Below are positions 1 to 64,000 of a stretch of 64,000 nt of DNA, one piece after another; position 1 is the first letter of the stretch; each line of letters starts with the position of its first letter. The notes beneath the pieces were generated by a model that had not been told where the DNA came from, searched no databases, and saw only the letters and a program-made list of their open reading frames with translations. Position numbers and translations under genes: made by a program. Source of the DNA: Microcaldota archaeon (lineage in GTDB: Archaea; Micrarchaeota; Micrarchaeia; Micrarchaeales; Micrarchaeaceae); contig JAGWHO010000001.1 in the NCBI GenBank assembly GCA_028866715.1, positions 62,001 through 126,000 of the forward strand, read 5' to 3'.

Positions 1-188
1 CTGTCGTAAATCACTTTGGCGCCCATCGACCTGGCAATTTGCGCGGTCCTGTCCTTCGAGTGGCCATCTATGATTATTATCTCGTGGGGATAGCCGCTTA
101 TTATCGGCTTTATGCCGTTGATGAGCGCGCGGATGTTCTTCTCCTCGTTGAGCGTCGGGATCACTATGCTCAGGTATGGCATTTTCAT
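1..188 (-). CDS. GT2 family glycosyltransferase, N-terminal part
   Basis: About 62 residues of the N-terminus are visible before the window edge, starting with MKMPYLSIVIPTLNEEKNI. The motif IVIPTLNEEKNI followed by EIIIIDGHSKDRTAQIA is the nucleotide-sugar binding start of the GT-A fold in family 2 glycosyltransferases, with the first aspartate in IIDGHS. Members of this family add sugars to dolichyl phosphate, lipids or proteins at the inner face of the membrane. The start ATG at 188 lies 5 bases after the stop of the upstream surface protein gene, so the two are probably co-transcribed. The acceptor cannot be told from this fragment. Confidence 0.88.
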   Translation of the reverse strand, partial: MKMPYLSIVIPTLNEEKNIRALINGIKPIISGYPHEIIIIDGHSKDRTAQIARSMGAKVIYD

Positions 189-193
189 CTAAT

Positions 194-1045
194 CTACTGC
201 TTGTGTTCCTCATGATGGTGCTCGTGATGATGCGCGTGCCTGCGCTTCCTGAGAACCGAGAGCGCGATGAGGATTATGAGCGCGATTATTACCGCTATGA
301 TTAGGATCCCGAACCAGTTGACCGAAGAGCCTGGCTGGGCCCCTCCGCTTGCAGCGCCGAACCTTATGGTCGTTATCCCTAGAGTCGCGTAATGTATGCC
401 GTTTTGCACATATGAAGCTGACACTGCCACAGGGAACGATGAGCTCGTGTACTTGGGGCTTGTTACGTTGAACGAGATATACGTGTGCGTGTAAGGCCCT
501 ATCGTTATGTTTCTTACTGGAGACGATATGGTGAAGGTTGGCGGGCTCTCTGCTGCTACTGTCATGCTTATGCTGTTCGTTGCGATGTTTGCTATGCTCA
601 CGTTAAGAAGCGTGCTTGTAGCGTTGATGTTCAGTATGTTTAGAAGGCTCTGGGCCCTCTGGCCTATGTTGATAAGGCACGGATATATCGTAACGAATGT
701 ATCGGTTCCCTGCGAGTATCTGGTTACGAAGTATTCCGCGTATGATCCCGGAACCGTGTAATTCGATGTGAATATCTTCTCGGCATAGGAGCTGCCTGGC
801 CCTGCTATCGGTATGGATATTGTGGCGTTTGGCGTGCTTGCGCCCTGCAGCACTGGAACTATGAGCAGATTGGTCGCCGTGCCGTTGCCGAGGTTGGTTA
901 TGTTGAATGGTATGTAGTTGTTTGTCTGGTTGACCAGGTAATTGGGCGCGCACGAGCCCCTAAGCGTGACTGTAGACGCCATGGCTGTTGACGAGGCAAG
1001 AACCGCCAGAACCGCGGTTAGCGCCAATATCTTGTAAAGCATCAA
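194..1045 (-). CDS. Secreted surface protein with C-terminal membrane anchor and His-rich tail
   Basis: The 283-residue protein has a signal peptide (about residues 1-23, ending ASSTAMAS). Its beta-rich extracellular region carries several N-x-S/T sites and motifs such as NITNLGNGTATNL, typical of CARDB-like or S-layer-associated domains. One transmembrane helix follows (about 245-265), then a basic, very His-rich cytoplasmic tail (RKRRHAHHHEHHHEEHKQ). The tail could bind metal, but that is a guess. It precedes a GT2 glycosyltransferase by 5 bases in an apparent operon, so it may be glycosylated or belong to an envelope cluster that continues outside the window. No enzyme motif was seen. Confidence 0.75.
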   Translation of the reverse strand: MMLYKILALTAVLAVLASSTAMASTVTLRGSCAPNYLVNQTNNYIPFNITNLGNGTATNLLIVPVLQGASTPNATISIPIAGPGSSYAEKIFTSNYTVPGSYAEYFVTRYSQGTDTFVTIYPCLINIGQRAQSLLNILNINATSTLLNVSIANIATNSISMTVAAESPPTFTISSPVRNITIGPYTHTYISFNVTSPKYTSSSFPVAVSASYVQNGIHYATLGITTIRFGAASGGAQPGSSVNWFGILIIAVIIALIILIALSVLRKRRHAHHHEHHHEEHKQ

Positions 1046-1093
1046 ACCCCCTGTCTATACTCTCATCGGCAAGCTTAATAAGTTGCCTTTTAT

Positions 1094-1130
1094 GCAGGGG
1101 AAGGGATTCGAACTCTCGAACCCCTAAGGG
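1094..1130 (-). pseudogene. tRNA-Leu 3' fragment, candidate attachment site
   Basis: Read on the minus strand, this is the variable arm, T arm and 3' acceptor strand of a tRNA-Leu, almost identical to the intact gene at 3020-3104. No matching 5' half with an acceptor strand and D arm was found in the following 300 bases. One T-stem base pair is broken. It therefore looks like a leftover tRNA end from integration rather than a working gene. An unrecognised intron-split tRNA is a weaker alternative. Confidence 0.6.
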
Positions 1131-1460
1131 TTTGGGGGTCTAGCCCAGCAGTTTTCACGCCTATATTCCTAGCCATGTTTCACACCAAAAACAACATAAA
1201 ATCCTAAGCCCAAGCAGGTTCATCTGAACCATGAATAATAGCCAAGCAGGGCATATAAGCAGCTAGCGTTCAGATTTCCAGCAAATTCGAACCCACTATT
1301 TGCCTAGCTTTTGACTCAGCCATTTATACAATTTATTTTTGCGGGGGGGTCAAAATCAGCCTTAACGCCGCCCATGTCCTACAAAGTAGCAGCAGCTGTA
1401 GCCCGCCGTGCGACGCCCGAAGGTGTCTTAAAGGCGGGCGGAGGCTGCGAGGCGTGAGAG

Positions 1461-1605
1461 TCTCTACACGTCTCTCTACATGGACGGCTCTTATATTGAT
1501 GTGCAGTAGTGTAGAGAGAAAAAGGTCTTTTACAAGGGTTTCCCTCGAAACATTTCTCTACATGGATCTGACTAGGTGCGTAGAGAAAGATGAACCGTGT
1601 AGAGA
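1461..1605. repeat. Iteron-like array of an 8-base motif
   Basis: The motif TCTCTACA, or its complement TGTAGAGA, occurs at 1461-1468, 1473-1480, 1510-1517, 1555-1562, 1579-1586 (one mismatch) and 1598-1605. The first, second and fourth copies are in one direction and the others are inverted. The copies at 1473 and 1555 extend to a shared 12-mer, tctctacatgga. The rest of the gene-free stretch 1131-1618 holds a GC-rich inverted repeat (gcccgcc at 1401-1407 with ggcgggc at 1433-1439). Such clusters serve as replication iterons or as operator arrays for an element-encoded DNA-binding protein; here either role is inferred. Confidence 0.55.
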
Positions 1606-1618
1606 AGTAGATAGTTGC

Positions 1619-1870
1619 TTACTCGTGATGCTCAAATGAGGTGAAGACTACCTCGTGCCCCTCCTCGTTTACCCTATATGTAACGACCAGATGGCCAACG
1701 TGGAACCTGCGTATGCCATGAAGCGGGGCGCGCATCGGCTTGCCTATGTTCGGGGTTTCAAGAACCAGTGCTATCTTCTTCATGACCTGCTCGTAAGTTG
1801 CCCTGTCGCGCTTCTTCCTGTACACGAGTTCCTCCTGCATCTTGTCGCTGAATGCAGGTTTGTAGGCCAT
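1619..1870 (-). CDS. RelE/ParE-family toxin
   Basis: The protein is 83 residues, the usual size of the family. It has an N-terminal helix rich in charged residues (FSDKMQEELVYRKKRDRATYEQVMKKI), a central PMRAPLHGIRRFHVGHLVVTYRV stretch typical of RelE beta strands, and the C-terminal FTSFEHHE that resembles the conserved end of archaeal RelE proteins. RelE toxins cut mRNA in the ribosome A site and ParE toxins block gyrase; sequence alone does not decide between them. The start lies 4 bases after the stop of the partner gene upstream (1875-2096), the usual antitoxin-first order. It sits within a tRNA-integrated element. Confidence 0.82.
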   Translation of the reverse strand: MAYKPAFSDKMQEELVYRKKRDRATYEQVMKKIALVLETPNIGKPMRAPLHGIRRFHVGHLVVTYRVNEEGHEVVFTSFEHHE

Positions 1871-1874
1871 GGCA

Positions 1875-2096
1875 TCAGCCTATCGCTCTATCAAAATCAG
1901 CCAAGCTCTTATAGTGGTGAACCTTCATCCTGCCGGAATCTATTGCCTTCCACTCCTTCGCTATCCTGCTTATCATCTTTCGGTCAGGCTCGGCCTCGTC
2001 CATGCGCTCGATGACTATGCTGAGCATCTTCGCTATCCTGTCAAGCTTGGCGTTTAGCTGCCTGTTTATGGTCTGCTGCGTCTGTATGCCGCCCAT
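1875..2096 (-). CDS. Probable antitoxin partner of the RelE-like toxin
   Basis: This small, strongly charged, helical protein starts MGGIQTQQTINRQLNAKLDRIAKML when the ATG at 2096 is used. That start is preferred because a TATA-like ggtttaaaat on the minus strand (around 2127-2136) would place transcription initiation almost at this codon. The gene ends 4 bases before the toxin gene, so the two are surely co-transcribed. The C-terminal part (MKVHHYKSLADFDRAIG) resembles the toxin-wrapping tail seen in many RelB-like antitoxins. No standard DNA-binding motif is obvious. The assignment rests mainly on context. Confidence 0.7.
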   Translation of the reverse strand: MGGIQTQQTINRQLNAKLDRIAKMLSIVIERMDEAEPDRKMISRIAKEWKAIDSGRMKVHHYKSLADFDRAIG

Positions 2097-2155
2097 ATAA
2101 ATCAACAATAATATTACACAGTTCAGGATTTTAAACCTTTCCGGTAGGAACCCGG

Positions 2156-2920
2156 CTAATTGCCAGAGATGCGCGCTTTGAGGCTTACTGCCTGATTCAG
2201 CCCGAAGGTGTTGTCTATCTCTTTATACAACTCTTCTTTCTTGGTGCTTATGTAGGTCATCGTAGTACTTGGATCGCTGTGTCTAGCGAACCTGCTTGTT
2301 AGTACCAAATTGCCATTTGTCTGCTTGGCAAAGGCTGTTATGGCATAGTGCCTAGGGCTATGCGTTGTCAGTCTATGAAGTCTTCTAACGCCCCTGTCTT
2401 GGCTTGATTCATCTGAGGTGTCGTACAATTCGTCCAAGCCGGCCCTCCGCACGTATTCCATGAATATGCGCCTTACGTAGTTCTGCTCCAAGTAAGGTTC
2501 AGGCCTCTTGGTTCTCAGCTTTTCGGCGTAGAACAGGTATCCCTGCGCCTCTTCAATCTTCGCTTTGTGCTTCGAGATGAAGGCTATGGTCTCCTTGAAC
2601 AGAGGCATAGGTATCAATAACGGGCCCATAACTTGAGCCTTCTCGGTCTTCACGGTTAATCCCCTTGTTTCTAGGTCTATTGCACTGATATTGACTCTGA
2701 CCGCTTCTCCTATTCTAAGCCCGAGTTGCGCCTGGTACTTGAATAACAGGCGGAACTTGTCAGAGTCTATCACGTGCAGGAACCTTTGAAGCTGTATATC
2801 AGAAAACGCCTTTGAGAGCGAGCCATATTTCGGCGTCTTCCTCTTTCCCGCAAACCTCTTGGTTTGCGTATTGTGCAATACGGATTGCAACTGCTGTAAT
2901 TGGTGCCATGAAACGTTCAT
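2156..2920 (-). CDS. Tyrosine recombinase / integrase
   Basis: The catalytic set of the tyrosine recombinase family is complete when numbered from the ATG at 2920: Arg69 in LGLRIGEAVRV, Lys94 in VKTEKA, His187-x-x-Arg190 in THSPRHYAI, His214 in RFARHSDPS and the nucleophile Tyr223 in TMTYIS. The N-terminal arm-binding part is short, so the protein (about 254 residues) is smaller than typical phage integrases and closer to XerA-like enzymes. It lies about 100 bases from the 3' end of the tRNA-Leu gene and runs the same way, so it is the likely integrase for the element occupying that tRNA. It appears intact. Confidence 0.9.
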   Translation of the reverse strand: MNVSWHQLQQLQSVLHNTQTKRFAGKRKTPKYGSLSKAFSDIQLQRFLHVIDSDKFRLLFKYQAQLGLRIGEAVRVNISAIDLETRGLTVKTEKAQVMGPLLIPMPLFKETIAFISKHKAKIEEAQGYLFYAEKLRTKRPEPYLEQNYVRRIFMEYVRRAGLDELYDTSDESSQDRGVRRLHRLTTHSPRHYAITAFAKQTNGNLVLTSRFARHSDPSTTMTYISTKKEELYKEIDNTFGLNQAVSLKARISGN

Positions 2921-3019
2921 GGACACATGCTTGAGGTTATCGGAAAACCTATTGAAATCTTCCTTCCTTGATTTCCGTTTCGGATTTTCGAACCCTTGCT
3001 TGTCGCCGCAAACTGGATT

Positions 3020-3104
3020 TGCAGGGAGAGAGATTCGAACTCTCGAACCCCTAAGGGAACGGACCCTAAATCCGCCGCATTTGGCCAGGCTTTGCTATCC
3101 CTGC
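3020..3104 (-). tRNA. tRNA-Leu (anticodon UAG)
   Basis: The minus strand folds into a complete class II tRNA. It has acceptor GCAGGGA paired with TCCCTGC, a leucine-type D arm (GCAAAGCCTGGCCAAATGC), anticodon stem GCGGA/TCCGT with loop TTTAGGG (anticodon TAG), a long variable arm, and T arm GAGAG-TTCGAAT-CTCTC. The discriminator base is A and no CCA is encoded. Its 3' half is duplicated at 1094-1130, marking it as an integration target. Confidence 0.93.
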
Positions 3105-3146
3105 ATTTAGGTATTTTCTTATGGCAGCAATAAAAATAGATATGTA

Positions 3147-3629
3147 CTACATCAGCCCAAGCCGTGATAGGGACTGCTTGAATGCCTGATGCGAGTTTAT
3201 GAACTGCCTCACGCTCTCGTGCATGGTGTAGCTTACCTCGACAGCGCTCCTGCCGCTCTCGGTCGTGAGGGCCGCGATCCGGACGCGCTCTGCCTTCATT
3301 ACGCTCTCCGCCTGCGCCCCGTTGAGCCTGCTGAGCGTGCCGTATAGGTTCTTCACCATGACAATCGCAGCAGCCTCGTGCTGATAGACAGAGAGGTGCA
3401 CGGCATAGCCGCTCATATCGATGCCTATGTTCCCATGGAGAGTGGTTGGGACAGACGCTACCTCAAAATCCGTGGCTGCGACAACCGCATGCTCCGGGGT
3501 CTGCACGAGGAATTCGAAGAACTTCATGTATGCAGGTTTGCTGCCTCTTGCCATTGACGCCAATTCCCTGAAGGCCTCTTCCCTGCCCTCAGATGCAGGG
3601 CCGCCCCTGATGCCGATGCTCTTGTGCAT
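3147..3629 (-). CDS. Conserved-looking soluble protein of unknown function
   Basis: The 160-residue soluble protein was not recognised. It has no signal peptide or membrane segment and a balanced composition, with a repeated mixed alpha/beta pattern (VPTTLHGNIGIDMSGYAVHLSVYQHEAAAIVMVKNLYG). A TATA-like stretch on the minus strand (tatatatttaaagg, about 3645-3658) lies about 25 bases ahead of the start, so the message is probably leaderless and the ATG at 3629 is well supported. It stands alone between tRNA-Leu and a degraded ORF. Coding-like codon use and the promoter argue that it is real. Confidence 0.65.
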   Translation of the reverse strand: MHKSIGIRGGPASEGREEAFRELASMARGSKPAYMKFFEFLVQTPEHAVVAATDFEVASVPTTLHGNIGIDMSGYAVHLSVYQHEAAAIVMVKNLYGTLSRLNGAQAESVMKAERVRIAALTTESGRSAVEVSYTMHESVRQFINSHQAFKQSLSRLGLM

Positions 3630-3695
3630 GCATATATTGCTGCCCCTTTAAATATATATGCCTGCCGGGTGCGGCAATATGCACGGGAATTCCTG

Positions 3696-3955
3696 TTATT
3701 TTGTGCTGGAGCGGCGCCACCCCTCCCTGCGCTCCGCGACCTGCCTCACGGATATGCCAGCCGCGTTCTCAAGCTCCAATAATGCACCCGATCGCTTTCC
3801 ACATCCTTGGAGAGCGCCAGCGCAAGGCCAACAATGAGACTCTTTGCAACGTGGAAATCGAGGTCCTGCGCCACCGGCGAGTATGTGCGCTCGTAGTTGT
3901 ATCCGTTCTGTTTGCCTGCTGTTTTCGCAAGCCGCCTGCCCATCGTGCCCCACAT
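3696..3955 (-). pseudogene. Small gene apparently broken by a frameshift
   Basis: From the ATG at 3955 one frame reads MWGTMGRRLAKTAGKQNG and on to a convincing helix (AKSLIVGLALALSKDVESDR), then degenerates to a stop at 3746. An overlapping frame supplies a plausible C-terminus, LLELENAAGISVRQVAERRE, ending at 3696. Joining them near 3787 would give a protein of about 87 residues. A TATA box (3970-3980 read on the minus strand) is placed for a near-leaderless start. This may be a recent frameshift, a sequencing error, or two chance ORFs. Function is unknown. Confidence 0.4.
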
Positions 3956-3970
3956 TATATCGCTAACTGC

Positions 3971-3979
3971 TTATAAATA
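3971..3979. promoter_or_regulatory. TATA box between serS and the divergent small gene
   Basis: The sequence ttataaata reads as an archaeal TATA box in both directions. On the plus strand it lies about 45 bases before the serS start. On the minus strand it lies about 20 bases before the ATG at 3955. No other promoter-like element was seen in the divergent gap. Confidence 0.5.
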
Positions 3980-4022
3980 CCTTATTGTATCAATAATCTT
4001 GACGGCAAACTGATCTGGTTTC

Positions 4023-5327
4023 ATGTTAACGACAAGGTACATCAGGGACCATCTTGACGAGATAAAGGACTCTCTGCAAAGGAGGAAGAGCCCCTATCCG
4101 ATAGACAGGCTCGAGAGCATTGACAATGAGTGGAGGGATGTCCAGACGCGACTGCAGGCCCTGCAGGCCGATAGGAACAGGAAGAGCCTTGAGATAGCCA
4201 AGCATGCGAAATCCGGCTCAGCCGAAGGCCTTGGGGACCTTGCGGCCCAGGCGACAGCGATAAAGGCAGAGATAGGCAAGCTTGAGGAGGCGAACCTCAG
4301 GCTCGAAAAAGAGATAGAGGCGCTCATATGGAACGTGCCCAACGCGCTCGACAAGAGCGTGCCGTACGGCGCGAGCGATGCGGATAACGTTGAGCTTAAG
4401 AAGTGGGGCGCTGTCGAGAGGAAGAAAGTTGCAGGACATGAAGAGACGCTTATAGGCATGGGCCTGCTCGATGTTGAACAGGCGGCAAAGGTTGCCGGCG
4501 CAAGATTCTATTATTTGAAAGGCGACTTGGCGCTGCTCGAGCAGGCGCTGATTAGGTTCGGGATAGACGAGCTTGTCGCAAAGGGATACACTCTTATTGC
4601 CCCGCCTATGATGCTCAAGCGAGAGTATTACAGGGGAGTGGCTCCGCTAGGCATATTCGAAGAGGACCTCTACAAAGTGGCGGACCCGAAAGAGGCGGGC
4701 AGCAGGGAGGGGCTCGAGAAGATGGAAGAGGATTTATTTCTAATATCGACAGCTGAGCATCCGCTTGCCGCGATGCATGCGGGTCAGACGTTCAAGGGAA
4801 GCGACCTTCCGAAAAGGTATGTAGCGATAAGCTCGTCATTTAGAAGAGAGGCAGGCTCGCACGGGAAATACTCGAAGGGCATATTCAGGGTGCACCATTT
4901 CTACAAGGTGGAGCAGTTCATATTCTGCAGGCCTGAGGATTCCTGGAAATATTTCGATGAGCTTCAAGCCAATACCGAGGCGATCTGGCAGAAGCTCGGG
5001 ATGCCGTACAGGGTCATGGCGCTGTGCACGGCGGATACAGGAGCGCAGTCCGCAAAGACCAACGACATTGAGGTTTACATGAAGGCCCAGGACACGTACA
5101 GGGAATTGGCGTCATGCAGCAACTGCCTCGAGTGGCAGAGCGTCAGGCTTGACATAAAGTACGACGAGAAAGGTTCAAGGAACTACGTGCACACGCTCAA
5201 CTCCACAGTCATTCCTACAGAAAGGGCACTTGTGGCCATAACCGAGAACTATCTCAACGACGGCGGCACGATTACAGTGCCGGAAGCGCTTGTCCCTTAC
5301 ATGAACGGCAAGAGGCAGATAGGCTGA
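4023..5327 (+). CDS. serS: Seryl-tRNA synthetase
   Basis: This 434-residue class II synthetase attaches serine to tRNA-Ser. The first 110 residues form the long antiparallel coiled coil that holds the tRNA's long variable arm (IRDHLDEIKDSLQRR through EEANLRLEKEIEALIWNVPN). The catalytic core follows, with motif 2 around SSSFRREAGSHGKYSKGIFRVHHF and motif 3 in LNSTVIPTERALVAI. It is the common bacterial/archaeal type, not the rare methanogen SerRS. The start is the ATG at 4023, and the next gene (prf1) begins within about 35 bases of its stop, suggesting a shared translation operon. Confidence 0.97.
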   Translation: MLTTRYIRDHLDEIKDSLQRRKSPYPIDRLESIDNEWRDVQTRLQALQADRNRKSLEIAKHAKSGSAEGLGDLAAQATAIKAEIGKLEEANLRLEKEIEALIWNVPNALDKSVPYGASDADNVELKKWGAVERKKVAGHEETLIGMGLLDVEQAAKVAGARFYYLKGDLALLEQALIRFGIDELVAKGYTLIAPPMMLKREYYRGVAPLGIFEEDLYKVADPKEAGSREGLEKMEEDLFLISTAEHPLAAMHAGQTFKGSDLPKRYVAISSSFRREAGSHGKYSKGIFRVHHFYKVEQFIFCRPEDSWKYFDELQANTEAIWQKLGMPYRVMALCTADTGAQSAKTNDIEVYMKAQDTYRELASCSNCLEWQSVRLDIKYDEKGSRNYVHTLNSTVIPTERALVAITENYLNDGGTITVPEALVPYMNGKRQIG

Positions 5328-5360
5328 GACGTGTTTTGGAAACTCACCGCAGTGGTTAGT

Positions 5361-6560
5361 ATGAAGAACGAGTATGACATTAAGAAGGAATTGAAGAGGC
5401 TCAAGTCGATAAGAGGCTCTGGAACAGAACTTATCAGCATATACGTGCCCCCGAACTTCCAGATCTCGGAAGAGATGAACAAGCTAAGGGAGGAGCACGG
5501 CCAGGCAGGCAACATAAAGTCCAAGACCACTAAGCAAAATGTCCAGGGGGCTTTGGACAAGCTCATGCAGTACCTCAAGCTTTACAAGGAGGTGCCGAAG
5601 AACGGGCTTGTCGCGTTTGCCGGAAATATCTCAAACATACAGGCAAAGCCGGACATACAATTATTCTCGATAGAGCCGCCGCAGCCCCTAAAGTCAAACA
5701 TATACAGATGCGACTCCACGTTCTTGCTTGAGCCGCTTGAGGCGATGCTCGAGGCAAAGGACATGTACATACTTGTAGTCATGGACGGCCGCGATGCCAC
5801 CATCGCGGTGCTCAAGGGCACATATAGAAGCGTAGAGAAGAAGATACGGTCATTCGCGAACTCGAAGACCAGCAAGGGAGGCCAGTCTGCAGCAAGGTAT
5901 GAGAGGGCGATAGAGGAGAGCATAGACGACTATTACAAGATGGTTGGAGACGCGGTCAACGACGTGTTCATCAAATATGGCAACAAGATCAGCGGTCTTG
6001 TTGTAGGCGGCCCAGGACCCACAAAGGAGAACTTCCTAAGGGCCAAGCACATCAACTACCAGATAAAGGTTGTAGGATCATTCGATACAGGATACACTGA
6101 CGAGCACAACGGCATAGACGAGCTGCTTGAGAAGGCAAAGGACGTGCTGTCTGAACAGGCCTCGATAAAGGAGAGGAAGACCATGGAGCGCTTCATGGAC
6201 GAAGTTTCAAGAAACGGATTTGCCATCTCAGGGTTCGAAAAGGTAAGAAATGAACTGAAGAATGACAACGTGACAAGGCTCATAATAAGCGAGGACATAT
6301 CCCTGACGGAAGTAAGGTACAGGTGCACTGCCGACGGGATCGAATTCACTGCGGTAGAGCAGGGCAATGCCAGGAAGACAAAGCATGAGTGCGGCGCGAA
6401 GCTCGAGGTCCTTAGCGAAAAGGATCCGGTAGACGACCTGATGGAAATTGCGGACAAGAAGAATATAGAGATCGTATTCATATCGGCAAACAGCCAGTAC
6501 GGCAACCAGCTGCTTCTGGGCTTCCAGGGCATCGCTGCGATGCTAAGGTACAGGAGGTAA
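5361..6560 (+). CDS. prf1: Peptide chain release factor aRF1
   Basis: This is the archaeal/eukaryotic-type release factor that reads all three stop codons and triggers peptide release. Numbered from the ATG at 5361, the NIKS stop-recognition motif is at residues 51-54 (AGNIKSKT) and the catalytic GGQ at 173-175 (SKGGQSAARYER). The C-terminal domain ends FQGIAAMLRYRR. A longer frame starts with GTG at 5331, but the ATG start gives MKNEYDIKKELKRLK, which matches the family N-terminus better. Its last 19 codons are echoed by a diverged copy at 7451-7507, implying an insertion or duplication at its 3' end. Confidence 0.97.
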   Translation: MKNEYDIKKELKRLKSIRGSGTELISIYVPPNFQISEEMNKLREEHGQAGNIKSKTTKQNVQGALDKLMQYLKLYKEVPKNGLVAFAGNISNIQAKPDIQLFSIEPPQPLKSNIYRCDSTFLLEPLEAMLEAKDMYILVVMDGRDATIAVLKGTYRSVEKKIRSFANSKTSKGGQSAARYERAIEESIDDYYKMVGDAVNDVFIKYGNKISGLVVGGPGPTKENFLRAKHINYQIKVVGSFDTGYTDEHNGIDELLEKAKDVLSEQASIKERKTMERFMDEVSRNGFAISGFEKVRNELKNDNVTRLIISEDISLTEVRYRCTADGIEFTAVEQGNARKTKHECGAKLEVLSEKDPVDDLMEIADKKNIEIVFISANSQYGNQLLLGFQGIAAMLRYRR

Positions 6561-6571
6561 GGCGCACTAGA

Positions 6572-6799
6572 TCAGATATATGCTATATTTTTCTTTCCTT
6601 CTCTCATCTGTTTCGCCCTTTTCAGAATCGGGGCGTAAATCGTGTCAATAAGCGTCTTCTGCTTTCTGCTCCACTCCTCGTTGCTGGCCGATTTGAGATA
6701 TGCGGTGTAGAAATCGATGAACCTAAGGTTATCCTCGTGGTTTCTCTTCCTTGCCTCTTCCAGTTCCTTCAGGAACTTGCTGCGCTTCAAGCTGCACAC
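6572..6799 (-). CDS. Small charged helical protein, unknown
   Basis: This 75-residue protein is almost entirely helical and charged (KFLKELEEARKRNHEDNLRFIDFYTAYLKSASNEEW). It begins 54 bases after the stop of the nucleotidyltransferase gene upstream on the same strand, so the two may form a pair. It could be an antitoxin or accessory subunit, but it has no motif that says so. It sits in an accessory patch flanked by prf1 and a decayed prf1 3' copy. Confidence 0.55.
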   Translation of the reverse strand: MCSLKRSKFLKELEEARKRNHEDNLRFIDFYTAYLKSASNEEWSRKQKTLIDTIYAPILKRAKQMREGKKNIAYI

Positions 6800-6853
6800 C
6801 TTACTTTATGCCTAATTCCCTTCTGGCCAGATTAATATCAACACCCAACATTT

Positions 6854-7402
6854 TTATATCTGAGTATAGAGCTGCATGGCGATATGGGGCTCGAATACGT
6901 TATACAGGTGCCTTGCGTCGTCATAGTCCTTTTCACTTCCAAGGAAGAGCTTGAACGCTATCTGCGTTTCTATCTTTGCTATGTTTATGTCGGCCTTTCC
7001 TAATCTTAACTTTATCTTTGAACGCAATGCAACCCTGCCCTGCTCGGTTTTTGGCAGCTTTATCTCGAAATTCGGCACGAACCCTCCTTTCTCTGCTATC
7101 CTCAGTGACAGCCCCTCCTGCAGCATCTCGTACGCCATATCTTCCCCTTCAGAAGTTATCGTATAATATCCAGCAGCATCAAGCTTCTTATAGAATTTAG
7201 AGAAAGATTTCCTATCCCTCACGTCTATGAATATGTCTATGTCCTCGGTTGTCCTTGACCTGCCGAAGAGTATTGCGACGTACCCGCTTATAATCACGTA
7301 ATCAAAATCAATCATGCCGACAAATTCTATGGCTGCCTTGTCGAGCACATTGAGCACCTTGCCAGGAACGCGGATAACGCCGTCTTCCACATAAAGCTCC
7401 AT
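6854..7402 (-). CDS. Nucleotidyltransferase-fold protein (AbiEii / DUF6036-like)
   Basis: The 182-residue protein has the nucleotidyltransferase signature at residues 40-60: a glycine-containing helix (GYVAILFGRSR) followed by TTEDIDIFID, where Asp54 and Asp56 are the expected metal ligands. The C-terminal ETQIAFKLFLGSEKDYDDARHL resembles the conserved segment of AbiEii and related proteins that often act as toxins or tRNA-modifying nucleotidyltransferases in toxin-antitoxin or phage-defence pairs. A 75-residue partner follows. The active site looks intact; the substrate is unknown. Confidence 0.75.
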   Translation of the reverse strand: MELYVEDGVIRVPGKVLNVLDKAAIEFVGMIDFDYVIISGYVAILFGRSRTTEDIDIFIDVRDRKSFSKFYKKLDAAGYYTITSEGEDMAYEMLQEGLSLRIAEKGGFVPNFEIKLPKTEQGRVALRSKIKLRLGKADINIAKIETQIAFKLFLGSEKDYDDARHLYNVFEPHIAMQLYTQI

Positions 7403-7450
7403 AGGATCGCCCCTATAGATAGTAGCTGCGGCAAGATTGATAAGCCTTTA

Positions 7451-7507
7451 TACCAGAGTCTGATGAGCTTCCATGGCATTGCGGCCATGCTGAGGCACAG
7501 GAGATGA
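7451..7507 (+). pseudogene. Decayed duplicate of the prf1 3' end
   Basis: The 18 codons plus stop read YQSLMSFHGIAAMLRHRR and align without gaps to the last residues of aRF1 at 6504-6560 (NQLLLGFQGIAAMLRYRR). Over the last 41 bases 33 are identical, and most differences are silent or conservative. No upstream coding frame continues, so only the 3' tip is present. It lies about 950 bases downstream of the real gene in the same direction. It is best explained as the displaced or duplicated 3' end left by an insertion into prf1. Confidence 0.75.
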
Positions 7508-7585
7508 GTGACGTTGCTTATGGGGCTCGGTGGCCCGCTATTCCCTACTTCGGCTACGGATCGCTCGTAATCTTCATTTTTTAAT

Positions 7586-7611
7586 AGAACGATTTAGTGC
7601 TAAATCGTTCT
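7586..7611. promoter_or_regulatory. 26-base palindrome upstream of the DUF4143 ATPase promoter
   Basis: Two perfect 12-base arms (agaacgatttag and its complement) surround a 2-base centre. The palindrome ends 11 bases before a TATA-like tttaaata (about 7624-7631) that would drive the ATPase gene. It is placed as an operator for a dimeric repressor, possibly the HTH protein encoded after the ATPase. A terminator role is less likely because no T-rich run follows. Confidence 0.6.
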
Positions 7612-7661
7612 TCTTAAAGAAAGATTTAAATATGTGAATGCAGCTTATTAGAGTGATGAGC

Positions 7662-8924
7662 ATGGACGAATTCGAATTAAAGAACGCAATAAAGGAGCTC
7701 TTGGTGAGGTTCCATTCTTCGGAATTGCCTGACATTGTACACCGCGAGCTGAACTTCCAGGAATTTAAAAAGGTGAATAAGGTTATAGTCGTGATCGGGC
7801 CTAGGAGGGCAGGGAAGACGTTCGTTCTATATCAACTAATAAAGCGGCTTCTTGATAATGGCCATACGCTGAAAAGCATAGTTTACTTGAACTTCGAGGA
7901 CGAGAGGCTAGCGGAACTCAGGGCAGACCAGCTGGATCTGATATTAACCGCATATGGCGAACTCTATGGCGAGGGTAAACCTTTCTTGTTTCTTGACGAG
8001 ATACAAAACGTAACCGGTTGGGAGCGGTTTGTCAGGCGCCTAAACGACGAGAACTACAAGGTCTATGTCTCCGGATCAAATTCCAAATTGCTTAGCAAAG
8101 AGATTGCAACGTCGTTGAGGGGCAGAGACTATCCGGTCCAAGTTTTGCCGTTTTCGTTCAGGGAGTTCATAAACGTGAAGGGGATAAAGTTGGGAAAAGG
8201 CTGGGAGTTTGGCGCCAGCAAGACAAGAATAAGGAGGGCCTTTGACGAATATGCAGCACTGAGCGGATTCCCAGAGATAGTGTTGGAGAACAGGCTTGAC
8301 TTTGTTGATCAGTACTTCAAAACCATGCTCTTCCAAGATATAATAGAAAGGTACAGGATAACTAATACCGACCTGATGCGCCTCTTCATGCAGTTCCTTG
8401 CAAGACAGTATGGCTCGGATTACTCAATAAATAAATTCAACAACTTCGCAAAAAGCTCATCTTATAAGTCAAGCACCTCTACTGTCCAAAAATATTCGAA
8501 GATAGTCGAGGACATATACTTTTGCTTCTTTCTTAGGGCCAAACAGAGGTCTTTCAGGAAGGAATCTGCCTATTTGAAGAAGGTGTACCTTTTTGACCAT
8601 GGATTCATAAACTACTACGGCACAGAGGTCAATTCAGGCAGGCTACTGGAGAACATAGTCGCGATAGAACTTATGAGAAGAAAAGAGGCCCAGCTAAACT
8701 ACTATACTAATGGATTCGAATGCGACTTCATAACAAAAGAAAATTCCATACAGGTATGCCATACGATAAACGAAGGGAACAGGAAAAGGGAAATTAATGG
8801 CCTGATGGAGGCGCGCAAAAAGTTCGGCAACAAGCCGATTTTGATAACCTATGACCAGGAAAGTTGGTTTGGGGGGGTAAGAGGCGTGCCGATATGGAAG
8901 TGGCTTCTTGAAGATAAAAACTAG
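7662..8924 (+). CDS. AAA-type ATPase with DUF4143 domain (COG1373)
   Basis: The protein has Walker A GPRRAGKT at residues 46-53, a Walker B/LFLDEIQNVTGWERFV region, the sensor VYVSGSNSKLLSKEI and the arginine-rich TSLRGRDYPVQVLPFSFREF block. A DUF4143 domain follows, with a nuclease-like C-terminus (NYYTNGFECDFITKE). This family is common in archaea and DPANN and its role is not settled; association with mobile elements is frequent. The ATG at 7662 is preferred over the upstream ATG at 7638 because the TATA box at about 7624-7631 would start transcription downstream of 7638. A paralog lies at 48288-49589. Confidence 0.85.
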   Translation: MDEFELKNAIKELLVRFHSSELPDIVHRELNFQEFKKVNKVIVVIGPRRAGKTFVLYQLIKRLLDNGHTLKSIVYLNFEDERLAELRADQLDLILTAYGELYGEGKPFLFLDEIQNVTGWERFVRRLNDENYKVYVSGSNSKLLSKEIATSLRGRDYPVQVLPFSFREFINVKGIKLGKGWEFGASKTRIRRAFDEYAALSGFPEIVLENRLDFVDQYFKTMLFQDIIERYRITNTDLMRLFMQFLARQYGSDYSINKFNNFAKSSSYKSSTSTVQKYSKIVEDIYFCFFLRAKQRSFRKESAYLKKVYLFDHGFINYYGTEVNSGRLLENIVAIELMRRKEAQLNYYTNGFECDFITKENSIQVCHTINEGNRKREINGLMEARKKFGNKPILITYDQESWFGGVRGVPIWKWLLEDKN

Positions 8925-8932
8925 GTGGTAAA

Positions 8933-9136
8933 ATGCAGAAGAAGACGGAAAATGCGATGGCGCTAAGGGCAAAGAAAGCCGACAACGCAAGAATCCTGAG
9001 GGAGAACAGATTTTTTATAATCCGGAGCCTTATGCGGAAAAAGACCATAAGGGAGATCGCAAAAGAGATAGGAGTCTCTTCTTATTATGTGCTTTATGAT
9101 TATCTGGCAACAGGGTCAATACTGCATGACAATTAA
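8933..9136 (+). CDS. Small helix-turn-helix protein
   Basis: This 67-residue basic protein has a C-terminal HTH-like segment, FFIIRSLMRKKTIREIAKEIGVSSYYVLYDYL, with the pattern of a recognition helix after IREIAKEIGVS. The start follows an aggtggt ribosome site and is 8 bases after the stop of the DUF4143 ATPase gene, so the two are co-transcribed. It may repress the operon through the palindrome at 7586-7611, but this is inferred from position only. It meets a minus-strand gene 11 bases downstream. Confidence 0.68.
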   Translation: MQKKTENAMALRAKKADNARILRENRFFIIRSLMRKKTIREIAKEIGVSSYYVLYDYLATGSILHDN

Positions 9137-9147
9137 ATTGATATGCC

Positions 9148-9717
9148 TTACCCGAGCTGCGATGCGACACCGCACTCACTCAGGAAGGTCTGGTTACCCG
9201 ATATGTAGAGGTACTTGGGCTGTATCGTGGTGATCGGGGCGCCTGTGCTGTAGTTTATGTAAACGGTTGGCTCTCTTGCCATCGTGCCTGTGCAGTTGGA
9301 CAGCGCAGTTGTCGTGTAATTGCTTGACTTGCTGCCCAGGCCGTATTTAAGGAAGGTGCAGCTTGTCCTGTTTATTATGTAGAAGTCTATCGTGCTGGCG
9401 TTCCTGTGGCTGGTCCTGCTTCCCACTACGCTCTCTATTATCGCTGTTGAGCATCCGACAGTGCCGCTGAGCACAGTTCCGTTGTATGCTGTGGCAAAGA
9501 TTGCGACCCTTGGAGCAGTCTGGAAGCTGCTCTTGAATACTGAGAAGCTGCCGCTTGGGCTACCATTATTGCTAAGATAAAGTGCTACGCCTGCAGCTGC
9601 CACAGCAACTACTACAACTATTATTCCTATCGTCATGTATTGCTTTGAAGCGCGTTTATCATTCTTCTCGTTCGATGACAACTTATTTGTGTCCTTTGTC
9701 TTGGTGGTTGTGGCCAT
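9148..9717 (-). CDS. Single-pass membrane protein with extracellular domain, unknown
   Basis: A lysine-rich cytoplasmic N-terminus of about 26 residues is followed by one strong transmembrane helix (TIGIIVVVVAVAAAGVALYL, about 28-48) and a 140-residue outer domain. The outer domain carries N-x-S/T sites and four cysteines (GCSTAI, RTSCTFL, LSNCTGT, LSECGVA) that could form two disulfides. It is the last gene of a membrane-protein operon running 12434 to 9148. No known domain was recognised. Confidence 0.7.
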   Translation of the reverse strand: MATTTKTKDTNKLSSNEKNDKRASKQYMTIGIIVVVVAVAAAGVALYLSNNGSPSGSFSVFKSSFQTAPRVAIFATAYNGTVLSGTVGCSTAIIESVVGSRTSHRNASTIDFYIINRTSCTFLKYGLGSKSSNYTTTALSNCTGTMAREPTVYINYSTGAPITTIQPKYLYISGNQTFLSECGVASQLG

Positions 9718-9736
9718 ATGCTCGCCTAATCATTCT

Positions 9737-9976
9737 TTATTCCCATTCCTCTATTTTTAATATACCTATTTTAATCAGATAGCTTAATGATAGTGCCGCA
9801 CATACAGATATGGCTATGATACCTAACTCGAGAAGGAAGTACGCGAGAATCGCATTCTGGAACGTGTTTATCACAGAGGGTATAATGCTCATGTAAGTGA
9901 AAATCGCCATGCCTGTAAGCAGGCCGACTATGTAGCTTATTGTAGAGACTAATATTTTATGAGTATCCGCCTTCAT
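9737..9976 (-). CDS. Small integral membrane protein, two to three helices
   Basis: Starting at the ATG at 9976 (MKADTHKILVSTISYIVGLL), the protein has about 79 residues with two clear hydrophobic segments (about 7-27 and 40-66). That ATG overlaps the upstream gene's TGA as ATGA, the reason it is chosen over a longer in-frame start at 10000. It was not recognised. Together with the next gene upstream it may form a small membrane complex serving the large protein encoded at 10320-12434. Confidence 0.65.
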   Translation of the reverse strand: MKADTHKILVSTISYIVGLLTGMAIFTYMSIIPSVINTFQNAILAYFLLELGIIAISVCAALSLSYLIKIGILKIEEWE

Positions 9977-10254
9977 GGTATCACAGTTGCGAACAGCCAA
10001 ACTAAGATCATTGAGAGGATAACAAAAGAGAATATACCGGAGAGCATGATGCGCTTTGTTCTGATCTCGGACATGCCTATGTAAGCCCAGAAAGATATAA
10101 GGAAAACCGCAAGGATGAATGTGTAATTAAAAACATACATTTTATGGAGGCTGTAGAACGAGTAATTGTATAGGATTGTTGTGAAAGCGATATAGGAAAC
10201 CCCTATAAGCAGCGCAAGTGTAAAAATCGCCATTGAGAGCTTAAACTTATTCAT
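9973..10254 (-). CDS. Small integral membrane protein, three helices
   Basis: The 93-residue, very hydrophobic protein has three probable transmembrane helices (about 7-27, 42-60 and 70-91) separated by short loops (YNYSFYSLHKM, SEIRTKRIM). It is translationally coupled to the following gene by a 4-base overlap and lies 65 bases after the stop of the 700-residue membrane protein, without its own visible promoter. No family was recognised. Confidence 0.65.
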   Translation of the reverse strand: MNKFKLSMAIFTLALLIGVSYIAFTTILYNYSFYSLHKMYVFNYTFILAVFLISFWAYIGMSEIRTKRIMLSGIFSFVILSMILVWLFATVIP

Positions 10255-10319
10255 CTTTATTCACGCTTGTGGCTATTCGTTTGCTCTTGGTATGCTAGGG
10301 ATTATGGATTTGGGGGGCA

Positions 10320-12434
10320 TTATTTGGCGGAGAATATGGCTCCAAGCGGGCAGTTACCTCCGGATATCGCAGCGCCGCTCACATGCAGTACAGTGCCGTA
10401 CATGCCGGCATATATTATGCTGCTGTTCTGGCCTGGTTCTACCTGTATGACAGGCTTCATCGATGACAATACGCTTGGGTAGCAGTCTGTGCCAGCCATC
10501 GACCTGTTCGATGACGAGAGGCACGATATGCCTGATACGGAAAGCGTTGTCACGATAGTATTCTGCGTTGCGAACTGGCTCTTGAGAGCGTTTACGCATG
10601 ACGCTGTTGCGGTCGTGTTCGCAGCGCTTGTGTTGTATGCTATGAACACGGAATGGCTTCCGTGGACCGCGCCAAGGAATCCTGAGAACGGAAGGAACTG
10701 GTTGGCTGCAGACGCTGATGTGAATGTTAGGACAGCATATATTACGACTATGATCGACAGAGCTATGAACAGCAGGTCCCATGCGCGCTTGACGCCATGG
10801 TGCATGTGTATCCTCTGCCTGCGCTTCAATCTGTGGTATGTAAGCATGTAGAATATGCCGACAAGGACTATGCCTATTATCAACGATAGGATAGCTGCAT
10901 AAGCCGGAGCGGTTCCGTTCCTTGATGCTATGCTTGCTGAACCTCCTGCAAGCATCGCAGTGACTATGCCTCCGTCTATGGACTTGACAAGAGAGGGCAG
11001 GTCAAGCGCAGGTCCCGAGAGGCTCACCTGGTTGCTTATGCCCTGCAGCTGCCTGAGCAGCGCAGGGAGCTGGGTCGCGTTGACGACGCCGTTGAGCTTC
11101 ATGTTTATCTGCTGCTCCTGCAAGGCGAGCGCGCCTATGTACGGCGGCACAGTCCTGTAGTTGAGCTGCTCTACGGTTATCTTGGCCGTGTTGTTCTGCG
11201 CAAGGTTGTAAACAGGCTGGTAAAGAGCCTTGACCTTCGTGTATATCCTTGTCGTGTTCGTAAGCGCCGCATTGAGGGTCTTGTTCGCATACGACAGGTT
11301 CAGCGAAGCGCCTGAGCCCTTGACAGACGCGTATATGGCCTGCAGGTTCCTCAATGATGTTGAGAGCGATGCGTTGGTTGTCTTGTTCGTTAGCGCTATG
11401 ACATTAGTGACAAGCGCATTGTACTGCGGCGTTATCGTCTTTATGTACGCGCCGAATGTCGCATTTTGCTGCTGCGTCGCGAACACGCTCAGATAGCTGT
11501 GCGCCAGAGTCGATGAGTTCAACGCCTCTGCATATGCGCTGTATCCCGAGATAGGCAGGTTGTCAAGCTGTATTAGCGTCTGGTTGAGCTTGTTTATCGC
11601 TGTATAGTTGAATGTAAGCTGGTTGCAGTATCCGCTGCCGCCGTTGGCTACGACGCAGTACCACGGCTGGTCCGATGGCGTGGCAGTATAGACGCAGTTC
11701 TGCAGCTCAGCGAGGGAGAAGTTCGCAGGCAGCGGGAATATAGGGTTCTGGCCGAGCGCAGAAGCCGTGCCTATCGATGTCTGGACGCTGGAGAGCAATG
11801 TGTCGATCTGCGAGTACAGGTTGCTTTGGTTTACGTTCTTGAGCGCGTTGAAATATGTGTTGTAGCTGTTGTTCAGCGTTGTGTAATTGACAGAGAAGTT
11901 CATTATCCCTACAGCAAACGGGTAGGTAGGACCGCCTGACTGGCCTAGCACGTAGTTGCATGCTGGGACTGTCCTGCACGAGAAGCAGTTGTTCGCGTAT
12001 GTGCAGCCTCCAACAGGGTTGCTGAGGCCGGTCTCTATCATGCAGTCGTTAAGCGTTCCCTGGCCGCTCTTGACGAACGTAGTCATGAGCGTGTTGAGGG
12101 TGTTGAACGTAGTTGCATTGGGATAGTATTGCGCAACAAGGAACGGCGTGAGCGGTGGCTGGATCTGAGATGTGTTGAGCAGTATCGCCGGCTTTGACGT
12201 GAAGTTGAATATGACATACTTGTACTGGCCTCCGACCTGCATGATTATGTAATGGCCAGAGCCTAGAGACTGGTTGTAGAATGTTGCGTTGGCAACCACG
12301 CCTATGGGCACGTATTGCGATACAAACGAGGATTGCGATGATGACAGCGTGGTAGATGTCGCAGTTGCAAAAGACGCGGCAGGAACAACGGAAAGCATAA
12401 GCACGGCTAAGAGGGTAAATACATTCATCTTCAT
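10320..12434 (-). CDS. Large exported membrane protein, unknown
   Basis: From the ATG at 12434 the protein is about 704 residues. It has a signal peptide (MKMNVFTLLAVLMLSVVPAASF), a long Asn/Gln/Thr-rich outer region with many glycosylation sites and paired cysteines (GGCTYANNCFSCRTVPAC), a helical segment, and two transmembrane helices near residues 510 and 555 separated by a basic cytoplasmic loop (YHRLKRRQRIHMHHGVKRAW). A final outer domain contains four more cysteines. The start is supported by a ctttataaag TATA box (about 12468-12477) and ggtgcgat before the ATG. It heads a four-gene membrane operon. Confidence 0.72.
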   Translation of the reverse strand: MKMNVFTLLAVLMLSVVPAASFATATSTTLSSSQSSFVSQYVPIGVVANATFYNQSLGSGHYIIMQVGGQYKYVIFNFTSKPAILLNTSQIQPPLTPFLVAQYYPNATTFNTLNTLMTTFVKSGQGTLNDCMIETGLSNPVGGCTYANNCFSCRTVPACNYVLGQSGGPTYPFAVGIMNFSVNYTTLNNSYNTYFNALKNVNQSNLYSQIDTLLSSVQTSIGTASALGQNPIFPLPANFSLAELQNCVYTATPSDQPWYCVVANGGSGYCNQLTFNYTAINKLNQTLIQLDNLPISGYSAYAEALNSSTLAHSYLSVFATQQQNATFGAYIKTITPQYNALVTNVIALTNKTTNASLSTSLRNLQAIYASVKGSGASLNLSYANKTLNAALTNTTRIYTKVKALYQPVYNLAQNNTAKITVEQLNYRTVPPYIGALALQEQQINMKLNGVVNATQLPALLRQLQGISNQVSLSGPALDLPSLVKSIDGGIVTAMLAGGSASIASRNGTAPAYAAILSLIIGIVLVGIFYMLTYHRLKRRQRIHMHHGVKRAWDLLFIALSIIVVIYAVLTFTSASAANQFLPFSGFLGAVHGSHSVFIAYNTSAANTTATASCVNALKSQFATQNTIVTTLSVSGISCLSSSNRSMAGTDCYPSVLSSMKPVIQVEPGQNSSIIYAGMYGTVLHVSGAAISGGNCPLGAIFSAK

Positions 12435-12605
12435 GGATCGCACCGAATCAGTATCTATTGTATGCAAATCTTTATAAAGATAATGCAGATACTTGGGCTT
12501 TCCCTACTGGGAAATTACGACGACATGACGCATAGGTATGGCTCTTTTGAATTTAAAAGAAAAGGAAGAGAAATTAAAATATAAAAAGAAGAAGAAAAAG
12601 AAAGG

Positions 12606-12628
12606 GGCAACCCGATTAGTGGGTTGCC
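12606..12628 (-). terminator. S-layer gene terminator hairpin containing the stop codon
   Basis: On the minus strand an 8-base stem (ggcaaccc with gggttgcc) encloses the loop actaatc, and the TAA stop of the S-layer gene lies in that loop. The next 60 bases are strongly pyrimidine- and T-rich (complement of 12546-12605), as in archaeal U-tract termination. Confidence 0.75.
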
Positions 12629-15615
12629 GCGTACAGCTGCTGTATGAACGCGTTGGCTGCTGCCGTTGTCTGGTTCGCTGTGTAGCCTGCCACCAGTATC
12701 CTGTTCGTTCCGTACGCCTGGTCTACCTGCATCGTTGGTGATGCTGAGACGTTGTACGCGCTCTGCAACTGCTGCGAGAGCGTGTTGACGTATCCGGATC
12801 CTACGAGGATCAGGTTGCTGCCTGCGTTGGCCTGCGAGTCCAGTACTACGAGCGGCGTCTTCGTAATGTTCTTCAGCAATACCGGTGTTGTCGCTGTTGT
12901 TACGGATGGGGTTGCTGTTATGTTGTTTATTCCGGATATTGTGTACGTTGAGCCTGCTCCCAGAGCGATCGTCGCATTGACTTTGCCGATCGAGACGTTA
13001 GCGATGTTGGTTGTTGCGCCAACTGCGTACGGTCCGTACAGCTTGCGTGTCGTTGTCGGCGTAGCTGAACCAGCTGTGCCTACTGCGATCTGCAGCGTGT
13101 CTACGCTCTTTGCGATGTTGAACGTATCGCTTGTAGCGCCGATCGTCGCGACCTTGGTACCACGCTCAGTCCTGAATCCCTGCACAGCGTTGAGCGACAC
13201 ACCGTTCGTCGACATATATGTGACGTTTGCGTGCGTTCCCGTTATGGAGTAGTTCAGGTTGAACAGCGGCGATGCACCAACTCCACCTGTGGAGTTGAAG
13301 ATTCCGATCGTCAACTGGTCCTGGGCGTTGGTGTTTGTCGGTACAGATATCTCGTTCACTGAGAACTGGAAGTACTGACCTACGCTACCTGCTCCCGGGC
13401 TTGCTGCTGTCGGGGTTATCACCGAGTTCGGGGACAACGAGAATGACGTTGTCGGGTTGCCGTTCTGCTGGTTGTAGACCGCGTTGACCGTAGCTCCCTG
13501 CAATGCTAGCGTCTGGAATACCTGGCCGCTCTGTGTGTACAGAACACCTGGGTTCGAGTTCACCAAGCTTGCGAGCAACAGGACGTTACCGCCTGCAATT
13601 GCTGCGTTAGGACCTCCGAACACGTTGACTGTTATCGTTCCCGGAAGTGCCCTGCTCAGCCTTATGGACGTTATGTTGAAGAAGTTCGTCCCAAGTATCG
13701 CGTTTGCCGTGTTCGCTGTGAACGTGACAGACGCTGATGTTGCTGATGATGCCGTGTTGCTTGTGTAACCCGTGAGCGTTACTGTAAGCGGGTTCGTGGA
13801 TGTTATCCAGTTACCACTTACTACGTTAGCGTTGCCGCCGTTATATATGACGTTTACGCTGTTGAAGCTCACTAGAGGGCCACCACCTCCCAAGCTGTTG
13901 TCTGTGCTCACCAGAGTGTTGCCGAACTCGTTCAGCTTATACGGCGTGAGCAAGAACTGCACGCTGCCGCTTGTCTGACCCGAGTATGTGAATGCGTTCG
14001 GTATCTGGCTTGTCGCTGTCAACAGCTGGCCTGGCTCTGTTATGTTGGTTATTGAGAGCTTTGCCGCAGAAACTGCGGAACCAGCGTTGGTGTACTGCAA
14101 CGAACCTGATGTCGTAGTCGTCACTGTGACTGGGTCGAAGTTCGCTGCTGAGAGCGTGTCTCCGAGGAACGTCACCTTGAATGCCTGCGGGTTCTGCACG
14201 AAGTAGAACGACTGGCCTGGTGACAGGTTTGTCGGTGTAGCGTTGTACAGGACTATCGACTGAAGCGCCTGAGCGTTTGCAGCTGAAGACGAGGTTGTGT
14301 TCGTCCACAGTATCTCAGCGATCCAGCCCGGGTTCGTCGTGACGTTGAATGCCTGTCCGTTCGTCACGTTGAACACGTTCGTGTATGCCTGCAGTTTCGC
14401 GTACTTCGCGTACTGGTAGTAACCTGCGAATGTGTTGTTCACCTTTACGAACACGTTCTTGTTCGATACGTTGAACTTCACCGTGTTGCCCGGGTAGACT
14501 GTCGACGTGTTTGTCAACTTGCCCTGGTAGTAGATTGCCAGCGCTGCCGGTGAGACACCTGCGCTTGTTGCCTGACCCAAGTCCTGCAACTGCACTGTGA
14601 AGTTACCTGTTGTCAGGTTGTGGCCTACATATACAGTAGTAACTGCTGTGGATGAAGCTGCAAGCTGCAACTTACCACCTGCTACTGTGTTGGCAGATCC
14701 GACTGTTGCGCCGCCATAACCACCTATTACTGTCCAGTTCTGGCCCAAGAGCTTAATCTGCGCTCCGAGAGACTTCTGGAAGTGGCTTGAACCTGATGCG
14801 CCAGATGCGTTCGCGTTGAACTGAATCGGCTTTGCGAACGTTGCCTGGTATGCTCCGCCTGCATCGAATACCTGGAAGCCTGTTGGCTGTCCTGATACGA
14901 GGTTCTGGTTGTATACCGGGAATCCTGTGAGCCAGAGGTTTTCTGTTTCACCTACTGCGCCCCAGTTGCTTGCAAGGGACGAGAACTGCGTTGGAGTTAT
15001 CTGCAGCAGGTTGTCGCTCTTTCCTGAGGTGAATGTCGTGTATGACACACCGCCTCCGTTAGATGTTGCTGTAACTGTTGTAGTTACAGGAACGAATCCG
15101 ACTGCTGTGTACGGCGATGCTGCCGGAGACAGTGAGATGCCTGTGTTCTCAGGGTTTGCGTACTGTCCGTTGCCCTGTATTCCCTTTGTCGAAGAGACTG
15201 AACCGAGGGTTATTCCTCCGTTGAGCACTGATCCGATCAGGGTTGTGAACGCGTATGTTCCCGCTGTCGAACCGACTGAACCTGACTCGTTGAGCCAGAC
15301 CTGCTGGTTGGATAGAGTGTACGATGGATTTGAGACAGCAACCTTGAGGACCTTGCTTGCCTGTGTTGCGTTGACTGACGCTGTCACCGGAACGCTTGTG
15401 AAAGCAAGGTTGCCGATTGCCGCAGCGATGTTTGCCGCAGCGACGCCGTCTGACGCCTTAGCGTTTGATCCGACTACGACCTGGACTACTGGTTGTCCGC
15501 TTGTGCTTATTACAGGCACATTCTGGAATGTGACCGAGCTGAATGCCAGTCCTGAACCGATTATAGCCGCGCCTGCGACTACTGAAGCTATCTTTCTAAC
15601 GCTTAGGCTTTTCAT
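12616..15615 (-). CDS. S-layer protein
   Basis: The protein is about 999 residues from the ATG at 15615 (MKSLSVRKIASVVAGAAIIGSG), with a signal sequence like that of Methanococcus S-layer proteins. A repetitive Thr/Ser/Asn/Gly-rich body follows, with many N-x-S/T sites and almost no cysteine. The C-terminal domain (PLVVLDSQANAGSNLILVGSGYVNTL, then TNRILVAGYTANQT) matches the LVLVG-type S-layer C domain. It should form the main surface lattice. A strong TATA box, an aggtg ribosome site 5 bases before the ATG and a good terminator point to very high expression of a single-gene unit. The exact family is inferred by eye. Confidence 0.88.
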   Translation of the reverse strand: MKSLSVRKIASVVAGAAIIGSGLAFSSVTFQNVPVISTSGQPVVQVVVGSNAKASDGVAAANIAAAIGNLAFTSVPVTASVNATQASKVLKVAVSNPSYTLSNQQVWLNESGSVGSTAGTYAFTTLIGSVLNGGITLGSVSSTKGIQGNGQYANPENTGISLSPAASPYTAVGFVPVTTTVTATSNGGGVSYTTFTSGKSDNLLQITPTQFSSLASNWGAVGETENLWLTGFPVYNQNLVSGQPTGFQVFDAGGAYQATFAKPIQFNANASGASGSSHFQKSLGAQIKLLGQNWTVIGGYGGATVGSANTVAGGKLQLAASSTAVTTVYVGHNLTTGNFTVQLQDLGQATSAGVSPAALAIYYQGKLTNTSTVYPGNTVKFNVSNKNVFVKVNNTFAGYYQYAKYAKLQAYTNVFNVTNGQAFNVTTNPGWIAEILWTNTTSSSAANAQALQSIVLYNATPTNLSPGQSFYFVQNPQAFKVTFLGDTLSAANFDPVTVTTTTSGSLQYTNAGSAVSAAKLSITNITEPGQLLTATSQIPNAFTYSGQTSGSVQFLLTPYKLNEFGNTLVSTDNSLGGGGPLVSFNSVNVIYNGGNANVVSGNWITSTNPLTVTLTGYTSNTASSATSASVTFTANTANAILGTNFFNITSIRLSRALPGTITVNVFGGPNAAIAGGNVLLLASLVNSNPGVLYTQSGQVFQTLALQGATVNAVYNQQNGNPTTSFSLSPNSVITPTAASPGAGSVGQYFQFSVNEISVPTNTNAQDQLTIGIFNSTGGVGASPLFNLNYSITGTHANVTYMSTNGVSLNAVQGFRTERGTKVATIGATSDTFNIAKSVDTLQIAVGTAGSATPTTTRKLYGPYAVGATTNIANVSIGKVNATIALGAGSTYTISGINNITATPSVTTATTPVLLKNITKTPLVVLDSQANAGSNLILVGSGYVNTLSQQLQSAYNVSASPTMQVDQAYGTNRILVAGYTANQTTAAANAFIQQLYAATH

Positions 15616-15620
15616 CAATA

Positions 15621-15660
15621 CACCTATTGGTAATGGCTACGAAACCAACCTATAAAAGGC
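15621..15660 (-). promoter_or_regulatory. Strong promoter and ribosome site of the S-layer gene
   Basis: On the minus strand a TATA box ccttttatagg (15650-15660) is followed about 25 bases later by a short leader containing aataggtg (15621-15628), whose aggtg lies 5 bases before the ATG at 15615. The layout fits a highly expressed archaeal gene with a short, ribosome-site-bearing leader. Confidence 0.7.
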
Positions 15661-15726
15661 TTCCCTTGATGGCGACCCTGACCATGCCAAGCTTATAAAT
15701 TACTTAAGCAGTAATAGTAGAGAGGC

Positions 15727-15797
15727 GCCAGGATGGCAGATCGGCTATGCGTCCGCCTGCAGAGCGGAAAAGGGGGGTTCAATTCCCTCTCCTGGCT
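15727..15797 (+). tRNA. tRNA-Cys (anticodon GCA)
   Basis: The tRNA folds completely: acceptor GCCAGGA with TCCTGGC, anticodon stem TCCGC/GCGGA with loop CTGCAGA (anticodon GCA), T arm GGGGG-TTCAATT-CCCTC, and discriminator U as expected for cysteine. No intron and no encoded CCA. A TATA box (ttataaat, about 15691-15698) lies about 30 bases upstream. Confidence 0.94.
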
Positions 15798-15809
15798 TCT
15801 TCTGATTGC

Positions 15810-17090
15810 ATGGCAAGGCTTAAACGGGTCCTGAATTTCTGGGAGGCGCTCGCGATAAACATAGGCGCCATAATAGGAGCAGGCATCTTCGTGATAAGCG
15901 GGCTTGCCGCAGGGATAGCGGGTCCTGCGGTCCTTATCTCTATAGTTGTTGGCGCAGCCATAGCCTTGTGCACGGGCCTTGGCTTCGCTGCGATGTCCCA
16001 TGCCATATCAGCCGAAGGCGGCGGCTACAAATACGCTGAGAAGTTGCTAGGCAGGTATGCCGGGCTAGTGTCAGGGCTCACGTTCATAATATCAGGCAGC
16101 ATAGCTGGGGCGGCCATGGCCCTGAGCTTCGGCAGCTACTTCGCCAGCATATTCGGCCTTGGGATAAGCCCGGTAATGGCTGCCATTGCCCTGGTTGCCG
16201 TGCTTGGCGCAATCAACTATCTCGGAGTGAAGGACTCTGCTGATGTCTCCGTTGCGTTGGTGGTGGTAAAGATAGCCGTGCTCGCGCTCTTCGTTGTAGC
16301 GGGATTGCTTTTGATAAAGCCAGGCAACTACACTCCGTTTGTCCCGAACGGAACCCAGAGCGTACTGGTGGCTTCGGCATTCATCTTCTTTGCGTATACA
16401 GGCTTTGCAAGAATCGCCACCCTTGGAGAGGAGGTCAAGGACCCTAAGAGAACTGTGCCTAAGGTGATAATATCTTCCGTGATTATATCTATGGCGATAT
16501 ATTTCCTAGTCATGTTCGTGCTCATAGGCATGACAAACTACACGATAGTGAGCGGGTCTGCAGCCCCGCTCTCGACAGCGATAATAGACGCTACTCACAA
16601 CCCTACAATCGGGCTGGTCATAGCGTTGGGCGCCATTGTCGCAACAGTAAACGTTGCATTGACAATGATACTTGGGCTTTCAAGGGTCGTATTTTCAATG
16701 GCGAGGGACGCAAGCATACCGAGGTTGTTCTCAAGGCTCAACAGGTTCGGCACGCCGACAGTCGCGATAGCGGTCATTGTCATATTGATGGCTGCAACTG
16801 TACTTGCAGTCGGATTCAAGGACATAGTTGCGATAAGCAACTCCGGCGTGCTCGTGTCTTATGTTGTTGCAAACATAGCCGCATTCGCGCTGCTTTACAG
16901 GGGCGCTGGGGCATTGAAAGGCACATGGTACAGCTCGCGCTACTTTAAGGTTGTGCCGGTTTTGGGTGCAGCGCTCTCGATAGTGCTCATGGCGTTCCTC
17001 ACAGGGCTTAGCATGGAGATAACAGCAGTTGTGCTCGCGCTGATAACGCTCTATTACCTGTCACTGAGGCGCCGCAGCAGTTCCAAGTGA
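15810..17090 (+). CDS. APC-family amino acid permease
   Basis: The protein has about 426 residues and 12 predicted transmembrane helices. It opens with the family hallmark after helix 1 entry (LNFWEALAINIGAIIGAGIFVISG) and contains the FAYTGFARIATLGEEVKDPKRTVP motif of amino acid/polyamine permeases. The ATG at 15810 is chosen because longer frames run back through the tRNA-Cys gene. It probably imports amino acids by proton or cation symport; the substrate cannot be read. A phosphotransferase gene follows 10 bases after its stop. Confidence 0.92.
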   Translation: MARLKRVLNFWEALAINIGAIIGAGIFVISGLAAGIAGPAVLISIVVGAAIALCTGLGFAAMSHAISAEGGGYKYAEKLLGRYAGLVSGLTFIISGSIAGAAMALSFGSYFASIFGLGISPVMAAIALVAVLGAINYLGVKDSADVSVALVVVKIAVLALFVVAGLLLIKPGNYTPFVPNGTQSVLVASAFIFFAYTGFARIATLGEEVKDPKRTVPKVIISSVIISMAIYFLVMFVLIGMTNYTIVSGSAAPLSTAIIDATHNPTIGLVIALGAIVATVNVALTMILGLSRVVFSMARDASIPRLFSRLNRFGTPTVAIAVIVILMAATVLAVGFKDIVAISNSGVLVSYVVANIAAFALLYRGAGALKGTWYSSRYFKVVPVLGAALSIVLMAFLTGLSMEITAVVLALITLYYLSLRRRSSSK

Positions 17091-17100
17091 TGCCTTTATT

Positions 17101-18132
17101 ATGATTTTGCCCTATCTACTCATGGACGGGGTGCTGGAGCGCAAGATAGCTGTTTATTTCAAGGCGCATCACAGGCTGCTTGGAGAGGGCAGCGGCATTT
17201 CGATAGAAAGGGTATACTACTTAGGGAGGGGCGCAAGACACAAGAATTTCGTGGTGCGCACCGCAGCGCGCAAGTACATAGTGAGGATGAGTTTCACTAC
17301 AAAGCTTGCATGGAAGAGGAGGCATCTCAGGCAGGAGTACAGGTCTCTGAAGGTCATAGAGCCAACAGGGGTAGGGCCCAAGGCCTACATATATGAGCCA
17401 GACCAAAAACCGCTCGGCCAGCCATTCATAGTTATAGAGTACGTATCAGGCAAGAGGCCAAATCCGCACAACGCCAACAACGAGATAATTGACGCTGCGG
17501 CAGAGATGATTGCAAAGATCCAGCTGCTTAAGGTCGGCGCAGAGGCGAGAGAGACGCTGGTTGCAGAACCGATGGGCAGGCTGATGCTGAAAAAGCTAGA
17601 GGCGCGGAAGGACTATCTGCTGAAAGACGGCAAATTCAGCGATCGATTCAAATCGACAATCGAGACCGGATACGAGGGAGTATTGGGGCGCGATTACGGC
17701 AGGCATGCCAAGCTGGTGTTCTCGCATGGGGATGTGGCGCCCATCAACATCGTAAAAACTAAGGATGGTTGCAAGCTCATAGACCTTGAGACGCTTGCGC
17801 TGCGAGACCCGGAGTTCGACATCGCGCATTTCTTCTACAGGACAAACCTTACAGACGCTCAGAAGAAGAGATTCCTGAAGAGGTACGTCTTGCTGGGAGG
17901 GAATGCCTCGGTGCGCAAGCATCTTGATGATTTCGAGAGGGCGAGAACGTTTGAGAGGCTCATCTGGGCGATCGTAGAGGCGTTCAAGATACGCGAAGGC
18001 CTTAGGGACAAGGAGTACTCAAGCGGCACTGACGCCAAATACTTCATGAGAAAGGCAAACGAGATATTCAACAGATGCAAAGATATAGGGGCCATACCAA
18101 AAGGCGCGAAATGGGACAAGCAACTGCAATGA
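17101..18132 (+). CDS. APH-like phosphotransferase (aminoglycoside/choline kinase fold)
   Basis: The 343-residue protein has a kinase-like N-lobe (IERVYYLGRGARHKNFVVRTAARKYIVRM) and the APH catalytic loop FSHGDVAPINIV, with the HxD aspartate. The metal-binding LIDLETLALRDPEFDIAHFFYR follows. The family phosphorylates small molecules such as choline, sugars or thiamine; in an archaeon without an antibiotic-resistance context a metabolic substrate is likelier. It is probably co-transcribed with the permease 10 bases upstream, so the two may take up and trap one compound. Its stop abuts the stop of the convergent archaease gene. Confidence 0.85.
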   Translation: MILPYLLMDGVLERKIAVYFKAHHRLLGEGSGISIERVYYLGRGARHKNFVVRTAARKYIVRMSFTTKLAWKRRHLRQEYRSLKVIEPTGVGPKAYIYEPDQKPLGQPFIVIEYVSGKRPNPHNANNEIIDAAAEMIAKIQLLKVGAEARETLVAEPMGRLMLKKLEARKDYLLKDGKFSDRFKSTIETGYEGVLGRDYGRHAKLVFSHGDVAPINIVKTKDGCKLIDLETLALRDPEFDIAHFFYRTNLTDAQKKRFLKRYVLLGGNASVRKHLDDFERARTFERLIWAIVEAFKIREGLRDKEYSSGTDAKYFMRKANEIFNRCKDIGAIPKGAKWDKQLQ

Positions 18133-18570
18133 TCATACATCGAGCACAACGCTTGCGGAATAGCCGTCTCTCTTTTTCTCAACCTTGAGGTCGTACTTCG
18201 CGATGCCTTTAACATCCAACTTCGAGAGCTCCACACTCTGCGGCTTTGTGGTTACTCTGCAGTTGAACGCGTAGCCGTTTTTCTTCTCAGTTATCTTCAG
18301 TCCTGAAGCGTCGTATCCGAATCTGGCCTCAGAATCAGTCAATGAAAGCGTGTCCTGAAGCGCCCGCCAGAGCAGCTCTTCTAGCTTTGGGGCCTCGTCT
18401 CTTATGGTAAAGACCTTTTTTTTACCTTTCGATTTGGACAATTTTTTAGTGTCGGATTGCGTATCGAAGAGCGCGAGCAGCGCGTTTCTGAAAGTATCTT
18501 CAAGGCTCTTTCCCGAAGCTATGAACTCGATGTCGGCAGTGTGCTCTATGTACCTGAAGCCCTTTTTCAT
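18133..18570 (-). CDS. Archaease (tRNA ligase RtcB activator)
   Basis: This 145-residue protein begins with the family signature YIEHTADIEFIASGKSLEDTF, including the metal-binding acidic and histidine residues. It ends with the conserved VKGIAKYDLKVEKKRDGYSASVVLDV strand pair. Archaease promotes guanylylation and turnover of RtcB, the ligase that joins tRNA exons. This fits the presence of intron-containing tRNA genes in this window (tRNA-Thr at 48201, probably tRNA-Leu at 34152). The gene is convergent with the APH gene with no intervening base. Confidence 0.93.
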   Translation of the reverse strand: MKKGFRYIEHTADIEFIASGKSLEDTFRNALLALFDTQSDTKKLSKSKGKKKVFTIRDEAPKLEELLWRALQDTLSLTDSEARFGYDASGLKITEKKNGYAFNCRVTTKPQSVELSKLDVKGIAKYDLKVEKKRDGYSASVVLDV

Positions 18571-18707
18571 CTTATCAAGAGCAGTTTCAGAACCTACTAT
18601 ATTAATGTTTTCTTTCCAATACCATATGTCCGATGAAGAGAAGAGTAACTACTGAAGTATGATGAAGAACCATATCGGCTGAGGACTATTATGCTGGTGC
18701 TTGAAGA

Positions 18708-20228
18708 ATGATCGACAGGGCTAGGCTGTTCGGAATATCTGTGCTTTTTGTTGCCTTCCTGCTGGGCGCGATAAATTCCATATCTGCGACGAGCCTCAGC
18801 ATTCTGGACAATGATCCCGCCAGCTACATCATAGTAGTAATGCTGATGCTCTTTGTTTTCATCGCGTTTTCGATAAAGGAGAATCTGAGGCCTGTCTTTA
18901 ACAGAATGCATATGGCAGTCGCCTCGCTCGTGTTCGCCGCATACATCATTACAGTCTCTTATCTCAGGGTAGCATTGTCGTTCGCTTTCGGCTCCTATAG
19001 GATAGACGCGCTGCTCTTTCCGCTGCTGCTGATAGCACTGATACTCGCGCTTTTCGGCTATGAAGGGATAAAAAGACTGAAACATGCGATAATATACTCG
19101 GCATTTGCGTCTCCGATACTTCTGCTGCCAATTATCGCGCTCAACAATGCGTTTGCGAACGTCAACGCAGGCTTCGTGTACGATGCATTGAGGGCTGCAG
19201 GCGTGCAGGCTGCAAAGAGCGGCCTGATAATAACTGCGCAATCGGCTGCAAGCATAACGATATCGACCACGTGCGTCTCGCTTGGTACGTTCATCGCGGT
19301 CGTGATGTTCCTGATACCTGTGGCATACCTGTACAACGGCAGCCTCAAGAAGAGGATAGTATGGATAATATCGGCGTTTGCGCTGATGGTAGCGCTCAAT
19401 CTCGCCAGAATGCTCTCGATATCATTGATATGGGCCAACTACGGGCTTGGCAGCGCGATAAGCACGTTCCACGCGTTTGCCGGGCAGCTGATCTTCTATG
19501 CGGTGATAATAATTATGCTGATCATATCGTACAAATTCGGCCTCAGCCTAAGGCAAAACCAGCGGATGATGAGAAAACGTGCCGCCAGAGAGGAGAGGCT
19601 CGGCCAATTCATACTGCCTGCAGCCGTGGCCGTAGCTTTCGGCGTTGTCGCATTCGCATTTTCAGCCCCATACTGGACCATGCTTTACGCATCGGCATCA
19701 ATGTACAGCTCGAACGCGACGTACACTTCGCTTAATCCGTATGTTCTCGCAGCGCTATCCGCATCAGGAAGCAATGCAGCATATTTAAGCTCTACGAATG
19801 CGGGCCAGCTCTTCGCGGTTGGCGGTTTCCAGAATGCGAGCAGCGCCACATACGCGATAGTGAACGGAGCGCTCAGGCCCATTGCCGGAATTCCGACGAC
19901 AACGTTCAATTCCATAGAGGGATTGCATTCGTATGTACTTAAGAACGGCGTGACAATAAGCGGCGCCACCGCTACCTCTGGGAACGCGACGTTCGACATA
20001 GCCTACTTTTCAATGCCGTTCAACGTGAGCAACGGCTACGCCTCCGCGAACATAGAGCTGTTCAGGAGGATTACCAACACCAACACGGGCTGCAGCATAG
20101 GCAACCCATCCTCTCTGGGCTTAGTCAGCTACCTGGAATCAGGCTTCTACAATCTTGTGCACGGTTCTTACGCAAGCCCTGACGGCATGATGCTCTGCTA
20201 CGCGTACAGGATAGCGTCCACCAAATGA
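18708..20228 (+). CDS. Archaeosortase/exosortase family protein with extra C-terminal domain
   Basis: The first 280 residues form a polytopic membrane domain with the archaeosortase catalytic triad pattern: Cys189 in ISTTCVSLGTF, Arg234 in LNLARMLSI and His255 in STFHAFAGQ, each at a helix edge as in known family members. These enzymes cut a C-terminal sorting signal and transfer proteins to a lipid or glycan anchor. After a basic loop (KRAAREERLG) and another helix (about 297-318), about 190 residues form an outer domain with no recognised fold. That extension is unusual. The start ATG follows a 130-base gap with no clear TATA box. The substrate is unknown. Confidence 0.82.
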   Translation: MIDRARLFGISVLFVAFLLGAINSISATSLSILDNDPASYIIVVMLMLFVFIAFSIKENLRPVFNRMHMAVASLVFAAYIITVSYLRVALSFAFGSYRIDALLFPLLLIALILALFGYEGIKRLKHAIIYSAFASPILLLPIIALNNAFANVNAGFVYDALRAAGVQAAKSGLIITAQSAASITISTTCVSLGTFIAVVMFLIPVAYLYNGSLKKRIVWIISAFALMVALNLARMLSISLIWANYGLGSAISTFHAFAGQLIFYAVIIIMLIISYKFGLSLRQNQRMMRKRAAREERLGQFILPAAVAVAFGVVAFAFSAPYWTMLYASASMYSSNATYTSLNPYVLAALSASGSNAAYLSSTNAGQLFAVGGFQNASSATYAIVNGALRPIAGIPTTTFNSIEGLHSYVLKNGVTISGATATSGNATFDIAYFSMPFNVSNGYASANIELFRRITNTNTGCSIGNPSSLGLVSYLESGFYNLVHGSYASPDGMMLCYAYRIASTK

Positions 20229-20235
20229 TGAGTTT

Positions 20236-21219
20236 ATGAAATTCGAGTACAGCGCCGGGGCATTTGTCTACAGGAACAAGGATGGCAAGAGGCAGTATCT
20301 CTTCCTCAAGAGCGAGGAGGGCTGGCTCGGCATACCGAAAGGCCACATCGAGAAGGGCGAGACTGCAGAACAGGCTGCGATGCGCGAGATAAGGGAAGAA
20401 TCAGGACTCGAAGTGGCTTTGGATAAATTTTTCAGGGACAAGTTCAGCTACTGGTTCGTCTTCAACAACGAAAAGATCCACAAGGATCTTACCGTGTTTC
20501 TTGCGAAACTGGAAGGGAAGCCGAAAGTTACGATAAGCGAGGAGCACGCAGGATTCAAATGGCTCACATACGATCAGTCGATGAAGCAGCTGAAGTACAG
20601 GAACCTGAAAGGCATACTGAAGAGGGTCGACGACTACATAAACAGGCAGGAACGGATGGAAGGGCTCAACTTAGAGTATGCAGAGCTGCCGAACAGGACG
20701 GACGGCTGGGACCTTAGCAAAACGCTCGTGCCCGGAGAGGGGCCGCTCGACGCAGAGGTAGTGCTGCTGGGGCAGGCGCCAGGCAGGAACGAAGATATAC
20801 AGAGAAGGCCGTTCATAGGCGTGAGCGGAAGGCTTCTCGATCAGATGATACAGGTTGCAGGCCTCAAAAGAGACCGAGTCTACATACTCAGCACAGTGCA
20901 GTTCTTCCCTCCGGAGAACAGGGCGCCCACCGATGAAGAGATAGAATGGTGCAGGCCGTTCCTCATGAGGCAGATAAAGATGATAAAGCCTAAGATAGTC
21001 GTGCTGTTGGGCTCTGTGGCATCGAAGGAGATGCTCGGCATAGCGAACGTGATGAGCGAGCACGGGAAGGTGGCTGAAAAAGAAGGTATTACCTATCTAG
21101 TGACCATACATCCAGCGGCAGCGATACGCATGAAGAAGTTCACGCCGTTGCTCGAAGACGATTTCAGGAAACTGCGGGATCTAATCCAAGGCAAAAAGGA
21201 GCGGAAAACGCCCGCCTAA
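20236..21219 (+). CDS. Nudix hydrolase fused to family 4 uracil-DNA glycosylase domain
   Basis: Residues 1-140 hold a Nudix domain with a complete Nudix box (GHIEKGETAEQAAMREIREESG, residues 36-57). Residues 160-320 match family 4 uracil-DNA glycosylases: VPGEGP, LLGQAPGRNEDIQRRPFIGVSGRLLD, FPPENRAPTDEEIEWCRPFL, VVLLGSVAS and a HPAAA motif. Of the four cysteines that bind the family's 4Fe-4S cluster only Cys239 remains, and the catalytic GEAPG reads GQAPG at 179-183. The protein may sanitise nucleotides and act on uracil in DNA, or the second domain may have a changed role. It follows the archaeosortase by 7 bases. Confidence 0.85.
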   Translation: MKFEYSAGAFVYRNKDGKRQYLFLKSEEGWLGIPKGHIEKGETAEQAAMREIREESGLEVALDKFFRDKFSYWFVFNNEKIHKDLTVFLAKLEGKPKVTISEEHAGFKWLTYDQSMKQLKYRNLKGILKRVDDYINRQERMEGLNLEYAELPNRTDGWDLSKTLVPGEGPLDAEVVLLGQAPGRNEDIQRRPFIGVSGRLLDQMIQVAGLKRDRVYILSTVQFFPPENRAPTDEEIEWCRPFLMRQIKMIKPKIVVLLGSVASKEMLGIANVMSEHGKVAEKEGITYLVTIHPAAAIRMKKFTPLLEDDFRKLRDLIQGKKERKTPA

Positions 21220-21231
21220 ACGAGATAAAAC

Positions 21232-21241
21232 GTATTTATTA
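21232..21241 (+). promoter_or_regulatory. TATA box of the LamG/pilin operon
   Basis: The sequence gtatttatta lies about 30 bases before the ATG at 21270, which suits a nearly leaderless transcript covering the four genes to 30144. Confidence 0.5.
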
Positions 21242-21269
21242 CTTGCCTAACATTATTGACAAGATAAGC

Positions 21270-24113
21270 ATGCTTAGTCGCAAGAGCGGTGCCAGGGGCC
21301 AGATAGCCCTCGAGTTCCTTGTCGTGTACTCTTTCGTGCTCGTCATCTTCCTTCTCATGTTCGGGATCGTGGCATCGCAGAGGGCGGCATCGCTGTCCCA
21401 GCAGGAGTATGCGTCGCTGCAACTGCAGACCCAGAACATAGCGAATTACATAGACCAGGCGCTTAGCTCCGGCAGCGGCTACAGCGTGACGATACCGATT
21501 ACAGGCAACATAGGCTCCGTTCCATACAATCTCTCTGTGTCGACTACAGGAGTTGTCATCGTGAAGATGAAGATAGGCACGCAGATACTAAGCTCGTACG
21601 CGTTCAGCAATTCCAGAAACCTGATAATAAACGGCACGCTGCAGCAGACAGGCAACGGCATCAGCATATATCTTGTGCCCACTTACAAGGGGTCTCTCGA
21701 GCTTTCAAACATCAATGGAGTGATATACGTAGGGCAGAACCCGCCATCTGTCGCAAGCCTGCCGAAGACGCTTTCCGTGACGCCTATAGCAAACGTAAAG
21801 GTTGCAGGCTTCAATGCACAGCAGGCGTACATACAGCTGCCGAACAGCGCTGCGGTGCTTGGAACAGCAGATAGAAGCGTGTCTTTCTGGATAGATACCC
21901 CAGGCACGATACCGAATACAGGACCCGCGCCGTTCTCTTGGGGCACAGAAGCAGCAGGAAACTGGTTTGGGGTAGCATTCCCCAATGGACAGCACACCTT
22001 GGATGTCGCTGATTGGGGGGTTGCAGACCATATAAGTGCGACAACGCTGCAGGCAGGCAGATGGTACAATGTTGTGATAACGCTGTCTTCCAGCGGGACC
22101 GTCCTTGGCCTCTACATTAACGGGGTGTCAGACGCAAACTTCCCGGTCAGCACAGCTGCGCTCAATACACAGGCCGGACCGGTGTTCATCGGCGAAAGGA
22201 ATGATTTGTGCACATGTGCAAGACTGCCATCAGGCACCCAGATGGCGAATTTCCAGATATACTCAAACACGCTGTCATCAAACCAGATACTATCACTGTA
22301 CAACGAGGGGATAAACGGCGCCCCGATAAATACCGCCAGCCTTGTCGCATGGCTGCCGCTGAACGGCAACATGAATGATTACAGCGGCAACGGCAACAAT
22401 GGCTTTGCGCCAGCGTTCAACACGATCAATTACAGCACTGTTGCGCAGATAAACACGCATCTTGCAGCAGGAACGGCCAACGGCGCGTCAAACTCGATCG
22501 TAGGGTACATCTCCAGCAAGGGCAATACATATATCGGCAACAGCTACGCGGTCTATACGTCCAACACAGGAAACTCTACATCATTCGTGACTGCCATGAA
22601 CAACGTCTCAATTGGCTCGGCAAACCTCACGGTAGACGGATTCAACGGCAACAGTTCGCTCAACGGCAACCTTCTGGCCTGGTGGCCGCTTACTGAAGGT
22701 TACGGGACAAAGGCGCACGACCTTAGTACCCATTATCTTGACGGTAATTTTATAGGCCCGATATGGACGCCTCTAATCCAAAATCAGACAAACTTTGCAG
22801 CAGGCTCGTTCCCGGGAAAGAGGTCAGGGCTCATAGGCAATAACGCAGTAGGGTTCATAACAGTCAATCAGGTAGACCAGTACCTGAATCTGCAAAGGAA
22901 CGACTCATTTACGGCCACGATGTGGATTGACCTGTATGGAGCGGCTGCAACGCACGACCAGGGCCTCCTCACAGACTGGCTTGGAAGCAGCGGCGGGTCA
23001 GGGATAGTCATGACAATGTATGCGAACGGAGCAAATACTCAGCTCCTGCTCAATGTCAACACCTCATCTGTGCTCACAAACGCGAACGTTCCGATAAACA
23101 GCTGGCAGATGATAACGGCAGAGTACAACGGCAGCACAGGCATAGGCACGATATACTTCAACAACACCCAGCAATCCTATCATTCGTATGCAGCATTCTC
23201 GAAGGGGCTCAGCCTCTCTCAGGCTACAGTGCCCTATTACATTGGCGACGATTCCTGGGCGCCTAACGGAGCAGACAACTTCAACGGGCTGATAACCAAC
23301 GTGCAGCTCTACAGCACGTACCTGACACCGACGGAAGTGAACTCCCTGTATAGGCAGGGGATAAGCTCCACTCCTATAGCGGATGCAGGACTTGTAGGCT
23401 GGTGGCCTCTTAACGGGAATGCAAACGATTACTCATCGAACGGCAACAACGGCATAAAGAACTTCAACGTCACGTTCGTAAACTCCCAGTTCACCGCAAA
23501 GTCGAATTCGACAGTGTCTGTCGTGACATTCAACGGCAACAGCGGCGCATATCTTAACGCGACGTTCCCGAACACAGCCGCGCAGGGCTCGGGCATCTAT
23601 ATCCCGCAAGGCGACCTGACGTTCGACATGTGGTTCAGGACAACGTCCCCAAGCGGCGGCCTTCAGGTTGTCGGATTGCAGTCGGGTGGCAGCCCCATAG
23701 GAGGGGGATGCGACAGGAGTGTCTGGCTCAACAACGGAATAATAAACTTCAATGCCTGGAGCGAGGTAAACTTCAACGGCATAACGACCGTCAATGACGG
23801 CAGATGGCACAACCTCGCGTATGTGCTTAACCAGACCAACGGCTTCTATACGTTCTTGGACGGGCAGCCGTACGCAAGCAGCACTACGGCAACCGGGAAC
23901 TGCGGCAAGGGATGCAGCGGATTCAACTCCGCGAATTCCTATACCATAGGCAACGGCCTGGGATGCAGAGGCGGTTCCACGAACGGCGGTCCGTTTAACG
24001 GCCAGATAGCTGATGCGCAGATCTACAATTCCGTGCTTACGCAGTACCAGATACAGCAGCTCTATCTTCAAGGGCTTCCAATCTACAAGAAACTGAACAT
24101 ATCGCTTGGCTGA
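21270..24113 (+). CDS. Class III signal (prepilin-like) protein with three LamG domains
   Basis: From the ATG at 21270 the protein has about 947 residues. The N-terminus (SGARGQIALEFLVVYSFVLVIFLLMF) is a class III archaeal signal: prepilin peptidase should cut after the Gly before QIALEF and leave a pilin-like helix. The outer part carries three concanavalin-like LamG domains (about 195-345, 540-700, 760-940), each followed or joined by a recurring WWPLNGNxNDYS linker. It probably sits at a pilus tip or membrane-anchored surface complex and binds glycans or proteins. The upstream TTG at 21243 is rejected because it would lie upstream of the likely transcription start. Confidence 0.85.
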   Translation: MLSRKSGARGQIALEFLVVYSFVLVIFLLMFGIVASQRAASLSQQEYASLQLQTQNIANYIDQALSSGSGYSVTIPITGNIGSVPYNLSVSTTGVVIVKMKIGTQILSSYAFSNSRNLIINGTLQQTGNGISIYLVPTYKGSLELSNINGVIYVGQNPPSVASLPKTLSVTPIANVKVAGFNAQQAYIQLPNSAAVLGTADRSVSFWIDTPGTIPNTGPAPFSWGTEAAGNWFGVAFPNGQHTLDVADWGVADHISATTLQAGRWYNVVITLSSSGTVLGLYINGVSDANFPVSTAALNTQAGPVFIGERNDLCTCARLPSGTQMANFQIYSNTLSSNQILSLYNEGINGAPINTASLVAWLPLNGNMNDYSGNGNNGFAPAFNTINYSTVAQINTHLAAGTANGASNSIVGYISSKGNTYIGNSYAVYTSNTGNSTSFVTAMNNVSIGSANLTVDGFNGNSSLNGNLLAWWPLTEGYGTKAHDLSTHYLDGNFIGPIWTPLIQNQTNFAAGSFPGKRSGLIGNNAVGFITVNQVDQYLNLQRNDSFTATMWIDLYGAAATHDQGLLTDWLGSSGGSGIVMTMYANGANTQLLLNVNTSSVLTNANVPINSWQMITAEYNGSTGIGTIYFNNTQQSYHSYAAFSKGLSLSQATVPYYIGDDSWAPNGADNFNGLITNVQLYSTYLTPTEVNSLYRQGISSTPIADAGLVGWWPLNGNANDYSSNGNNGIKNFNVTFVNSQFTAKSNSTVSVVTFNGNSGAYLNATFPNTAAQGSGIYIPQGDLTFDMWFRTTSPSGGLQVVGLQSGGSPIGGGCDRSVWLNNGIINFNAWSEVNFNGITTVNDGRWHNLAYVLNQTNGFYTFLDGQPYASSTTATGNCGKGCSGFNSANSYTIGNGLGCRGGSTNGGPFNGQIADAQIYNSVLTQYQIQQLYLQGLPIYKKLNISLG

Positions 24114-24117
24114 AACT

Positions 24118-24678
24118 ATGATGAGAAACATGAGAGCACAGTTCTGGAGCTTTGACGTCATCTTCGCAGTGGTAATATTCAGCATAGCGATAACCATACT
24201 CGCGTTCACCTGGTTCAACGTGAACAACCAGCTCGCGATAGGCTACAACAACGGCGGCACGCTCCTCCAGCTTCAGGCGCAGTCGCTCTCACAGCAGCTC
24301 ATGACGCCAGGCTCTCCATCAAACTGGCAGAGCTCGATCAACACCACTAATACGATGACATGGGGCAACGCGAGCGTTGGGCTTGCCAGCAGTATCGGCA
24401 ACTACTCTCTTTCATCAAGCAAGGTCATCGCCCTGAGTTCCATGTCAAATTACAAGTACCAGTCTTCGAAGGCTCCGCTAAACACCGCATTTGATTATTA
24501 CATTACAATAAGAGGCAATCCGAACAACGGCGCTGCGCTCAATATCAGCATAGGCCAGAGCCCGACTGCAGGAAAGGCGCAGTCCGTTTTCCTCGAAAAG
24601 AGAAGCACGTTCATAAACGGCGTGCCCGCGACGATGTATGTGTATGTATGGTCCAACAGCACCATAGCTGCGACATGA
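24118..24678 (+). CDS. Pilin-like membrane protein
   Basis: The 187-residue protein opens with a short basic segment and a hydrophobic helix of pseudopilin type (RAQFWSFDVIFAVVIFSIAITILAF). A coiled-coil-prone stretch (LLQLQAQSLSQQLM) and a beta-rich outer domain follow. The ATG at 24118 is preferred because the upstream TTG overlaps the previous gene. It lies 4 bases after that gene's stop and is followed 4 bases after its own stop by the next member. It looks like a minor pilin of the same assembly as its LamG neighbours. Confidence 0.75.
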   Translation: MMRNMRAQFWSFDVIFAVVIFSIAITILAFTWFNVNNQLAIGYNNGGTLLQLQAQSLSQQLMTPGSPSNWQSSINTTNTMTWGNASVGLASSIGNYSLSSSKVIALSSMSNYKYQSSKAPLNTAFDYYITIRGNPNNGAALNISIGQSPTAGKAQSVFLEKRSTFINGVPATMYVYVWSNSTIAAT

Positions 24679-24682
24679 TACA

Positions 24683-26926
24683 ATGACAAGAAGAGACATG
24701 AAAGGGTTCATTTTCACGCTTGATGCGGTGTTTGCGCTGATAGTCGCATCGGTAGGAGTGTCCATACTCTTGTATGCGCACTTCGCATCGCCGGGAGTGT
24801 ATCACGTCCCGGTCTATGAAGCCACCAGCATACTTCAGAATCTGTTGCAGACGCCGATATCCACGCCGTCGATAAGCTCAATCTACGGCCTTGCGCTGTA
24901 CAATTCGAGTCAGGCTTCTGCATTCACGTGGCCGTATTTCGGGCACGGGCCTAACCTCAACGGATCTATCGCATACGGGATATCATTGCCTACATACCTC
25001 TGGTCGTTCAACGCGCCTGGCATACAGCAGCAATCCGTATCCGTTGACAGAGGAGTGGTGGCATTCAGCTTCAATTCAAATGAGATAGACGCGATAAACG
25101 CGACTACAGGCAATGTAATCACAGGTTTCCCGATCAAGTTCAAGGATTCATCTACAATAGACGGCGCTCCGCTTGTCTACCAGAACGAGATAATATACCC
25201 GAATTACACTGCCTCAAGCGTGCACATCAATGCCGTGAGCATAACCAACGGATCCAGAATGCTATGGTCAACGAACATAGGTTCCGCAGGGCTCACCAGC
25301 CCGGTTACGGTAGAGGGGGGGTTTATCGTATTCGCAGCCGCGGGAACAGAGGTCCTGTTCCTTAACCCGTACAACGGCACAGAGGTTGCGAGCGAGGGAT
25401 GCTGGAGCGGCTGCTCAGGGCAGGTAAGCCCGTCGCTCCCGGCATATTCTACAGGCAAGCTCTCGTTTGTTACCTACACACCAGGCCAGCAAAATTATCT
25501 CAGGATGATAAACACGCAGGGAGCACAGCAGTTCCAAGTTGCTCTTAGCACGTCTACGGCGCCCCCTCCTGCAATAACTGGAAATATAATAGGGGTGGGC
25601 AGCGGCTCAACGCTCTATATATTCAACCTCAACGGCACTGAGATCAAAACTGTGAGCCTCGCGGCGCAGATAAAGGGCATATCCGCATATGGGAATGTCA
25701 TGTATGCAGAGACCTCGAATGCGATAGTCGGCGTCCTTGTGCCCTCGGGCACCCAGACGTTCTTCACGTCTACGCCAACGCAGAATTGGAACGCTTCGCC
25801 TTCGGTGACATCAAGCACGCTTTACGCACTGATAAACGGGTACGACCTAAGGGCGTACAATACGGGATCGTCCAAGATGCTATGGACAGCCAACCTTAGC
25901 AACGGCGGGCCTGTCACATCGGCGTCTTACAGCGGAGTGCCGTTGGCGTACGGCAACGCATACATAGCAGATGGGGGCACGCTTTACGTTCTTGGAGGTT
26001 ACAAACCAAGGCAGGGCGACAGCATACTCCAGACCATTGCGACTATGTACCTGACCAAAGACGGGGCGCGTGCAGACCAGTTCCTCGCGAATCTTTATAA
26101 CACAACATCGACAAACGTGGGCATATTCATAAACAACACATTTGGACCTTCAGAAAGGGTCGCAAGCTTCGGCGGGGTCGACAGCTGCGGAGCAGGATAT
26201 ACGTCCAGCCCGATAAACAACCTTCCTAACTACACCATTGCCGCGTGGGTCTACCCCACGTCGCGCGCATCCGGCGTCACCGCCATCTATTCTGAAGGGA
26301 TACCTGCGGAGACGTATCTATTTTATCTGTCATCGACAGGCGCGCTTACCACAGCAGAGTGGAACGTCAATACAGGAGGCAATTGGGTCACCTCCAGCTC
26401 CAGCTACATAATACCGCTGAACAAGTGGTCGTTCGTAGCGATGAGCATGAACAAGGGCGGCACAAACACAGGAACTGCAGTCTTCTACAACAACGGCCAG
26501 TCCCAGCAAACTTCAGGGCAGAAGGAATCGAATTCAGGATCACACTACCTCGGCATAGGGTGCAACATAGGCTACCTGTCATCGCAGGGAGCGGCAGACT
26601 TCAACGGCATAATAGCCGACCTGCAGATATACAACGGCACGCTATCATCGGCACAGGTGCAGACCCTATACAGCCAGGGCCCTTACGGCGTGCCTGCGAA
26701 CAAGGGCAAACTGACTGCATGGTGGCCGCTGCTTGGGAATATGAACGACTACGGACCTAATTCATATACCGCAATTCCGAGCAGCAATGTGGTTTACGTG
26801 CCGGCAAATTACATACCCTCATCATTGCAGAACAGCTATCAGGTCAGCAGGGCATCTATCCCGTTAAGCCTAAATGTTAACGGAATAAACAACATATACA
26901 ACGTGAGTGTGGTGGTCTGGAGATGA
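24683..26926 (+). CDS. Pilin-like protein with beta-propeller and LamG domain
   Basis: The 747-residue protein has a prepilin-like N-terminus (KGFIFTLDAVFALIVASVGVSILLY, probable cut after Gly8). A PQQ-type beta-propeller spans about residues 95-460, visible as repeated blades such as GVVAFSFNSNEIDAINATTGNVI and NAYIADGGTLYVLGGY. A LamG domain follows (about 500-665) with the linker AWWPLLGNMNDYG. No quinoprotein enzyme residues were sought, so the propeller is best seen as a binding platform. It is co-transcribed with the flanking LamG genes and overlaps the next by ATGA. Confidence 0.82.
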   Translation: MTRRDMKGFIFTLDAVFALIVASVGVSILLYAHFASPGVYHVPVYEATSILQNLLQTPISTPSISSIYGLALYNSSQASAFTWPYFGHGPNLNGSIAYGISLPTYLWSFNAPGIQQQSVSVDRGVVAFSFNSNEIDAINATTGNVITGFPIKFKDSSTIDGAPLVYQNEIIYPNYTASSVHINAVSITNGSRMLWSTNIGSAGLTSPVTVEGGFIVFAAAGTEVLFLNPYNGTEVASEGCWSGCSGQVSPSLPAYSTGKLSFVTYTPGQQNYLRMINTQGAQQFQVALSTSTAPPPAITGNIIGVGSGSTLYIFNLNGTEIKTVSLAAQIKGISAYGNVMYAETSNAIVGVLVPSGTQTFFTSTPTQNWNASPSVTSSTLYALINGYDLRAYNTGSSKMLWTANLSNGGPVTSASYSGVPLAYGNAYIADGGTLYVLGGYKPRQGDSILQTIATMYLTKDGARADQFLANLYNTTSTNVGIFINNTFGPSERVASFGGVDSCGAGYTSSPINNLPNYTIAAWVYPTSRASGVTAIYSEGIPAETYLFYLSSTGALTTAEWNVNTGGNWVTSSSSYIIPLNKWSFVAMSMNKGGTNTGTAVFYNNGQSQQTSGQKESNSGSHYLGIGCNIGYLSSQGAADFNGIIADLQIYNGTLSSAQVQTLYSQGPYGVPANKGKLTAWWPLLGNMNDYGPNSYTAIPSSNVVYVPANYIPSSLQNSYQVSRASIPLSLNVNGINNIYNVSVVVWR

Positions 26927-29900
26927 AGAGGCAGTTCTTGAAAAGCAGGAAGGGCATACTGCTAACGCTAGTCACCATAGTGTTGTTCCTGCTGATGCTC
27001 AGCGAGCTCATAACGTATGTCACGTTCAGCATAAACTACGATTCCCTGTCTACCGCATCCTCGACGACGTTCAGCAGCTCTGCCTTTGCCGCTACGCTGA
27101 CTTCGCAGAGCGCGGCATGGCTCCACAGCAGCCTCTACAACGCGCTTGGCGCATTGGTGGGGTATGAGGGCAACCCGTCCCAGAGGGACGGAAACTTCAT
27201 AAACAACACAGCGCTTGCTCTCAAATCGCTTGTCACGAACGGAACCATATACGGCACCAACCTCAACAGCACTATGGGAGGGGCTACGCTCAAGGTCTGG
27301 CTCAATTACACGAAGCTTGCAGGGCTTTCGCAGAATGTAAACGTGAGCATCAAGAACAGCAGCATAATCATATTCCAGGGAGGGCCGTTCAGCCTCAACG
27401 CAACGCTTACCGGGCTCATGATCATAAACTCCACATACGGGGTCTCGACATACCCGCTCAGCGTTACGGTAGGGATTCCGCTCAACGGGACGGTAAGCGT
27501 CTACAGCGCCGAGACCGCAGATACATCGCCGATAAAGGCACAGTCGTCTTATCCGGTGGCGCAGCTTGTAGGCAACACATACGCAGTGAAGGGCAGCACC
27601 TCTCCGTTCATGTCCGCGTACGGCACTGTGGCCTCCTTTACAGGAACGCTCGGCTGCGCCTCAATCCCGGCAGCAGTGCAGAACAAGAATTTCATAATCG
27701 TCGAAGCCAATGCATACAACCTGCCGCAAAACGCATGCGGCGCAGCAGGGGTGGTAACGTATTCCAATACCCCGGGCATTGGAAGCTTCCTTGTGCCATG
27801 GCTCGGATATTCCCCTTCAACAAACATAGTCAACATACTCCAGAACGGCACCAGCGTGCTTCTCGACGGAAAGGGCCTCGCGCTCTACAACCTGTCGCAG
27901 ATACAAAATGCGGTGCAGAACGGCTATGCATACCCGTCAAGCTATGTGCCTTCATTCCTTGACCAGGGGCAGGGATCCCTGACAAACAGAAATCCAAACG
28001 GCATGTTTTCATTCGCGTATGAGGGCAGGCAATCGGCTGCATTTATAGGCTCGAACTACATCAGCACAGGCAATACGGGCTTTCCCCTCGGAAATTCGAA
28101 CAAGGCCGTGTTTGCATGGATATACCCGACAACAGAGGCAAGCCAGCAGATGATCGAATCATTTGGCAGCGGCTCAAGCAACCTGCTCGCCAGCCTCATC
28201 CTTAGGGCAGGAGGGGATGTGACGTTCACCACCGACGCTCTGTGGGCGGTTCAGTCAAGTTTCGTCCCCCCGCTCAATGCGTGGAGCTTCGTTGGATACA
28301 CATACAACGGGGTCACAAGGTCTACGACCATATATTTCAACGGGCAATCCTTTACAGGCACGTTGGGCGGAAGCCTTGCAGTGGATACCGCTCAGGCATA
28401 TATCGGAAGGTTTAGCGGAGGCCAGTACTGGAACGGCAAGATTGCCGACGTGCAGGTTTATAACGGGACCCTTAACCCTGCGCAGGCCTATCAGCTTTAT
28501 CAGGAGGGCATTGGCGGCGCGCCGATAGTTAACGCGAACCTCACAGGCTGGTGGCCCCTGAACGGAAACGGGAACGATTACAGCAGCAGAGGCAACAATG
28601 GGAATATCGTAAACGTGGGCTGGTCAGGGATCCCGAATTACAACGGCAATCCCTTGCTGCAGGGCTCTCTTTACAATTCTAGCACCAACAACAAGATTTA
28701 TGGGGTGCTCAACTGCGGGACGCTGAACCAGTGCGCCAACTCTTCGCTGCAGCACCTGTACCTAGGCGCTCTTGCGTTGAAAGGCAACACCAGCGTGCAG
28801 GGCGCGCTATTCAACGGCCAGACAGCATATATAACGACCCCGCCGGTAATGGCACCTGCCAGCCACACGATTGAATTCTGGATGAAGACATTCACTACCC
28901 AGACCAGCCCAATACAGTCTATGATCAGCCTATGGGGGTCGTACAATGCCCGCATTGCGATATACGGAAGCGGTTCTGGCATATCGTTCAACAGGGACGG
29001 AGGCGGAAGCATAGCTTCAGGTGTCACGCCGAACGCAAACCAATGGTACCAGGTCGCTGTTGTCCTAAGCAGCTCGAAGGTAGCGAGCATATATGTCAAT
29101 GGAGTTCTCAGGAGCACAGGGGTCGCTCCGTCACAGACAGAGAGCTGGAGTATTGAGGACATAATAGGCTCCGATGTCAGCCCGCCGACGACGCCGTTCA
29201 ACGGCCTGATATCCAATGTGCAGTTCTATAACTCGGCCCTAAGCAGCGCACAGATAACCGCGTTATACGCCAACGGGATAAACAACAAGCCCATAGTGCC
29301 TTCAAATACTATAGGCTGGTGGCCCCTGAACGGAACGATAAACGATTACAGCGGCCTTAGCGAGAACGGCGTGAACTACGGCGCAGCGTTTGTCACAAGT
29401 TATACAAACCAGACCAATGGCACGAGCACAGAGGCCCAGGCGTTCCATCTCGGCGACGCCGTGGTGCCGAATGTCGCAAATTTCAACGGCATCTCGACAT
29501 CAAACATAGTGATCGCGAAGGACACAAGCTGGCCGGCGGGATCGCAGGCGGTAAGCATATTCGCATGGGTTAGGAGCACCCAGAGCGCGAGCTATCCGTT
29601 CATAGTACAGTACGGAAGATACAATACGGCATATCAGGATTGGCTGCTGGGCGATTACAGCGGGCAGATATGCGCGGATGACTGGGGTGACGGTGTCGCA
29701 TGCGGACCGTCTATAACGGACGGGAAATGGCACTTCGTTGGGCTGACGTATGCAGGCGGAGGGACTACCGCAGTCACGACTTACACTGATGGGGTAGCCA
29801 CCTCGTCAAACTTCTGCGCCTCTTGCGTCCCCAATGTATACACAGGCTCCGGCAGCGTTGCCGCGATAGGGTCAGGATGCTGCGGCGGCTTCTTCAACGG

Positions 29901-30144
29901 CTCAGTGGCCGACGTCCATATATACAACGTATCGCTGTCCCAAGCACAGGTCTACCAGCTCTATTCTAACGACAGCGTGGTGGGACTGGGTCCTGTGGCA
30001 TGGTTCCCGCTGAGCATGAGCGTCAACGGCCTGATGAACGAGACCCCTAACCTCGCGTTCCCGAACAACCCAGGCTACTTCGGGAGCTGCACCAGCTCGA
30101 ACGCCATATACGGGAATTGTGGCGTCAAGGAAGTCCAGCCGTAG
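26923..30144 (+). CDS. Surface protein with pilin-like N-terminus and three LamG domains
   Basis: The 1073-residue protein starts by an ATGA overlap with the previous gene. Its N-terminus (KSRKGILLTLVTIVLFLLMLSELITYV) is a basic stretch, Gly and long helix of prepilin type. A beta-rich outer region precedes three LamG domains (about 365-540, 625-800, 855-1030), again with WWPLNGN linkers. The third has paired cysteines (NFCASCVPN, GSGCCGG). It is the last gene of the LamG operon; a separate promoter 33 bases later starts the secretion-like genes. Function is inferred as adhesion or partner recognition. Confidence 0.82.
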   Translation: MKRQFLKSRKGILLTLVTIVLFLLMLSELITYVTFSINYDSLSTASSTTFSSSAFAATLTSQSAAWLHSSLYNALGALVGYEGNPSQRDGNFINNTALALKSLVTNGTIYGTNLNSTMGGATLKVWLNYTKLAGLSQNVNVSIKNSSIIIFQGGPFSLNATLTGLMIINSTYGVSTYPLSVTVGIPLNGTVSVYSAETADTSPIKAQSSYPVAQLVGNTYAVKGSTSPFMSAYGTVASFTGTLGCASIPAAVQNKNFIIVEANAYNLPQNACGAAGVVTYSNTPGIGSFLVPWLGYSPSTNIVNILQNGTSVLLDGKGLALYNLSQIQNAVQNGYAYPSSYVPSFLDQGQGSLTNRNPNGMFSFAYEGRQSAAFIGSNYISTGNTGFPLGNSNKAVFAWIYPTTEASQQMIESFGSGSSNLLASLILRAGGDVTFTTDALWAVQSSFVPPLNAWSFVGYTYNGVTRSTTIYFNGQSFTGTLGGSLAVDTAQAYIGRFSGGQYWNGKIADVQVYNGTLNPAQAYQLYQEGIGGAPIVNANLTGWWPLNGNGNDYSSRGNNGNIVNVGWSGIPNYNGNPLLQGSLYNSSTNNKIYGVLNCGTLNQCANSSLQHLYLGALALKGNTSVQGALFNGQTAYITTPPVMAPASHTIEFWMKTFTTQTSPIQSMISLWGSYNARIAIYGSGSGISFNRDGGGSIASGVTPNANQWYQVAVVLSSSKVASIYVNGVLRSTGVAPSQTESWSIEDIIGSDVSPPTTPFNGLISNVQFYNSALSSAQITALYANGINNKPIVPSNTIGWWPLNGTINDYSGLSENGVNYGAAFVTSYTNQTNGTSTEAQAFHLGDAVVPNVANFNGISTSNIVIAKDTSWPAGSQAVSIFAWVRSTQSASYPFIVQYGRYNTAYQDWLLGDYSGQICADDWGDGVACGPSITDGKWHFVGLTYAGGGTTAVTTYTDGVATSSNFCASCVPNVYTGSGSVAAIGSGCCGGFFNGSVADVHIYNVSLSQAQVYQLYSNDSVVGLGPVAWFPLSMSVNGLMNETPNLAFPNNPGYFGSCTSSNAIYGNCGVKEVQP

Positions 30145-30176
30145 AGGCTGTGCTGCAGGCACCCGGATGGCAAAGG

Positions 30177-30188
30177 CTTAAATATATA
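30177..30188 (+). promoter_or_regulatory. TATA box of the VirB-like operon
   Basis: The sequence cttaaatatata lies in the 95-base gap after the LamG operon. It would place a transcription start near 30205, about 35 bases before the ATG at 30240, which has gtgag ahead of it. Confidence 0.55.
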
Positions 30189-30239
30189 TTTTGATAAAAT
30201 AGTGTATACTCAAGTAAAAGCTTGAATTTGCGTGAGTAT

Positions 30240-30626
30240 ATGTCTATTCTTGATAAGAGGCATGCCCAAAGCATGCTGCGGGCGCTTGGTATCGTCTCGA
30301 TACCGTTGGTTTTTGCGGGGTTCCTGGCTATGTCGCATGCTGCCGGGAGTGCGGGCATACTCCCTGAACTCGATAGCATAAAACTCACGCTTTCGCAGGT
30401 GGGGCCGGCGCTCAGCGCAATACTCTTCGTGGTTGCCGGCATATTCTACGCGATAGGGCAGATGCTCCCTCCTGACAAGAAGGCCAATTTCCACACTACA
30501 GCAGTGAATGTCATAATAGGCGCGATAGTTGTAGGGATTCTGAGCTTCGCCTCAACGTCTCTTGCTGCCGCATCGTCCCATCTGTTGAGCAATGTGACGG
30601 CCAATGCGACGAACGTAACAGGTTAG
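30240..30626 (+). CDS. VirB2/TedC-like pilin subunit
   Basis: The protein is about 128 residues. A helical signal-like N-terminus (LRALGIVSIPLVFAGFLAMSHA) is followed by two long hydrophobic helices (LTLSQVGPALSAILFVVAGIFYAIGQM and VNVIIGAIVVGILSFASTSLA) joined by a short polar loop (LPPDKKANFH). This hairpin layout is that of conjugative VirB2-type pilins and the TedC pilins of archaeal DNA-import systems. The ATG at 30240 is chosen over a TTG at 30222. VirB6-like and VirB4-like genes follow within 3 to 9 bases, which is the main reason for the call. Confidence 0.7.
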   Translation: MSILDKRHAQSMLRALGIVSIPLVFAGFLAMSHAAGSAGILPELDSIKLTLSQVGPALSAILFVVAGIFYAIGQMLPPDKKANFHTTAVNVIIGAIVVGILSFASTSLAAASSHLLSNVTANATNVTG

Positions 30627-30629
30627 CCC

Positions 30630-31679
30630 ATGTTCCTGACCAGCGATGCCTATGCCATCTCGGTCAGCCTTATTGCGATAACTCTCGCTGTGGCAGGGAT
30701 CATTCTCGGCTTGGGCTATGCGCTTGACGACAAGCGGTTAAAGGAGTTTGGCAAATCGGAGATAATCCAGGCGCTGATAAGCGGCGCGATAATAGGAGGG
30801 CTTATCCTGGTATTCGGGCCTTCCGGCCTGATAGCGACAGTGACAAACGGCATAGTATCTGGCTCGTCCCTTGGCGCTGCCTGCCAGGGATTCATGAGCG
30901 GGAACTATGCAATTTGCTTCGCTTACAACTATCTTGTCGGGCTTACGCCAGTTGCGATAAACGGGCAACAGTACCAGTCGCTTGCAGTGACATCTATGGG
31001 CACGCTCGTGTCTCTTGCCGGAGCCTACACGGCAATCGGCATGATAGGCGCAGTGCAGCTGAACCTGGGCTTCGTAAGCGTGTCGTTGAGCAGTGTCCTA
31101 TCTCCGATAATGACGCAGCTCAGTTACGTGATAGAGGCGGTCAGCGCAGCTCTTATAGCCATAGAGGCGCAGGGGGTGCTGCTTGCGTTCATATCCGTGA
31201 GCGCGCTTACGGTGCTCTTGCCTGCCGGGCTTGTCCTTCGCACCGTATACCTTACCAGAAGGCTGGGAGGAGCCCTGATAGCGATAGTGATAGGGCTTTG
31301 GGGGGTCTTCCCGCTCACGTACGTGCTTAACGCCCAGCTCATTAGCAATTATTCAAGCATTGATGCAAACTCTACCGCCACGTCTTTCATGAGCTTTGCC
31401 AGCAGCGCAGGCAATGGGATAGTGGAGAGCGTTGCAGGCATAGGCCAGTCGAACAGCACAAAGGAGACAAATGGCATACTGTCCGGCATTTCCTCGACGC
31501 TCTCATCGGTAGTAAGGGATTTCGAGAATTTGTTCAACAGCGTAGTGGATTGGCTTGCGCTTCTGATCATACAGGTGTTCTTCCTGCCGATATTCAGCCT
31601 TGCGATAACCGTAATATCGATAAAGGAGTTCGCGAAGGTCCTCGGCACGGAGATTGATCTAGGCAGGTTCAGGTTCTGA
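30630..31679 (+). CDS. Polytopic VirB6/CedA-like channel protein
   Basis: This 349-residue membrane protein has about seven hydrophobic helices, with a central block of several helices (QLSYVIEAVSAALIAIEAQGVLLAFISVSALTVLLPAGLVLRTVYLTRR) typical of VirB6/TrbL-like inner-membrane channel proteins. A C-terminal helix pair follows. It starts 3 bases after the VirB2-like gene. In type IV secretion and the Ced/Ted import systems this component forms the membrane passage for DNA or protein. The call relies on topology and neighbours, because the family is poorly conserved in sequence. Confidence 0.65.
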   Translation: MFLTSDAYAISVSLIAITLAVAGIILGLGYALDDKRLKEFGKSEIIQALISGAIIGGLILVFGPSGLIATVTNGIVSGSSLGAACQGFMSGNYAICFAYNYLVGLTPVAINGQQYQSLAVTSMGTLVSLAGAYTAIGMIGAVQLNLGFVSVSLSSVLSPIMTQLSYVIEAVSAALIAIEAQGVLLAFISVSALTVLLPAGLVLRTVYLTRRLGGALIAIVIGLWGVFPLTYVLNAQLISNYSSIDANSTATSFMSFASSAGNGIVESVAGIGQSNSTKETNGILSGISSTLSSVVRDFENLFNSVVDWLALLIIQVFFLPIFSLAITVISIKEFAKVLGTEIDLGRFRF

Positions 31680-31688
31680 GATGGTAAG

Positions 31689-32309
31689 ATGCACGATAGG
31701 GTAAGGCTCTGGCCTATTTTAGAGGCTGCAATATTCAGGCGCACCAATCTGATTGAGCGCATTGGCACTTATGAGCTGAGCGGGGACAGGCAGTCTGCAA
31801 TCAGGAGGCACAAAGGCAAGATAATCTCCACCGCCATGGCGAGCATCGAAGGCAGCACAGAGAGCGGCATAGACAGAAAAGCGGTAGAGAGCGTGATATC
31901 CAGGCTGAACTTCCCGTTCAAGTTCACAGTGCAAGTAAGCGCGCTGAATGCGGCAAGGATCTTGGACAGGCTTGAGACCCGCCGCGCAATGCTCGAGATA
32001 GAGCTGTCAAAGATATCGGGGTCTAAGAGCGGCAAGGGGATGGTAAGGGCAAACGCGGCGAGGCGCGAGCTGGAGCTCATAGAGCACGACATAAAAGGCA
32101 TGACAACTGGAAGCACACCTTTGAAGATGGCGCTGCTGATATCGACCAGCTCTGTTTCAGAGAGCAGGTTTTATGCGGAAGAGCGGGCAAAGACGCAGAT
32201 ACGCGAGCTTGCGGGAGAATTTGGCGCGATAACAAACTCGCAGGTAAGGGTGCTGAGCGGCACGGAGCTCGCAGAGGCCATGATGCTTGACAACACGATG
32301 ATGCTATGA
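31689..32309 (+). CDS. VirB4 N-terminal-domain-like protein
   Basis: The soluble 206-residue protein has an alternating strand-helix pattern: NFPFKFTVQVSALNAARILDRLETRRAMLEIEL, then TPLKMALLISTSSVSESRFYAEERAKTQIREL. This resembles the N-terminal domain that precedes the motor domain in VirB4/TraC/CagE ATPases. Its stop overlaps the start of the ATPase gene (ATGA at 32306), as expected for a VirB4 split into two chains. No ATP-binding motif is present in this part. Confidence 0.6.
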   Translation: MHDRVRLWPILEAAIFRRTNLIERIGTYELSGDRQSAIRRHKGKIISTAMASIEGSTESGIDRKAVESVISRLNFPFKFTVQVSALNAARILDRLETRRAMLEIELSKISGSKSGKGMVRANAARRELELIEHDIKGMTTGSTPLKMALLISTSSVSESRFYAEERAKTQIRELAGEFGAITNSQVRVLSGTELAEAMMLDNTMML

Positions 32310-33418
32310 CGTTGCTATCCAACTCTAAAGTTGCGAGCAGCTCGCTCTGCCTCAGCGCAATGTCCGAGTGTTCGCCCAGATCTGGAACTGGAATATACAT
32401 AGGCAGGACCAGCGTGTACAAGATGCCTTTCATCTTGGACACTGATGAGATGATGAACCCGCACATATCCGTGATCGGCACCTCAGGTTCAGGAAAGACA
32501 TACCTGCTGAAGGCGATAATAGCGAGAAGCGCGATACATCTGGGAGCAAATGTCCTCATGCTCGACTGGACAGGCGAGTACTCGAAGCTTGTCGAACATC
32601 TTGGTGGAGTAGAGTTTGGAGTCGGCGCCGGATTTGACGCGGATTCGATCGATATTAATGACATGCTTGATGGGATTGCAAGCCTTAATCTGTCCAGGCT
32701 GAGGCAGGACGGCCAGAAGGCGGCGGTGACAAAGCATATTGTAGAGGCAATCTCGAGGCGCATGCACAATTACGGAATAGGCAGCAAGAAGACGCATATG
32801 ATAGTGCTCGACGAGGCCTGGAGGCTGATATCGGAGAGCAACGAACTTGGAGCGCTTTTCAGGGAGGGCAGGAAGTACGGCTTCGGTGTCGTGCTGGCCA
32901 CGCAACTGGTCAGTGACATAAAGAATGAGGTGATAGCCAATTCTGCCACCGTCGCCATATTCAAGCTGCAGAACAGCGACGATGTCAGCACCCTTGTCTC
33001 AAGCGGGGTTATCTGCCAGGACGATACCTTGACTATCGGCGCATTGGGCCAGGGCAGCTGCATGTTGCACCTGTCGTTCAAGGATTCGGGTGCTCTGAAG
33101 AGGAACGTCATTATTGATAAGGTCGACGGCGTAGAACTCGGCTTTTATGAGTTTAGAGGTAATGGGATGAGAGTGCAAGATAGGAAGTTCAGGGGCGAGA
33201 CAGAGAAACTGCACCTTGGAGAAGACGCAAAGGCGAAGCTGTACAGTTTCGTAGACGCAAGCGACAGGCACGTGGATGAGGCAGGGCTCATCTCGCTGCT
33301 AATAAAACTGGGGGTAAAGAGGCCGATGATAGTTACATACATGCGTTCGCTAGGGCTTGACGATTTCTCAATTGTCGCTGCCTATGAAGCTGCGGCCTCT
33401 GAGGGAAAACAAGATTGA
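32306..33418 (+). CDS. VirB4/HerA-type ATPase motor
   Basis: The 370-residue RecA-fold motor has Walker A GTSGSGKT at 58-65, the characteristic ANVLMLDWTGEYSKL strand, Walker B HMIVLDEAWRL with Asp169-Glu170, and the sensor stretch VVLATQLVSDIKNEVIANSATVAIFKL. These are shared by conjugative VirB4 proteins and archaeal HerA/CedB. It should power pilus assembly or substrate transfer at the membrane. A C-terminal helical part (GLISLLIKLGVKRPMIVTYMRSLGLDDFSIVAA) is present. It is the last gene of the operon. Confidence 0.85.
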   Translation: MTLLSNSKVASSSLCLSAMSECSPRSGTGIYIGRTSVYKMPFILDTDEMMNPHISVIGTSGSGKTYLLKAIIARSAIHLGANVLMLDWTGEYSKLVEHLGGVEFGVGAGFDADSIDINDMLDGIASLNLSRLRQDGQKAAVTKHIVEAISRRMHNYGIGSKKTHMIVLDEAWRLISESNELGALFREGRKYGFGVVLATQLVSDIKNEVIANSATVAIFKLQNSDDVSTLVSSGVICQDDTLTIGALGQGSCMLHLSFKDSGALKRNVIIDKVDGVELGFYEFRGNGMRVQDRKFRGETEKLHLGEDAKAKLYSFVDASDRHVDEAGLISLLIKLGVKRPMIVTYMRSLGLDDFSIVAAYEAAASEGKQD

Positions 33419-33438
33419 TAGACTGGAACGGCATCAGG

Positions 33439-34131
33439 CTACTTCTTCCTGGCGCCGACAGTTATCATATGGTATTCGTTCTCGTAGCCTAGCGCAGACT
33501 TGAAGACCTGCGGCTCCATCGTTATAGTGCTGTCAGAGTAAGGATCGTTTATGTAGAACGTGTCCTTGTCATAGCCCTTTACTACAACCCAGTGAGGTGA
33601 TGCCTCAAGATATGGGTTGAGAACGTTTGCGTTGACCAGAACTATCGGTATCTTACCGGAGTTGAGCTGCTTCTTTATCATGTTGACAGAAGTTACGCCG
33701 TACTCTTCCTTTATCTTCATGTCCTTTGCCTTCTTCTTTATCTCGTTAAATGAAGATGACAGAGTATCTAGGTTTATGCCCTCATAAACCGCAAGCTTCT
33801 TCTCATAGCCTTCATCCTTGGCGTTGCTGACTATCTGCGTGCGAGCGCCCCTCTTTGCGAGCGCATAAGCCAGTCCGTATCTAGAGCCGTGCCAGACAGA
33901 GCCACTTACTGCTTCCTGCCATATTGAGAATTCTGTATCTTTCTTCATCTGCAGGCCCTTGTTGAGGTACTTGAGAGCCATCATCGCGCACGCTGCCGAG
34001 CTGGTGAACTCCTCAGTCTGGGCGTAGTTCGGTATCTCGAATATCTTCGATTCCCTAAGCTTTGGCTTCGCCGATCTTGAAGATCCTCTTGACAGCTTTC
34101 TTGGCTTCTTAGCGTTCTTCTTTGGTATCAT
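33439..34131 (-). CDS. C39-like (papain-fold) cysteine peptidase family protein
   Basis: The 231-residue protein has a basic N-terminal tail of about 25 residues and then a C39-like fold. Probable catalytic Cys48 is in EFTSSAACAMMALKYL, His180 in ASPHWVVVKGYD and Asp196 in FYINDPYSD, the order expected for this family. The start ATG at 34131 is fixed by the ribosome site ggtgatt just before it. There is no signal peptide, so it acts in the cytoplasm or at its membrane face. It converges on the VirB4-like operon. Peptidase or transglutaminase-like activity is inferred. Confidence 0.8.
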   Translation of the reverse strand: MIPKKNAKKPRKLSRGSSRSAKPKLRESKIFEIPNYAQTEEFTSSAACAMMALKYLNKGLQMKKDTEFSIWQEAVSGSVWHGSRYGLAYALAKRGARTQIVSNAKDEGYEKKLAVYEGINLDTLSSSFNEIKKKAKDMKIKEEYGVTSVNMIKKQLNSGKIPIVLVNANVLNPYLEASPHWVVVKGYDKDTFYINDPYSDSTITMEPQVFKSALGYENEYHMITVGARKK

Positions 34132-34151
34132 AATCACCTAAACATAAGCTA

Positions 34152-34249
34152 TGCAGGGAGGGAGATGTGTTCATTTCTTTTGAACTCCCGTAGGCCTAAG
34201 CCAACGGATCTTGAGTCCGTCGCGTTTGACCAGGCTCCGCCATCCCTGC
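34152..34249 (-). tRNA. tRNA-Leu (anticodon CAA) with a 13-base T-loop insertion
   Basis: The minus strand has acceptor GCAGGGA/TCCCTGC, a leucine D arm, anticodon stem with loop CTCAAGA (anticodon CAA), a class II variable arm and T stem GGGAG/CTCCC. The T loop is 20 bases instead of 7, so 13 extra bases are present. Within it gttca can pair with tgaac. This is best read as a non-canonical intron in the T loop, as known in some archaeal tRNAs. Without removal of the insert the tRNA could not fold normally. Confidence 0.85.
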
Positions 34250-34457
34250 ACAGCGATAACTTTGCTTGCTAAACTTATTAACAATATTCGTTTTGCTGTC
34301 GTTGGTCGCGGACACTATACGTTAAGGTCTTCAAATATATATACATTAAGAAGTAAAAAAAGATAAGCTTTTAAAGGTTCCTGCAACCAGAAAATTTCCG
34401 CCGATGGCAGAATCGCTATCTTGCAAGCAACAGCAAAATTAGGGAGATAAGCGGTAA

Positions 34458-34602
34458 GTGGAGAGGTGTGGGGAAAAGGGGAGAATGCATAAGCATTCTT
34501 GGGTGGTTGGGTATTTTAGGGTTGTACTTAAAAGAAGCGCCGTCAAAGACGACGTTGGTGTACGACTTCTTTTCCTTAGATTCCCACATTGGTCCTCTCC
34601 AC
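34458..34602 (+). ncRNA. Candidate structured RNA, about 145 bases
   Basis: In the otherwise gene-free 34250-34772 stretch, a perfect 9-base closing helix (gtggagagg at 34458 with cctctccac at 34594) continues inward as a second helix (tgtggggaa with ttcccaca, one bulge). Inside are a 7-base hairpin (agaatgc-ataa-gcattct, 34482-34499) and an arm closed by aagaag/cttctt with an inner cgtc/gacg stem. A TATA-like cttttaaagg (about 34369-34378) lies upstream. It does not look like tRNA, 5S or RNase P RNA. Strand is assumed from the promoter. Confidence 0.5.
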
Positions 34603-34772
34603 GTTAATAGCCATTACTCAGGCGGTATATATATGGTTATCTTGTCTTCATAAGAGTTGTTAATCAGGATACGCAGATTTGGGGTGGCATATTTCAGTTT
34701 TTTTGCAAATCTATATATTTACTCATTTATTTTACGAGATAGATATATATATTTTAACTCCATTTATCTATT

Positions 34773-36095
34773 ATGCAGAATTTACCCCAAGAGGTAAAGG
34801 AGGCTGTCGAACGTCTGCAGGAACACACCCCGAACAGGGTGCAGGTAAAGGTAATCAGGGGCAAGTACTACGCGTTCGAGACATACGTGGCAAGGGACCG
34901 GAGAACTAAGGCAGGAAAGAGGATAACCCACTACCTCGGCAGGATCGGGGTAGACGGGGCATTCTCTCCTGCAAAAAAGAGGTGGAAAAAGGGCCCGGCA
35001 AGGCCGAAAGAACCGGCCCAGAAGGATCAGATAGACAGGACAGACCTGATAATACTTCAAAATCTTAGCATGAATGCGAGGATACCGTTATCTGTCATAA
35101 GCAAAAGGACCGGATTGAAGGCTTCGTCTATAGAGTACAGGATCAAGAGGCTTGAGGAGAGGTACGGCCTGAGGTACATCGCAGAGATAGACACTAACAA
35201 ACTGGGGTTTTTCGCGTATATGGTCGCAGTCAGGTTTGCCGGATCCAGACCCAGTTCAGAGACGATGAGAGAGGCGCTGGAGCCAGAGCCAAGGGTGCAG
35301 TTCTGCATGCTTACTGTCGGGAAATACGACATGCTGATCTACCTTATAGCAGAGAGCAACAGGGCGCTCGCAAGCGTCATCGGGAGCATAAGAAGCCAGG
35401 ACGCGTTCAGCAGGCACAGGGCAAAATGGTATGTGACACCGTTTTATGCCGCATACGGGTATGTCCCGCTGAGGGACAAGTTCTTCGATCTGCTTAAAGA
35501 GAGGGTATGGCAGCGAAGCAGGGAGAATCCGAGACCCAAGCCGGAGAGCATACTCAACAGGGATTACATACTGCTCAGGGAGCTCAATTCAAACGGCTCG
35601 ATAGAGTTCAGCGAGATAGACAGGAAGAACAACCTGCAGAGGTCAAGCGCCCAGTACACATACCATAAGCTGATTGAAAGCGGCCTGATAAAAAGGATTA
35701 CGATAACGGTGCAGAACCCGTCTGGGAAGAGGTACGACAGCATAATCTTCATGAACGACATAAACGACAGCAGGTACGTCAAGACAAGGGAAGAGTTGCT
35801 CAAGTACATAATAAAGGACTCGGGCCGCATGATAGACAGGTTCTCGCTTGTAGGAGAAAAGGCCGTCCCTGACGGCATGATGTTCATGATGCCTGTGTTC
35901 AGCAACAATGGGCTAGAGCAAGCGCGAGACGAGCTCGCCGCAAGGGTAAGAGGGATAAGCGCAAGCACGCAGGTAGTGACAGATATAGTCGTGGGAGCGC
36001 TGGGTTACAGGCTGTTTGACCCTGCATATACCAGCCAGTACAATGTGCTTGCAGAACAGTACAGTCATGTGAAGGAGAAACAGATCGGATACTAA
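34773..36095 (+). CDS. Double-module Lrp/AsnC-like regulator with transposase-like N-terminus
   Basis: Residues 15-60 of this 440-residue protein (VQVKVIRGKYYAFETYVARD and then RRTKAGKRITHYLGRIGVDG) resemble the beta-hairpin start of some transposases. An Lrp-type winged helix follows (about 88-135, DRTDLIILQNLSMNARIPLSVISKRTGL), then a RAM-like ligand domain (about 140-230). A second winged helix (about 265-315) and a second C-terminal domain complete the protein. It should bind DNA and sense a small molecule. It has a near-leaderless AT-rich promoter (tatatatattttaac). A paralog with the same layout is at 42077-43429. Confidence 0.75.
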   Translation: MQNLPQEVKEAVERLQEHTPNRVQVKVIRGKYYAFETYVARDRRTKAGKRITHYLGRIGVDGAFSPAKKRWKKGPARPKEPAQKDQIDRTDLIILQNLSMNARIPLSVISKRTGLKASSIEYRIKRLEERYGLRYIAEIDTNKLGFFAYMVAVRFAGSRPSSETMREALEPEPRVQFCMLTVGKYDMLIYLIAESNRALASVIGSIRSQDAFSRHRAKWYVTPFYAAYGYVPLRDKFFDLLKERVWQRSRENPRPKPESILNRDYILLRELNSNGSIEFSEIDRKNNLQRSSAQYTYHKLIESGLIKRITITVQNPSGKRYDSIIFMNDINDSRYVKTREELLKYIIKDSGRMIDRFSLVGEKAVPDGMMFMMPVFSNNGLEQARDELAARVRGISASTQVVTDIVVGALGYRLFDPAYTSQYNVLAEQYSHVKEKQIGY

Positions 36096-36106
36096 AAAGG
36101 AGTATG

Positions 36107-36124
36107 GCATCGGCTGACCGATGC
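36107..36124 (+). terminator. Hairpin after the Lrp-like gene
   Basis: A perfect 7-base stem (gcatcgg/ccgatgc) with loop ctga begins 12 bases after the stop at 36095. No long T run follows, so it may be a weak terminator or an RNA 3'-end stabiliser. Confidence 0.4.
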
Positions 36125-36254
36125 GACTGATTAATTAGCCGCTTCTCGGGCCTGGCGGGTCTAACATTAACGTTATCATAAAACTAACCTTTTGCTTCGA
36201 GTAGAGCTTGGTTGGCAATCTATTTATACCTTGCTGCTGCTCGCTTCCGGCGTT

Positions 36255-37397
36255 TTATGCGCTGGATTTTGCGACAGCTTTGGCCAAGGCGTCAAACTTC
36301 TTGAAGAACGTGTTCCAAGAGTAGTGATCTTCAACTCTCCTCCTGCCCTCCCTGCCCATCTTTGCAGCTATGACCGGATGCTCTGCGACAAATTTCATCT
36401 TTGCCGCCATCTGGTCAGGCGAGCCGACAAGGAAGCCTGTCCTGTTGTTGAGTATCGTCTCCTTTGGCCCTCCCTCGTTTACCGAGATGACAGGCTTGTA
36501 GCTTGCCATGCCCTCAAGCGGGACTATCCCGTAATCCTCGTTTATCGGGCTGAACAGCACTGCAGTGGATTTTGCGTACAGCTCCGAGAGGGTCTCGTCG
36601 CTCGGATTCAGCTTGAATACAACATTCCTGACGTTCATTGCCTTGAGCTTTTCGTAGTAATCCATGAAGTCCTTGTACCCTCTTGTCAGCGACCCTGCCA
36701 GCACCAGCTTGTAGTTCGTGAGCTTCGATGCCTTTACGAATCTTTCAAATGCCTCTATCACGTAATCCTGGCGTTTTTGCGCAGATATTCTTGACGGATA
36801 TAGGAAATATTTCTCGTCGCCGCCGTTGTAGAACTTCTTGGCATCTATAGCCGGATTTATCACAGTTGCATTCTGCACATCCAGGTACTTTCTTAGGCGC
36901 TCCTTTGTTATCTCGCTGTTGCAGGCTATGCCCTCTATGTATTTGAGCATGCGCATCTCGGTGCTCTTGTACACGACCGATAGGGTATTGTAGAGCATTT
37001 GTTCCTTTGCAGACCTCTTCCTTACTGCGACGTTCTTGAGATCGTAGAGCTCCCTTGGAGGGGTATGGCAATACCAAAGGACTCTCGGATTCCTGTTCCT
37101 GATCCACTCGCTTGGCGACATGTGGGCATTTATCGCGTCATACTCTTCGGGGATCTTCGCAGTGAAGAACTTGTAACCGTAGTTCACAGCGTTGGAGACG
37201 CGCGACGGCAGCGTGTCAAGAAGAGGAAGCCTCTTCCCTAAGAGTTCCACATCAAGACTCTTGAAGTCCTCGAAAGTTCCTTCCTTGTTGTAGCTTAGGG
37301 TGTATATCTTGGCGTCGTATCGCTGCGCTATCTTGAGTATCACGCGCTCCGCGCCGCCCTTCTCGTTCAGTGCATTTTGGGTTATGACCATCTTCAT
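36255..37397 (-). CDS. GT4 family glycosyltransferase
   Basis: The 380-residue GT-B enzyme has an N-terminal domain with NEKGGAERVILKIA near the start and VLWYCHTPPRELYD. The C-terminal nucleotide-sugar domain shows YFLYPSRISAQKRQDYVIEAF and SPINEDYGIVPLEGMASYKPVISVNEGGPKE, with the E-x7-E motif. It probably transfers a sugar to a lipid-linked or protein glycan. The ATG at 37397 overlaps the preceding stop as ATGA, so the phosphohydrolase and this enzyme are made together; both may serve surface glycan synthesis. Confidence 0.92.
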   Translation of the reverse strand: MKMVITQNALNEKGGAERVILKIAQRYDAKIYTLSYNKEGTFEDFKSLDVELLGKRLPLLDTLPSRVSNAVNYGYKFFTAKIPEEYDAINAHMSPSEWIRNRNPRVLWYCHTPPRELYDLKNVAVRKRSAKEQMLYNTLSVVYKSTEMRMLKYIEGIACNSEITKERLRKYLDVQNATVINPAIDAKKFYNGGDEKYFLYPSRISAQKRQDYVIEAFERFVKASKLTNYKLVLAGSLTRGYKDFMDYYEKLKAMNVRNVVFKLNPSDETLSELYAKSTAVLFSPINEDYGIVPLEGMASYKPVISVNEGGPKETILNNRTGFLVGSPDQMAAKMKFVAEHPVIAAKMGREGRRRVEDHYSWNTFFKKFDALAKAVAKSSA

Positions 37398-38929
37398 TTT
37401 ATCAGCGACCTGTCCGAGTGTTCGCACTTTATGCCAAAATATTTCAGTATGGTGGGCTCTACGTTGAGGACGCTTACCCCCCTCTTTATCTTCTTGCTGT
37501 CGAACTGGCCTATTGATCCGAATATGCCGTTCATCATATGGTCGCCGCTCTTTGCGAGCTCTGGCTCCATGAACAGGGTGTTGAGCGAGTAGTTCTTCAC
37601 ATCTGCGACATAGCCTTCGCGCAGCGCAACCAGAAGGTCCGGCGCTATGAACAGCTTCGTGTTTTTGTAATACTCATCGCCGTCATATATCTTCGTGACA
37701 AGCGGCTTTCCGTCTTCAGTCTTTATCTCTCTGAGCCTGCCTGCTATCTCTGCCTTTATCTTCCTCTTCTCGGAGTCCTTTACGTTAGGCTTTGAGAATC
37801 TCCTGTCGTTGATCCATATCATGCCTACAGGATCGTTTGAGACTGATGTAAACGCAACAGTGCCCTTCATTTCGAAATCGAAATCATGGATGTGTGTGTA
37901 TGTTGCACCAGACCCGGACGATAACGCTGTGCCTATCGCCTTGCCCACAAGCCTCTTTGCAGAGGCAGGAAGCTTGTCGTAGAGCATGCCTCTCGCCTTG
38001 CTTTTTATCAGCTTCTCCCTTAGCGAGTACTTGAGGTTTGCCTGAGCCTCGGATTCTCCTGATTTGTTGTAGCTGTCTTGTATGGACTTTATTATTGCCG
38101 GTTTTAGCTCTGCATAGCCGCTGTTTACCAACCACGCGTTTAGCAGGAACTTTTTCTTTATCGGCTGTGCGCCATGATCCGAAACAACAATCACTGCCGC
38201 TCCTTCCTTCTTTGCTCGGAGTATGACCCATTCAATGAAATCGGATACGCTTTTGTACAGGGGCATCACGTACTCTTCCCAATTCTTGTTGTTGAGCGAG
38301 AAGTGTTGTATCCTGTCAGTCTCGGTAAAGCATACAAATGCCATGTCATACTTGTTCTTTGTTATCAGATGTTTGCTCAGTTCCGCCCTCGACTGCATAC
38401 TTTTAACGTACCTCTTAGAAGCTTCAGATACTGTTATCGTGCCCTCTCTGAGCCCCTTTTCGATGTCAGGCTCGCCATTAAAACCGAACTTCTTTGCTGC
38501 GCTATCTATCTGCTTGCTGCTGAATCTTGGAGCGAGCGGCCATCCTGTTATTAAGTCGACGTTCTTGCTCTTGCTTAACTTCAGAGATTCTGCAGGGGTT
38601 ATTACGAGGCACTTCTTGCCCTTAGCTGCGAGCGCATCCCAGAAAGGTGTGTGTTTATCTGAATCAAAGTATAGCAGCTGCTTCGTGTATTCCTTGTCTA
38701 TCGCAAAAAAGTCCATCATGCCGTGTTCGCGCGGCTCAAGGCCGGTATATATGGTGGGCCACGCTACTGGAGTGAGCGGCGGAAGCGTAGATTGCATATC
38801 AAGAAGGTTGCCCTCCTTCAGCAGCGTCTCGAATCCCTTTAAGTGGTATATCTTTGCAAACCCCTTGACTATCCATAGCGGCGCTGAGTCAACGCCTATC
38901 ACATAGAGCTTGCTATTTTTGGCCGGCAT
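37394..38929 (-). CDS. AlkP-superfamily phosphohydrolase/phosphodiesterase (COG3379-like)
   Basis: The 511-residue protein has the metal and nucleophile motifs of the alkaline phosphatase superfamily: YVIGVDSAPLW near the N-terminus, LPPLTPVAWPTIYTG with the likely Thr nucleophile, FTETDRIQHFS and VVSDHGAQPIKKKF. There is no signal peptide, so it is cytoplasmic. Members cleave phosphodiesters or act as phosphomutases; the substrate here is unknown. It lies 4 bases after tyrS and overlaps the GT4 gene, an operon linking a synthetase to a glycan-type pair. Confidence 0.87.
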   Translation of the reverse strand: MPAKNSKLYVIGVDSAPLWIVKGFAKIYHLKGFETLLKEGNLLDMQSTLPPLTPVAWPTIYTGLEPREHGMMDFFAIDKEYTKQLLYFDSDKHTPFWDALAAKGKKCLVITPAESLKLSKSKNVDLITGWPLAPRFSSKQIDSAAKKFGFNGEPDIEKGLREGTITVSEASKRYVKSMQSRAELSKHLITKNKYDMAFVCFTETDRIQHFSLNNKNWEEYVMPLYKSVSDFIEWVILRAKKEGAAVIVVSDHGAQPIKKKFLLNAWLVNSGYAELKPAIIKSIQDSYNKSGESEAQANLKYSLREKLIKSKARGMLYDKLPASAKRLVGKAIGTALSSGSGATYTHIHDFDFEMKGTVAFTSVSNDPVGMIWINDRRFSKPNVKDSEKRKIKAEIAGRLREIKTEDGKPLVTKIYDGDEYYKNTKLFIAPDLLVALREGYVADVKNYSLNTLFMEPELAKSGDHMMNGIFGSIGQFDSKKIKRGVSVLNVEPTILKYFGIKCEHSDRSLIK

Positions 38930-38933
38930 AGGA

Positions 38934-39992
38934 TCAGTTCTCCTTGAAAACCTCGAGTAATTCCCTGTGGCCCTTGATGCCCCTTCTCACAGGCTCCAGC
39001 ATAGAGATTATCGAGGCTGAAACCGCGTTCTTGAGGTCTACAGGATGGAGCTTGCCTGCCGCGTAATCTTTCTCTAATTCTTTGTAGCTTTCATATTCCA
39101 TGTCGCCGCCGTATTCCTTCTTTCGCTCTATCTTGAGCTTTGAGCTTATCGGGAATATGACGTACCTGCAAAGCTCAAGGACAGGGTTCTCTTCAGTTAC
39201 CTTTACAGGGCACCATGCAGACTTCATAGTCTTTGCGATCTCTTCATCTGTCGCTATTATCGGTATTGCAGAACCTGGCTTTGATTTGCTCATCTTCATG
39301 GCAGCGACTATCTCCTCCTTCGTGCCCTTGGGCATGTCCTTCGGAGGCTCTGCAAGCGATTGGAGAAGATGGTGGTGCACTGGCACGACCTTCTTGAAGC
39401 CCATGTCGCTGAACATCTCCTTTGCCAGGACGTTTATTCGACGCTGGTCTATCCCTGCATGAGGAATGTCGACATCCAGCTCGTTTATGTCGGCTGCCTG
39501 CATTATCGGGTAGATATACTGCGACACGTGCAACGTGTCCTTCTCGCTTCTGCCTTGTATTATCAATGTTCTTGTGGCCCTTGCCATTGTCGTCTTTCGC
39601 GCCATGAGCATTACGGTCTTCCAGTACTCGTCGTTGTTCCTGTAGAGCTCAGAGCCTAGTGTTATCTTCGCATCTGGGCAGAATATGCCAAAAACTTTCT
39701 TGTAGAATTCCGCCGCCTTGAGTATTCGCTCCCAGTCGCCGCCCATCTTGTTGTTCGCCATAGAGTGCCAATCTGCGAGCAGTATGTTGGTCTTTGCCCC
39801 TGCCTTGGCGAAATCGTTGATCTTCTTGCCCCCGACAAGCAGATGGCCGAGATGCAGCATTCCGCTTATCTCCAATCCTATGTAATGGGTAGGATGGCTG
39901 TTGCTCTCCAGAAGCGATCTGAGCTCATCCTCAGTGACTATCTCTTCGGTAGGCTCCGACTTTATCATGTCTAGAGCCGTCTCAACGTCCAT
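38934..39992 (-). CDS. tyrS: Tyrosyl-tRNA synthetase, archaeal type
   Basis: The 352-residue class I synthetase has the HIGH-like motif HLGH at residues 47-50 (SGMLHLGHLLVGGK) and KMSKS at 233-237 (AAMKMSKSKPGSAIPI). Its length and short C-terminal part match archaeal/eukaryotic TyrRS, not the bacterial type. It charges tRNA-Tyr. A TATA-like ctttataatc lies about 35 bases before the ATG, making it the first gene of the operon with the phosphohydrolase and GT4 genes. Confidence 0.95.
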   Translation of the reverse strand: MDVETALDMIKSEPTEEIVTEDELRSLLESNSHPTHYIGLEISGMLHLGHLLVGGKKINDFAKAGAKTNILLADWHSMANNKMGGDWERILKAAEFYKKVFGIFCPDAKITLGSELYRNNDEYWKTVMLMARKTTMARATRTLIIQGRSEKDTLHVSQYIYPIMQAADINELDVDIPHAGIDQRRINVLAKEMFSDMGFKKVVPVHHHLLQSLAEPPKDMPKGTKEEIVAAMKMSKSKPGSAIPIIATDEEIAKTMKSAWCPVKVTEENPVLELCRYVIFPISSKLKIERKKEYGGDMEYESYKELEKDYAAGKLHPVDLKNAVSASIISMLEPVRRGIKGHRELLEVFKEN

Positions 39993-40055
39993 AATACCAT
40001 ATTGCTCCTATGAAGGATTATAAAGCTATTCCAAAGCCTGATGCTGCCTTGAGGT

Positions 40056-41120
40056 TCAGACGCCTGCCGGAGTAATCTGCTGGCCGCTGCTGTCCATGAA
40101 GATAGTATATGTCGCGCCTATGAAGCTGTTGCCCTTAGAATCGTTCAGCCATGTCATTACCGTGTATTCGCCTGCCCCGTACTGCTTGGTGAGGTTCTGC
40201 ATGCTGAACACTATGTTGAACTGATCTCCGGATGCGCTGTACCTGCTCGCGACTATCGTGGTTATGTTCTGGTAATAGTAGTTTGAGCTTCTGACAACTC
40301 CACCGACAGCCTGCCCGTATCCATACGATGAGGTATGGTTGAGCTGGTACCTCGTCATGTTCTGCACAACAGGATCGTAGCTTATCTGCACGGAAGAGAG
40401 CGAATACCCGTTTGACAGCGAGCCTGAGAGATAGACATTGCCGTCAGAGTACGCGGGCGCGTTGCCGCTCCATGTTATATAGCTGTCTATGAAGTCCTCG
40501 GTAAAATATACCGTGCTTGAGTTGTAAGCTATGCCTATGCTTACCTGATTGTGATGCGGATCAAGTATGTTGTCCCTATGGCCGTTGTTGCAGCACTGCG
40601 AATCATTGTACATCATGCTGTACTCCATCTGCTTCAAAGATTGGCTAACGTTTATGTCTCCGTGGCAGAATGACAATACGCAAGCGCTGTTCTCCTGGTA
40701 GGCGACGTTCTCGTCTACAGCTCCGACGCCGCCAAGCAGGGTATAGCGCATGTAAGGCTTCATGCCGAAGATGTCCCAGTGGCTGAAGTAGTTGTTCGAC
40801 AGCATGCTGTTCGAATGCTGCTGGCCGGACTGAGTGCCCGCCAGCGTCACGTTAGGAAGCCCGTACTGATTCCTGTCATTGTTTATGAGCGAGAGCGCAT
40901 AGGCGTCAAGAGACATGCTGCCGTTAACGCTTCCGGACTGGGGCACTGTTGTCGAGGCTTCGGGTATAGAAGTTGTTGTCTGGTTTATCGTGGTTGTGTA
41001 GATTGATACCGTATTCCCGTACAATGCGCCGAGCAGGACGCCCTTGAAGAGCAGTGCAAATCCTGCTATGAGTATCACAATTACTAATGCGGCCAGCACG
41101 CTTCCGGTTCGTTTGCCCAT
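40056..41120 (-). CDS. Membrane-anchored CAP-domain (SCP-like) protein
   Basis: An N-terminal transmembrane segment (about 9-30) and a Thr/Ser-rich linker precede a CAP domain (about 72-225), which is followed by an outer beta domain. The CAP signature residues are seen in SLINNDRNQYGLPNV, SMLSNNYFSHWDIFGMKPYMRY, ENVAYQENS and CCNNGHRDNILDPHHNQVSIGIA; the histidines and glutamates could form the family cavity. CAP proteins are extracellular and act in lipid binding, proteolysis or cell interaction; the role here is open. It has its own promoter (gatttaaacc). Confidence 0.85.
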   Translation of the reverse strand: MGKRTGSVLAALVIVILIAGFALLFKGVLLGALYGNTVSIYTTTINQTTTSIPEASTTVPQSGSVNGSMSLDAYALSLINNDRNQYGLPNVTLAGTQSGQQHSNSMLSNNYFSHWDIFGMKPYMRYTLLGGVGAVDENVAYQENSACVLSFCHGDINVSQSLKQMEYSMMYNDSQCCNNGHRDNILDPHHNQVSIGIAYNSSTVYFTEDFIDSYITWSGNAPAYSDGNVYLSGSLSNGYSLSSVQISYDPVVQNMTRYQLNHTSSYGYGQAVGGVVRSSNYYYQNITTIVASRYSASGDQFNIVFSMQNLTKQYGAGEYTVMTWLNDSKGNSFIGATYTIFMDSSGQQITPAGV

Positions 41121-41187
41121 GGCATCTGAATCGTAGGCTCATTCGGGGTTTAAATCGCTTACCCTTATGTTCGACTAGGTTGGCAGA

Positions 41188-41667
41188 TCAGGCATTTGGC
41201 AGCGGGTAGAGAAGAGTTACAATGTACCCGTTTGCATTTACTACCGCGTAGCCGTCATCGCTCGCGTAGTGGTCAGAGCTTGGAGAGTCATCTGCAACGT
41301 TCTGGTCTATGTAGTACAGCTTGTCTCCCGAAGGCACCGTGACATTGTACACTGCCCCGGTATCCTTGAACGTTAGAGTGTACAGTGCGGCGGCGCTCTG
41401 TTGCGTCACGCTCAGATTGAAATCGGAAGTTGCGGTCTGGCCTGATAATCCCGTAGTGTTGCCGGATAACAGATAAGAGACCGGGGCGTATCTCGAGCTT
41501 GAGAACAGAGTTGCCGTAGAGTTTGATGTGACTTGGCCGCTTGGCGAGCCGCCGCTCTTTGCCGATGACGGGCTTTTGTTGTAGCTGTTGCCTAGGTAAA
41601 ACACTGCGGTCCCAACGATGAGCACGATGATTATAGCTGCCGCAATCACGGATTTTTTGTTAGCCAT
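41188..41667 (-). CDS. Small exported/anchored protein, unknown
   Basis: From the ATG at 41667 the protein has about 159 residues. It has one N-terminal membrane segment (SVIAAAIIIVLIVGTAVFYLG), a Ser/Gly-rich spacer and a compact beta-rich outer domain (FNLSVTQQSAAALYTLTFKDTGAVYNVTVPSGDKLYYID). It was not recognised. It lies 67 bases upstream of the CAP gene in the same direction and may share its surface role. The 41668-42076 gap beyond it holds only a promoter-like box and a very short ORF. Confidence 0.65.
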   Translation of the reverse strand: MANKKSVIAAAIIIVLIVGTAVFYLGNSYNKSPSSAKSGGSPSGQVTSNSTATLFSSSRYAPVSYLLSGNTTGLSGQTATSDFNLSVTQQSAAALYTLTFKDTGAVYNVTVPSGDKLYYIDQNVADDSPSSDHYASDDGYAVVNANGYIVTLLYPLPNA

Positions 41668-42019
41668 TGCGCCCACGCTGATTTTGTTGGGAATCTATGC
41701 ATAAAAACCTTGGTGCTGCATTAGGTTTTTGTGCCTTGAAGAAGTCGGAGAAGCCCCAAGAGGTCTACGGTGTTTAAGTGATGGGTGCTAATGTATTTAT
41801 CGGATAGCGTTTACGCATGGATGATACTGTATTGAGTGTTGTTTTTGAGTACTTTTTCAAATAATCGCCAACGGAGGGCATAAATCCCTCCCTTAATATG
41901 TTATATGCGCATACATCCGCACAAAGTGTCCGCTTTTGCAGGCATGTGATATGCACTCCTGACGAACACGCAGAAGGGTATTTATACCTTACTAACCCAG
42001 TGTAGATTGAAGCGTGGAA

Positions 42020-42061
42020 ATGGTGGAACAAATGACAGGACCAATAATCGGCTCTGATTAA
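42020..42061 (+). CDS. Possible 13-residue micro-ORF with its own promoter
   Basis: A good TATA box (gtatttatacc, about 41979-41988) would start transcription near 42010. The first ATG after it encodes MVEQMTGPIIGSD and stops at 42061. A hairpin (aagctac/gtagctt, 42074-42094) follows, so promoter, short ORF and hairpin form a tidy unit antisense to the end of the Lrp-like gene. It may be a small RNA instead of a peptide gene, or chance. Confidence 0.25.
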   Translation: MVEQMTGPIIGSD

Positions 42062-42076
42062 AGTTGCTATACTAAG

Positions 42077-43429
42077 CTACTCATAGCGTAGCTTTTCTCC
42101 TTTTGGCAATATCTCGGCACGTACAAGTGAATCGTGTTGCGATGTATACTCAGTATCAAAGATTCGATAGCATAGAGTACCCACAAACACATCAACTAGC
42201 ACCAGAGACCTTACGTTTATTCCACTTACATTTTTCTTTAGCATTTCTATTGTGAGACTAAGATCACTTTCCTTGAATACGGGGAGGACAAACATCTCAC
42301 CGTTAGGCATTGTGACGTCACCCACCAATGAGTACCTGTTGGTTGGGTAAGTCGATTCGCCTATGATTTCTGCTAGCAGGTTATTTCTTGTCTTCAGGAG
42401 TTCGTGTGCATTTAACACATCTGCAAATATTATGGCGTTGTACTTTATGGGCAACGCAGACATGGTTGCGGTAATCCTTTTTATGATACCCTTTTTATCC
42501 TTGAGCGCGTGGTATAAGTATTGAGAACGGCCGCGATCAAAGCCATTCTTTATATCAATACTCACAAATTCTTCCGCTCCATTCCGAGTTAGTTCTTTAA
42601 GCAGTGTGTATTCGTTCAATGTAAGCTGGGCAGGCCGCGGCCTGGTCTGGCCCTTACTTTTTCTCCAGACGTTTTTCTCAAGGATACCGAAGAATCGATC
42701 CCTTATGGGCACCATCCCGAATGTCTTCTCGAATGGCACTAAGTACCATTCGGACACATATTTGTTAAGTTTCTCGTTTGTCCTTATGGTATAAAGATGA
42801 GTTTCTGCCTCCCTGTTGTTTTCCGCAAGCATATATATGAATAGGTCGTACTCCCCTATTGCAAGCGCAGCCAGTTGCACACTTGGTTCTGGATCAAGCA
42901 CAGCCATAAGGTCCTCGCGCCTTGGCTTCTCTCCTTTGAATTTGACAAACACGGCGTAGTCTAGGTACCCTAATTTGCTAAGGTTCAATTCGGGCAGATA
43001 TCGGAACCCGAGCTTGTTCTCAAAATTTTTGATCCTGTTGAATATGGTGGATCTTTTTACCCCTGTTATGGCTTCTAAACGCGATAGTGTGGCTCTTGCG
43101 TTCATACTGAGGGAGGTAAGCAGCAGACGGTCCTCAGCATCTATGCTACCATTTAGGTGTTGTTCCCCCATCTCGCGAGGCCTTCCAGAAACTACTGCTT
43201 TTGCCGTTGACATTAGATTGGCAGACTGTTTTTCTGCATAGGTTCCATCCGTAGCTATTCTGCCGATATACACTGATTTGCTCTTAACCCTCTTGTTTAT
43301 TTTATCCCAACCAGTGGTAACGTTATAGACATAGTAGTTTCCGTTTATGAGTTTCAGGTACACAGAGAACTCGTATGCTTTCTTTACTCTCTCAAATGTG
43401 TCCAATACTACCTTAGGCGGAGTTCCCAT
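42077..43429 (-). CDS. Double-module Lrp/AsnC-like regulator (paralog)
   Basis: The 450-residue protein has the same layout as the one at 34773-36095: transposase-like hairpin (INGNYYVYNVTTGWDKINKR, YIGRIATDGTY), first HTH (DRLLLTSLSMNARATLSRLEAITGVKRSTIFNRI), RAM-like domain, second HTH-like region and a C-terminal domain (YSLVGDVTMPNGEMFVLPVF). The promoter is AT-rich (ctttaaatatatag) and an inverted repeat lies just upstream (43477-43503), a likely operator for autoregulation. It is divergent from the peptide-modification operon and so could control it. Confidence 0.75.
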   Translation of the reverse strand: MGTPPKVVLDTFERVKKAYEFSVYLKLINGNYYVYNVTTGWDKINKRVKSKSVYIGRIATDGTYAEKQSANLMSTAKAVVSGRPREMGEQHLNGSIDAEDRLLLTSLSMNARATLSRLEAITGVKRSTIFNRIKNFENKLGFRYLPELNLSKLGYLDYAVFVKFKGEKPRREDLMAVLDPEPSVQLAALAIGEYDLFIYMLAENNREAETHLYTIRTNEKLNKYVSEWYLVPFEKTFGMVPIRDRFFGILEKNVWRKSKGQTRPRPAQLTLNEYTLLKELTRNGAEEFVSIDIKNGFDRGRSQYLYHALKDKKGIIKRITATMSALPIKYNAIIFADVLNAHELLKTRNNLLAEIIGESTYPTNRYSLVGDVTMPNGEMFVLPVFKESDLSLTIEMLKKNVSGINVRSLVLVDVFVGTLCYRIFDTEYTSQHDSLVRAEILPKGEKLRYE

Positions 43430-43476
43430 GTTGTTATTTCCTATTTCTATATATTTAAAGATTTCTATTATATACT

Positions 43477-43503
43477 ATTGTTATAATAATGCCTTATAAC
43501 AAT
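43477..43503. promoter_or_regulatory. Inverted repeat upstream of the Lrp-like gene
   Basis: Perfect 10-base arms (attgttataa/ttataacaat) flank taatgcc. It lies about 20 bases upstream of the TATA box serving the minus-strand regulator and in the divergent gap before the peptide-modification operon, a natural site for an Lrp-like dimer. Confidence 0.5.
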
Positions 43504-43593
43504 ATTTTTATTATATAATCTTGGACGTTACAAGTTTTTATTCTAATCTTGTAGTATTGGTAGCGAACCTATAGGATACAAACTCCGGCCTTG

Positions 43594-43796
43594 CTTATAT
43601 AGCAACTAATCCATAAACACATATCAGGACGGGTAGATCCTGATGGCATGGGTTGGGGGTAGAGGCCTGGTAAACATCATTATCAGCCGCAGCGCTTTTC
43701 TCCTTGTTTCCGCCTGGAGGCTCCACCAAAACACGGCGCTGGCTTTCTGCTCTACTGCCAATGGCTGCCCGTCTTACGCTAAAATGGGTAAGTGGG
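43594..43796 (+). other. Promoter and long untranslated leader before the peptide-modification operon
   Basis: A TATA-like gcttatatagc (about 43593-43603) precedes a 170-base stretch without a convincing gene. Near its start a 7-base hairpin (atcagga/tcctgat, 43623-43644) would form at the 5' end of the RNA. Such a long leader is unusual in this window. It may hold regulatory RNA structure, or an unrecognised short gene. Confidence 0.35.
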
Positions 43797-43934
43797 ATGG
43801 GTTTCTTCAAGCGACTGATAGGCAGTAGAAAAGATAGCAATGCATCGTTCGGTGCAGACAGTAGGAAGATACGAGTCATAAAGACCAGTGATTACTCTTA
43901 CCAATTGGTCTGGGCTGACCAGGTGCTGCGATGA
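43797..43934 (+). CDS. 45-residue protein at the head of the RiPP-like operon
   Basis: The small basic protein begins MGFFKRLIGSRKDSNASFG and ends with a beta-like IRVIKTSDYSYQLVWADQVLR. Its TGA overlaps the next gene's ATG (ATGA at 43931), the best evidence that it is translated. It was not recognised; a peptide-binding (RRE-like) or chaperone role would fit the operon but is not shown. Confidence 0.45.
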   Translation: MGFFKRLIGSRKDSNASFGADSRKIRVIKTSDYSYQLVWADQVLR

Positions 43935-44092
43935 ATGCCGCGGAACGCCTCAAGAAAATGCACGACGACGTAGAAGAGATGAACGTTATGCTGCCTGAGC
44001 TGCACGAGACGCTGCCGAGGAACGATTATTACAGATTGAAGCAGCTGCTTGAGGAGCTTGAGAGTATATTGAAGAGGTACGCTAATGGGTGA
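43931..44092 (+). CDS. 53-residue helical protein in the RiPP-like operon
   Basis: The protein is two amphipathic helices (MNAAERLKKMHDDVEEMNVM and DYYRLKQLLEELESILKRYA) around a proline-containing turn, likely a helical hairpin or coiled coil. It overlaps the genes on both sides, the following peptide gene by 8 bases if the first ATG at 44085 is used, and so is surely part of the operon. It was not recognised. Confidence 0.65.
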   Translation: MNAAERLKKMHDDVEEMNVMLPELHETLPRNDYYRLKQLLEELESILKRYANG

Positions 44093-44096
44093 GGGA

Positions 44097-44342
44097 ATGA
44101 ACGAGACGAAACAGATGAGCATAGACAAGAATGAGATAGCGAGGAGCATGGGCACATACCTAAGGGTCGACGAGAGCGGCAAGGTGCAGGTCGCAGGAGT
44201 AGCAGAATCGGCTATAGATGCGCTGACCAGAGAGGCACTGCACAACATACCGTGCGGGGTCGGGTGCCCGTGCCCAGGGGGCTGCGTCGACATAAAGCAG
44301 CAGGTTAAGAAGGGGCCTGACGACATTTCAGATATGAAATAA
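44097..44342 (+). CDS. Candidate precursor peptide with CxxxCxCxxxC core
   Basis: The ATG at 44097 has ggtgagg just ahead, a strong ribosome site, giving 81 residues. The first 50 (IDKNEIARSMGTYLRV, GVAESAIDALTREAL) look like a leader. The core IPCGVGCPCPGGCVD carries four cysteines (53, 57, 59, 63) in a Gly/Pro-rich context, followed by a charged tail. A radical SAM gene starts 11 bases after its stop. Cys-rich cores next to radical SAM/SPASM enzymes are typical of thioether (ranthipeptide/sactipeptide) precursors. A small metal-binding protein is the alternative. Confidence 0.6.
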   Translation: MNETKQMSIDKNEIARSMGTYLRVDESGKVQVAGVAESAIDALTREALHNIPCGVGCPCPGGCVDIKQQVKKGPDDISDMK

Positions 44343-44353
44343 ATGGTGTGCCA

Positions 44354-45439
44354 ATGTACGCAAACAATAGGGACAACGCTATAACGGACTTCCTGAACAA
44401 GTACTTGGAGCTGATAATCCTCCCGACCGAGGCATGCAACTTCAGGTGCGATTACTGCTTTGAGGATCACGCAACGGATGGAGGCATCCGCCCTGATGTG
44501 GTTCTAGGCATAAAAAACCTGATAACGAAAAGGGCCCAGGATCTCGAAAGGGTTACGGTGCAGTGGTACGGAGGGGAGCCGCTGCTGAGATACGACGCGA
44601 TAACGGATATAATGGGGCATCTGCAGGGCCTTGTAAACGCCTCAGGCGGAAGGCTCTCCGCGAGCGGCACGGCGACAACAAACGGATATTTCCTGACAGC
44701 GGAGAGGCTCGCCTGCCTTGTGAAGCTCGGCGTCACAGACTACCAGATAACTCTTGACGGGAACAGGGAGGAGCACGACAAGCTCAGGAAGAGAGCGGAT
44801 GACGCCGGGACATTTAACACCATATGGCGCAACCTTGTCGCGGCACACGACACAGGCCTGGATTTCTCGATAATGGTACGGCTGCACGTGAATAGGGACA
44901 ACGAGAAGAGCATGGGCTCGCTGCTGCACAGGCTATATCACGACATGGGAAATGACAAGAGGTTCACGGTTTACATAAGGCAGCTTTCCAGGCTCGGCGG
45001 CCCGAACGATGCGTCCCTGCCGATAACTGATAGCCTGGATTCTGTAAACAGGCTCAGGGGGCTCGCAAGATCGCTGGGTTTCGGATTCCCTGACATCGAC
45101 GTGCATGAGGCAGATCCCAAGTACGTATGCTATGCGGCAAAGCCGTTCTCGTATATGATAAGGCCTGATGGAAGGATAGGCAAGTGCACAGTGGCACTGC
45201 GCAGCGAGCAGAACACCATAGGCAGGATCAACCCCGACGGCACTATGGAGATAGACAGCGATAAGGCGGCGTGGTGGAGCAGGGCCATCTTCACCGGGGA
45301 GAGAAAGGCGCTCATATGCCCAAGCCAGGATCTTGAGCTTGTGGAGCCGCCAAAGCTGCTAAGGATAGCCAGCGTTAGCGAGTCTGCCATGAAGAGAGGG
45401 GATACCGCAGTTTCTGCGGCATTGTCAAAGAGTTTTTAA
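44354..45439 (+). CDS. Radical SAM/SPASM-like peptide maturase
   Basis: The 361-residue protein has the radical SAM cluster CxxxCxxC at residues 28, 32 and 35 (TEACNFRCDYCFE), the GGEP-type motif WYGGEPLL at 71-78 and the barrel motif YQITLDGNREEHDKLR. A reduced SPASM region has Cys259, Cys278 and Cys322 (KYVCYAA, RPDGRIGKCTVAL, IGRINPDG, LICPS). This is the architecture of enzymes that form thioether or C-C links in ribosomal peptides. Position directly after the Cys-rich peptide gene makes that peptide the likely substrate. The ATG at 44354 is preferred over the GTG at 44348. Confidence 0.85.
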   Translation: MYANNRDNAITDFLNKYLELIILPTEACNFRCDYCFEDHATDGGIRPDVVLGIKNLITKRAQDLERVTVQWYGGEPLLRYDAITDIMGHLQGLVNASGGRLSASGTATTNGYFLTAERLACLVKLGVTDYQITLDGNREEHDKLRKRADDAGTFNTIWRNLVAAHDTGLDFSIMVRLHVNRDNEKSMGSLLHRLYHDMGNDKRFTVYIRQLSRLGGPNDASLPITDSLDSVNRLRGLARSLGFGFPDIDVHEADPKYVCYAAKPFSYMIRPDGRIGKCTVALRSEQNTIGRINPDGTMEIDSDKAAWWSRAIFTGERKALICPSQDLELVEPPKLLRIASVSESAMKRGDTAVSAALSKSF

Positions 45440-45440
45440 T

Positions 45441-47483
45441 ATGCCGATACGCAAGCCATATAGGCACAAAGGTCGGGATGGTATTGAAATGAGGGACGAT
45501 AGCATCGAAAGCTCTGATGCAGACATTGTGGCAGCCTATGGCGGCAAAGGAGCCAACCTCATGAGGCTTAAGGCTGCGGGCTTCGACGTCCCGGATTTCT
45601 TTGTGCTGCCAGTCTCAGCGTTCGAGGAGTTCGTCAGCGACAACTTTACGGCGGTAGGGTCCGTGGCTATAGGCCGCAGAGACATCAAAGAGGCACTGCC
45701 CAAAATGAGATTCAGGGCAGAGGCAGCAGAGCGCATATTATCAGAGTATGACAGGGCCTTTGGCGGCGGCAAAGTAGCGATCAGGAGCTCCGCGGTGAAC
45801 GAGGATGGCAGCAGCGCCAGCATGGCGGGAGAGTACCGAACCGTGCTCTCTGTTGAAAGGGAGTCGCTGCTTGAGGCTGTCAAGGAGGTCTACGCATCAG
45901 CCCTCTTCCATACGGACGAGCGACTTGCGGACGCGCTTATGGCTGTAGTGGTGCAGCGCCAGATCGAGCCGCACAAGGCGGGTGTTGCCTTTGCTGACAG
46001 CAATAGAGTCGTCATAAACGCAATCATAGGGCAGGGCGAGAGGGTAGTCTCAGGGAAAGAAAGTGGCGATGCGTATCTAATTGAAAACGATGGCATTCGC
46101 AAAAGCATAAAGCGCCAGCACAAGATGAGCAGCGACGGGACCAACATCTCGGACGTTCCACTGCAAGTTGCCGCTAGCCAGAAGCTGATGGAGTACGAGA
46201 TCAAAGAGATATCGGACATGGCAAAAAGAGTGCAAAAAACATTTGGGGCGCCGCAGGATATAGAGTGGTGCATAGACTCCGGGGGCCTGCTCCTGCTGCA
46301 GGCTCGCCCCATAACAAGGAGCGTTGATGTCCCTTCATTCGAAAGGAAGGACGGCCTGATGCCCATCTGCGCAGGCATAGCGGAGGGAGCGCCATGGACC
46401 GACGCGAAAGTGACTCCAGATACTGACGTGATACTCGTCGGCACGTATTTCGAGCAGCGGGATATTGCCAGGCTGCTCGGGAGCGGCCGCGTGAAGGGCA
46501 TGATAACGCAGATTGGAGGGATACTCTCCCACGAGGGCATACTGGCGCGCGAGCGCGGGATACCGTATCTGGCCGGAGTAAGCAACCCCGAAGAGCTGGT
46601 CAAGTCCGCAAAAACAGTAGTCCTGGACACGGCAAACGTAAGGGTGATTGCAGACGGTCGCGACGTATTGGACCAGCGCGGAGACACATACACATGGCTT
46701 GACAGGGACATTGGGGGATTGAGGTCGATACGGTTTGCAGGAGGGGGCGAGTACGGCGTGGTTGCCAGATTGATGGGGGGTTTCGCCGTCGTCTACTCTA
46801 ATGTGCGGAGCCGCAGCGCCTATGACAAGATTCTGCGCGCGCTCTCCATGCAGAACGTCTCCGCAGTTGTCTGCAACGTTGAGGATCGGACGCTTGAGGT
46901 CGCGTACAAAAACTCCATCAACATCATAAACTCGGACGCAGGCCTTAGGAGCAGCGTCAGCAGCATGACAGACGCGGTAAGGAGGTTTGACGCTGATGCG
47001 TTTACTGCCGCATTTCTGCTTGCGAAGGACGCAGCCAAGCGCGAGTTTGAGGGCGCCAGGCTGTCGTTCCAAGCGTATGAGTCAAGGCCTTCGCCTGATA
47101 TGTTGAGGGCGGCCTTTAAGGTATTCGCCAGGGCGAACAGCTTCTACAAAGGGGTCTGCCTGATGGGCAATTACTTTGAATATGCGCTTGGCGTCTCCGC
47201 AAGCGAGAAGGCAGGAAGGGTTGTAAGCGACGTTGAGATCCACAGGTTCAGATCTGAGTATGAGAGGTCATGCCCTGAGATAAAGCGCACAGAGGAAGCA
47301 GTAGGGCAGGCCATAGCCGAGCTTGACGGATCGCTGCCAACGTTTGGTGATGGCGCTTCATCGCTCGAGGGGCTGTACAGCATGTTGATGGACGCTGCAA
47401 AAGGCGTTTTAGGTGCAGAAGAGGTGTCGTCGCTGCTATGCGGCATTGAGTATGAACCTCTGCAGAATGATGCGCATCTATAA
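45441..47483 (+). CDS. PEP synthase / rifampin phosphotransferase-like dikinase
   Basis: The 680-residue protein has a PPDK-type ATP-grasp domain (about 28-292: YGGKGANLMRLKAAGFDVP, VAIRSSAVNEDGSSASMAGEY, WCIDSGGLLLLQARPITR). A swivelling phosphohistidine domain follows, with His364 in QIGGILSHEGILARERGIPYLAGV. The last 280 residues do not look like the PEP/pyruvate barrel of PEP synthase. The enzyme would use ATP to phosphorylate its histidine and pass phosphate to an unknown substrate, as rifampin phosphotransferase does. It is 1 base after the radical SAM gene, so the substrate may be the modified peptide. Confidence 0.82.
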   Translation: MPIRKPYRHKGRDGIEMRDDSIESSDADIVAAYGGKGANLMRLKAAGFDVPDFFVLPVSAFEEFVSDNFTAVGSVAIGRRDIKEALPKMRFRAEAAERILSEYDRAFGGGKVAIRSSAVNEDGSSASMAGEYRTVLSVERESLLEAVKEVYASALFHTDERLADALMAVVVQRQIEPHKAGVAFADSNRVVINAIIGQGERVVSGKESGDAYLIENDGIRKSIKRQHKMSSDGTNISDVPLQVAASQKLMEYEIKEISDMAKRVQKTFGAPQDIEWCIDSGGLLLLQARPITRSVDVPSFERKDGLMPICAGIAEGAPWTDAKVTPDTDVILVGTYFEQRDIARLLGSGRVKGMITQIGGILSHEGILARERGIPYLAGVSNPEELVKSAKTVVLDTANVRVIADGRDVLDQRGDTYTWLDRDIGGLRSIRFAGGGEYGVVARLMGGFAVVYSNVRSRSAYDKILRALSMQNVSAVVCNVEDRTLEVAYKNSINIINSDAGLRSSVSSMTDAVRRFDADAFTAAFLLAKDAAKREFEGARLSFQAYESRPSPDMLRAAFKVFARANSFYKGVCLMGNYFEYALGVSASEKAGRVVSDVEIHRFRSEYERSCPEIKRTEEAVGQAIAELDGSLPTFGDGASSLEGLYSMLMDAAKGVLGAEEVSSLLCGIEYEPLQNDAHL

Positions 47484-47490
47484 TAAACGC

Positions 47491-48150
47491 ATGATGAATA
47501 GGATGTACATGGTCGGACATATGGAGAGAGATGGAAGAGCGGCGTATGCAGGCAGGCTTGCTGGGAGGGGCAGACTCAAGGTAAATGTGTCACTAGGCAG
47601 CGTGTCGATATCGCAGGGCAGCCCGCACATCGTTGTCAGCGGCGCACCAGGGTCTTACAAGATAACACAGGCCAAGAATGAGGTGGCAATAAGCGGCAGG
47701 GGATGCCGCATGCGCATCAGATACCCGAAAGACGCGGATATCGATGCCAGCGTAAATGGCGGCGGCCTGTCCATAGATGGGATGACACCGAAGAGGCTGA
47801 AGGTGCGCATATCGAACGGGGGCGCCAATATAAGGTGCGTTCGTCTCCCGGAAATCACCGCTGATATAAATTCCGAGAGTGGAGGAGTGAGGGCAATGCT
47901 GGGGTTTGCTAGGTCCGCAGGCAGGTCAATGATAAGCATAAAGACCAGATCAAGCGCCGTGGCACTTGGGATAAAGGCCGGCAAGTCGGATGTTATAGGC
48001 ACAAAGATCAGGCAGTCCGATTCTCTTGTCAGGGCGCCCAGAAACGGATATGGGAAGATACTCGTGAAGGTCGATTCAGCAGACAGCGCCGTCTTCATAG
48101 GAAGGAAGACTGCCATACCCAGAAACATTGCCTCCTTGGTCACTAGATGA
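47491..48150 (+). CDS. Beta-solenoid (DUF4097-like) protein
   Basis: The 219-residue protein is repetitive beta strand with regularly spaced Gly/Ser/Asn turns (IVVSGAPGSYKI, NGGGLSIDGMTPKRLKVRISNGGANIRC, INSESGGVRAML), like the DUF4097 putative adhesin solenoid. There is no signal peptide or membrane helix, so it appears cytoplasmic unless exported another way. It begins 7 bases after the dikinase gene and closes the operon. It could scaffold the enzymes or bind the product; this is inferred. Several ATG codons (47491, 47503, 47509) could be the start. Confidence 0.65.
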   Translation: MMNRMYMVGHMERDGRAAYAGRLAGRGRLKVNVSLGSVSISQGSPHIVVSGAPGSYKITQAKNEVAISGRGCRMRIRYPKDADIDASVNGGGLSIDGMTPKRLKVRISNGGANIRCVRLPEITADINSESGGVRAMLGFARSAGRSMISIKTRSSAVALGIKAGKSDVIGTKIRQSDSLVRAPRNGYGKILVKVDSADSAVFIGRKTAIPRNIASLVTR

Positions 48151-48200
48151 GCCGCAGCCCCCTTATATCTTTGCCTAAGGGATACGAACTTGAAGTTTGA

Positions 48201-48308
48201 AGCCCCAAGAGGGAATTGAACCCTCGGCCTTTTGCTTTATAGGTTTTTGATTAAACTTTTTATCAAAAAGTTTACCATGCAAACGCTCTACCACTGAGCT
48301 ACTGGGGC
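48201..48308 (-). tRNA. tRNA-Thr (anticodon GGU) with 36-base intron
   Basis: The minus strand has acceptor GCCCCAG/TTGGGGC, D arm GCTCAGTGGTAGAGC, anticodon stem TTTGC/GCAAA and T arm GAGGG-TTCAATT-CCCTC, with discriminator U as expected for threonine. Between the anticodon stem arms there are 43 bases, starting ATGGTAA, so an AT-rich intron of 36 bases lies at or near the canonical 37/38 site. The 5' 21 bases overlap the 3' end of the ATPase gene (stop at 48288). Confidence 0.9.
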
Positions 48309-49589
48309 AAGCATGAGCTCCCAAATGGGCATTATGTTTATCTTCTTGCCCTTATATATTTCTGTGCCCTTGCTGTTCAAAGTCACGATGATGAGCTTAT
48401 TGCAGTCCAGGGCGTCAGACGCCCTGTAGAGCGCCTTAAACTCCCGCTCCTTTGTCTCGATGCCGTTCAGCTCGGAACTTGCCTGGACCAAAGCTTTCAC
48501 TGCGCCTTTCTCCTCGACTATGAAGTCCACCTCCGAACTCTGGTCGCTGTAATAGTATATCTTCAGCTTTTCGTTTCTGAAGAGCGCGTTGAATACTGCG
48601 TTCTCGAAGAGCTTGCCGCCTGAAACGTTATTTACCATCAGCAGGCCGTTATCAAGCATATACGGCTTCGACATGCTTTGCTCACGCTGTCTCACTGACT
48701 TGGAGTACCGCTTTGTTTCATGTATGATGAACGCATCCTCCAGTGCCTGAAGATAGGTATAGAGCGTGTTCTTGCTCACTTTATACCCATTGGACTTGAG
48801 GAAATTGAAGAACCTGTGCATAGAGAACTCTGAGGAGGTCGCGATAGCCTCTATCAGCATGCGAAGCACCTTTATGTTCCTTATCCCATAACGCTCGATG
48901 ATGTCCCGCTGTATGGCTACGTCAAGAAGTTCTCTGAGGAGGCGTTCCCTCTCCCTTTTGTACAGCACGGTTTCGGGATATCCCCCAAACTTTAGATATT
49001 CGCAGGCCATCTTTGAGAGCGTCAGCTCCTGCGCAGATGAAGGAAACCTGACGCTTTCTATGCCGCTAAATTCCAGGAACTCACTGAAGCTCAGGGAAAG
49101 CAGCAGGTACGAAAGCGTTCTGCCGCGCATTGATGTCGCTATCTCTTTGCTTAGAAGCCTTGACGATGATCCTGTCAGGAATACGCTTGCATTGAACCTG
49201 TCGATAACCGCGCGAATGAATCTCTCCCACCCTGCAACCTCCTGCACCTCATCAAAGAAAAACCAGAGACGCCCATTGCGCTTTTCCGGGTAGATCCTGA
49301 AGAAGATATCGGGTATATTCGCCAGATCGGCAGCAGTAGCGGCCTCAAATGTCGGGTCTTCGAAATTGAGGTACAAGATGTTCTTCCTGTCTATCCCCTT
49401 TTCCAGAAGCTGTTTGATTGTGTAGAACAGAAGATATGATTTCCCGGCCCTTCTCGGGCCGATGACCGTTATTGCCCTTTTAATGCCGATTGTCAGCGGC
49501 AGCTTGACCTCTCTGCTGAAAATCGGCGATGGTATCTCCGATTCATGAAAATCCCTTATCAGCCTCGCAACGCGTGCCTCGTCCAGCAT
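48288..49589 (-). CDS. AAA-type ATPase with DUF4143 domain, overlapping tRNA-Thr
   Basis: The 433-residue paralog of the ATPase at 7662-8924 has the same motifs: GPRRAGKSYLLFY (Walker A), WFFFDEVQEVAGWERFI (Walker B region), FLTGSSSRLLSKEIATSMRGR, and the C-terminal nuclease-like IYYYSDQSSEVDFIVEEKGAVKALVQ. The last six codons and stop are read from the 5' end of tRNA-Thr (APVAQW then TAG), so gene and tRNA share 21 bases. A TATA box inside a palindrome (49601-49629) lies just upstream. The role is unknown; mobility or defence is inferred. Confidence 0.85.
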   Translation of the reverse strand: MLDEARVARLIRDFHESEIPSPIFSREVKLPLTIGIKRAITVIGPRRAGKSYLLFYTIKQLLEKGIDRKNILYLNFEDPTFEAATAADLANIPDIFFRIYPEKRNGRLWFFFDEVQEVAGWERFIRAVIDRFNASVFLTGSSSRLLSKEIATSMRGRTLSYLLLSLSFSEFLEFSGIESVRFPSSAQELTLSKMACEYLKFGGYPETVLYKRERERLLRELLDVAIQRDIIERYGIRNIKVLRMLIEAIATSSEFSMHRFFNFLKSNGYKVSKNTLYTYLQALEDAFIIHETKRYSKSVRQREQSMSKPYMLDNGLLMVNNVSGGKLFENAVFNALFRNEKLKIYYYSDQSSEVDFIVEEKGAVKALVQASSELNGIETKEREFKALYRASDALDCNKLIIVTLNSKGTEIYKGKKINIMPIWELMLAPVAQW

Positions 49590-49600
49590 AGTATTATATG

Positions 49601-49629
49601 GAGGGAAAGATTTATAAATTCTTTCCCTC
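49601..49629. promoter_or_regulatory. Palindrome enclosing the ATPase TATA box
   Basis: Perfect 10-base arms (gagggaaaga/tctttccctc) flank tttataaat, which is itself the TATA box about 22-30 bases before the ATG at 49589. A protein bound here would block TBP, so this is a likely repressor site. Confidence 0.65.
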
Positions 49630-49655
49630 TTTGTAGGGATATCTTTAAAGTGGTG

Positions 49656-49916
49656 TCACGGCAGGACCAGCTTATAAACGCTGCTCCCTTCTTCTGCCTT
49701 CCTGTCGAGTTTCAGGCCCACCCTGTCGCCAGTGAATGCCCTCTGCACCTGCAGCTTCTCGAGCTCCATGCTGCTTACCACCTGCTCGAAGCTCACACCG
49801 TCTTTCTCAATAAGGATCCTGTCGCCGACGTTCAGCTCGTCAACTAGTTCCACTGCGGCTACGCCTATATTTTCGAAATAGCCCTTTACCTTGCCGACAA
49901 GAATCATCTCAGGCAT
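49656..49916 (-). CDS. Translation-factor domain-2-like small protein
   Basis: The protein of about 86 residues begins MPEMILVGKVKGYFENIGVAAVELVDELNVGDRILIEKDG and contains FEQVVSSMELEKLQVQRAFTGDRVGLKL. This is the beta-barrel pattern of EF-Tu domain 2, found alone in many archaea as an elongation-factor-like protein. Its role is not established. The ATG at 49916 fits a TATA-like ctctttatacg (about 49943-49953). Confidence 0.8.
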   Translation of the reverse strand: MPEMILVGKVKGYFENIGVAAVELVDELNVGDRILIEKDGVSFEQVVSSMELEKLQVQRAFTGDRVGLKLDRKAEEGSSVYKLVLP

Positions 49917-49960
49917 ACGCAATTAGATATGAAAATCAGCGTATAAAGAGGTATCGGTTG

Positions 49961-51418
49961 TCACTGCAGTTGCGTGATGAGGCCAAATGATGTGGACGGC
50001 ATGACGTTATTTGGAGGATATGAGCGCACTCTGTACCACTTGGTCGCCTGGTTTGATGTTGATCCGCTTCCTCCAGAACCTACTACAATCTGCGGATTCA
50101 GTGCTACACTTGGCACACCGCTGTTTACGCTGTACTGACTAGCATAATCCTGCTCTGAGACAACATTACTGGATGTATAAATAACTGAGTAGACATGGAA
50201 TGCGCCAGTGGCATAGTTTGTCACTGTCTCTGTTCCTGCGTTGTTCGCCACTGCCTCTATTATAGGGGTTGAGGCTGCGCCGCTCCAACCATAGAGGTAT
50301 GCGCCTGCCAAAGCCGGGAGTTGCGATCCGGCTAACGCACCAAGCTGGCCATCGCCCCATGAGGCGACCTGCAGCTGTGAATAGGCGTCGAAAGCTGCAG
50401 GAGGCGAGAATGAAGCAGTAGCATATATCGAGTTGCTTGGCCCTCCAACAGATGTTATTGCTATGCTATTACTGACAGTATAGCTTACGCCCTTGACGAC
50501 CCATTTCGGGCTGAGGCTGGTACCGTTGAAATCATCATAAAAGTTGAACACATTCGCCCCGTTGTCGTACTTGGCATAGCTTGGACTGAGCTGCGGGGCC
50601 TCGCCGGCATATGAGCCATCGTAATTCACGCTCTTGGGCAGTATGTACATGTTCACGACTGCGCTTGAGCTTGCGGGTATGCCTGACGGCAGCTTTATCC
50701 AGAATGTCGCAAGATGCGTAGATGAATTCGTGCAGTTCGACTCGCACCAGCTTGCTAACTCCCGGTTGCCGTAATAGAATCGTATGTTGCCTAGGTTGCC
50801 GTTCTCATGGCTCACATAATCGTTGGGCACGAATTGTATCATCTGTTGGAATGGACCTTGCGCCGCAGTAGTCTGCGAATTAGTGATCGTTATCGGCACG
50901 AAGAAGATGCCGCTGTACCTGTATGGGGCCGCCTGCACCCTGATCTGCCCGGAGTAGTAGAATGCTGTACTAGACGGGCACGTGGAATTTGAGATGTTGC
51001 TCGGCGCGTTGGCGCAATAATTGGCCTTGACGTTGAACGTGCCTGTGTATATCGTACCGAGATGCGGCTTCTGCGCAAGGTTGGCAGTGCAGTATATTGT
51101 CTGCCCGGCAAGTGCGACTGTCGGAGAACAGGTTCCCGCAGTGCTGGTACCGAAGTTTATGTAAGCGGAGAAGCTGCTGACGTTTATCACCCCTGGAGTC
51201 GCGTCCGTGGCTATCACTGTTAGGTTTGCCCCGTTCGTCGTGTTGTAGTAGATTGCGTCGCACGACTGGCTGAAGCCGTTGTAGAACGAGCACACGGTAG
51301 GAAGATACGTCTGCGGTATTGTGGAGAACACGAAAAGCAGCGCGAGCGCGACTCCTATTATGAGGAATGCGAAAGCATACGTTGACAAAAACTCTATAGC
51401 GCTCTGTGCCTTGGTCAT
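49961..51418 (-). CDS. Class III signal protein with DUF2341-like domain
   Basis: The 485-residue protein starts MTKAQSAIEFLSTYAFAFLI, a class III prepilin signal with an expected cut just before QSAIEFL. An outer beta domain with four cysteines follows. A DUF2341-like domain (about 175-280: FVPITITNSQTTAAQGPFQQ, NIRFYYGNRELASWCESNC, WIKLPSGIPASSSAVVNMYI) and a lectin-like C-terminal part (about 285-480) complete it. DUF2341 is often found on archaeal surface adhesins. It overlaps the pilin gene upstream by ATGA. Confidence 0.8.
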   Translation of the reverse strand: MTKAQSAIEFLSTYAFAFLIIGVALALLFVFSTIPQTYLPTVCSFYNGFSQSCDAIYYNTTNGANLTVIATDATPGVINVSSFSAYINFGTSTAGTCSPTVALAGQTIYCTANLAQKPHLGTIYTGTFNVKANYCANAPSNISNSTCPSSTAFYYSGQIRVQAAPYRYSGIFFVPITITNSQTTAAQGPFQQMIQFVPNDYVSHENGNLGNIRFYYGNRELASWCESNCTNSSTHLATFWIKLPSGIPASSSAVVNMYILPKSVNYDGSYAGEAPQLSPSYAKYDNGANVFNFYDDFNGTSLSPKWVVKGVSYTVSNSIAITSVGGPSNSIYATASFSPPAAFDAYSQLQVASWGDGQLGALAGSQLPALAGAYLYGWSGAASTPIIEAVANNAGTETVTNYATGAFHVYSVIYTSSNVVSEQDYASQYSVNSGVPSVALNPQIVVGSGGSGSTSNQATKWYRVRSYPPNNVMPSTSFGLITQLQ

Positions 51419-51882
51419 GTCGTTACCTCTGCTAGCGTGCCTGTTTCTGTATGCGGGAATCCTGTCTGAAGATCTGTATAATTAAAGATGAAATAGCCTT
51501 TGAACAGCGTACCTGGGGGCTGCGTATATGCCGTGCCATTTCGATACTTGCAGGCGACCGATTCGGTGGCATTGTTGCCTATTTGCAACGTAACAGGAGG
51601 TGAAACATGAGTCATATACAAAACTGTTGCATTGGTATTGCAACCTAATGCGGTTATGTTTATTGGTGATTGAGTAGACTGCACGAGATTTATCACGAGA
51701 GTGCCGTTGCTTTGCACGTAAGCACGTATGCAGCTAAACTCTGCGGGTAATACACAGACATTCTTTACTATATTGTTCCTTAAGAGCAAGACGGCAAACA
51801 CAGACGCTACAACCGCTATAATCAGAATCGCCCACCCATAAGTGGTAAGATACTCCATAGCGCTCTGGCCGCTTAGACGCAT
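51415..51882 (-). CDS. Class III signal pilin-like protein
   Basis: From the ATG at 51882 the protein is about 155 residues: MRLSGQSAMEYLTTYGWAILIIAVVASVFAVLLL, a textbook class III signal with a probable cut after Gly5 and a pilin helix. The outer beta domain holds four cysteines (KNVCVLPAEFSCIR, GCNTNAT, VACKYRN). A TATA box at 51902-51911 lies about 20-30 bases upstream, so the RNA is nearly leaderless. It is coupled to the DUF2341-like gene and is likely a pilus subunit of the same structure. Confidence 0.82.
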   Translation of the reverse strand: MRLSGQSAMEYLTTYGWAILIIAVVASVFAVLLLRNNIVKNVCVLPAEFSCIRAYVQSNGTLVINLVQSTQSPINITALGCNTNATVLYMTHVSPPVTLQIGNNATESVACKYRNGTAYTQPPGTLFKGYFIFNYTDLQTGFPHTETGTLAEVTT

Positions 51883-51901
51883 GCTCAACTATGGCAAACA
51901 A

Positions 51902-51911
51902 CATATAAATA
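51902..51911. promoter_or_regulatory. Shared TATA element between ksgA and the pilin operon
   Basis: The near-palindromic catataaata can serve as TATA box in both directions: it ends 22 bases before the ksgA ATG (51934) and lies 19 bases from the pilin ATG (51882). Both genes appear almost leaderless. Confidence 0.5.
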
Positions 51912-51933
51912 CTGTAACGGAACACATCTCGTT

Positions 51934-52746
51934 ATGGACGGGCAGAGCTACATCAGCCTTGCGAAGGAGTTCAACGCTTCCAAGAGGCTGGGCCAGAACT
52001 TCCTGCTTGATGCAAAGGTAACCAAGGCAGAGGCCCAGCACGCGATAGGCAAGACCGTACTAGAGCTTGGCCCTGGGCTCGGCGTGCTGACAAGGGAGCT
52101 GTGCAAGACAGCAAAGAGAGTCATAGCGATAGAGAAGGACACGCGGCTGTACGAGCAGCTGTTGCACACAATAAGGTCCAAGAACCTTGAGCTCGTCAAC
52201 GCGGACTTCTTCGAGCTTGACGAGAAGGCAATAGATGGCGCTGAGATGATGGTGGCTAACATACCGTACAATCTCTCGAGCAAGACGATAATGTGGCTTG
52301 CCGAGAGGCAGATGCCTGCGCTGCTCTGCCTGCAGAAGGAGTTTGTGGAGCACCTTCTTGCGAAGCCTGACACGCGCGATTACTCGAAGCTCAGCGTCGT
52401 ATGCAGCATAGAGTTCAAGATTTACGATATAATGGACGTGGGCAGGAACATGTTCTACCCAGAGCCGAAGGTCTCGTCTTCGATAGTGTTCATGAAGCCT
52501 ACCGGGACCAGGCTCGACAAGGACGTCATTGAGATGATAACGCTGCTCATGAACCACAAAAAGAAGAAGGTAAGGAACGCGTTCGTCGACTCGTCTGCCT
52601 CTCTCAACATAGGCAAAGGCGAGGCGCTGAAGATAGTCGAGAGGCTCAGCGGATCAGACCAGAGGGCATTCAAGATGGAGCCGGATGAGATACTGGCAGT
52701 TGCCAGAATACTGTCCAAGGAGCTGGCTAAGAGAACGCGTACGTAG
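51934..52746 (+). CDS. ksgA: 16S rRNA adenine dimethyltransferase KsgA/Dim1
   Basis: The 270-residue protein has the SAM-binding motif LELGPGLGVLT (43-53) and the catalytic adenine-flipping NIPYNLSS (109-116), preceded by the conserved KRLGQNFLLD. It dimethylates two adjacent adenines near the 3' end of 16S rRNA during small-subunit maturation. Its 3' end overlaps the convergent MBL-fold gene by 20 bases. Length and motifs are normal for the archaeal family. Confidence 0.96.
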   Translation: MDGQSYISLAKEFNASKRLGQNFLLDAKVTKAEAQHAIGKTVLELGPGLGVLTRELCKTAKRVIAIEKDTRLYEQLLHTIRSKNLELVNADFFELDEKAIDGAEMMVANIPYNLSSKTIMWLAERQMPALLCLQKEFVEHLLAKPDTRDYSKLSVVCSIEFKIYDIMDVGRNMFYPEPKVSSSIVFMKPTGTRLDKDVIEMITLLMNHKKKKVRNAFVDSSASLNIGKGEALKIVERLSGSDQRAFKMEPDEILAVARILSKELAKRTRT

Positions 52747-53404
52747 GCGGCTGAACCTCCTTCATGAAAAGGACATTATCGAGATGCTCCCTGAGCTTTT
52801 TCTCTGCCGCGGCTGAGCCGTCCCTGCCCAAAAGGTTCTTGTAGTGAACTGGGACAACATGCTTTGGCTTTATCGCCTTTGCGGCATCGATCATCTCGTC
52901 TACATTCATGGTGTACGTGCCGCCCATCGGCAGAAGCGCTGCATCTATGTCCTTTAGATTTTTCATCTCGGGTATGAAATCTGTATCTCCTGCATGATAC
53001 ACCCTTGTGCCGCCGAATTCTATTACGTAGCCCATCCATTCGTTAGATTTGGGATGGAACTGAAGCCTCTCGGCTTTGACGTTGTATGCTGGAACCGCGC
53101 TTATTTTTATATCGCCTATCGCTGTCTCGAATCCAGGCCTTGCCAGCTCCATATTCCTGTATTTCTCGCTGCCTGTGCACAATTTTGATATAATCATCTT
53201 GGTATCTGATCTGCTTACCTTGTCGATATCTGCGACGCTCCAATGATCGAAGTGCGCGTGCGTTATCAGTATCAGGTCGGCCTTCTCCCTTATGTGGTCT
53301 GAAACCCTGAACGGGTCGATGAAAATAGTGTAGGTACCATGCTTTATGTAAAAGCTCGCATGGCCTATCCAGAACAGTTCTTTCTCAAGATCCATCTCTT
53401 CCAC
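52727..53404 (-). CDS. MBL-fold metal-dependent hydrolase (UPF0173-like)
   Basis: The 225-residue protein has the metallo-beta-lactamase fold motifs HAHFDHW (HxHxDH), YHAGDTDF and PVHYKNL, in the order of the small UPF0173/UlaG-like group. Two metal ions are expected and the substrate (ester, lactone or phosphodiester) is unknown. The TATA-like region upstream is shared with the giant surface gene on the other strand. Its last codons overlap the 3' end of ksgA. Confidence 0.87.
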   Translation of the reverse strand: MEEMDLEKELFWIGHASFYIKHGTYTIFIDPFRVSDHIREKADLILITHAHFDHWSVADIDKVSRSDTKMIISKLCTGSEKYRNMELARPGFETAIGDIKISAVPAYNVKAERLQFHPKSNEWMGYVIEFGGTRVYHAGDTDFIPEMKNLKDIDAALLPMGGTYTMNVDEMIDAAKAIKPKHVVPVHYKNLLGRDGSAAAEKKLREHLDNVLFMKEVQPPTYAFS

Positions 53405-53473
53405 AATAGTTTTAGCACAGTTAAGGAATAAATATGTTAGTTACGATGCATTTCCGTTAGCTTGGGGGCTAGG

Positions 53474-56400
53474 ATGTTCGTGGGAAAACGCGCAGCGCTA
53501 AGTACACTTGCAGTGTTCGCAATCGCCGTGTCCGTGCTTCTGTCCCTGGGCGTGCTCGCGCACGCAAGCGGAACCGGTTCCAGCGCGGGTTATGTCGCCC
53601 CCAGCATATCGGTGAATCCTCAGAGCCAGACCGTTAATTTAGGCGACAGCGTCTCCATAACTGCAACCCCCTCTGGAGGGACAACGCCATATTCTCTTAC
53701 AGTGTACGACAATAACGTCCAGCTCCTGGCCCAATATATAACTGGCCCGTACACCTACTCTTATTCGCCTTCGACAGCTGGCCAGCACACGGTAAAGTTC
53801 CAGATAGTAGACAATAACGACCAGGTGGCGTCTGCAAGCAGTGTCATCACTGTCCCAAGCGCAGCGCAGAGCACGTCCCAGAGCACAGCCCCTGCATCCG
53901 CTTTGAGCGCTACAGTAGACCCGCAGTCGTCAAGCCCGCAGTTCGGGCAGGTAGAGCCCATAGAGGTCAGCATAAGCGGAGGCACGCCCCCGTATTCCGT
54001 GACGGCCACGGACAGCGACAGCAACTGGGGGGCCATAGGAAGCGCGACAGGGGTGCAAGCGAAATACACGCTGCAGTACGGCTCGACTGTGCTCGGGCCA
54101 GACACCATAAAGTTCTCTGTGACGGATTCGGGGACTGGATCGTCTGCGCAGGCAATAACCCAGATCGCGACAGTCGACGTCATACCGGCAACCGCGACAC
54201 AGCCGCCTAGCACCACGCCAGCCACTACCCCCGCTACGCCGATCACTGCGACCGTCACGCCACCGACAACCGCCATACAGTTGGGCCAGAGCGACCCGAT
54301 AACGGTTTACATAACTGGGGGGACTGCGCCGTACTCCGTGACGGCCACGCTCCAGGACGGGACGGTACTGGACACGAACCCTGACGTGCAGTCCTATTAC
54401 AACCTGGTGTATACCCCATCTGCGCAAGGATACGATACCATAACAATCTCGATAATAGACAAGAACAAAAACCATGCCAGTGTCGTCTCGACCGTAGAGG
54501 TCGACCCTTCGTCGAACCCGGGCGCGCCTTCGACAGCCCCGCCGGGCCAGCAGACCTCGACGCTCAGCGCAACTGTCACGCCGACCTCAGGGTACGGGAC
54601 AGTCGGCTCTCCGACCTCATTGACGGTCACGCCTGCCGGCGGGACCAGCGGCACGTATATTATAGAAATATACGACAACGGCGTCTACCAGAAGAAGGCA
54701 ACGTCAAGTGGCGCCTACACATACACTTACACACCGACGCAGGCAGGCACGCAGAATATAGCTTTTGTGGTCTATGATGGAAGCACAACCACACACTACA
54801 CGCAGACTGCCACCATAACGGTGCAGCAGGCAACGCAACCCTCTCAGAGCGCCGCGCCAAAGCCGACCAACGACGAGGCCTTCTCTCACTGCAGGGGCTC
54901 TGGCGTGTGCACAACGTGCGATGTCTACAACAGCACCAAAGTGACATACGATGCGAAGGGCAACCCTGTGAGCGGGTACATGGGCACGTGCACCACGTGC
55001 GACTACCTGCACGAACAGACGTACAGCTGCGACATATTCCAGCCGTACGACTCGCAGCGCAGCACTACGACCACGCAAACGGCAGGGTACCCCGCGGTAA
55101 CGTACACGACGCACAGCACATACCAGCCTGATGAGTACAGGATAAACAACGCAAGCTACGCGCCATACACGACAAGCGGAGGCCAGGCCTCAGGCGGGGT
55201 GTCAAACTCCATCTGCGTAAATGACGGGCTTATAGAATCCACTACCACATGGCCGTCGCACGGCAGGAGCCCCGGAGGCAGCTCAATAAGCCTCGGCGGC
55301 GGCAGCGGCTACTGCAGCTCCACAAACAACAACGAGCTGGCGACAACCTACTCCAGCTCCGATGCGGGAAGCAGCCAGATAGCCCTGCAGCAGAGCCAGG
55401 CGCAGCCATCCCCCACTCCGCAGATAATAAATGTGTTGGACCAGAATGCCCAGAATGCCCAATGGCTTATAACATGCCCAAGCACGCCAGACCCAAAGAA
55501 CACTGCAGAGTACTTCTCGTCTGCGCCGAAGTCGTTCATAGCAGGGAACAGGTGCATAGCCAACACCGCGGCGCTCAATTCGAATGTCATATTAAGCGTG
55601 AGCAGCAACTGGGGCCTGACTCAGCCTGCAAGCTCGCAGGCAGATGTTTTGGGGCAGCACTTCGCCCAGGGCACTATAGAGAACCTGGCTTACTCGGGCC
55701 AGACCAGCGACCAGGGATCGCAGCAGAGCCAGATCTCCAGCGGGTACGACACGCAATCGTACATATTCCAGCAGGGGCCGACATCGCAGCAGCACGGCCT
55801 GTGGGCATGGCAGGCAAAGTACGCAAACCTCGCCAACGCCAATCTTGGCGTGCTTCAGCAGCAAGAGAGCGTCGATGCCAACGTCGGCGGGGTATACTAC
55901 GTATGCACAGGATACAGCACCTGCGACCCAAGTCCGGTAGTATGCATCTGGCCATACACGTACACGGAGAGCTCGGCGATAACCTCTATACAGAACACGC
56001 AGATACCGATACCGACAAAGCTGGGCAGCAAGACAAGCGACTACTTCTCTGTTGACGGGAGCACGTATCCGCTGACGGCAACTACGCAGCTGAGCGGCGC
56101 GTGCATAGACCTGATGTACGGCAATGATGCTACTTTTGACCCGCTCTTCCTATATGCATGCGGGACTGGCTGGTCGCAGATATCCAGACAAGGATCCATA
56201 TCGTACCAAGGCCAGATATACAGCAACCTCAACGTCTACACGAACCCGCAGTATCCTGATACGTATTTCGCGGCGTATGGGCTGGGGCTTGCCGCTTCTG
56301 GCACGGGTTCCGGGGCCACGACAATCACGGCATACGGCGCAGTGAGTGTATTGCCGTACATCCTCTACAACGTCTCGCTCCCTGCTACGTACAGCAACCT

Positions 56401-59400
56401 TAACGGAGTGGAGCAGTTCCTGAACCTGTCGCTTGACACTTACAGCCCGCACAATTACCTTAATCCTGCCTCTTACCTTGACCAGTTCCCGCTTTATACA
56501 GATTCAGGGTTCTTCGCGAATTACTCGTCTGGAAGCCAGCCAAGCGTGCTGACCTCGTATCCGTCTGGCCTGTTGTCGATTGCTGCGCCCTCGTCCGATG
56601 CGATAGACCAGGGAGTGTCTGCGCTGCTCAGCACGCTTGACAGCCAGCAGGCCTGCATGATAGGGTTTGGAGGCCTGTTCACGAACCAGAAGTGCACAGC
56701 ACAGCAGAGCCAGATACATACAGGGTTCACACCTCTTGGCAGGTACATACAGGGCAGGATAATAGACCCGATATACGTTGCGGCTGCCCCTAACGACTAC
56801 ATATACGCGATAAATTATACGTCATCGTGCAACTGGCTGAGCCTCTGCTTCCTGAAGAGCTCAGAGGCGTATCTCTTCGTGATGCGCTACATACCGGCAG
56901 GCGATTACAACGTGTCGAACGACCAGCCGGATGCTGTCGGCCCAGCAACATCGGCGCAGACGACCACAACGCCGCTGGTATGCGAGTTTGGCTACTGCGG
57001 CACAGGCACGCCTTCGACCACGCAGAGCGGGCCATCGGATCCCGGCAGCGCATGGGCGTCGGAATGGGAGAACCCAGCTACAGGATATTGGACAAACTCC
57101 ACCAATGAGCAGTCGAAAAACCTCTACATAACCAACATATACCAGCTCTCCGACCCAACGCTGTACAACTTCCCACTCGTCAACTACTTCTTCGGCGGGG
57201 TCGCGAGCAGCAACGGAGGCACAGTGAGCGTGAACGTTCCGATTGCAGTGGGAACCGACTACGGCGATGACGTCTATCTGCTCGGCCTGCAGGACATCGC
57301 AGGCCACGGCTTCAGCATGGCCGGCATAGTCAGGAACCCGCAAGACGGCAGCATCTCGGCAGTCAGCGCAACAGTGACGCAGCCGAAGGTGACCAATCCG
57401 TCAGACAACAAGCAGACGAATTTCATACCGTCGTCTCCGGGAGAGTTCGCAGTGTCGCCAGGAGGGCAGTACGTGTATGTCGGAAACTCGTCAATAGGCG
57501 AGATAGAGTCATATAGCACCTACAAGGTAGACCCTCTATCAGGGCTGAGGGACCCGAACACATACTTCACATTCTCAGGGAACATACCATTGTCGTACTC
57601 GAACTCAAGCTTCAACATGAACATATCAGCATACCTGAACTCTGGCGGGCCGTTCGCGAATGCGCTGATAAGCAACAACAAGTACTTCAAGGACGCGCGG
57701 GCGGTGAACGACATAGAGTCGAACCACCACCCGATAGCGATATCAGATTCGCAGGGAATGCTCTACGTGCTCGACAACTGGACATTTAAGGTCGACGGCC
57801 AGCCCTCGTCAATACTCATGCTCAGGGCGTTCTCGGAGAACGGCATAGAGGTGCCGATAAACCCCGCACAGGCGGACACGCTTGCGCCGGTGAATCCGCA
57901 AGCGGTCAGCACCTCGCCCTCAATAACCGCCAACCCGCCAGTAGGCTGGCCCGCGTACGGCTTCCCGATAGCCGCATATATAACCCTGCCTGACGGCTCG
58001 ACGCAGACGTACTGCGCTGTAGGCTGCGACACGACGCCGCAAAGCGGATGGCTGCAGGGATTCGGCTACTACCCGATAGGCCCGGAGATAGGGCCAAACG
58101 GGGGCACGATGTCAAAGGGAGGGACAGCGCAAGATCTTGGGATGTCTACGGACTTCAACGGCACCTCATACCTCATGGCGCACGTTTCGGAGAATGGCAA
58201 CAGCTACGCAGAGCTGCTGGCGTTCCATCCGACGCTGGTTAACTACACAAAGCTGTCGCTTGGCGCAGACGCGCAATACACGTGCTACACAGACATGCAG
58301 GCCGCAGGCAGCGCATCGCCGCAATCCTCGTCTGAGCCGCAGTGCGTCACGCTGAGCGGGCCTGAAGCAGCAAAGCTCGAGGCTACGTACCCGCCGCTCC
58401 TTGGCGTGCCCAGCTCATTCAGCTATGTTGAGAGCCAGGGTTCGCCAGTGCAGTACCTGAGCGGGCCGAATGCCCTGTCGTCGCTGTTCCCGAACGGGGT
58501 GAACAGCCAGCAGTACGCGACGCAGGCGCAGAAGATAGCAAACGGCAACGGATTCAACGGCCAGCAGCCGAGCTACTCGCAGAAAAGCATACAGAGCGGA
58601 AGCTACCTGACAACGCCAGGAGGGGCATCCAGCGTAGGCGCGCCGAGCGCCATACCTGTCGTCTACGCGAATAGCGTGGTACGCGGATATGTGGTTGTGC
58701 CGTACGAGGTGAAATATACCATAAACCAGGCCTGGGAGCCCAACCCCGTGGACCTCGGCAGCCCCTGCGGCGCATGGTTCTTCCCGGACCAGAATCAGCA
58801 GAGCTTCGATTCTTACACATACTCGGTTGCACCGCTTACGGACAGCAACTTCCTGAACAGGACCATAGAAGGGGGCAGCATATACGCTAAATACCTGCAG
58901 AACGACAACTACTACATAGCCAACATCTCTGACCAGAACACACAGCTGCTGCCGTATCTGAACATAAACCTGTTCACGAACAGGGTGCTCGGCGAACTCT
59001 ACATAAACCAGACGATAAGCCCGCAAAACGCATACAATCCGCTGCCTGCCGGGGCAGGGGGCCAATATCCGCTAGTGCTGAACGCGACAAGGCAGTACGA
59101 TTACCTTACAAACAACTACGTGCAGAGCTTCGGCTCGGCGCAGTATCCGGGGTACGCCACGCAGGAGGCTGTGCCGACGAGCGTGAATGGCGCGGACTGC
59201 GGCTCTTCGTGCCCGCAGAATTACTATTACAGCTCGGATCCTGTCCATTACATGCCGACCAACAACATAATCAGCTACTCGAATACGATAAGCTCGCAGC
59301 CCCTGCAGCTGTTCTCGGTATTCGAGTTCACAACGAACCTGGACAACCTTGTGCTCGACTCGAGCAACAACATCAAGATACTCGGGTACAACAGGCTTGT

Positions 59401-60397
59401 CTACACATATGTCGACAGGTTCGGGAACACATATTTCATGCCCTTAGGCGTAGACCTCGTGAACAAGACAGCAATCACGCTGAGCGTTAACACGGTCGTG
59501 AGCACGGACAATCCCAACGAGACCAGCATAACAATAAACGGGCTTGCGCAATCGGTTACCCAGCTCAAGACTTCGCCGCTCCCGAAGGACTCGCTGATAG
59601 ACATATACTATGACGAGAACATAAACTTCTACAACACCACATCGCCGCTGACGTCTTCGGCAGACGCGTTGGGGTATTACAAGTGGGCCGGGCAGTGCGC
59701 CTTCGGAGCGACAACAAAAGCGTGCAGCCTGGCGGACCCGCTCGCTGCCATAACGCAGCCTGGCGGCTTCAGCGAGGCGCAGCTCGTTAACTTCTACACG
59801 AATTACAACAGCATAACGCAGCAGACGTGCGCACCCGAGCCGTCCAGCCTGCTGCAGACCCCGAATCTCAACGAGTGCAACATATACGGAAGCTTCGGCC
59901 TCCCTGCGGCACAATTCAACCCCAACACGAACAGCTATTCCTACTGCAATCCAGAGTTCCTCAACGGCAATGGCATTTTCACAACCCAGCTCGGCCTAGT
60001 CGGCTCGGTAAGGACAGATGCGAACGGCGGGTTCAGCACAACGTTCACTGTCTGCGGGACTGGGGCGCACAGGGTTATAGCGGAGTATTACGGCAACCCG
60101 CCGCCTGAGCCTAATTATGTCTACCAGACTCCGCTGTCTCAGTCCGGGGGCAGCTACGAGTTCCAGCAGAATCTTGCGCAGAACGGGAAGTCCTTGGCGA
60201 CCAAGACGCTTGAGTACGGATACACGTATGCGCCTACCTCTACGACAGCCGCGGTCAACATAGGCAACTACGCGCTAAGCATGGGAGAGATAAACGCTAT
60301 CGAGGTAACGGCATTCGTTGGCGCGGTGTTGGCGGTCATGATAGCGAAGGGAGGCAAGAAAAAGAGGCCGAAATCCAAGGCAAGGCGGCGAAGATGA
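53474..60397 (+). CDS. Giant Ig-repeat surface protein with C-terminal anchor
   Basis: From the ATG at 53474, which has gggggctagg ahead, the protein is 2307 residues. It has a signal peptide (about 1-33) and four tandem Ig/PKD-like repeats (about 40-130, 146-245, 258-350, 366-460), recognisable by GGTxPYSVT and TSLTVTPAGGT strands. A cysteine-rich segment follows (CRGSGVCTTCDVY, GTCTTCDYL), then a long region with propeller-like stretches (GGQYVYVGNSSIGEIESY, GMLYVLDNWTF) and an Ig-like end. A final helix (AIEVTAFVGAVLAVMIA) carries a basic tail (KKKRPKSKARRRR), a possible sorting signal. It is coupled to a GT-C gene by ATGA. Confidence 0.8.
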   Translation: MFVGKRAALSTLAVFAIAVSVLLSLGVLAHASGTGSSAGYVAPSISVNPQSQTVNLGDSVSITATPSGGTTPYSLTVYDNNVQLLAQYITGPYTYSYSPSTAGQHTVKFQIVDNNDQVASASSVITVPSAAQSTSQSTAPASALSATVDPQSSSPQFGQVEPIEVSISGGTPPYSVTATDSDSNWGAIGSATGVQAKYTLQYGSTVLGPDTIKFSVTDSGTGSSAQAITQIATVDVIPATATQPPSTTPATTPATPITATVTPPTTAIQLGQSDPITVYITGGTAPYSVTATLQDGTVLDTNPDVQSYYNLVYTPSAQGYDTITISIIDKNKNHASVVSTVEVDPSSNPGAPSTAPPGQQTSTLSATVTPTSGYGTVGSPTSLTVTPAGGTSGTYIIEIYDNGVYQKKATSSGAYTYTYTPTQAGTQNIAFVVYDGSTTTHYTQTATITVQQATQPSQSAAPKPTNDEAFSHCRGSGVCTTCDVYNSTKVTYDAKGNPVSGYMGTCTTCDYLHEQTYSCDIFQPYDSQRSTTTTQTAGYPAVTYTTHSTYQPDEYRINNASYAPYTTSGGQASGGVSNSICVNDGLIESTTTWPSHGRSPGGSSISLGGGSGYCSSTNNNELATTYSSSDAGSSQIALQQSQAQPSPTPQIINVLDQNAQNAQWLITCPSTPDPKNTAEYFSSAPKSFIAGNRCIANTAALNSNVILSVSSNWGLTQPASSQADVLGQHFAQGTIENLAYSGQTSDQGSQQSQISSGYDTQSYIFQQGPTSQQHGLWAWQAKYANLANANLGVLQQQESVDANVGGVYYVCTGYSTCDPSPVVCIWPYTYTESSAITSIQNTQIPIPTKLGSKTSDYFSVDGSTYPLTATTQLSGACIDLMYGNDATFDPLFLYACGTGWSQISRQGSISYQGQIYSNLNVYTNPQYPDTYFAAYGLGLAASGTGSGATTITAYGAVSVLPYILYNVSLPATYSNLNGVEQFLNLSLDTYSPHNYLNPASYLDQFPLYTDSGFFANYSSGSQPSVLTSYPSGLLSIAAPSSDAIDQGVSALLSTLDSQQACMIGFGGLFTNQKCTAQQSQIHTGFTPLGRYIQGRIIDPIYVAAAPNDYIYAINYTSSCNWLSLCFLKSSEAYLFVMRYIPAGDYNVSNDQPDAVGPATSAQTTTTPLVCEFGYCGTGTPSTTQSGPSDPGSAWASEWENPATGYWTNSTNEQSKNLYITNIYQLSDPTLYNFPLVNYFFGGVASSNGGTVSVNVPIAVGTDYGDDVYLLGLQDIAGHGFSMAGIVRNPQDGSISAVSATVTQPKVTNPSDNKQTNFIPSSPGEFAVSPGGQYVYVGNSSIGEIESYSTYKVDPLSGLRDPNTYFTFSGNIPLSYSNSSFNMNISAYLNSGGPFANALISNNKYFKDARAVNDIESNHHPIAISDSQGMLYVLDNWTFKVDGQPSSILMLRAFSENGIEVPINPAQADTLAPVNPQAVSTSPSITANPPVGWPAYGFPIAAYITLPDGSTQTYCAVGCDTTPQSGWLQGFGYYPIGPEIGPNGGTMSKGGTAQDLGMSTDFNGTSYLMAHVSENGNSYAELLAFHPTLVNYTKLSLGADAQYTCYTDMQAAGSASPQSSSEPQCVTLSGPEAAKLEATYPPLLGVPSSFSYVESQGSPVQYLSGPNALSSLFPNGVNSQQYATQAQKIANGNGFNGQQPSYSQKSIQSGSYLTTPGGASSVGAPSAIPVVYANSVVRGYVVVPYEVKYTINQAWEPNPVDLGSPCGAWFFPDQNQQSFDSYTYSVAPLTDSNFLNRTIEGGSIYAKYLQNDNYYIANISDQNTQLLPYLNINLFTNRVLGELYINQTISPQNAYNPLPAGAGGQYPLVLNATRQYDYLTNNYVQSFGSAQYPGYATQEAVPTSVNGADCGSSCPQNYYYSSDPVHYMPTNNIISYSNTISSQPLQLFSVFEFTTNLDNLVLDSSNNIKILGYNRLVYTYVDRFGNTYFMPLGVDLVNKTAITLSVNTVVSTDNPNETSITINGLAQSVTQLKTSPLPKDSLIDIYYDENINFYNTTSPLTSSADALGYYKWAGQCAFGATTKACSLADPLAAITQPGGFSEAQLVNFYTNYNSITQQTCAPEPSSLLQTPNLNECNIYGSFGLPAAQFNPNTNSYSYCNPEFLNGNGIFTTQLGLVGSVRTDANGGFSTTFTVCGTGAHRVIAEYYGNPPPEPNYVYQTPLSQSGGSYEFQQNLAQNGKSLATKTLEYGYTYAPTSTTAAVNIGNYALSMGEINAIEVTAFVGAVLAVMIAKGGKKKRPKSKARRRR

Positions 60398-61995
60398 TGC
60401 TGCACCCTAGGTTCGACAGGTACGGGATAGCCCTGCTCGCGCTGATGGTGATTGCATTCTTCCTGAGCACATACTTTTTCTACGGACCCAGCCCAATAAA
60501 CGGCGCCGACAACTACCTATACGCGCAGTTTGCGCACATACTGTACCAAGGCGGTTTCACGGCCGTGGCTCAGGACGGCATCCTGGCGCAGCAGTACATA
60601 CTCCTTTACGGAATAAGCGCGTTCTACGCAATGTTCGGAGTAAGCAGGATCTCGGAGGCAGGGTTCGGGATACTGTCGTTCATGCTCACAATACTGGTCG
60701 TATACAAGATCGGCATGGTGCTCTACAACAGGAACGCGGGGATAATATCAGCCGCAGTCTTCGCCCTGAACCCGATTGCGATAGTGAACAGCTCTTATGT
60801 AGGCGACAACGGGCCGATGGCGCTGTTCGTATCGCTTACTGTGCTGTTTCTCATCATGGGGATAACGGCGAAAGATAGGAGGCAGTTGTACTTCATTCTG
60901 TCGGGTTTTCTCTCCATCATAGGCATTCTTGTAACATCGCAGGTCCTCGAGCTCTTCCCGTTCATAATAATCGTGCTCGCGGCATATCTGATAAAATCAA
61001 GGGCAAAGTTCCTGCCACGTATCGGGCTTTTCTTTTTGGGAGCTATCTTGGGGGTAGGCGTGCTCGCGCTCTTCGGGATTGCGGGAAGCAACGGGCCGTT
61101 GTACATCCTGACGCTCAACTCTTCGACATACTCGTCTGTGCAGATGCCCTCCGTGCAGTTCTTCCAGTACCTGCAGTGGCTCTTCCCATACAGCATGGTC
61201 GCGAATCTCACCAGCTCGGTAACAACGGTTATAAGCCACCAGAGCTTCGCCGGATTCTCGAAGATGCTTTACGTATTTCTAAATCCGACCAGCGCCAACA
61301 CGTACTTCTCGGCAAACGAATCCGACGGCCTTTACGGATATTTTGCCGCTGCTGCGATAGTTTTCCTGATAGCAAAATGGAACAAGCGCATGCTGATACC
61401 TCTTGCTTGGTTCATACCAACATTGCTTTACATGGGCCTCGGCAGCGTGAGCCTGACGCATTACGTGCCCATAGGCTTTGCGTACGCGCGACTCATGCTC
61501 ATATTCATACCTGCAATGTCATTGCTGATTGGATTCGCATTCGCCGATTTCCTTGAGAATAAGAGGGATGGGATGGCGAGGTTCTTCTCTTATCTTATTG
61601 CGATAGGGTTGGTAGGGCTGCTTGCCGCGAACTCGGTAGCGCTGGTCAATTACATAAACATGTCCCAATATGCGTATGTCTATCCATTGCTGCAGATTGC
61701 GGGCTTTGTGAACATGCTGCCGCACAACACAGCAGTGTTCACGACAGCGCCGATAGGGCCTTATGTGGGGTACGATTACGATATCTTTGCCACGCCGCCT
61801 GCGGATCAGGGCTGCAGAACGCTTACAGGTGGCGATTACCTGGTCCTTGAGGGAGGAAACGCCACAGTATCCCAATGCGGGCTTGCGCGGGTCTATTCGC
61901 CTGAAGGCGCGCCTTCGTACCTGGGCAGGTACAACCTGTTTGACAACTCCGGATTCGGCGCGTTCGGCAACTACAGCGTTTACGTGCTCAGATGA
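60394..61995 (+). CDS. GT-C fold membrane glycosyltransferase (PMT/ArnT-like)
   Basis: The 533-residue protein has about 11 transmembrane helices. An acidic first outer loop (GPSPINGADNYLYAQFAHILYQGGF) carries the likely catalytic Asp of GT-C enzymes, and the C-terminal outer domain is small. Such enzymes use polyprenyl-phosphate sugars to glycosylate proteins or lipids on the outer face of the membrane. Translation is coupled to the giant surface protein (ATGA at 60394), suggesting that protein is its target. It lacks the WWDxG motif of oligosaccharyltransferase AglB. Confidence 0.8.
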   Translation: MMLHPRFDRYGIALLALMVIAFFLSTYFFYGPSPINGADNYLYAQFAHILYQGGFTAVAQDGILAQQYILLYGISAFYAMFGVSRISEAGFGILSFMLTILVVYKIGMVLYNRNAGIISAAVFALNPIAIVNSSYVGDNGPMALFVSLTVLFLIMGITAKDRRQLYFILSGFLSIIGILVTSQVLELFPFIIIVLAAYLIKSRAKFLPRIGLFFLGAILGVGVLALFGIAGSNGPLYILTLNSSTYSSVQMPSVQFFQYLQWLFPYSMVANLTSSVTTVISHQSFAGFSKMLYVFLNPTSANTYFSANESDGLYGYFAAAAIVFLIAKWNKRMLIPLAWFIPTLLYMGLGSVSLTHYVPIGFAYARLMLIFIPAMSLLIGFAFADFLENKRDGMARFFSYLIAIGLVGLLAANSVALVNYINMSQYAYVYPLLQIAGFVNMLPHNTAVFTTAPIGPYVGYDYDIFATPPADQGCRTLTGGDYLVLEGGNATVSQCGLARVYSPEGAPSYLGRYNLFDNSGFGAFGNYSVYVLR

Positions 61996-62056
61996 TGTGT
62001 TTGCGTATATCAGAGGATTTCAGTTAAGTTAATATATTTGGCATGGCCAATTGTTG

Positions 62057-63142
62057 ATGGTTGATACATTGGGTAATACTAAGAAGTTTGTCGGATTGGG
62101 CCTCACTGCTTTAAGGAGCAACGTATCCAGGCTCGACAAGCCGTATAAGCTAAATTTCGCCACGACTTATTGGTGCCAGTCAAGATGCCTAACGTGCAAC
62201 ATCTGGCAGATGAAGCCTAAAAACGAGCTCAGGATCGATGAGATAAACGAGTTCGCTAAGAAGAACGATCATTTCAGATGGATAGGCATAACAGGCGGCG
62301 AGCCGTTCATGAGAAGCGATGTAGTCGATATAGCTGACGCCTTCATGAAGAGCTCGAAGGACCTTTATCTTGTTACAATACCGACAAACTCCCTGTCAGA
62401 TCAGAAGATGGTCATCAGCAAGATAGAAAAGATGCTTCAGCTCGGGATACCTAAGCTCTCCATAACGCTGAGCCTTGACGGGAGCAGGGAGCTGCACGAC
62501 AGGATAAGAGGAGTGCCAGGCAACTTCGACAGGGTTATGGGCGTAGCGAGGACGCTTAGAGAGATGCAAAGACAATACAGCAACCTGTTCTTCATATTCG
62601 GATATACGATGAGCAGGTACAACCATGGGGCGCTTGGGCATACCTGCAGGTCGGTTATGCATGAGGTTCCCGGCACGAAGTACAGCGACTTCCACATAAA
62701 CCTCAGCCACAACTCCAGCATATACTACAACAACATTGGCATGGAGATAGCGGCTGACAGGATGATAAACTCTGCTGAGCTGGAGGGCTTCCTCAACAAA
62801 AGAGAGCGAGAGATGAGCGTGATACAGTTGATTGAAACGGTTTTCCTGAAGAACCTGATAAACTATGCAAACACCGGCAAGCCTCCTGTAAAGAGCAGGA
62901 GCCTTGACGCATCGCTGTTCATGGACAGCTTCGGGAACGTCTATCCGTCGATACAATGGGATAGGAAGATAGGCAACATACGCGATACTGCATACGACCT
63001 TGCGCCTATATGGAACGGCACGCAGGCGGAACAGGCAAGGAGGATAATAAGCGAGGGCAACGACCCGGGGTCATGGACTGCGTGTGAAGCCTACCAGTCT
63101 ATAGTTGGCCATCTCCCTAGCTTCGCCTCTCTTTTGAGCTAA
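62057..63142 (+). CDS. Radical SAM protein, unknown substrate
   Basis: From the ATG at 62057 the protein is 361 residues. It has CxxxCxxC at 40, 44 and 47 (TTYWCQSRCLTCNIW), the GITGGEPFMRSDVV motif and LSITLSLDGSRELHDRIRG. A shortened C-terminal part (FMDSFGNVYPSIQWDRKIGNI, then WTACEAY) keeps one cysteine and so lacks a full SPASM cluster pair. It follows the GT-C gene by 61 bases, with a TATA-like taatatatttg between, and may act on a glycan or lipid. No peptide gene was seen beside it. Confidence 0.8.
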   Translation: MVDTLGNTKKFVGLGLTALRSNVSRLDKPYKLNFATTYWCQSRCLTCNIWQMKPKNELRIDEINEFAKKNDHFRWIGITGGEPFMRSDVVDIADAFMKSSKDLYLVTIPTNSLSDQKMVISKIEKMLQLGIPKLSITLSLDGSRELHDRIRGVPGNFDRVMGVARTLREMQRQYSNLFFIFGYTMSRYNHGALGHTCRSVMHEVPGTKYSDFHINLSHNSSIYYNNIGMEIAADRMINSAELEGFLNKREREMSVIQLIETVFLKNLINYANTGKPPVKSRSLDASLFMDSFGNVYPSIQWDRKIGNIRDTAYDLAPIWNGTQAEQARRIISEGNDPGSWTACEAYQSIVGHLPSFASLLS

Positions 63143-63165
63143 GCCCCAACGCACTTTGAACCGAA

Positions 63166-64000
63166 TTAAGGCGGTAATATTATAGGCTTGCCTTTTTCTT
63201 TCTCCTTCTCCTTGATTAGGCTGTTCATGTACTCGTAGTACGCCTTGTTTATCTTTTTCTCTATCCTTCTCCAGATGAAGTCGTATCTCCCGGGATACCC
63301 CTCCTCGTACCATTTGTTGTCTAGGTACTCTGTTACGAATTCTATGTTTGTCTTTCCTATTGCTGTTGTGTAGGCACTGGGGTTCTCCGAGATTATGAAT
63401 GCGAGCTCCCTCCTGCTCAGCGCCTTCATGCCCATGACATCGTTTAGCATTGCGGTCTCCGTCATGAACTTTGCCTTTTCTAATGTCGAAAATTTGCTGT
63501 TGCGTATCCATATGCTGTTGAGCTGCTTGTACAGGTTTAGAAGTTCGAGGTACGTGCCCTGGCCGTTCGCGAGATTCCTTATCGACTCTGTGAGCATGTC
63601 GCCCACAGTCCCCTGCCTGCCTACAAGCTTGGTATTGAGCTCCTTGTCGGCCCAGCCGGTAGCCTTCATATTGTCGACGAACTGCTCGAGCAATTTCACA
63701 TCATCCATGTCGACTATCTTGCTTGCCTGCAGCTTGCCGTTAGTGAAATCCACTATAGCCTGCAGCTTCTTCGCCGAAGATGCATTGCTTTCCAGGAACT
63801 TGAGCAGTGGGATGGCCTGGGACAGGAAGAGCTTGTTGCCCTCCATGTCGACCATAGTGTCCTCTATTTTCGATATGCTGTTAGAGACGTTCTTGTTGAT
63901 CTGGTTTACTATGTTGTTGATTCTCTTGTCCGGGCCGGTGTTCTTAATCGCGTTGGCAATGCCGTAGATTCCTCCCTTGGCCAGGTGGGTTATTGTGTCT
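63166..64000 (-). CDS. Helical protein of unknown function, partial
   Basis: The reading frame is open from the stop at 63166 to the window edge, so the true start lies beyond 64000; an internal ATG at 63855 is not the start because coding sequence (GIYGIANAIKNTGPDKRINN) continues ahead of it. The visible 278 residues are almost all helical and charged, with a small Lys/Glu-rich C-terminus (NSLIKEKEKEKGKPIILPP). No membrane segment or catalytic motif was recognised. It converges on the radical SAM gene. Confidence 0.7.
   Translation of the reverse strand, partial: DTITHLAKGGIYGIANAIKNTGPDKRINNIVNQINKNVSNSISKIEDTMVDMEGNKLFLSQAIPLLKFLESNASSAKKLQAIVDFTNGKLQASKIVDMDDVKLLEQFVDNMKATGWADKELNTKLVGRQGTVGDMLTESIRNLANGQGTYLELLNLYKQLNSIWIRNSKFSTLEKAKFMTETAMLNDVMGMKALSRRELAFIISENPSAYTTAIGKTNIEFVTEYLDNKWYEEGYPGRYDFIWRRIEKKINKAYYEYMNSLIKEKEKEKGKPIILPP

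Follow-up and report, generated by a model that had tools for sequence, protein, structure and literature searches.

A probable RiPP cassette of a leader-bearing cysteine peptide and a short radical SAM enzyme in archaea and bacteria

Described relatives and layout of the locus

Among the closest described systems is NxxcA/NxxcB of Streptococcus, a RaS-RiPP of the ranthipeptide class, in which a C-beta thioether links Cys23 of NxxcA with Asn20 (PMC8326336, PMC13361665). The locus reported here shares with it a Cys peptide, a radical SAM (rSAM) maturase and an Asn three residues before Cys. The likeness drawn here is one of peptide motif, and in contrast to NxxcB the enzyme has neither an RRE nor a full SPASM domain. 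NxxcA has one bridge, whereas the peptides here have a DxxG[RK] leader and cores of up to six Cys; and while that system is from Streptococcus, the present one occurs in archaea, Streptomyces, rhizobia and phage contigs. PapB/freyrasin and SCIFF/CteB are homologous to the window enzyme in the rSAM core (PapB 5e-22; CteB 7e-19), and these ranthipeptides have a thioether to a non-alpha carbon like that predicted here. In these the bridging partner is Asp or Thr, unlike the predicted Asn, and CteB has an RRE as well as the full SPASM domain, both of which the window enzyme lacks. The best NCBIfam scores of the enzyme were with TIGR04463 (rSAM_vs_C_rich) and CefA/CefB (Cys-every-fifth), which likewise have Cys-rich substrates. 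Yet TIGR04463 gave 130.8 bits for the window enzyme and 142.2 bits for a bacterial relative against a curated cut-off of 525; across TIGR04463 and CefB the first 65-75 or so model positions (TIGR04463 before position 77 for the window enzyme) and the second SPASM half were unmatched. The peptides belong to neither of these families and match no known one; the best hit was NF033629 with E 0.0099 and a single member. The open-access literature contained no description that we could find of an rSAM RiPP system in these small archaea.

The window, i.e. the whole analysed stretch of 64,000 nucleotides, is from a Microcaldota archaeon. Six ORFs, all on the + strand and adjoining or overlapping, were located between its positions 43797 and 48150, which bears out the preliminary description of six tightly packed genes of one direction. 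Alignments with homologues and GG-rich elements lying upstream point to likely starts at 44097, 44354 and 47521. The features are as follows.

42077..43429, - strand: divergent Lrp/AsnC-like regulator of 450 aa (weak HTH_AsnC match, E 0.055), context only
43797..43934, + strand: 45-aa ORF, relatives adjoin Lrp/AsnC-like regulators, outside the core of the peptide system
43931..44092, + strand: 53-aa helical ORF, relatives adjoin Lrp/AsnC-like regulators at the loci read, outside the core
44097..44342, + strand: candidate precursor Cys peptide of 81 aa (peptide family, selection and shuffle tests)
44160..44186, + strand: leader motif LRVDESGKV, peptide residues 22-30 (peptide alignment)
44244..44285, + strand: peptide core NIPCGVGCPCPGGC, residues 50-63 (NxxC enrichment, NxxcA precedent)
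44354 (ATG; or GTG 44348)..45439, + strand: putative short rSAM peptide maturase (Pfam, NCBIfam, alignment, solved-structure matches)
45441..47483, + strand: dikinase of 680 aa, PPDK_N plus phosphohistidine mobile domain (Pfam), accessory gene
47521..48150 (ORF open from 47413), + strand: DUF4097/toastrack-like beta-solenoid of about 209 aa, recurrent rSAM partner

The core of the cassette is two of the six genes, the leader-bearing Cys peptide (44097-44342) and the short rSAM enzyme (44354-45439). A co-occurrence search showed that the six are not kept together: peptide and rSAM recur, the dikinase is optional and the tiny genes lie elsewhere. Domain searches gave no family match for the small proteins of the window. 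Relatives of the two tiny upstream ORFs, those of the 53-aa ORF being multicopy in two genomes, adjoin Lrp-like regulators and not rSAM genes. Thus we rejected the former assignment of these genes to the pathway; they belong to another module.

Occurrence of the peptide and enzyme pair

The search first covered 164 genomes of the order and was then widened to 301 of the phylum; the window genome is G000. The rSAM was present in 10 of the 301, which fall into two families of one order. A check of the 301 genomes for Cys-peptide homologues without an rSAM, made with a peptide profile, gave convincing peptide or leader matches at eight of the ten rSAM loci and nowhere else. The remaining matches were weak (E > 0.003); one of them, in G139, was inspected and had neither rSAM nor such a peptide, and the others were taken as chance. 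Five further archaeal genomes have the pair, with two peptides beside the enzyme in G112 and in G089 and one each in G064, G085 and G081. The rSAM of G105 is decayed to a fragment, with one peptide downstream after the solenoid gene; G128 holds an rSAM fragment, and the contig of G080 stops inside the rSAM gene. A regulator gene similar to the Lrp/AsnC-like one of the window adjoins the related cassette of G089, and at three loci (window, G114 and G120) a tRNA is found no more than about 70 bp away.

The window peptide has 81 aa from the ATG at 44097, which follows directly on a GGTGA element; an alternative in-frame start at 44085 would give 85 aa. Its Cys core is CGVGCPCPGGC and the leader motif common to the family is hxhDxxG[RK]h. 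Alignment of 15 archaeal and bacterial peptides showed the leader Asp and Gly (Asp25 and Gly28 of the window peptide), one Cys and Met1 to be invariant and a second Cys to be nearly so. The number of Cys after the leader motif varied from 2 to 5 with gaps of 2 to 14, and the idea of four Cys as the invariant part was rejected. Small ORFs with the leader motif and at least two Cys were found at seven of eight rSAM loci tested, while of 2000 dinucleotide shuffles made for each locus 0-11 had such an ORF (≤0.55%). Furthermore, the two peptide genes of G112 differ at 10, 8 and 24 first, second and third codon positions, a mark of selection on the protein sequence. By the shuffle test and the codon differences the window peptide is more than a chance ORF. 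It has the build of a RiPP precursor: its leader and core come from one short gene, which is conserved together with the adjoining gene of a modifying enzyme. With convincing peptides found only beside an rSAM, the preliminary description was right to take the small Cys protein for the probable substrate of the enzyme next to it, as far as sequence can tell.

The same description had the operon as archaeal. A tblastn search of plasmids with the window enzyme returned 24 records, and the best matches were nearly full-length with 35-41% identity (Streptomyces, Sinorhizobium, Acetobacter, Bradyrhizobium and Deinococcus); an archaeal-only origin was therefore rejected. An adjacent Cys peptide with the leader motif was present in four of these five lineages inspected, Streptomyces, Sinorhizobium (where it is unannotated in its record), Acetobacter and Bradyrhizobium. 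It was not found at the Deinococcus plasmid locus, where the enzyme is longer and has extra C-terminal Cys. The records label the enzymes merely as 'radical SAM protein' and the peptides as 'hypothetical', or miss them. Viral contigs gave no matches with the window enzyme as query; with the Streptomyces enzyme five loci were obtained, and related peptide-enzyme pairs were present. L123 and L127 adjoin terminase genes, L123 a portal gene too, and L124 lies after tail genes. For bacterial relatives the searches drew mainly on collections of plasmids, phages and viral contigs.

No protease or exporter is visible in the window, as noted before. Relatives carry such genes or others: an M16 peptidase follows the rSAM in G064, a transglutaminase-like protein is encoded at the rSAM locus of G089, a second rSAM and an FkbM methyltransferase at that of G144, and an ABC/HlyD/TolC set adjoins in Acetobacter. 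PQQ and mycofactocin peptides are precedents of cofactor-like peptides matured by rSAM enzymes. The Cys peptide might similarly be matured by the rSAM but stay in the cell, where it would bind a metal or cluster or act in the manner of a cofactor, in line with the want of an exporter or signal peptide at most archaeal loci and with the short C-terminal Cys pairs. We consider this quite unlikely. The patchy occurrence (10 of 301), decayed copies (G098, G105, G128) and carriage on plasmids and phage contigs look like those of a dispensable conflict or communication trait and not of a cofactor, and the exporter set of Acetobacter also speaks against it.

The rSAM enzyme and the predicted Asn-Cys bond

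The window enzyme matched Pfam Radical_SAM with E 8e-15. Counted from the ATG at 44354 it has C28xxxC32xxC35 and three auxiliary Cys, C259, C278 and C322; all six are invariant among 13 aligned enzymes. The preliminary description as radical SAM/SPASM-like was correct for the rSAM part, but of the SPASM domain only half is there. Instead of the seven-Cys motif with two auxiliary clusters there are three conserved auxiliary Cys in a Twitch-like arrangement, and the second SPASM half is absent in the short enzyme forms. Protein- and peptide-modifying rSAM enzymes (anSME, CteB and ChlB) headed the matches to solved structures, and SuiB was also among these matches. The enzyme has no N-terminal winged-helix RRE; the catalytic domain begins at about residue 20. 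Because the RRE region is missing we infer that the leader would be bound by the rSAM directly. The enzyme of G144 carries a fused leader-like segment, and the AlphaFold model of this fusion (pLDDT 83; about 86 for residues 11-20, within the segment) speaks for the predicted binding, in that one sequence.

The core motif, which the preliminary description does not name, was derived from the 15 aligned peptides. Asn stood at -3 of the first core Cys in 11 of them, as required of a ranthipeptide of the NxxC type. None of 5000 shuffles reached 11, and core-only shuffles reached a maximum of 10; the permutations ignore kinship, Asn is common in the cores and the peptides are not independent. Over all Cys, Asn was at -3 in 20 of 45 and Gly at -1 in 22 of 45. 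A held-out set, the peptides of viral-contig loci L123-L125, was read after the motif had been derived; here Asn stood at -3 of 14 of 22 Cys, a count reached by 0 of 10000 shuffles (mean 3.4, maximum 10, kinship again ignored), with Asn at -4 and +2 enriched too, partly from repetitive cores. One peptide of L125 has five NxxC units (NAGC...NGSC...NSGC...NGGC...NAGC). Some held-out peptides have a degraded leader motif only, in which D is replaced by N or S. Of the four Cys of the window peptide (Cys53, Cys57, Cys59 and Cys63) one stands in NxxC (Asn50-x-x-Cys53), the motif is missing in two archaeal peptides (G085, G081) and G105 has another spacing. Thus other acceptors are likely besides Asn.

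Because NxxcA has a proven thioether at the same Asn-Cys spacing, an Asn50-Cys53 bond is predicted, and by this analogy the window product is best read as ranthipeptide-like with a beta-thioether. The thioether logic of the earlier description fits here. In the proposed mechanism the hxhDxxG[RK]h leader, predicted to form a hairpin, would be held by the rSAM. The CxxxCxxC cluster and SAM would generate a 5'-deoxyadenosyl radical, which would take a hydrogen off C-beta of Asn50, whereupon the Cys53 thiolate, perhaps bound to the auxiliary cluster of three Cys, would close the bond from Cys-S to C-beta of Asn, as NxxcB does on NxxcA. Several NxxC units in one peptide would lead to several bridges, and leader removal and export would fall to proteins outside the minimal cassette.

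The same pair might form alpha-thioethers as in sactipeptides, or carry out e.g. an epimerization, with NxxC as nothing but a recognition or turn motif. The rSAM families with Cys-rich substrates cover several chemistries, the closest models (TIGR04463, Clo7bot, CefB, PapB and geopeptide) leave the bond type unfixed, and Asn-Gly-rich cores are turn-prone. On the other hand, the Asn-Cys spacing of exactly -3 has the precedent of NxxcA and is kept across phyla and in the held-out set, and we regard the alpha-thioether reading as unlikely. We favor as the probable one a RiPP cassette of an unnamed family of archaea and bacteria, with direct leader binding, an Asn50-Cys53 thioether and accessory genes. 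An iron-sulfur radical enzyme would then, probably, tie the side chains of Asn and Cys in a tiny peptide together, as the analogy with NxxcA suggests.

Accessory genes and implications

Every role of an accessory gene given here is putative. The window solenoid scored E 0.15 and 11.8 bits with DUF4097, below the Pfam gathering cut-off of 22.9. Among 164 genomes of the order it occurred only in G000 and G105, both times inside the rSAM locus, and this pair is 22% identical (E 3e-17). In Bradyrhizobium a DUF4097 gene with a LiaG-family score of 47 bits follows directly on the rSAM, and in an Elusimicrobia MAG the genes of rSAM, M50 protease and DUF4097 follow one another, which puts DUF4097 two genes after the rSAM. 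The archaeal solenoids share a repetitive Gly-rich strand pattern with the DUF4097/LiaG 'toastrack', but the sequence likeness is not significant (hhalign p 0.019 for the archaeal profile against bacterial DUF4097). The former label DUF4097-like is thus not borne out by the score of the window protein alone; it gains support from the homologue in the same gene context. Nor is the gene foreign to RiPP loci, as had been held, being a recurrent rSAM partner in archaea and Bradyrhizobium. It is a recurrent accessory, and a role as scaffold or in self-protection is a guess.

The dikinase matched PPDK_N (5.5e-47) and PEP-utilizers (6.4e-12). It shares with PEP synthase, PPDK and rifampin phosphotransferase the ATP-grasp and phosphohistidine domains with their catalytic residues; the ATP-grasp residues and His364 are invariant in the dikinase alignment. 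In contrast to PEP synthase and PPDK it lacks the PEP/pyruvate-binding barrel, which is replaced by a mostly helical domain of 270 aa with no Pfam match and no fold match in the PDB (best E 0.18). In-frame TGA recoding in the dikinases of G160 and G125 was considered and rejected, because the position of the TGA fits an ordinary terminal stop.

The preliminary description had made the dikinase a partner in a dedicated archaeal pathway that could phosphorylate the cross-linked peptide. In its favor, besides the invariant ATP-grasp residues and His364, the rSAM and dikinase genes of G000 and G112 adjoin with a gap of 1 bp or a short overlap, and in G098 a 57-aa rSAM remnant (79% identity) lies directly upstream of an intact dikinase, which shows a longer shared history. 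These dikinases form one clade with that of G114, (G000,(G112,G114,G098)), at a support of 97/97; among the rSAMs, the grouping of G000 with G112 is supported at 94/95 or 98/97. Yet five other loci with an intact rSAM and a peptide or leader (G089, G064, G085, G081 and G144) have no dikinase, seven full-length orthologues (G114, G160, G125, G061, G149, G150 and G151) lie away from such an rSAM, and the dikinase of G098 outlived its own rSAM. No dikinase was present at the bacterial loci read, and its C-terminal domain was absent from plasmids. We rejected the dikinase as a core partner on this distribution, and hold the dedicated pathway to be very unlikely. The gene looks like an optional accessory that was recruited once in one clade. 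That the dikinases of the G000/G112 clade act on the bridged peptide, before or after its release, is equally doubtful; the resulting phosphorylated thioether-bridged archaeal RiPP would, if true, mean a new tailoring reaction and a new acceptor domain of dikinases.

Taken together, archaea, Streptomyces, rhizobia and phage contigs share a single leader motif, a single predicted bond (Asn-x-x-Cys) and a minimal enzyme free of RRE and full SPASM domain. The predicted chemistry is directly testable in E. coli, and the natural peptides at hand for this contain as many as five NxxC units.

Fused and decayed forms of the radical SAM enzyme

The radical SAM (rSAM) enzyme was also found fused or truncated.

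L016:7456-8565, minus strand, leader-like segment SFDKFGRLVF joined in frame to the rSAM N-terminus
L054:9835-9993, minus strand, remnant of the rSAM C-terminus, immediately upstream of an intact dikinase

A search for a separate peptide at the L016 locus found none. The L054 locus is a decayed cassette. Two further regions carry other radical SAM or radical-SAM-like genes.

Window 62051-63142, second radical-SAM-like ORF with CQSRCLTC, distinct from the cassette enzyme
L011:5719-9146, Elusimicrobia MAG, consecutive genes for an rSAM/SPASM maturase, a daptide/LiaK-like M50 protease and a LiaG-like DUF4097 protein

Dikinases, tRNA genes and small proteins

Divergent PPDK_N-type dikinases occur as tandem pairs in other genomes of the order.

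L057:8020-12293, tandem pair
L059:8222-11746, tandem pair
Window 48201-48308, minus strand, tRNA gene with a probable intron (Rfam match, missed by ARAGORN)

This tRNA gene lies about 50 bp past the solenoid gene of the window, and the dikinase loci of two archaeal genomes (G114 and G120) are likewise tRNA-flanked.

Recurrently in this archaeal order, helical and RAM-like small proteins adjoin divergent Lrp/AsnC-like regulators of 340-450 aa (L106, L107, L112-L114 and window 43797-44092); together they may form a regulatory module so far undescribed.

Cassettes in phage contigs

L123:3989-5186, rSAM-peptide cassette adjoining phage terminase and portal genes
L127:3983-4558, rSAM-peptide cassette adjoining phage terminase genes
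L124:3200-5000, rSAM-peptide cassette directly after tail genes
L125:5020-5940, frame 1, unannotated peptide with five NxxC units (NAGC, NGSC, NSGC, NGGC, NAGC)

Because terminase, portal or tail genes adjoin the first three, the data suggest that phages carry the cassette as accessory cargo. The L125 locus also holds a second peptide, followed by two more ORFs resembling permeases. Its five-NxxC peptide is a test substrate supplied by nature.
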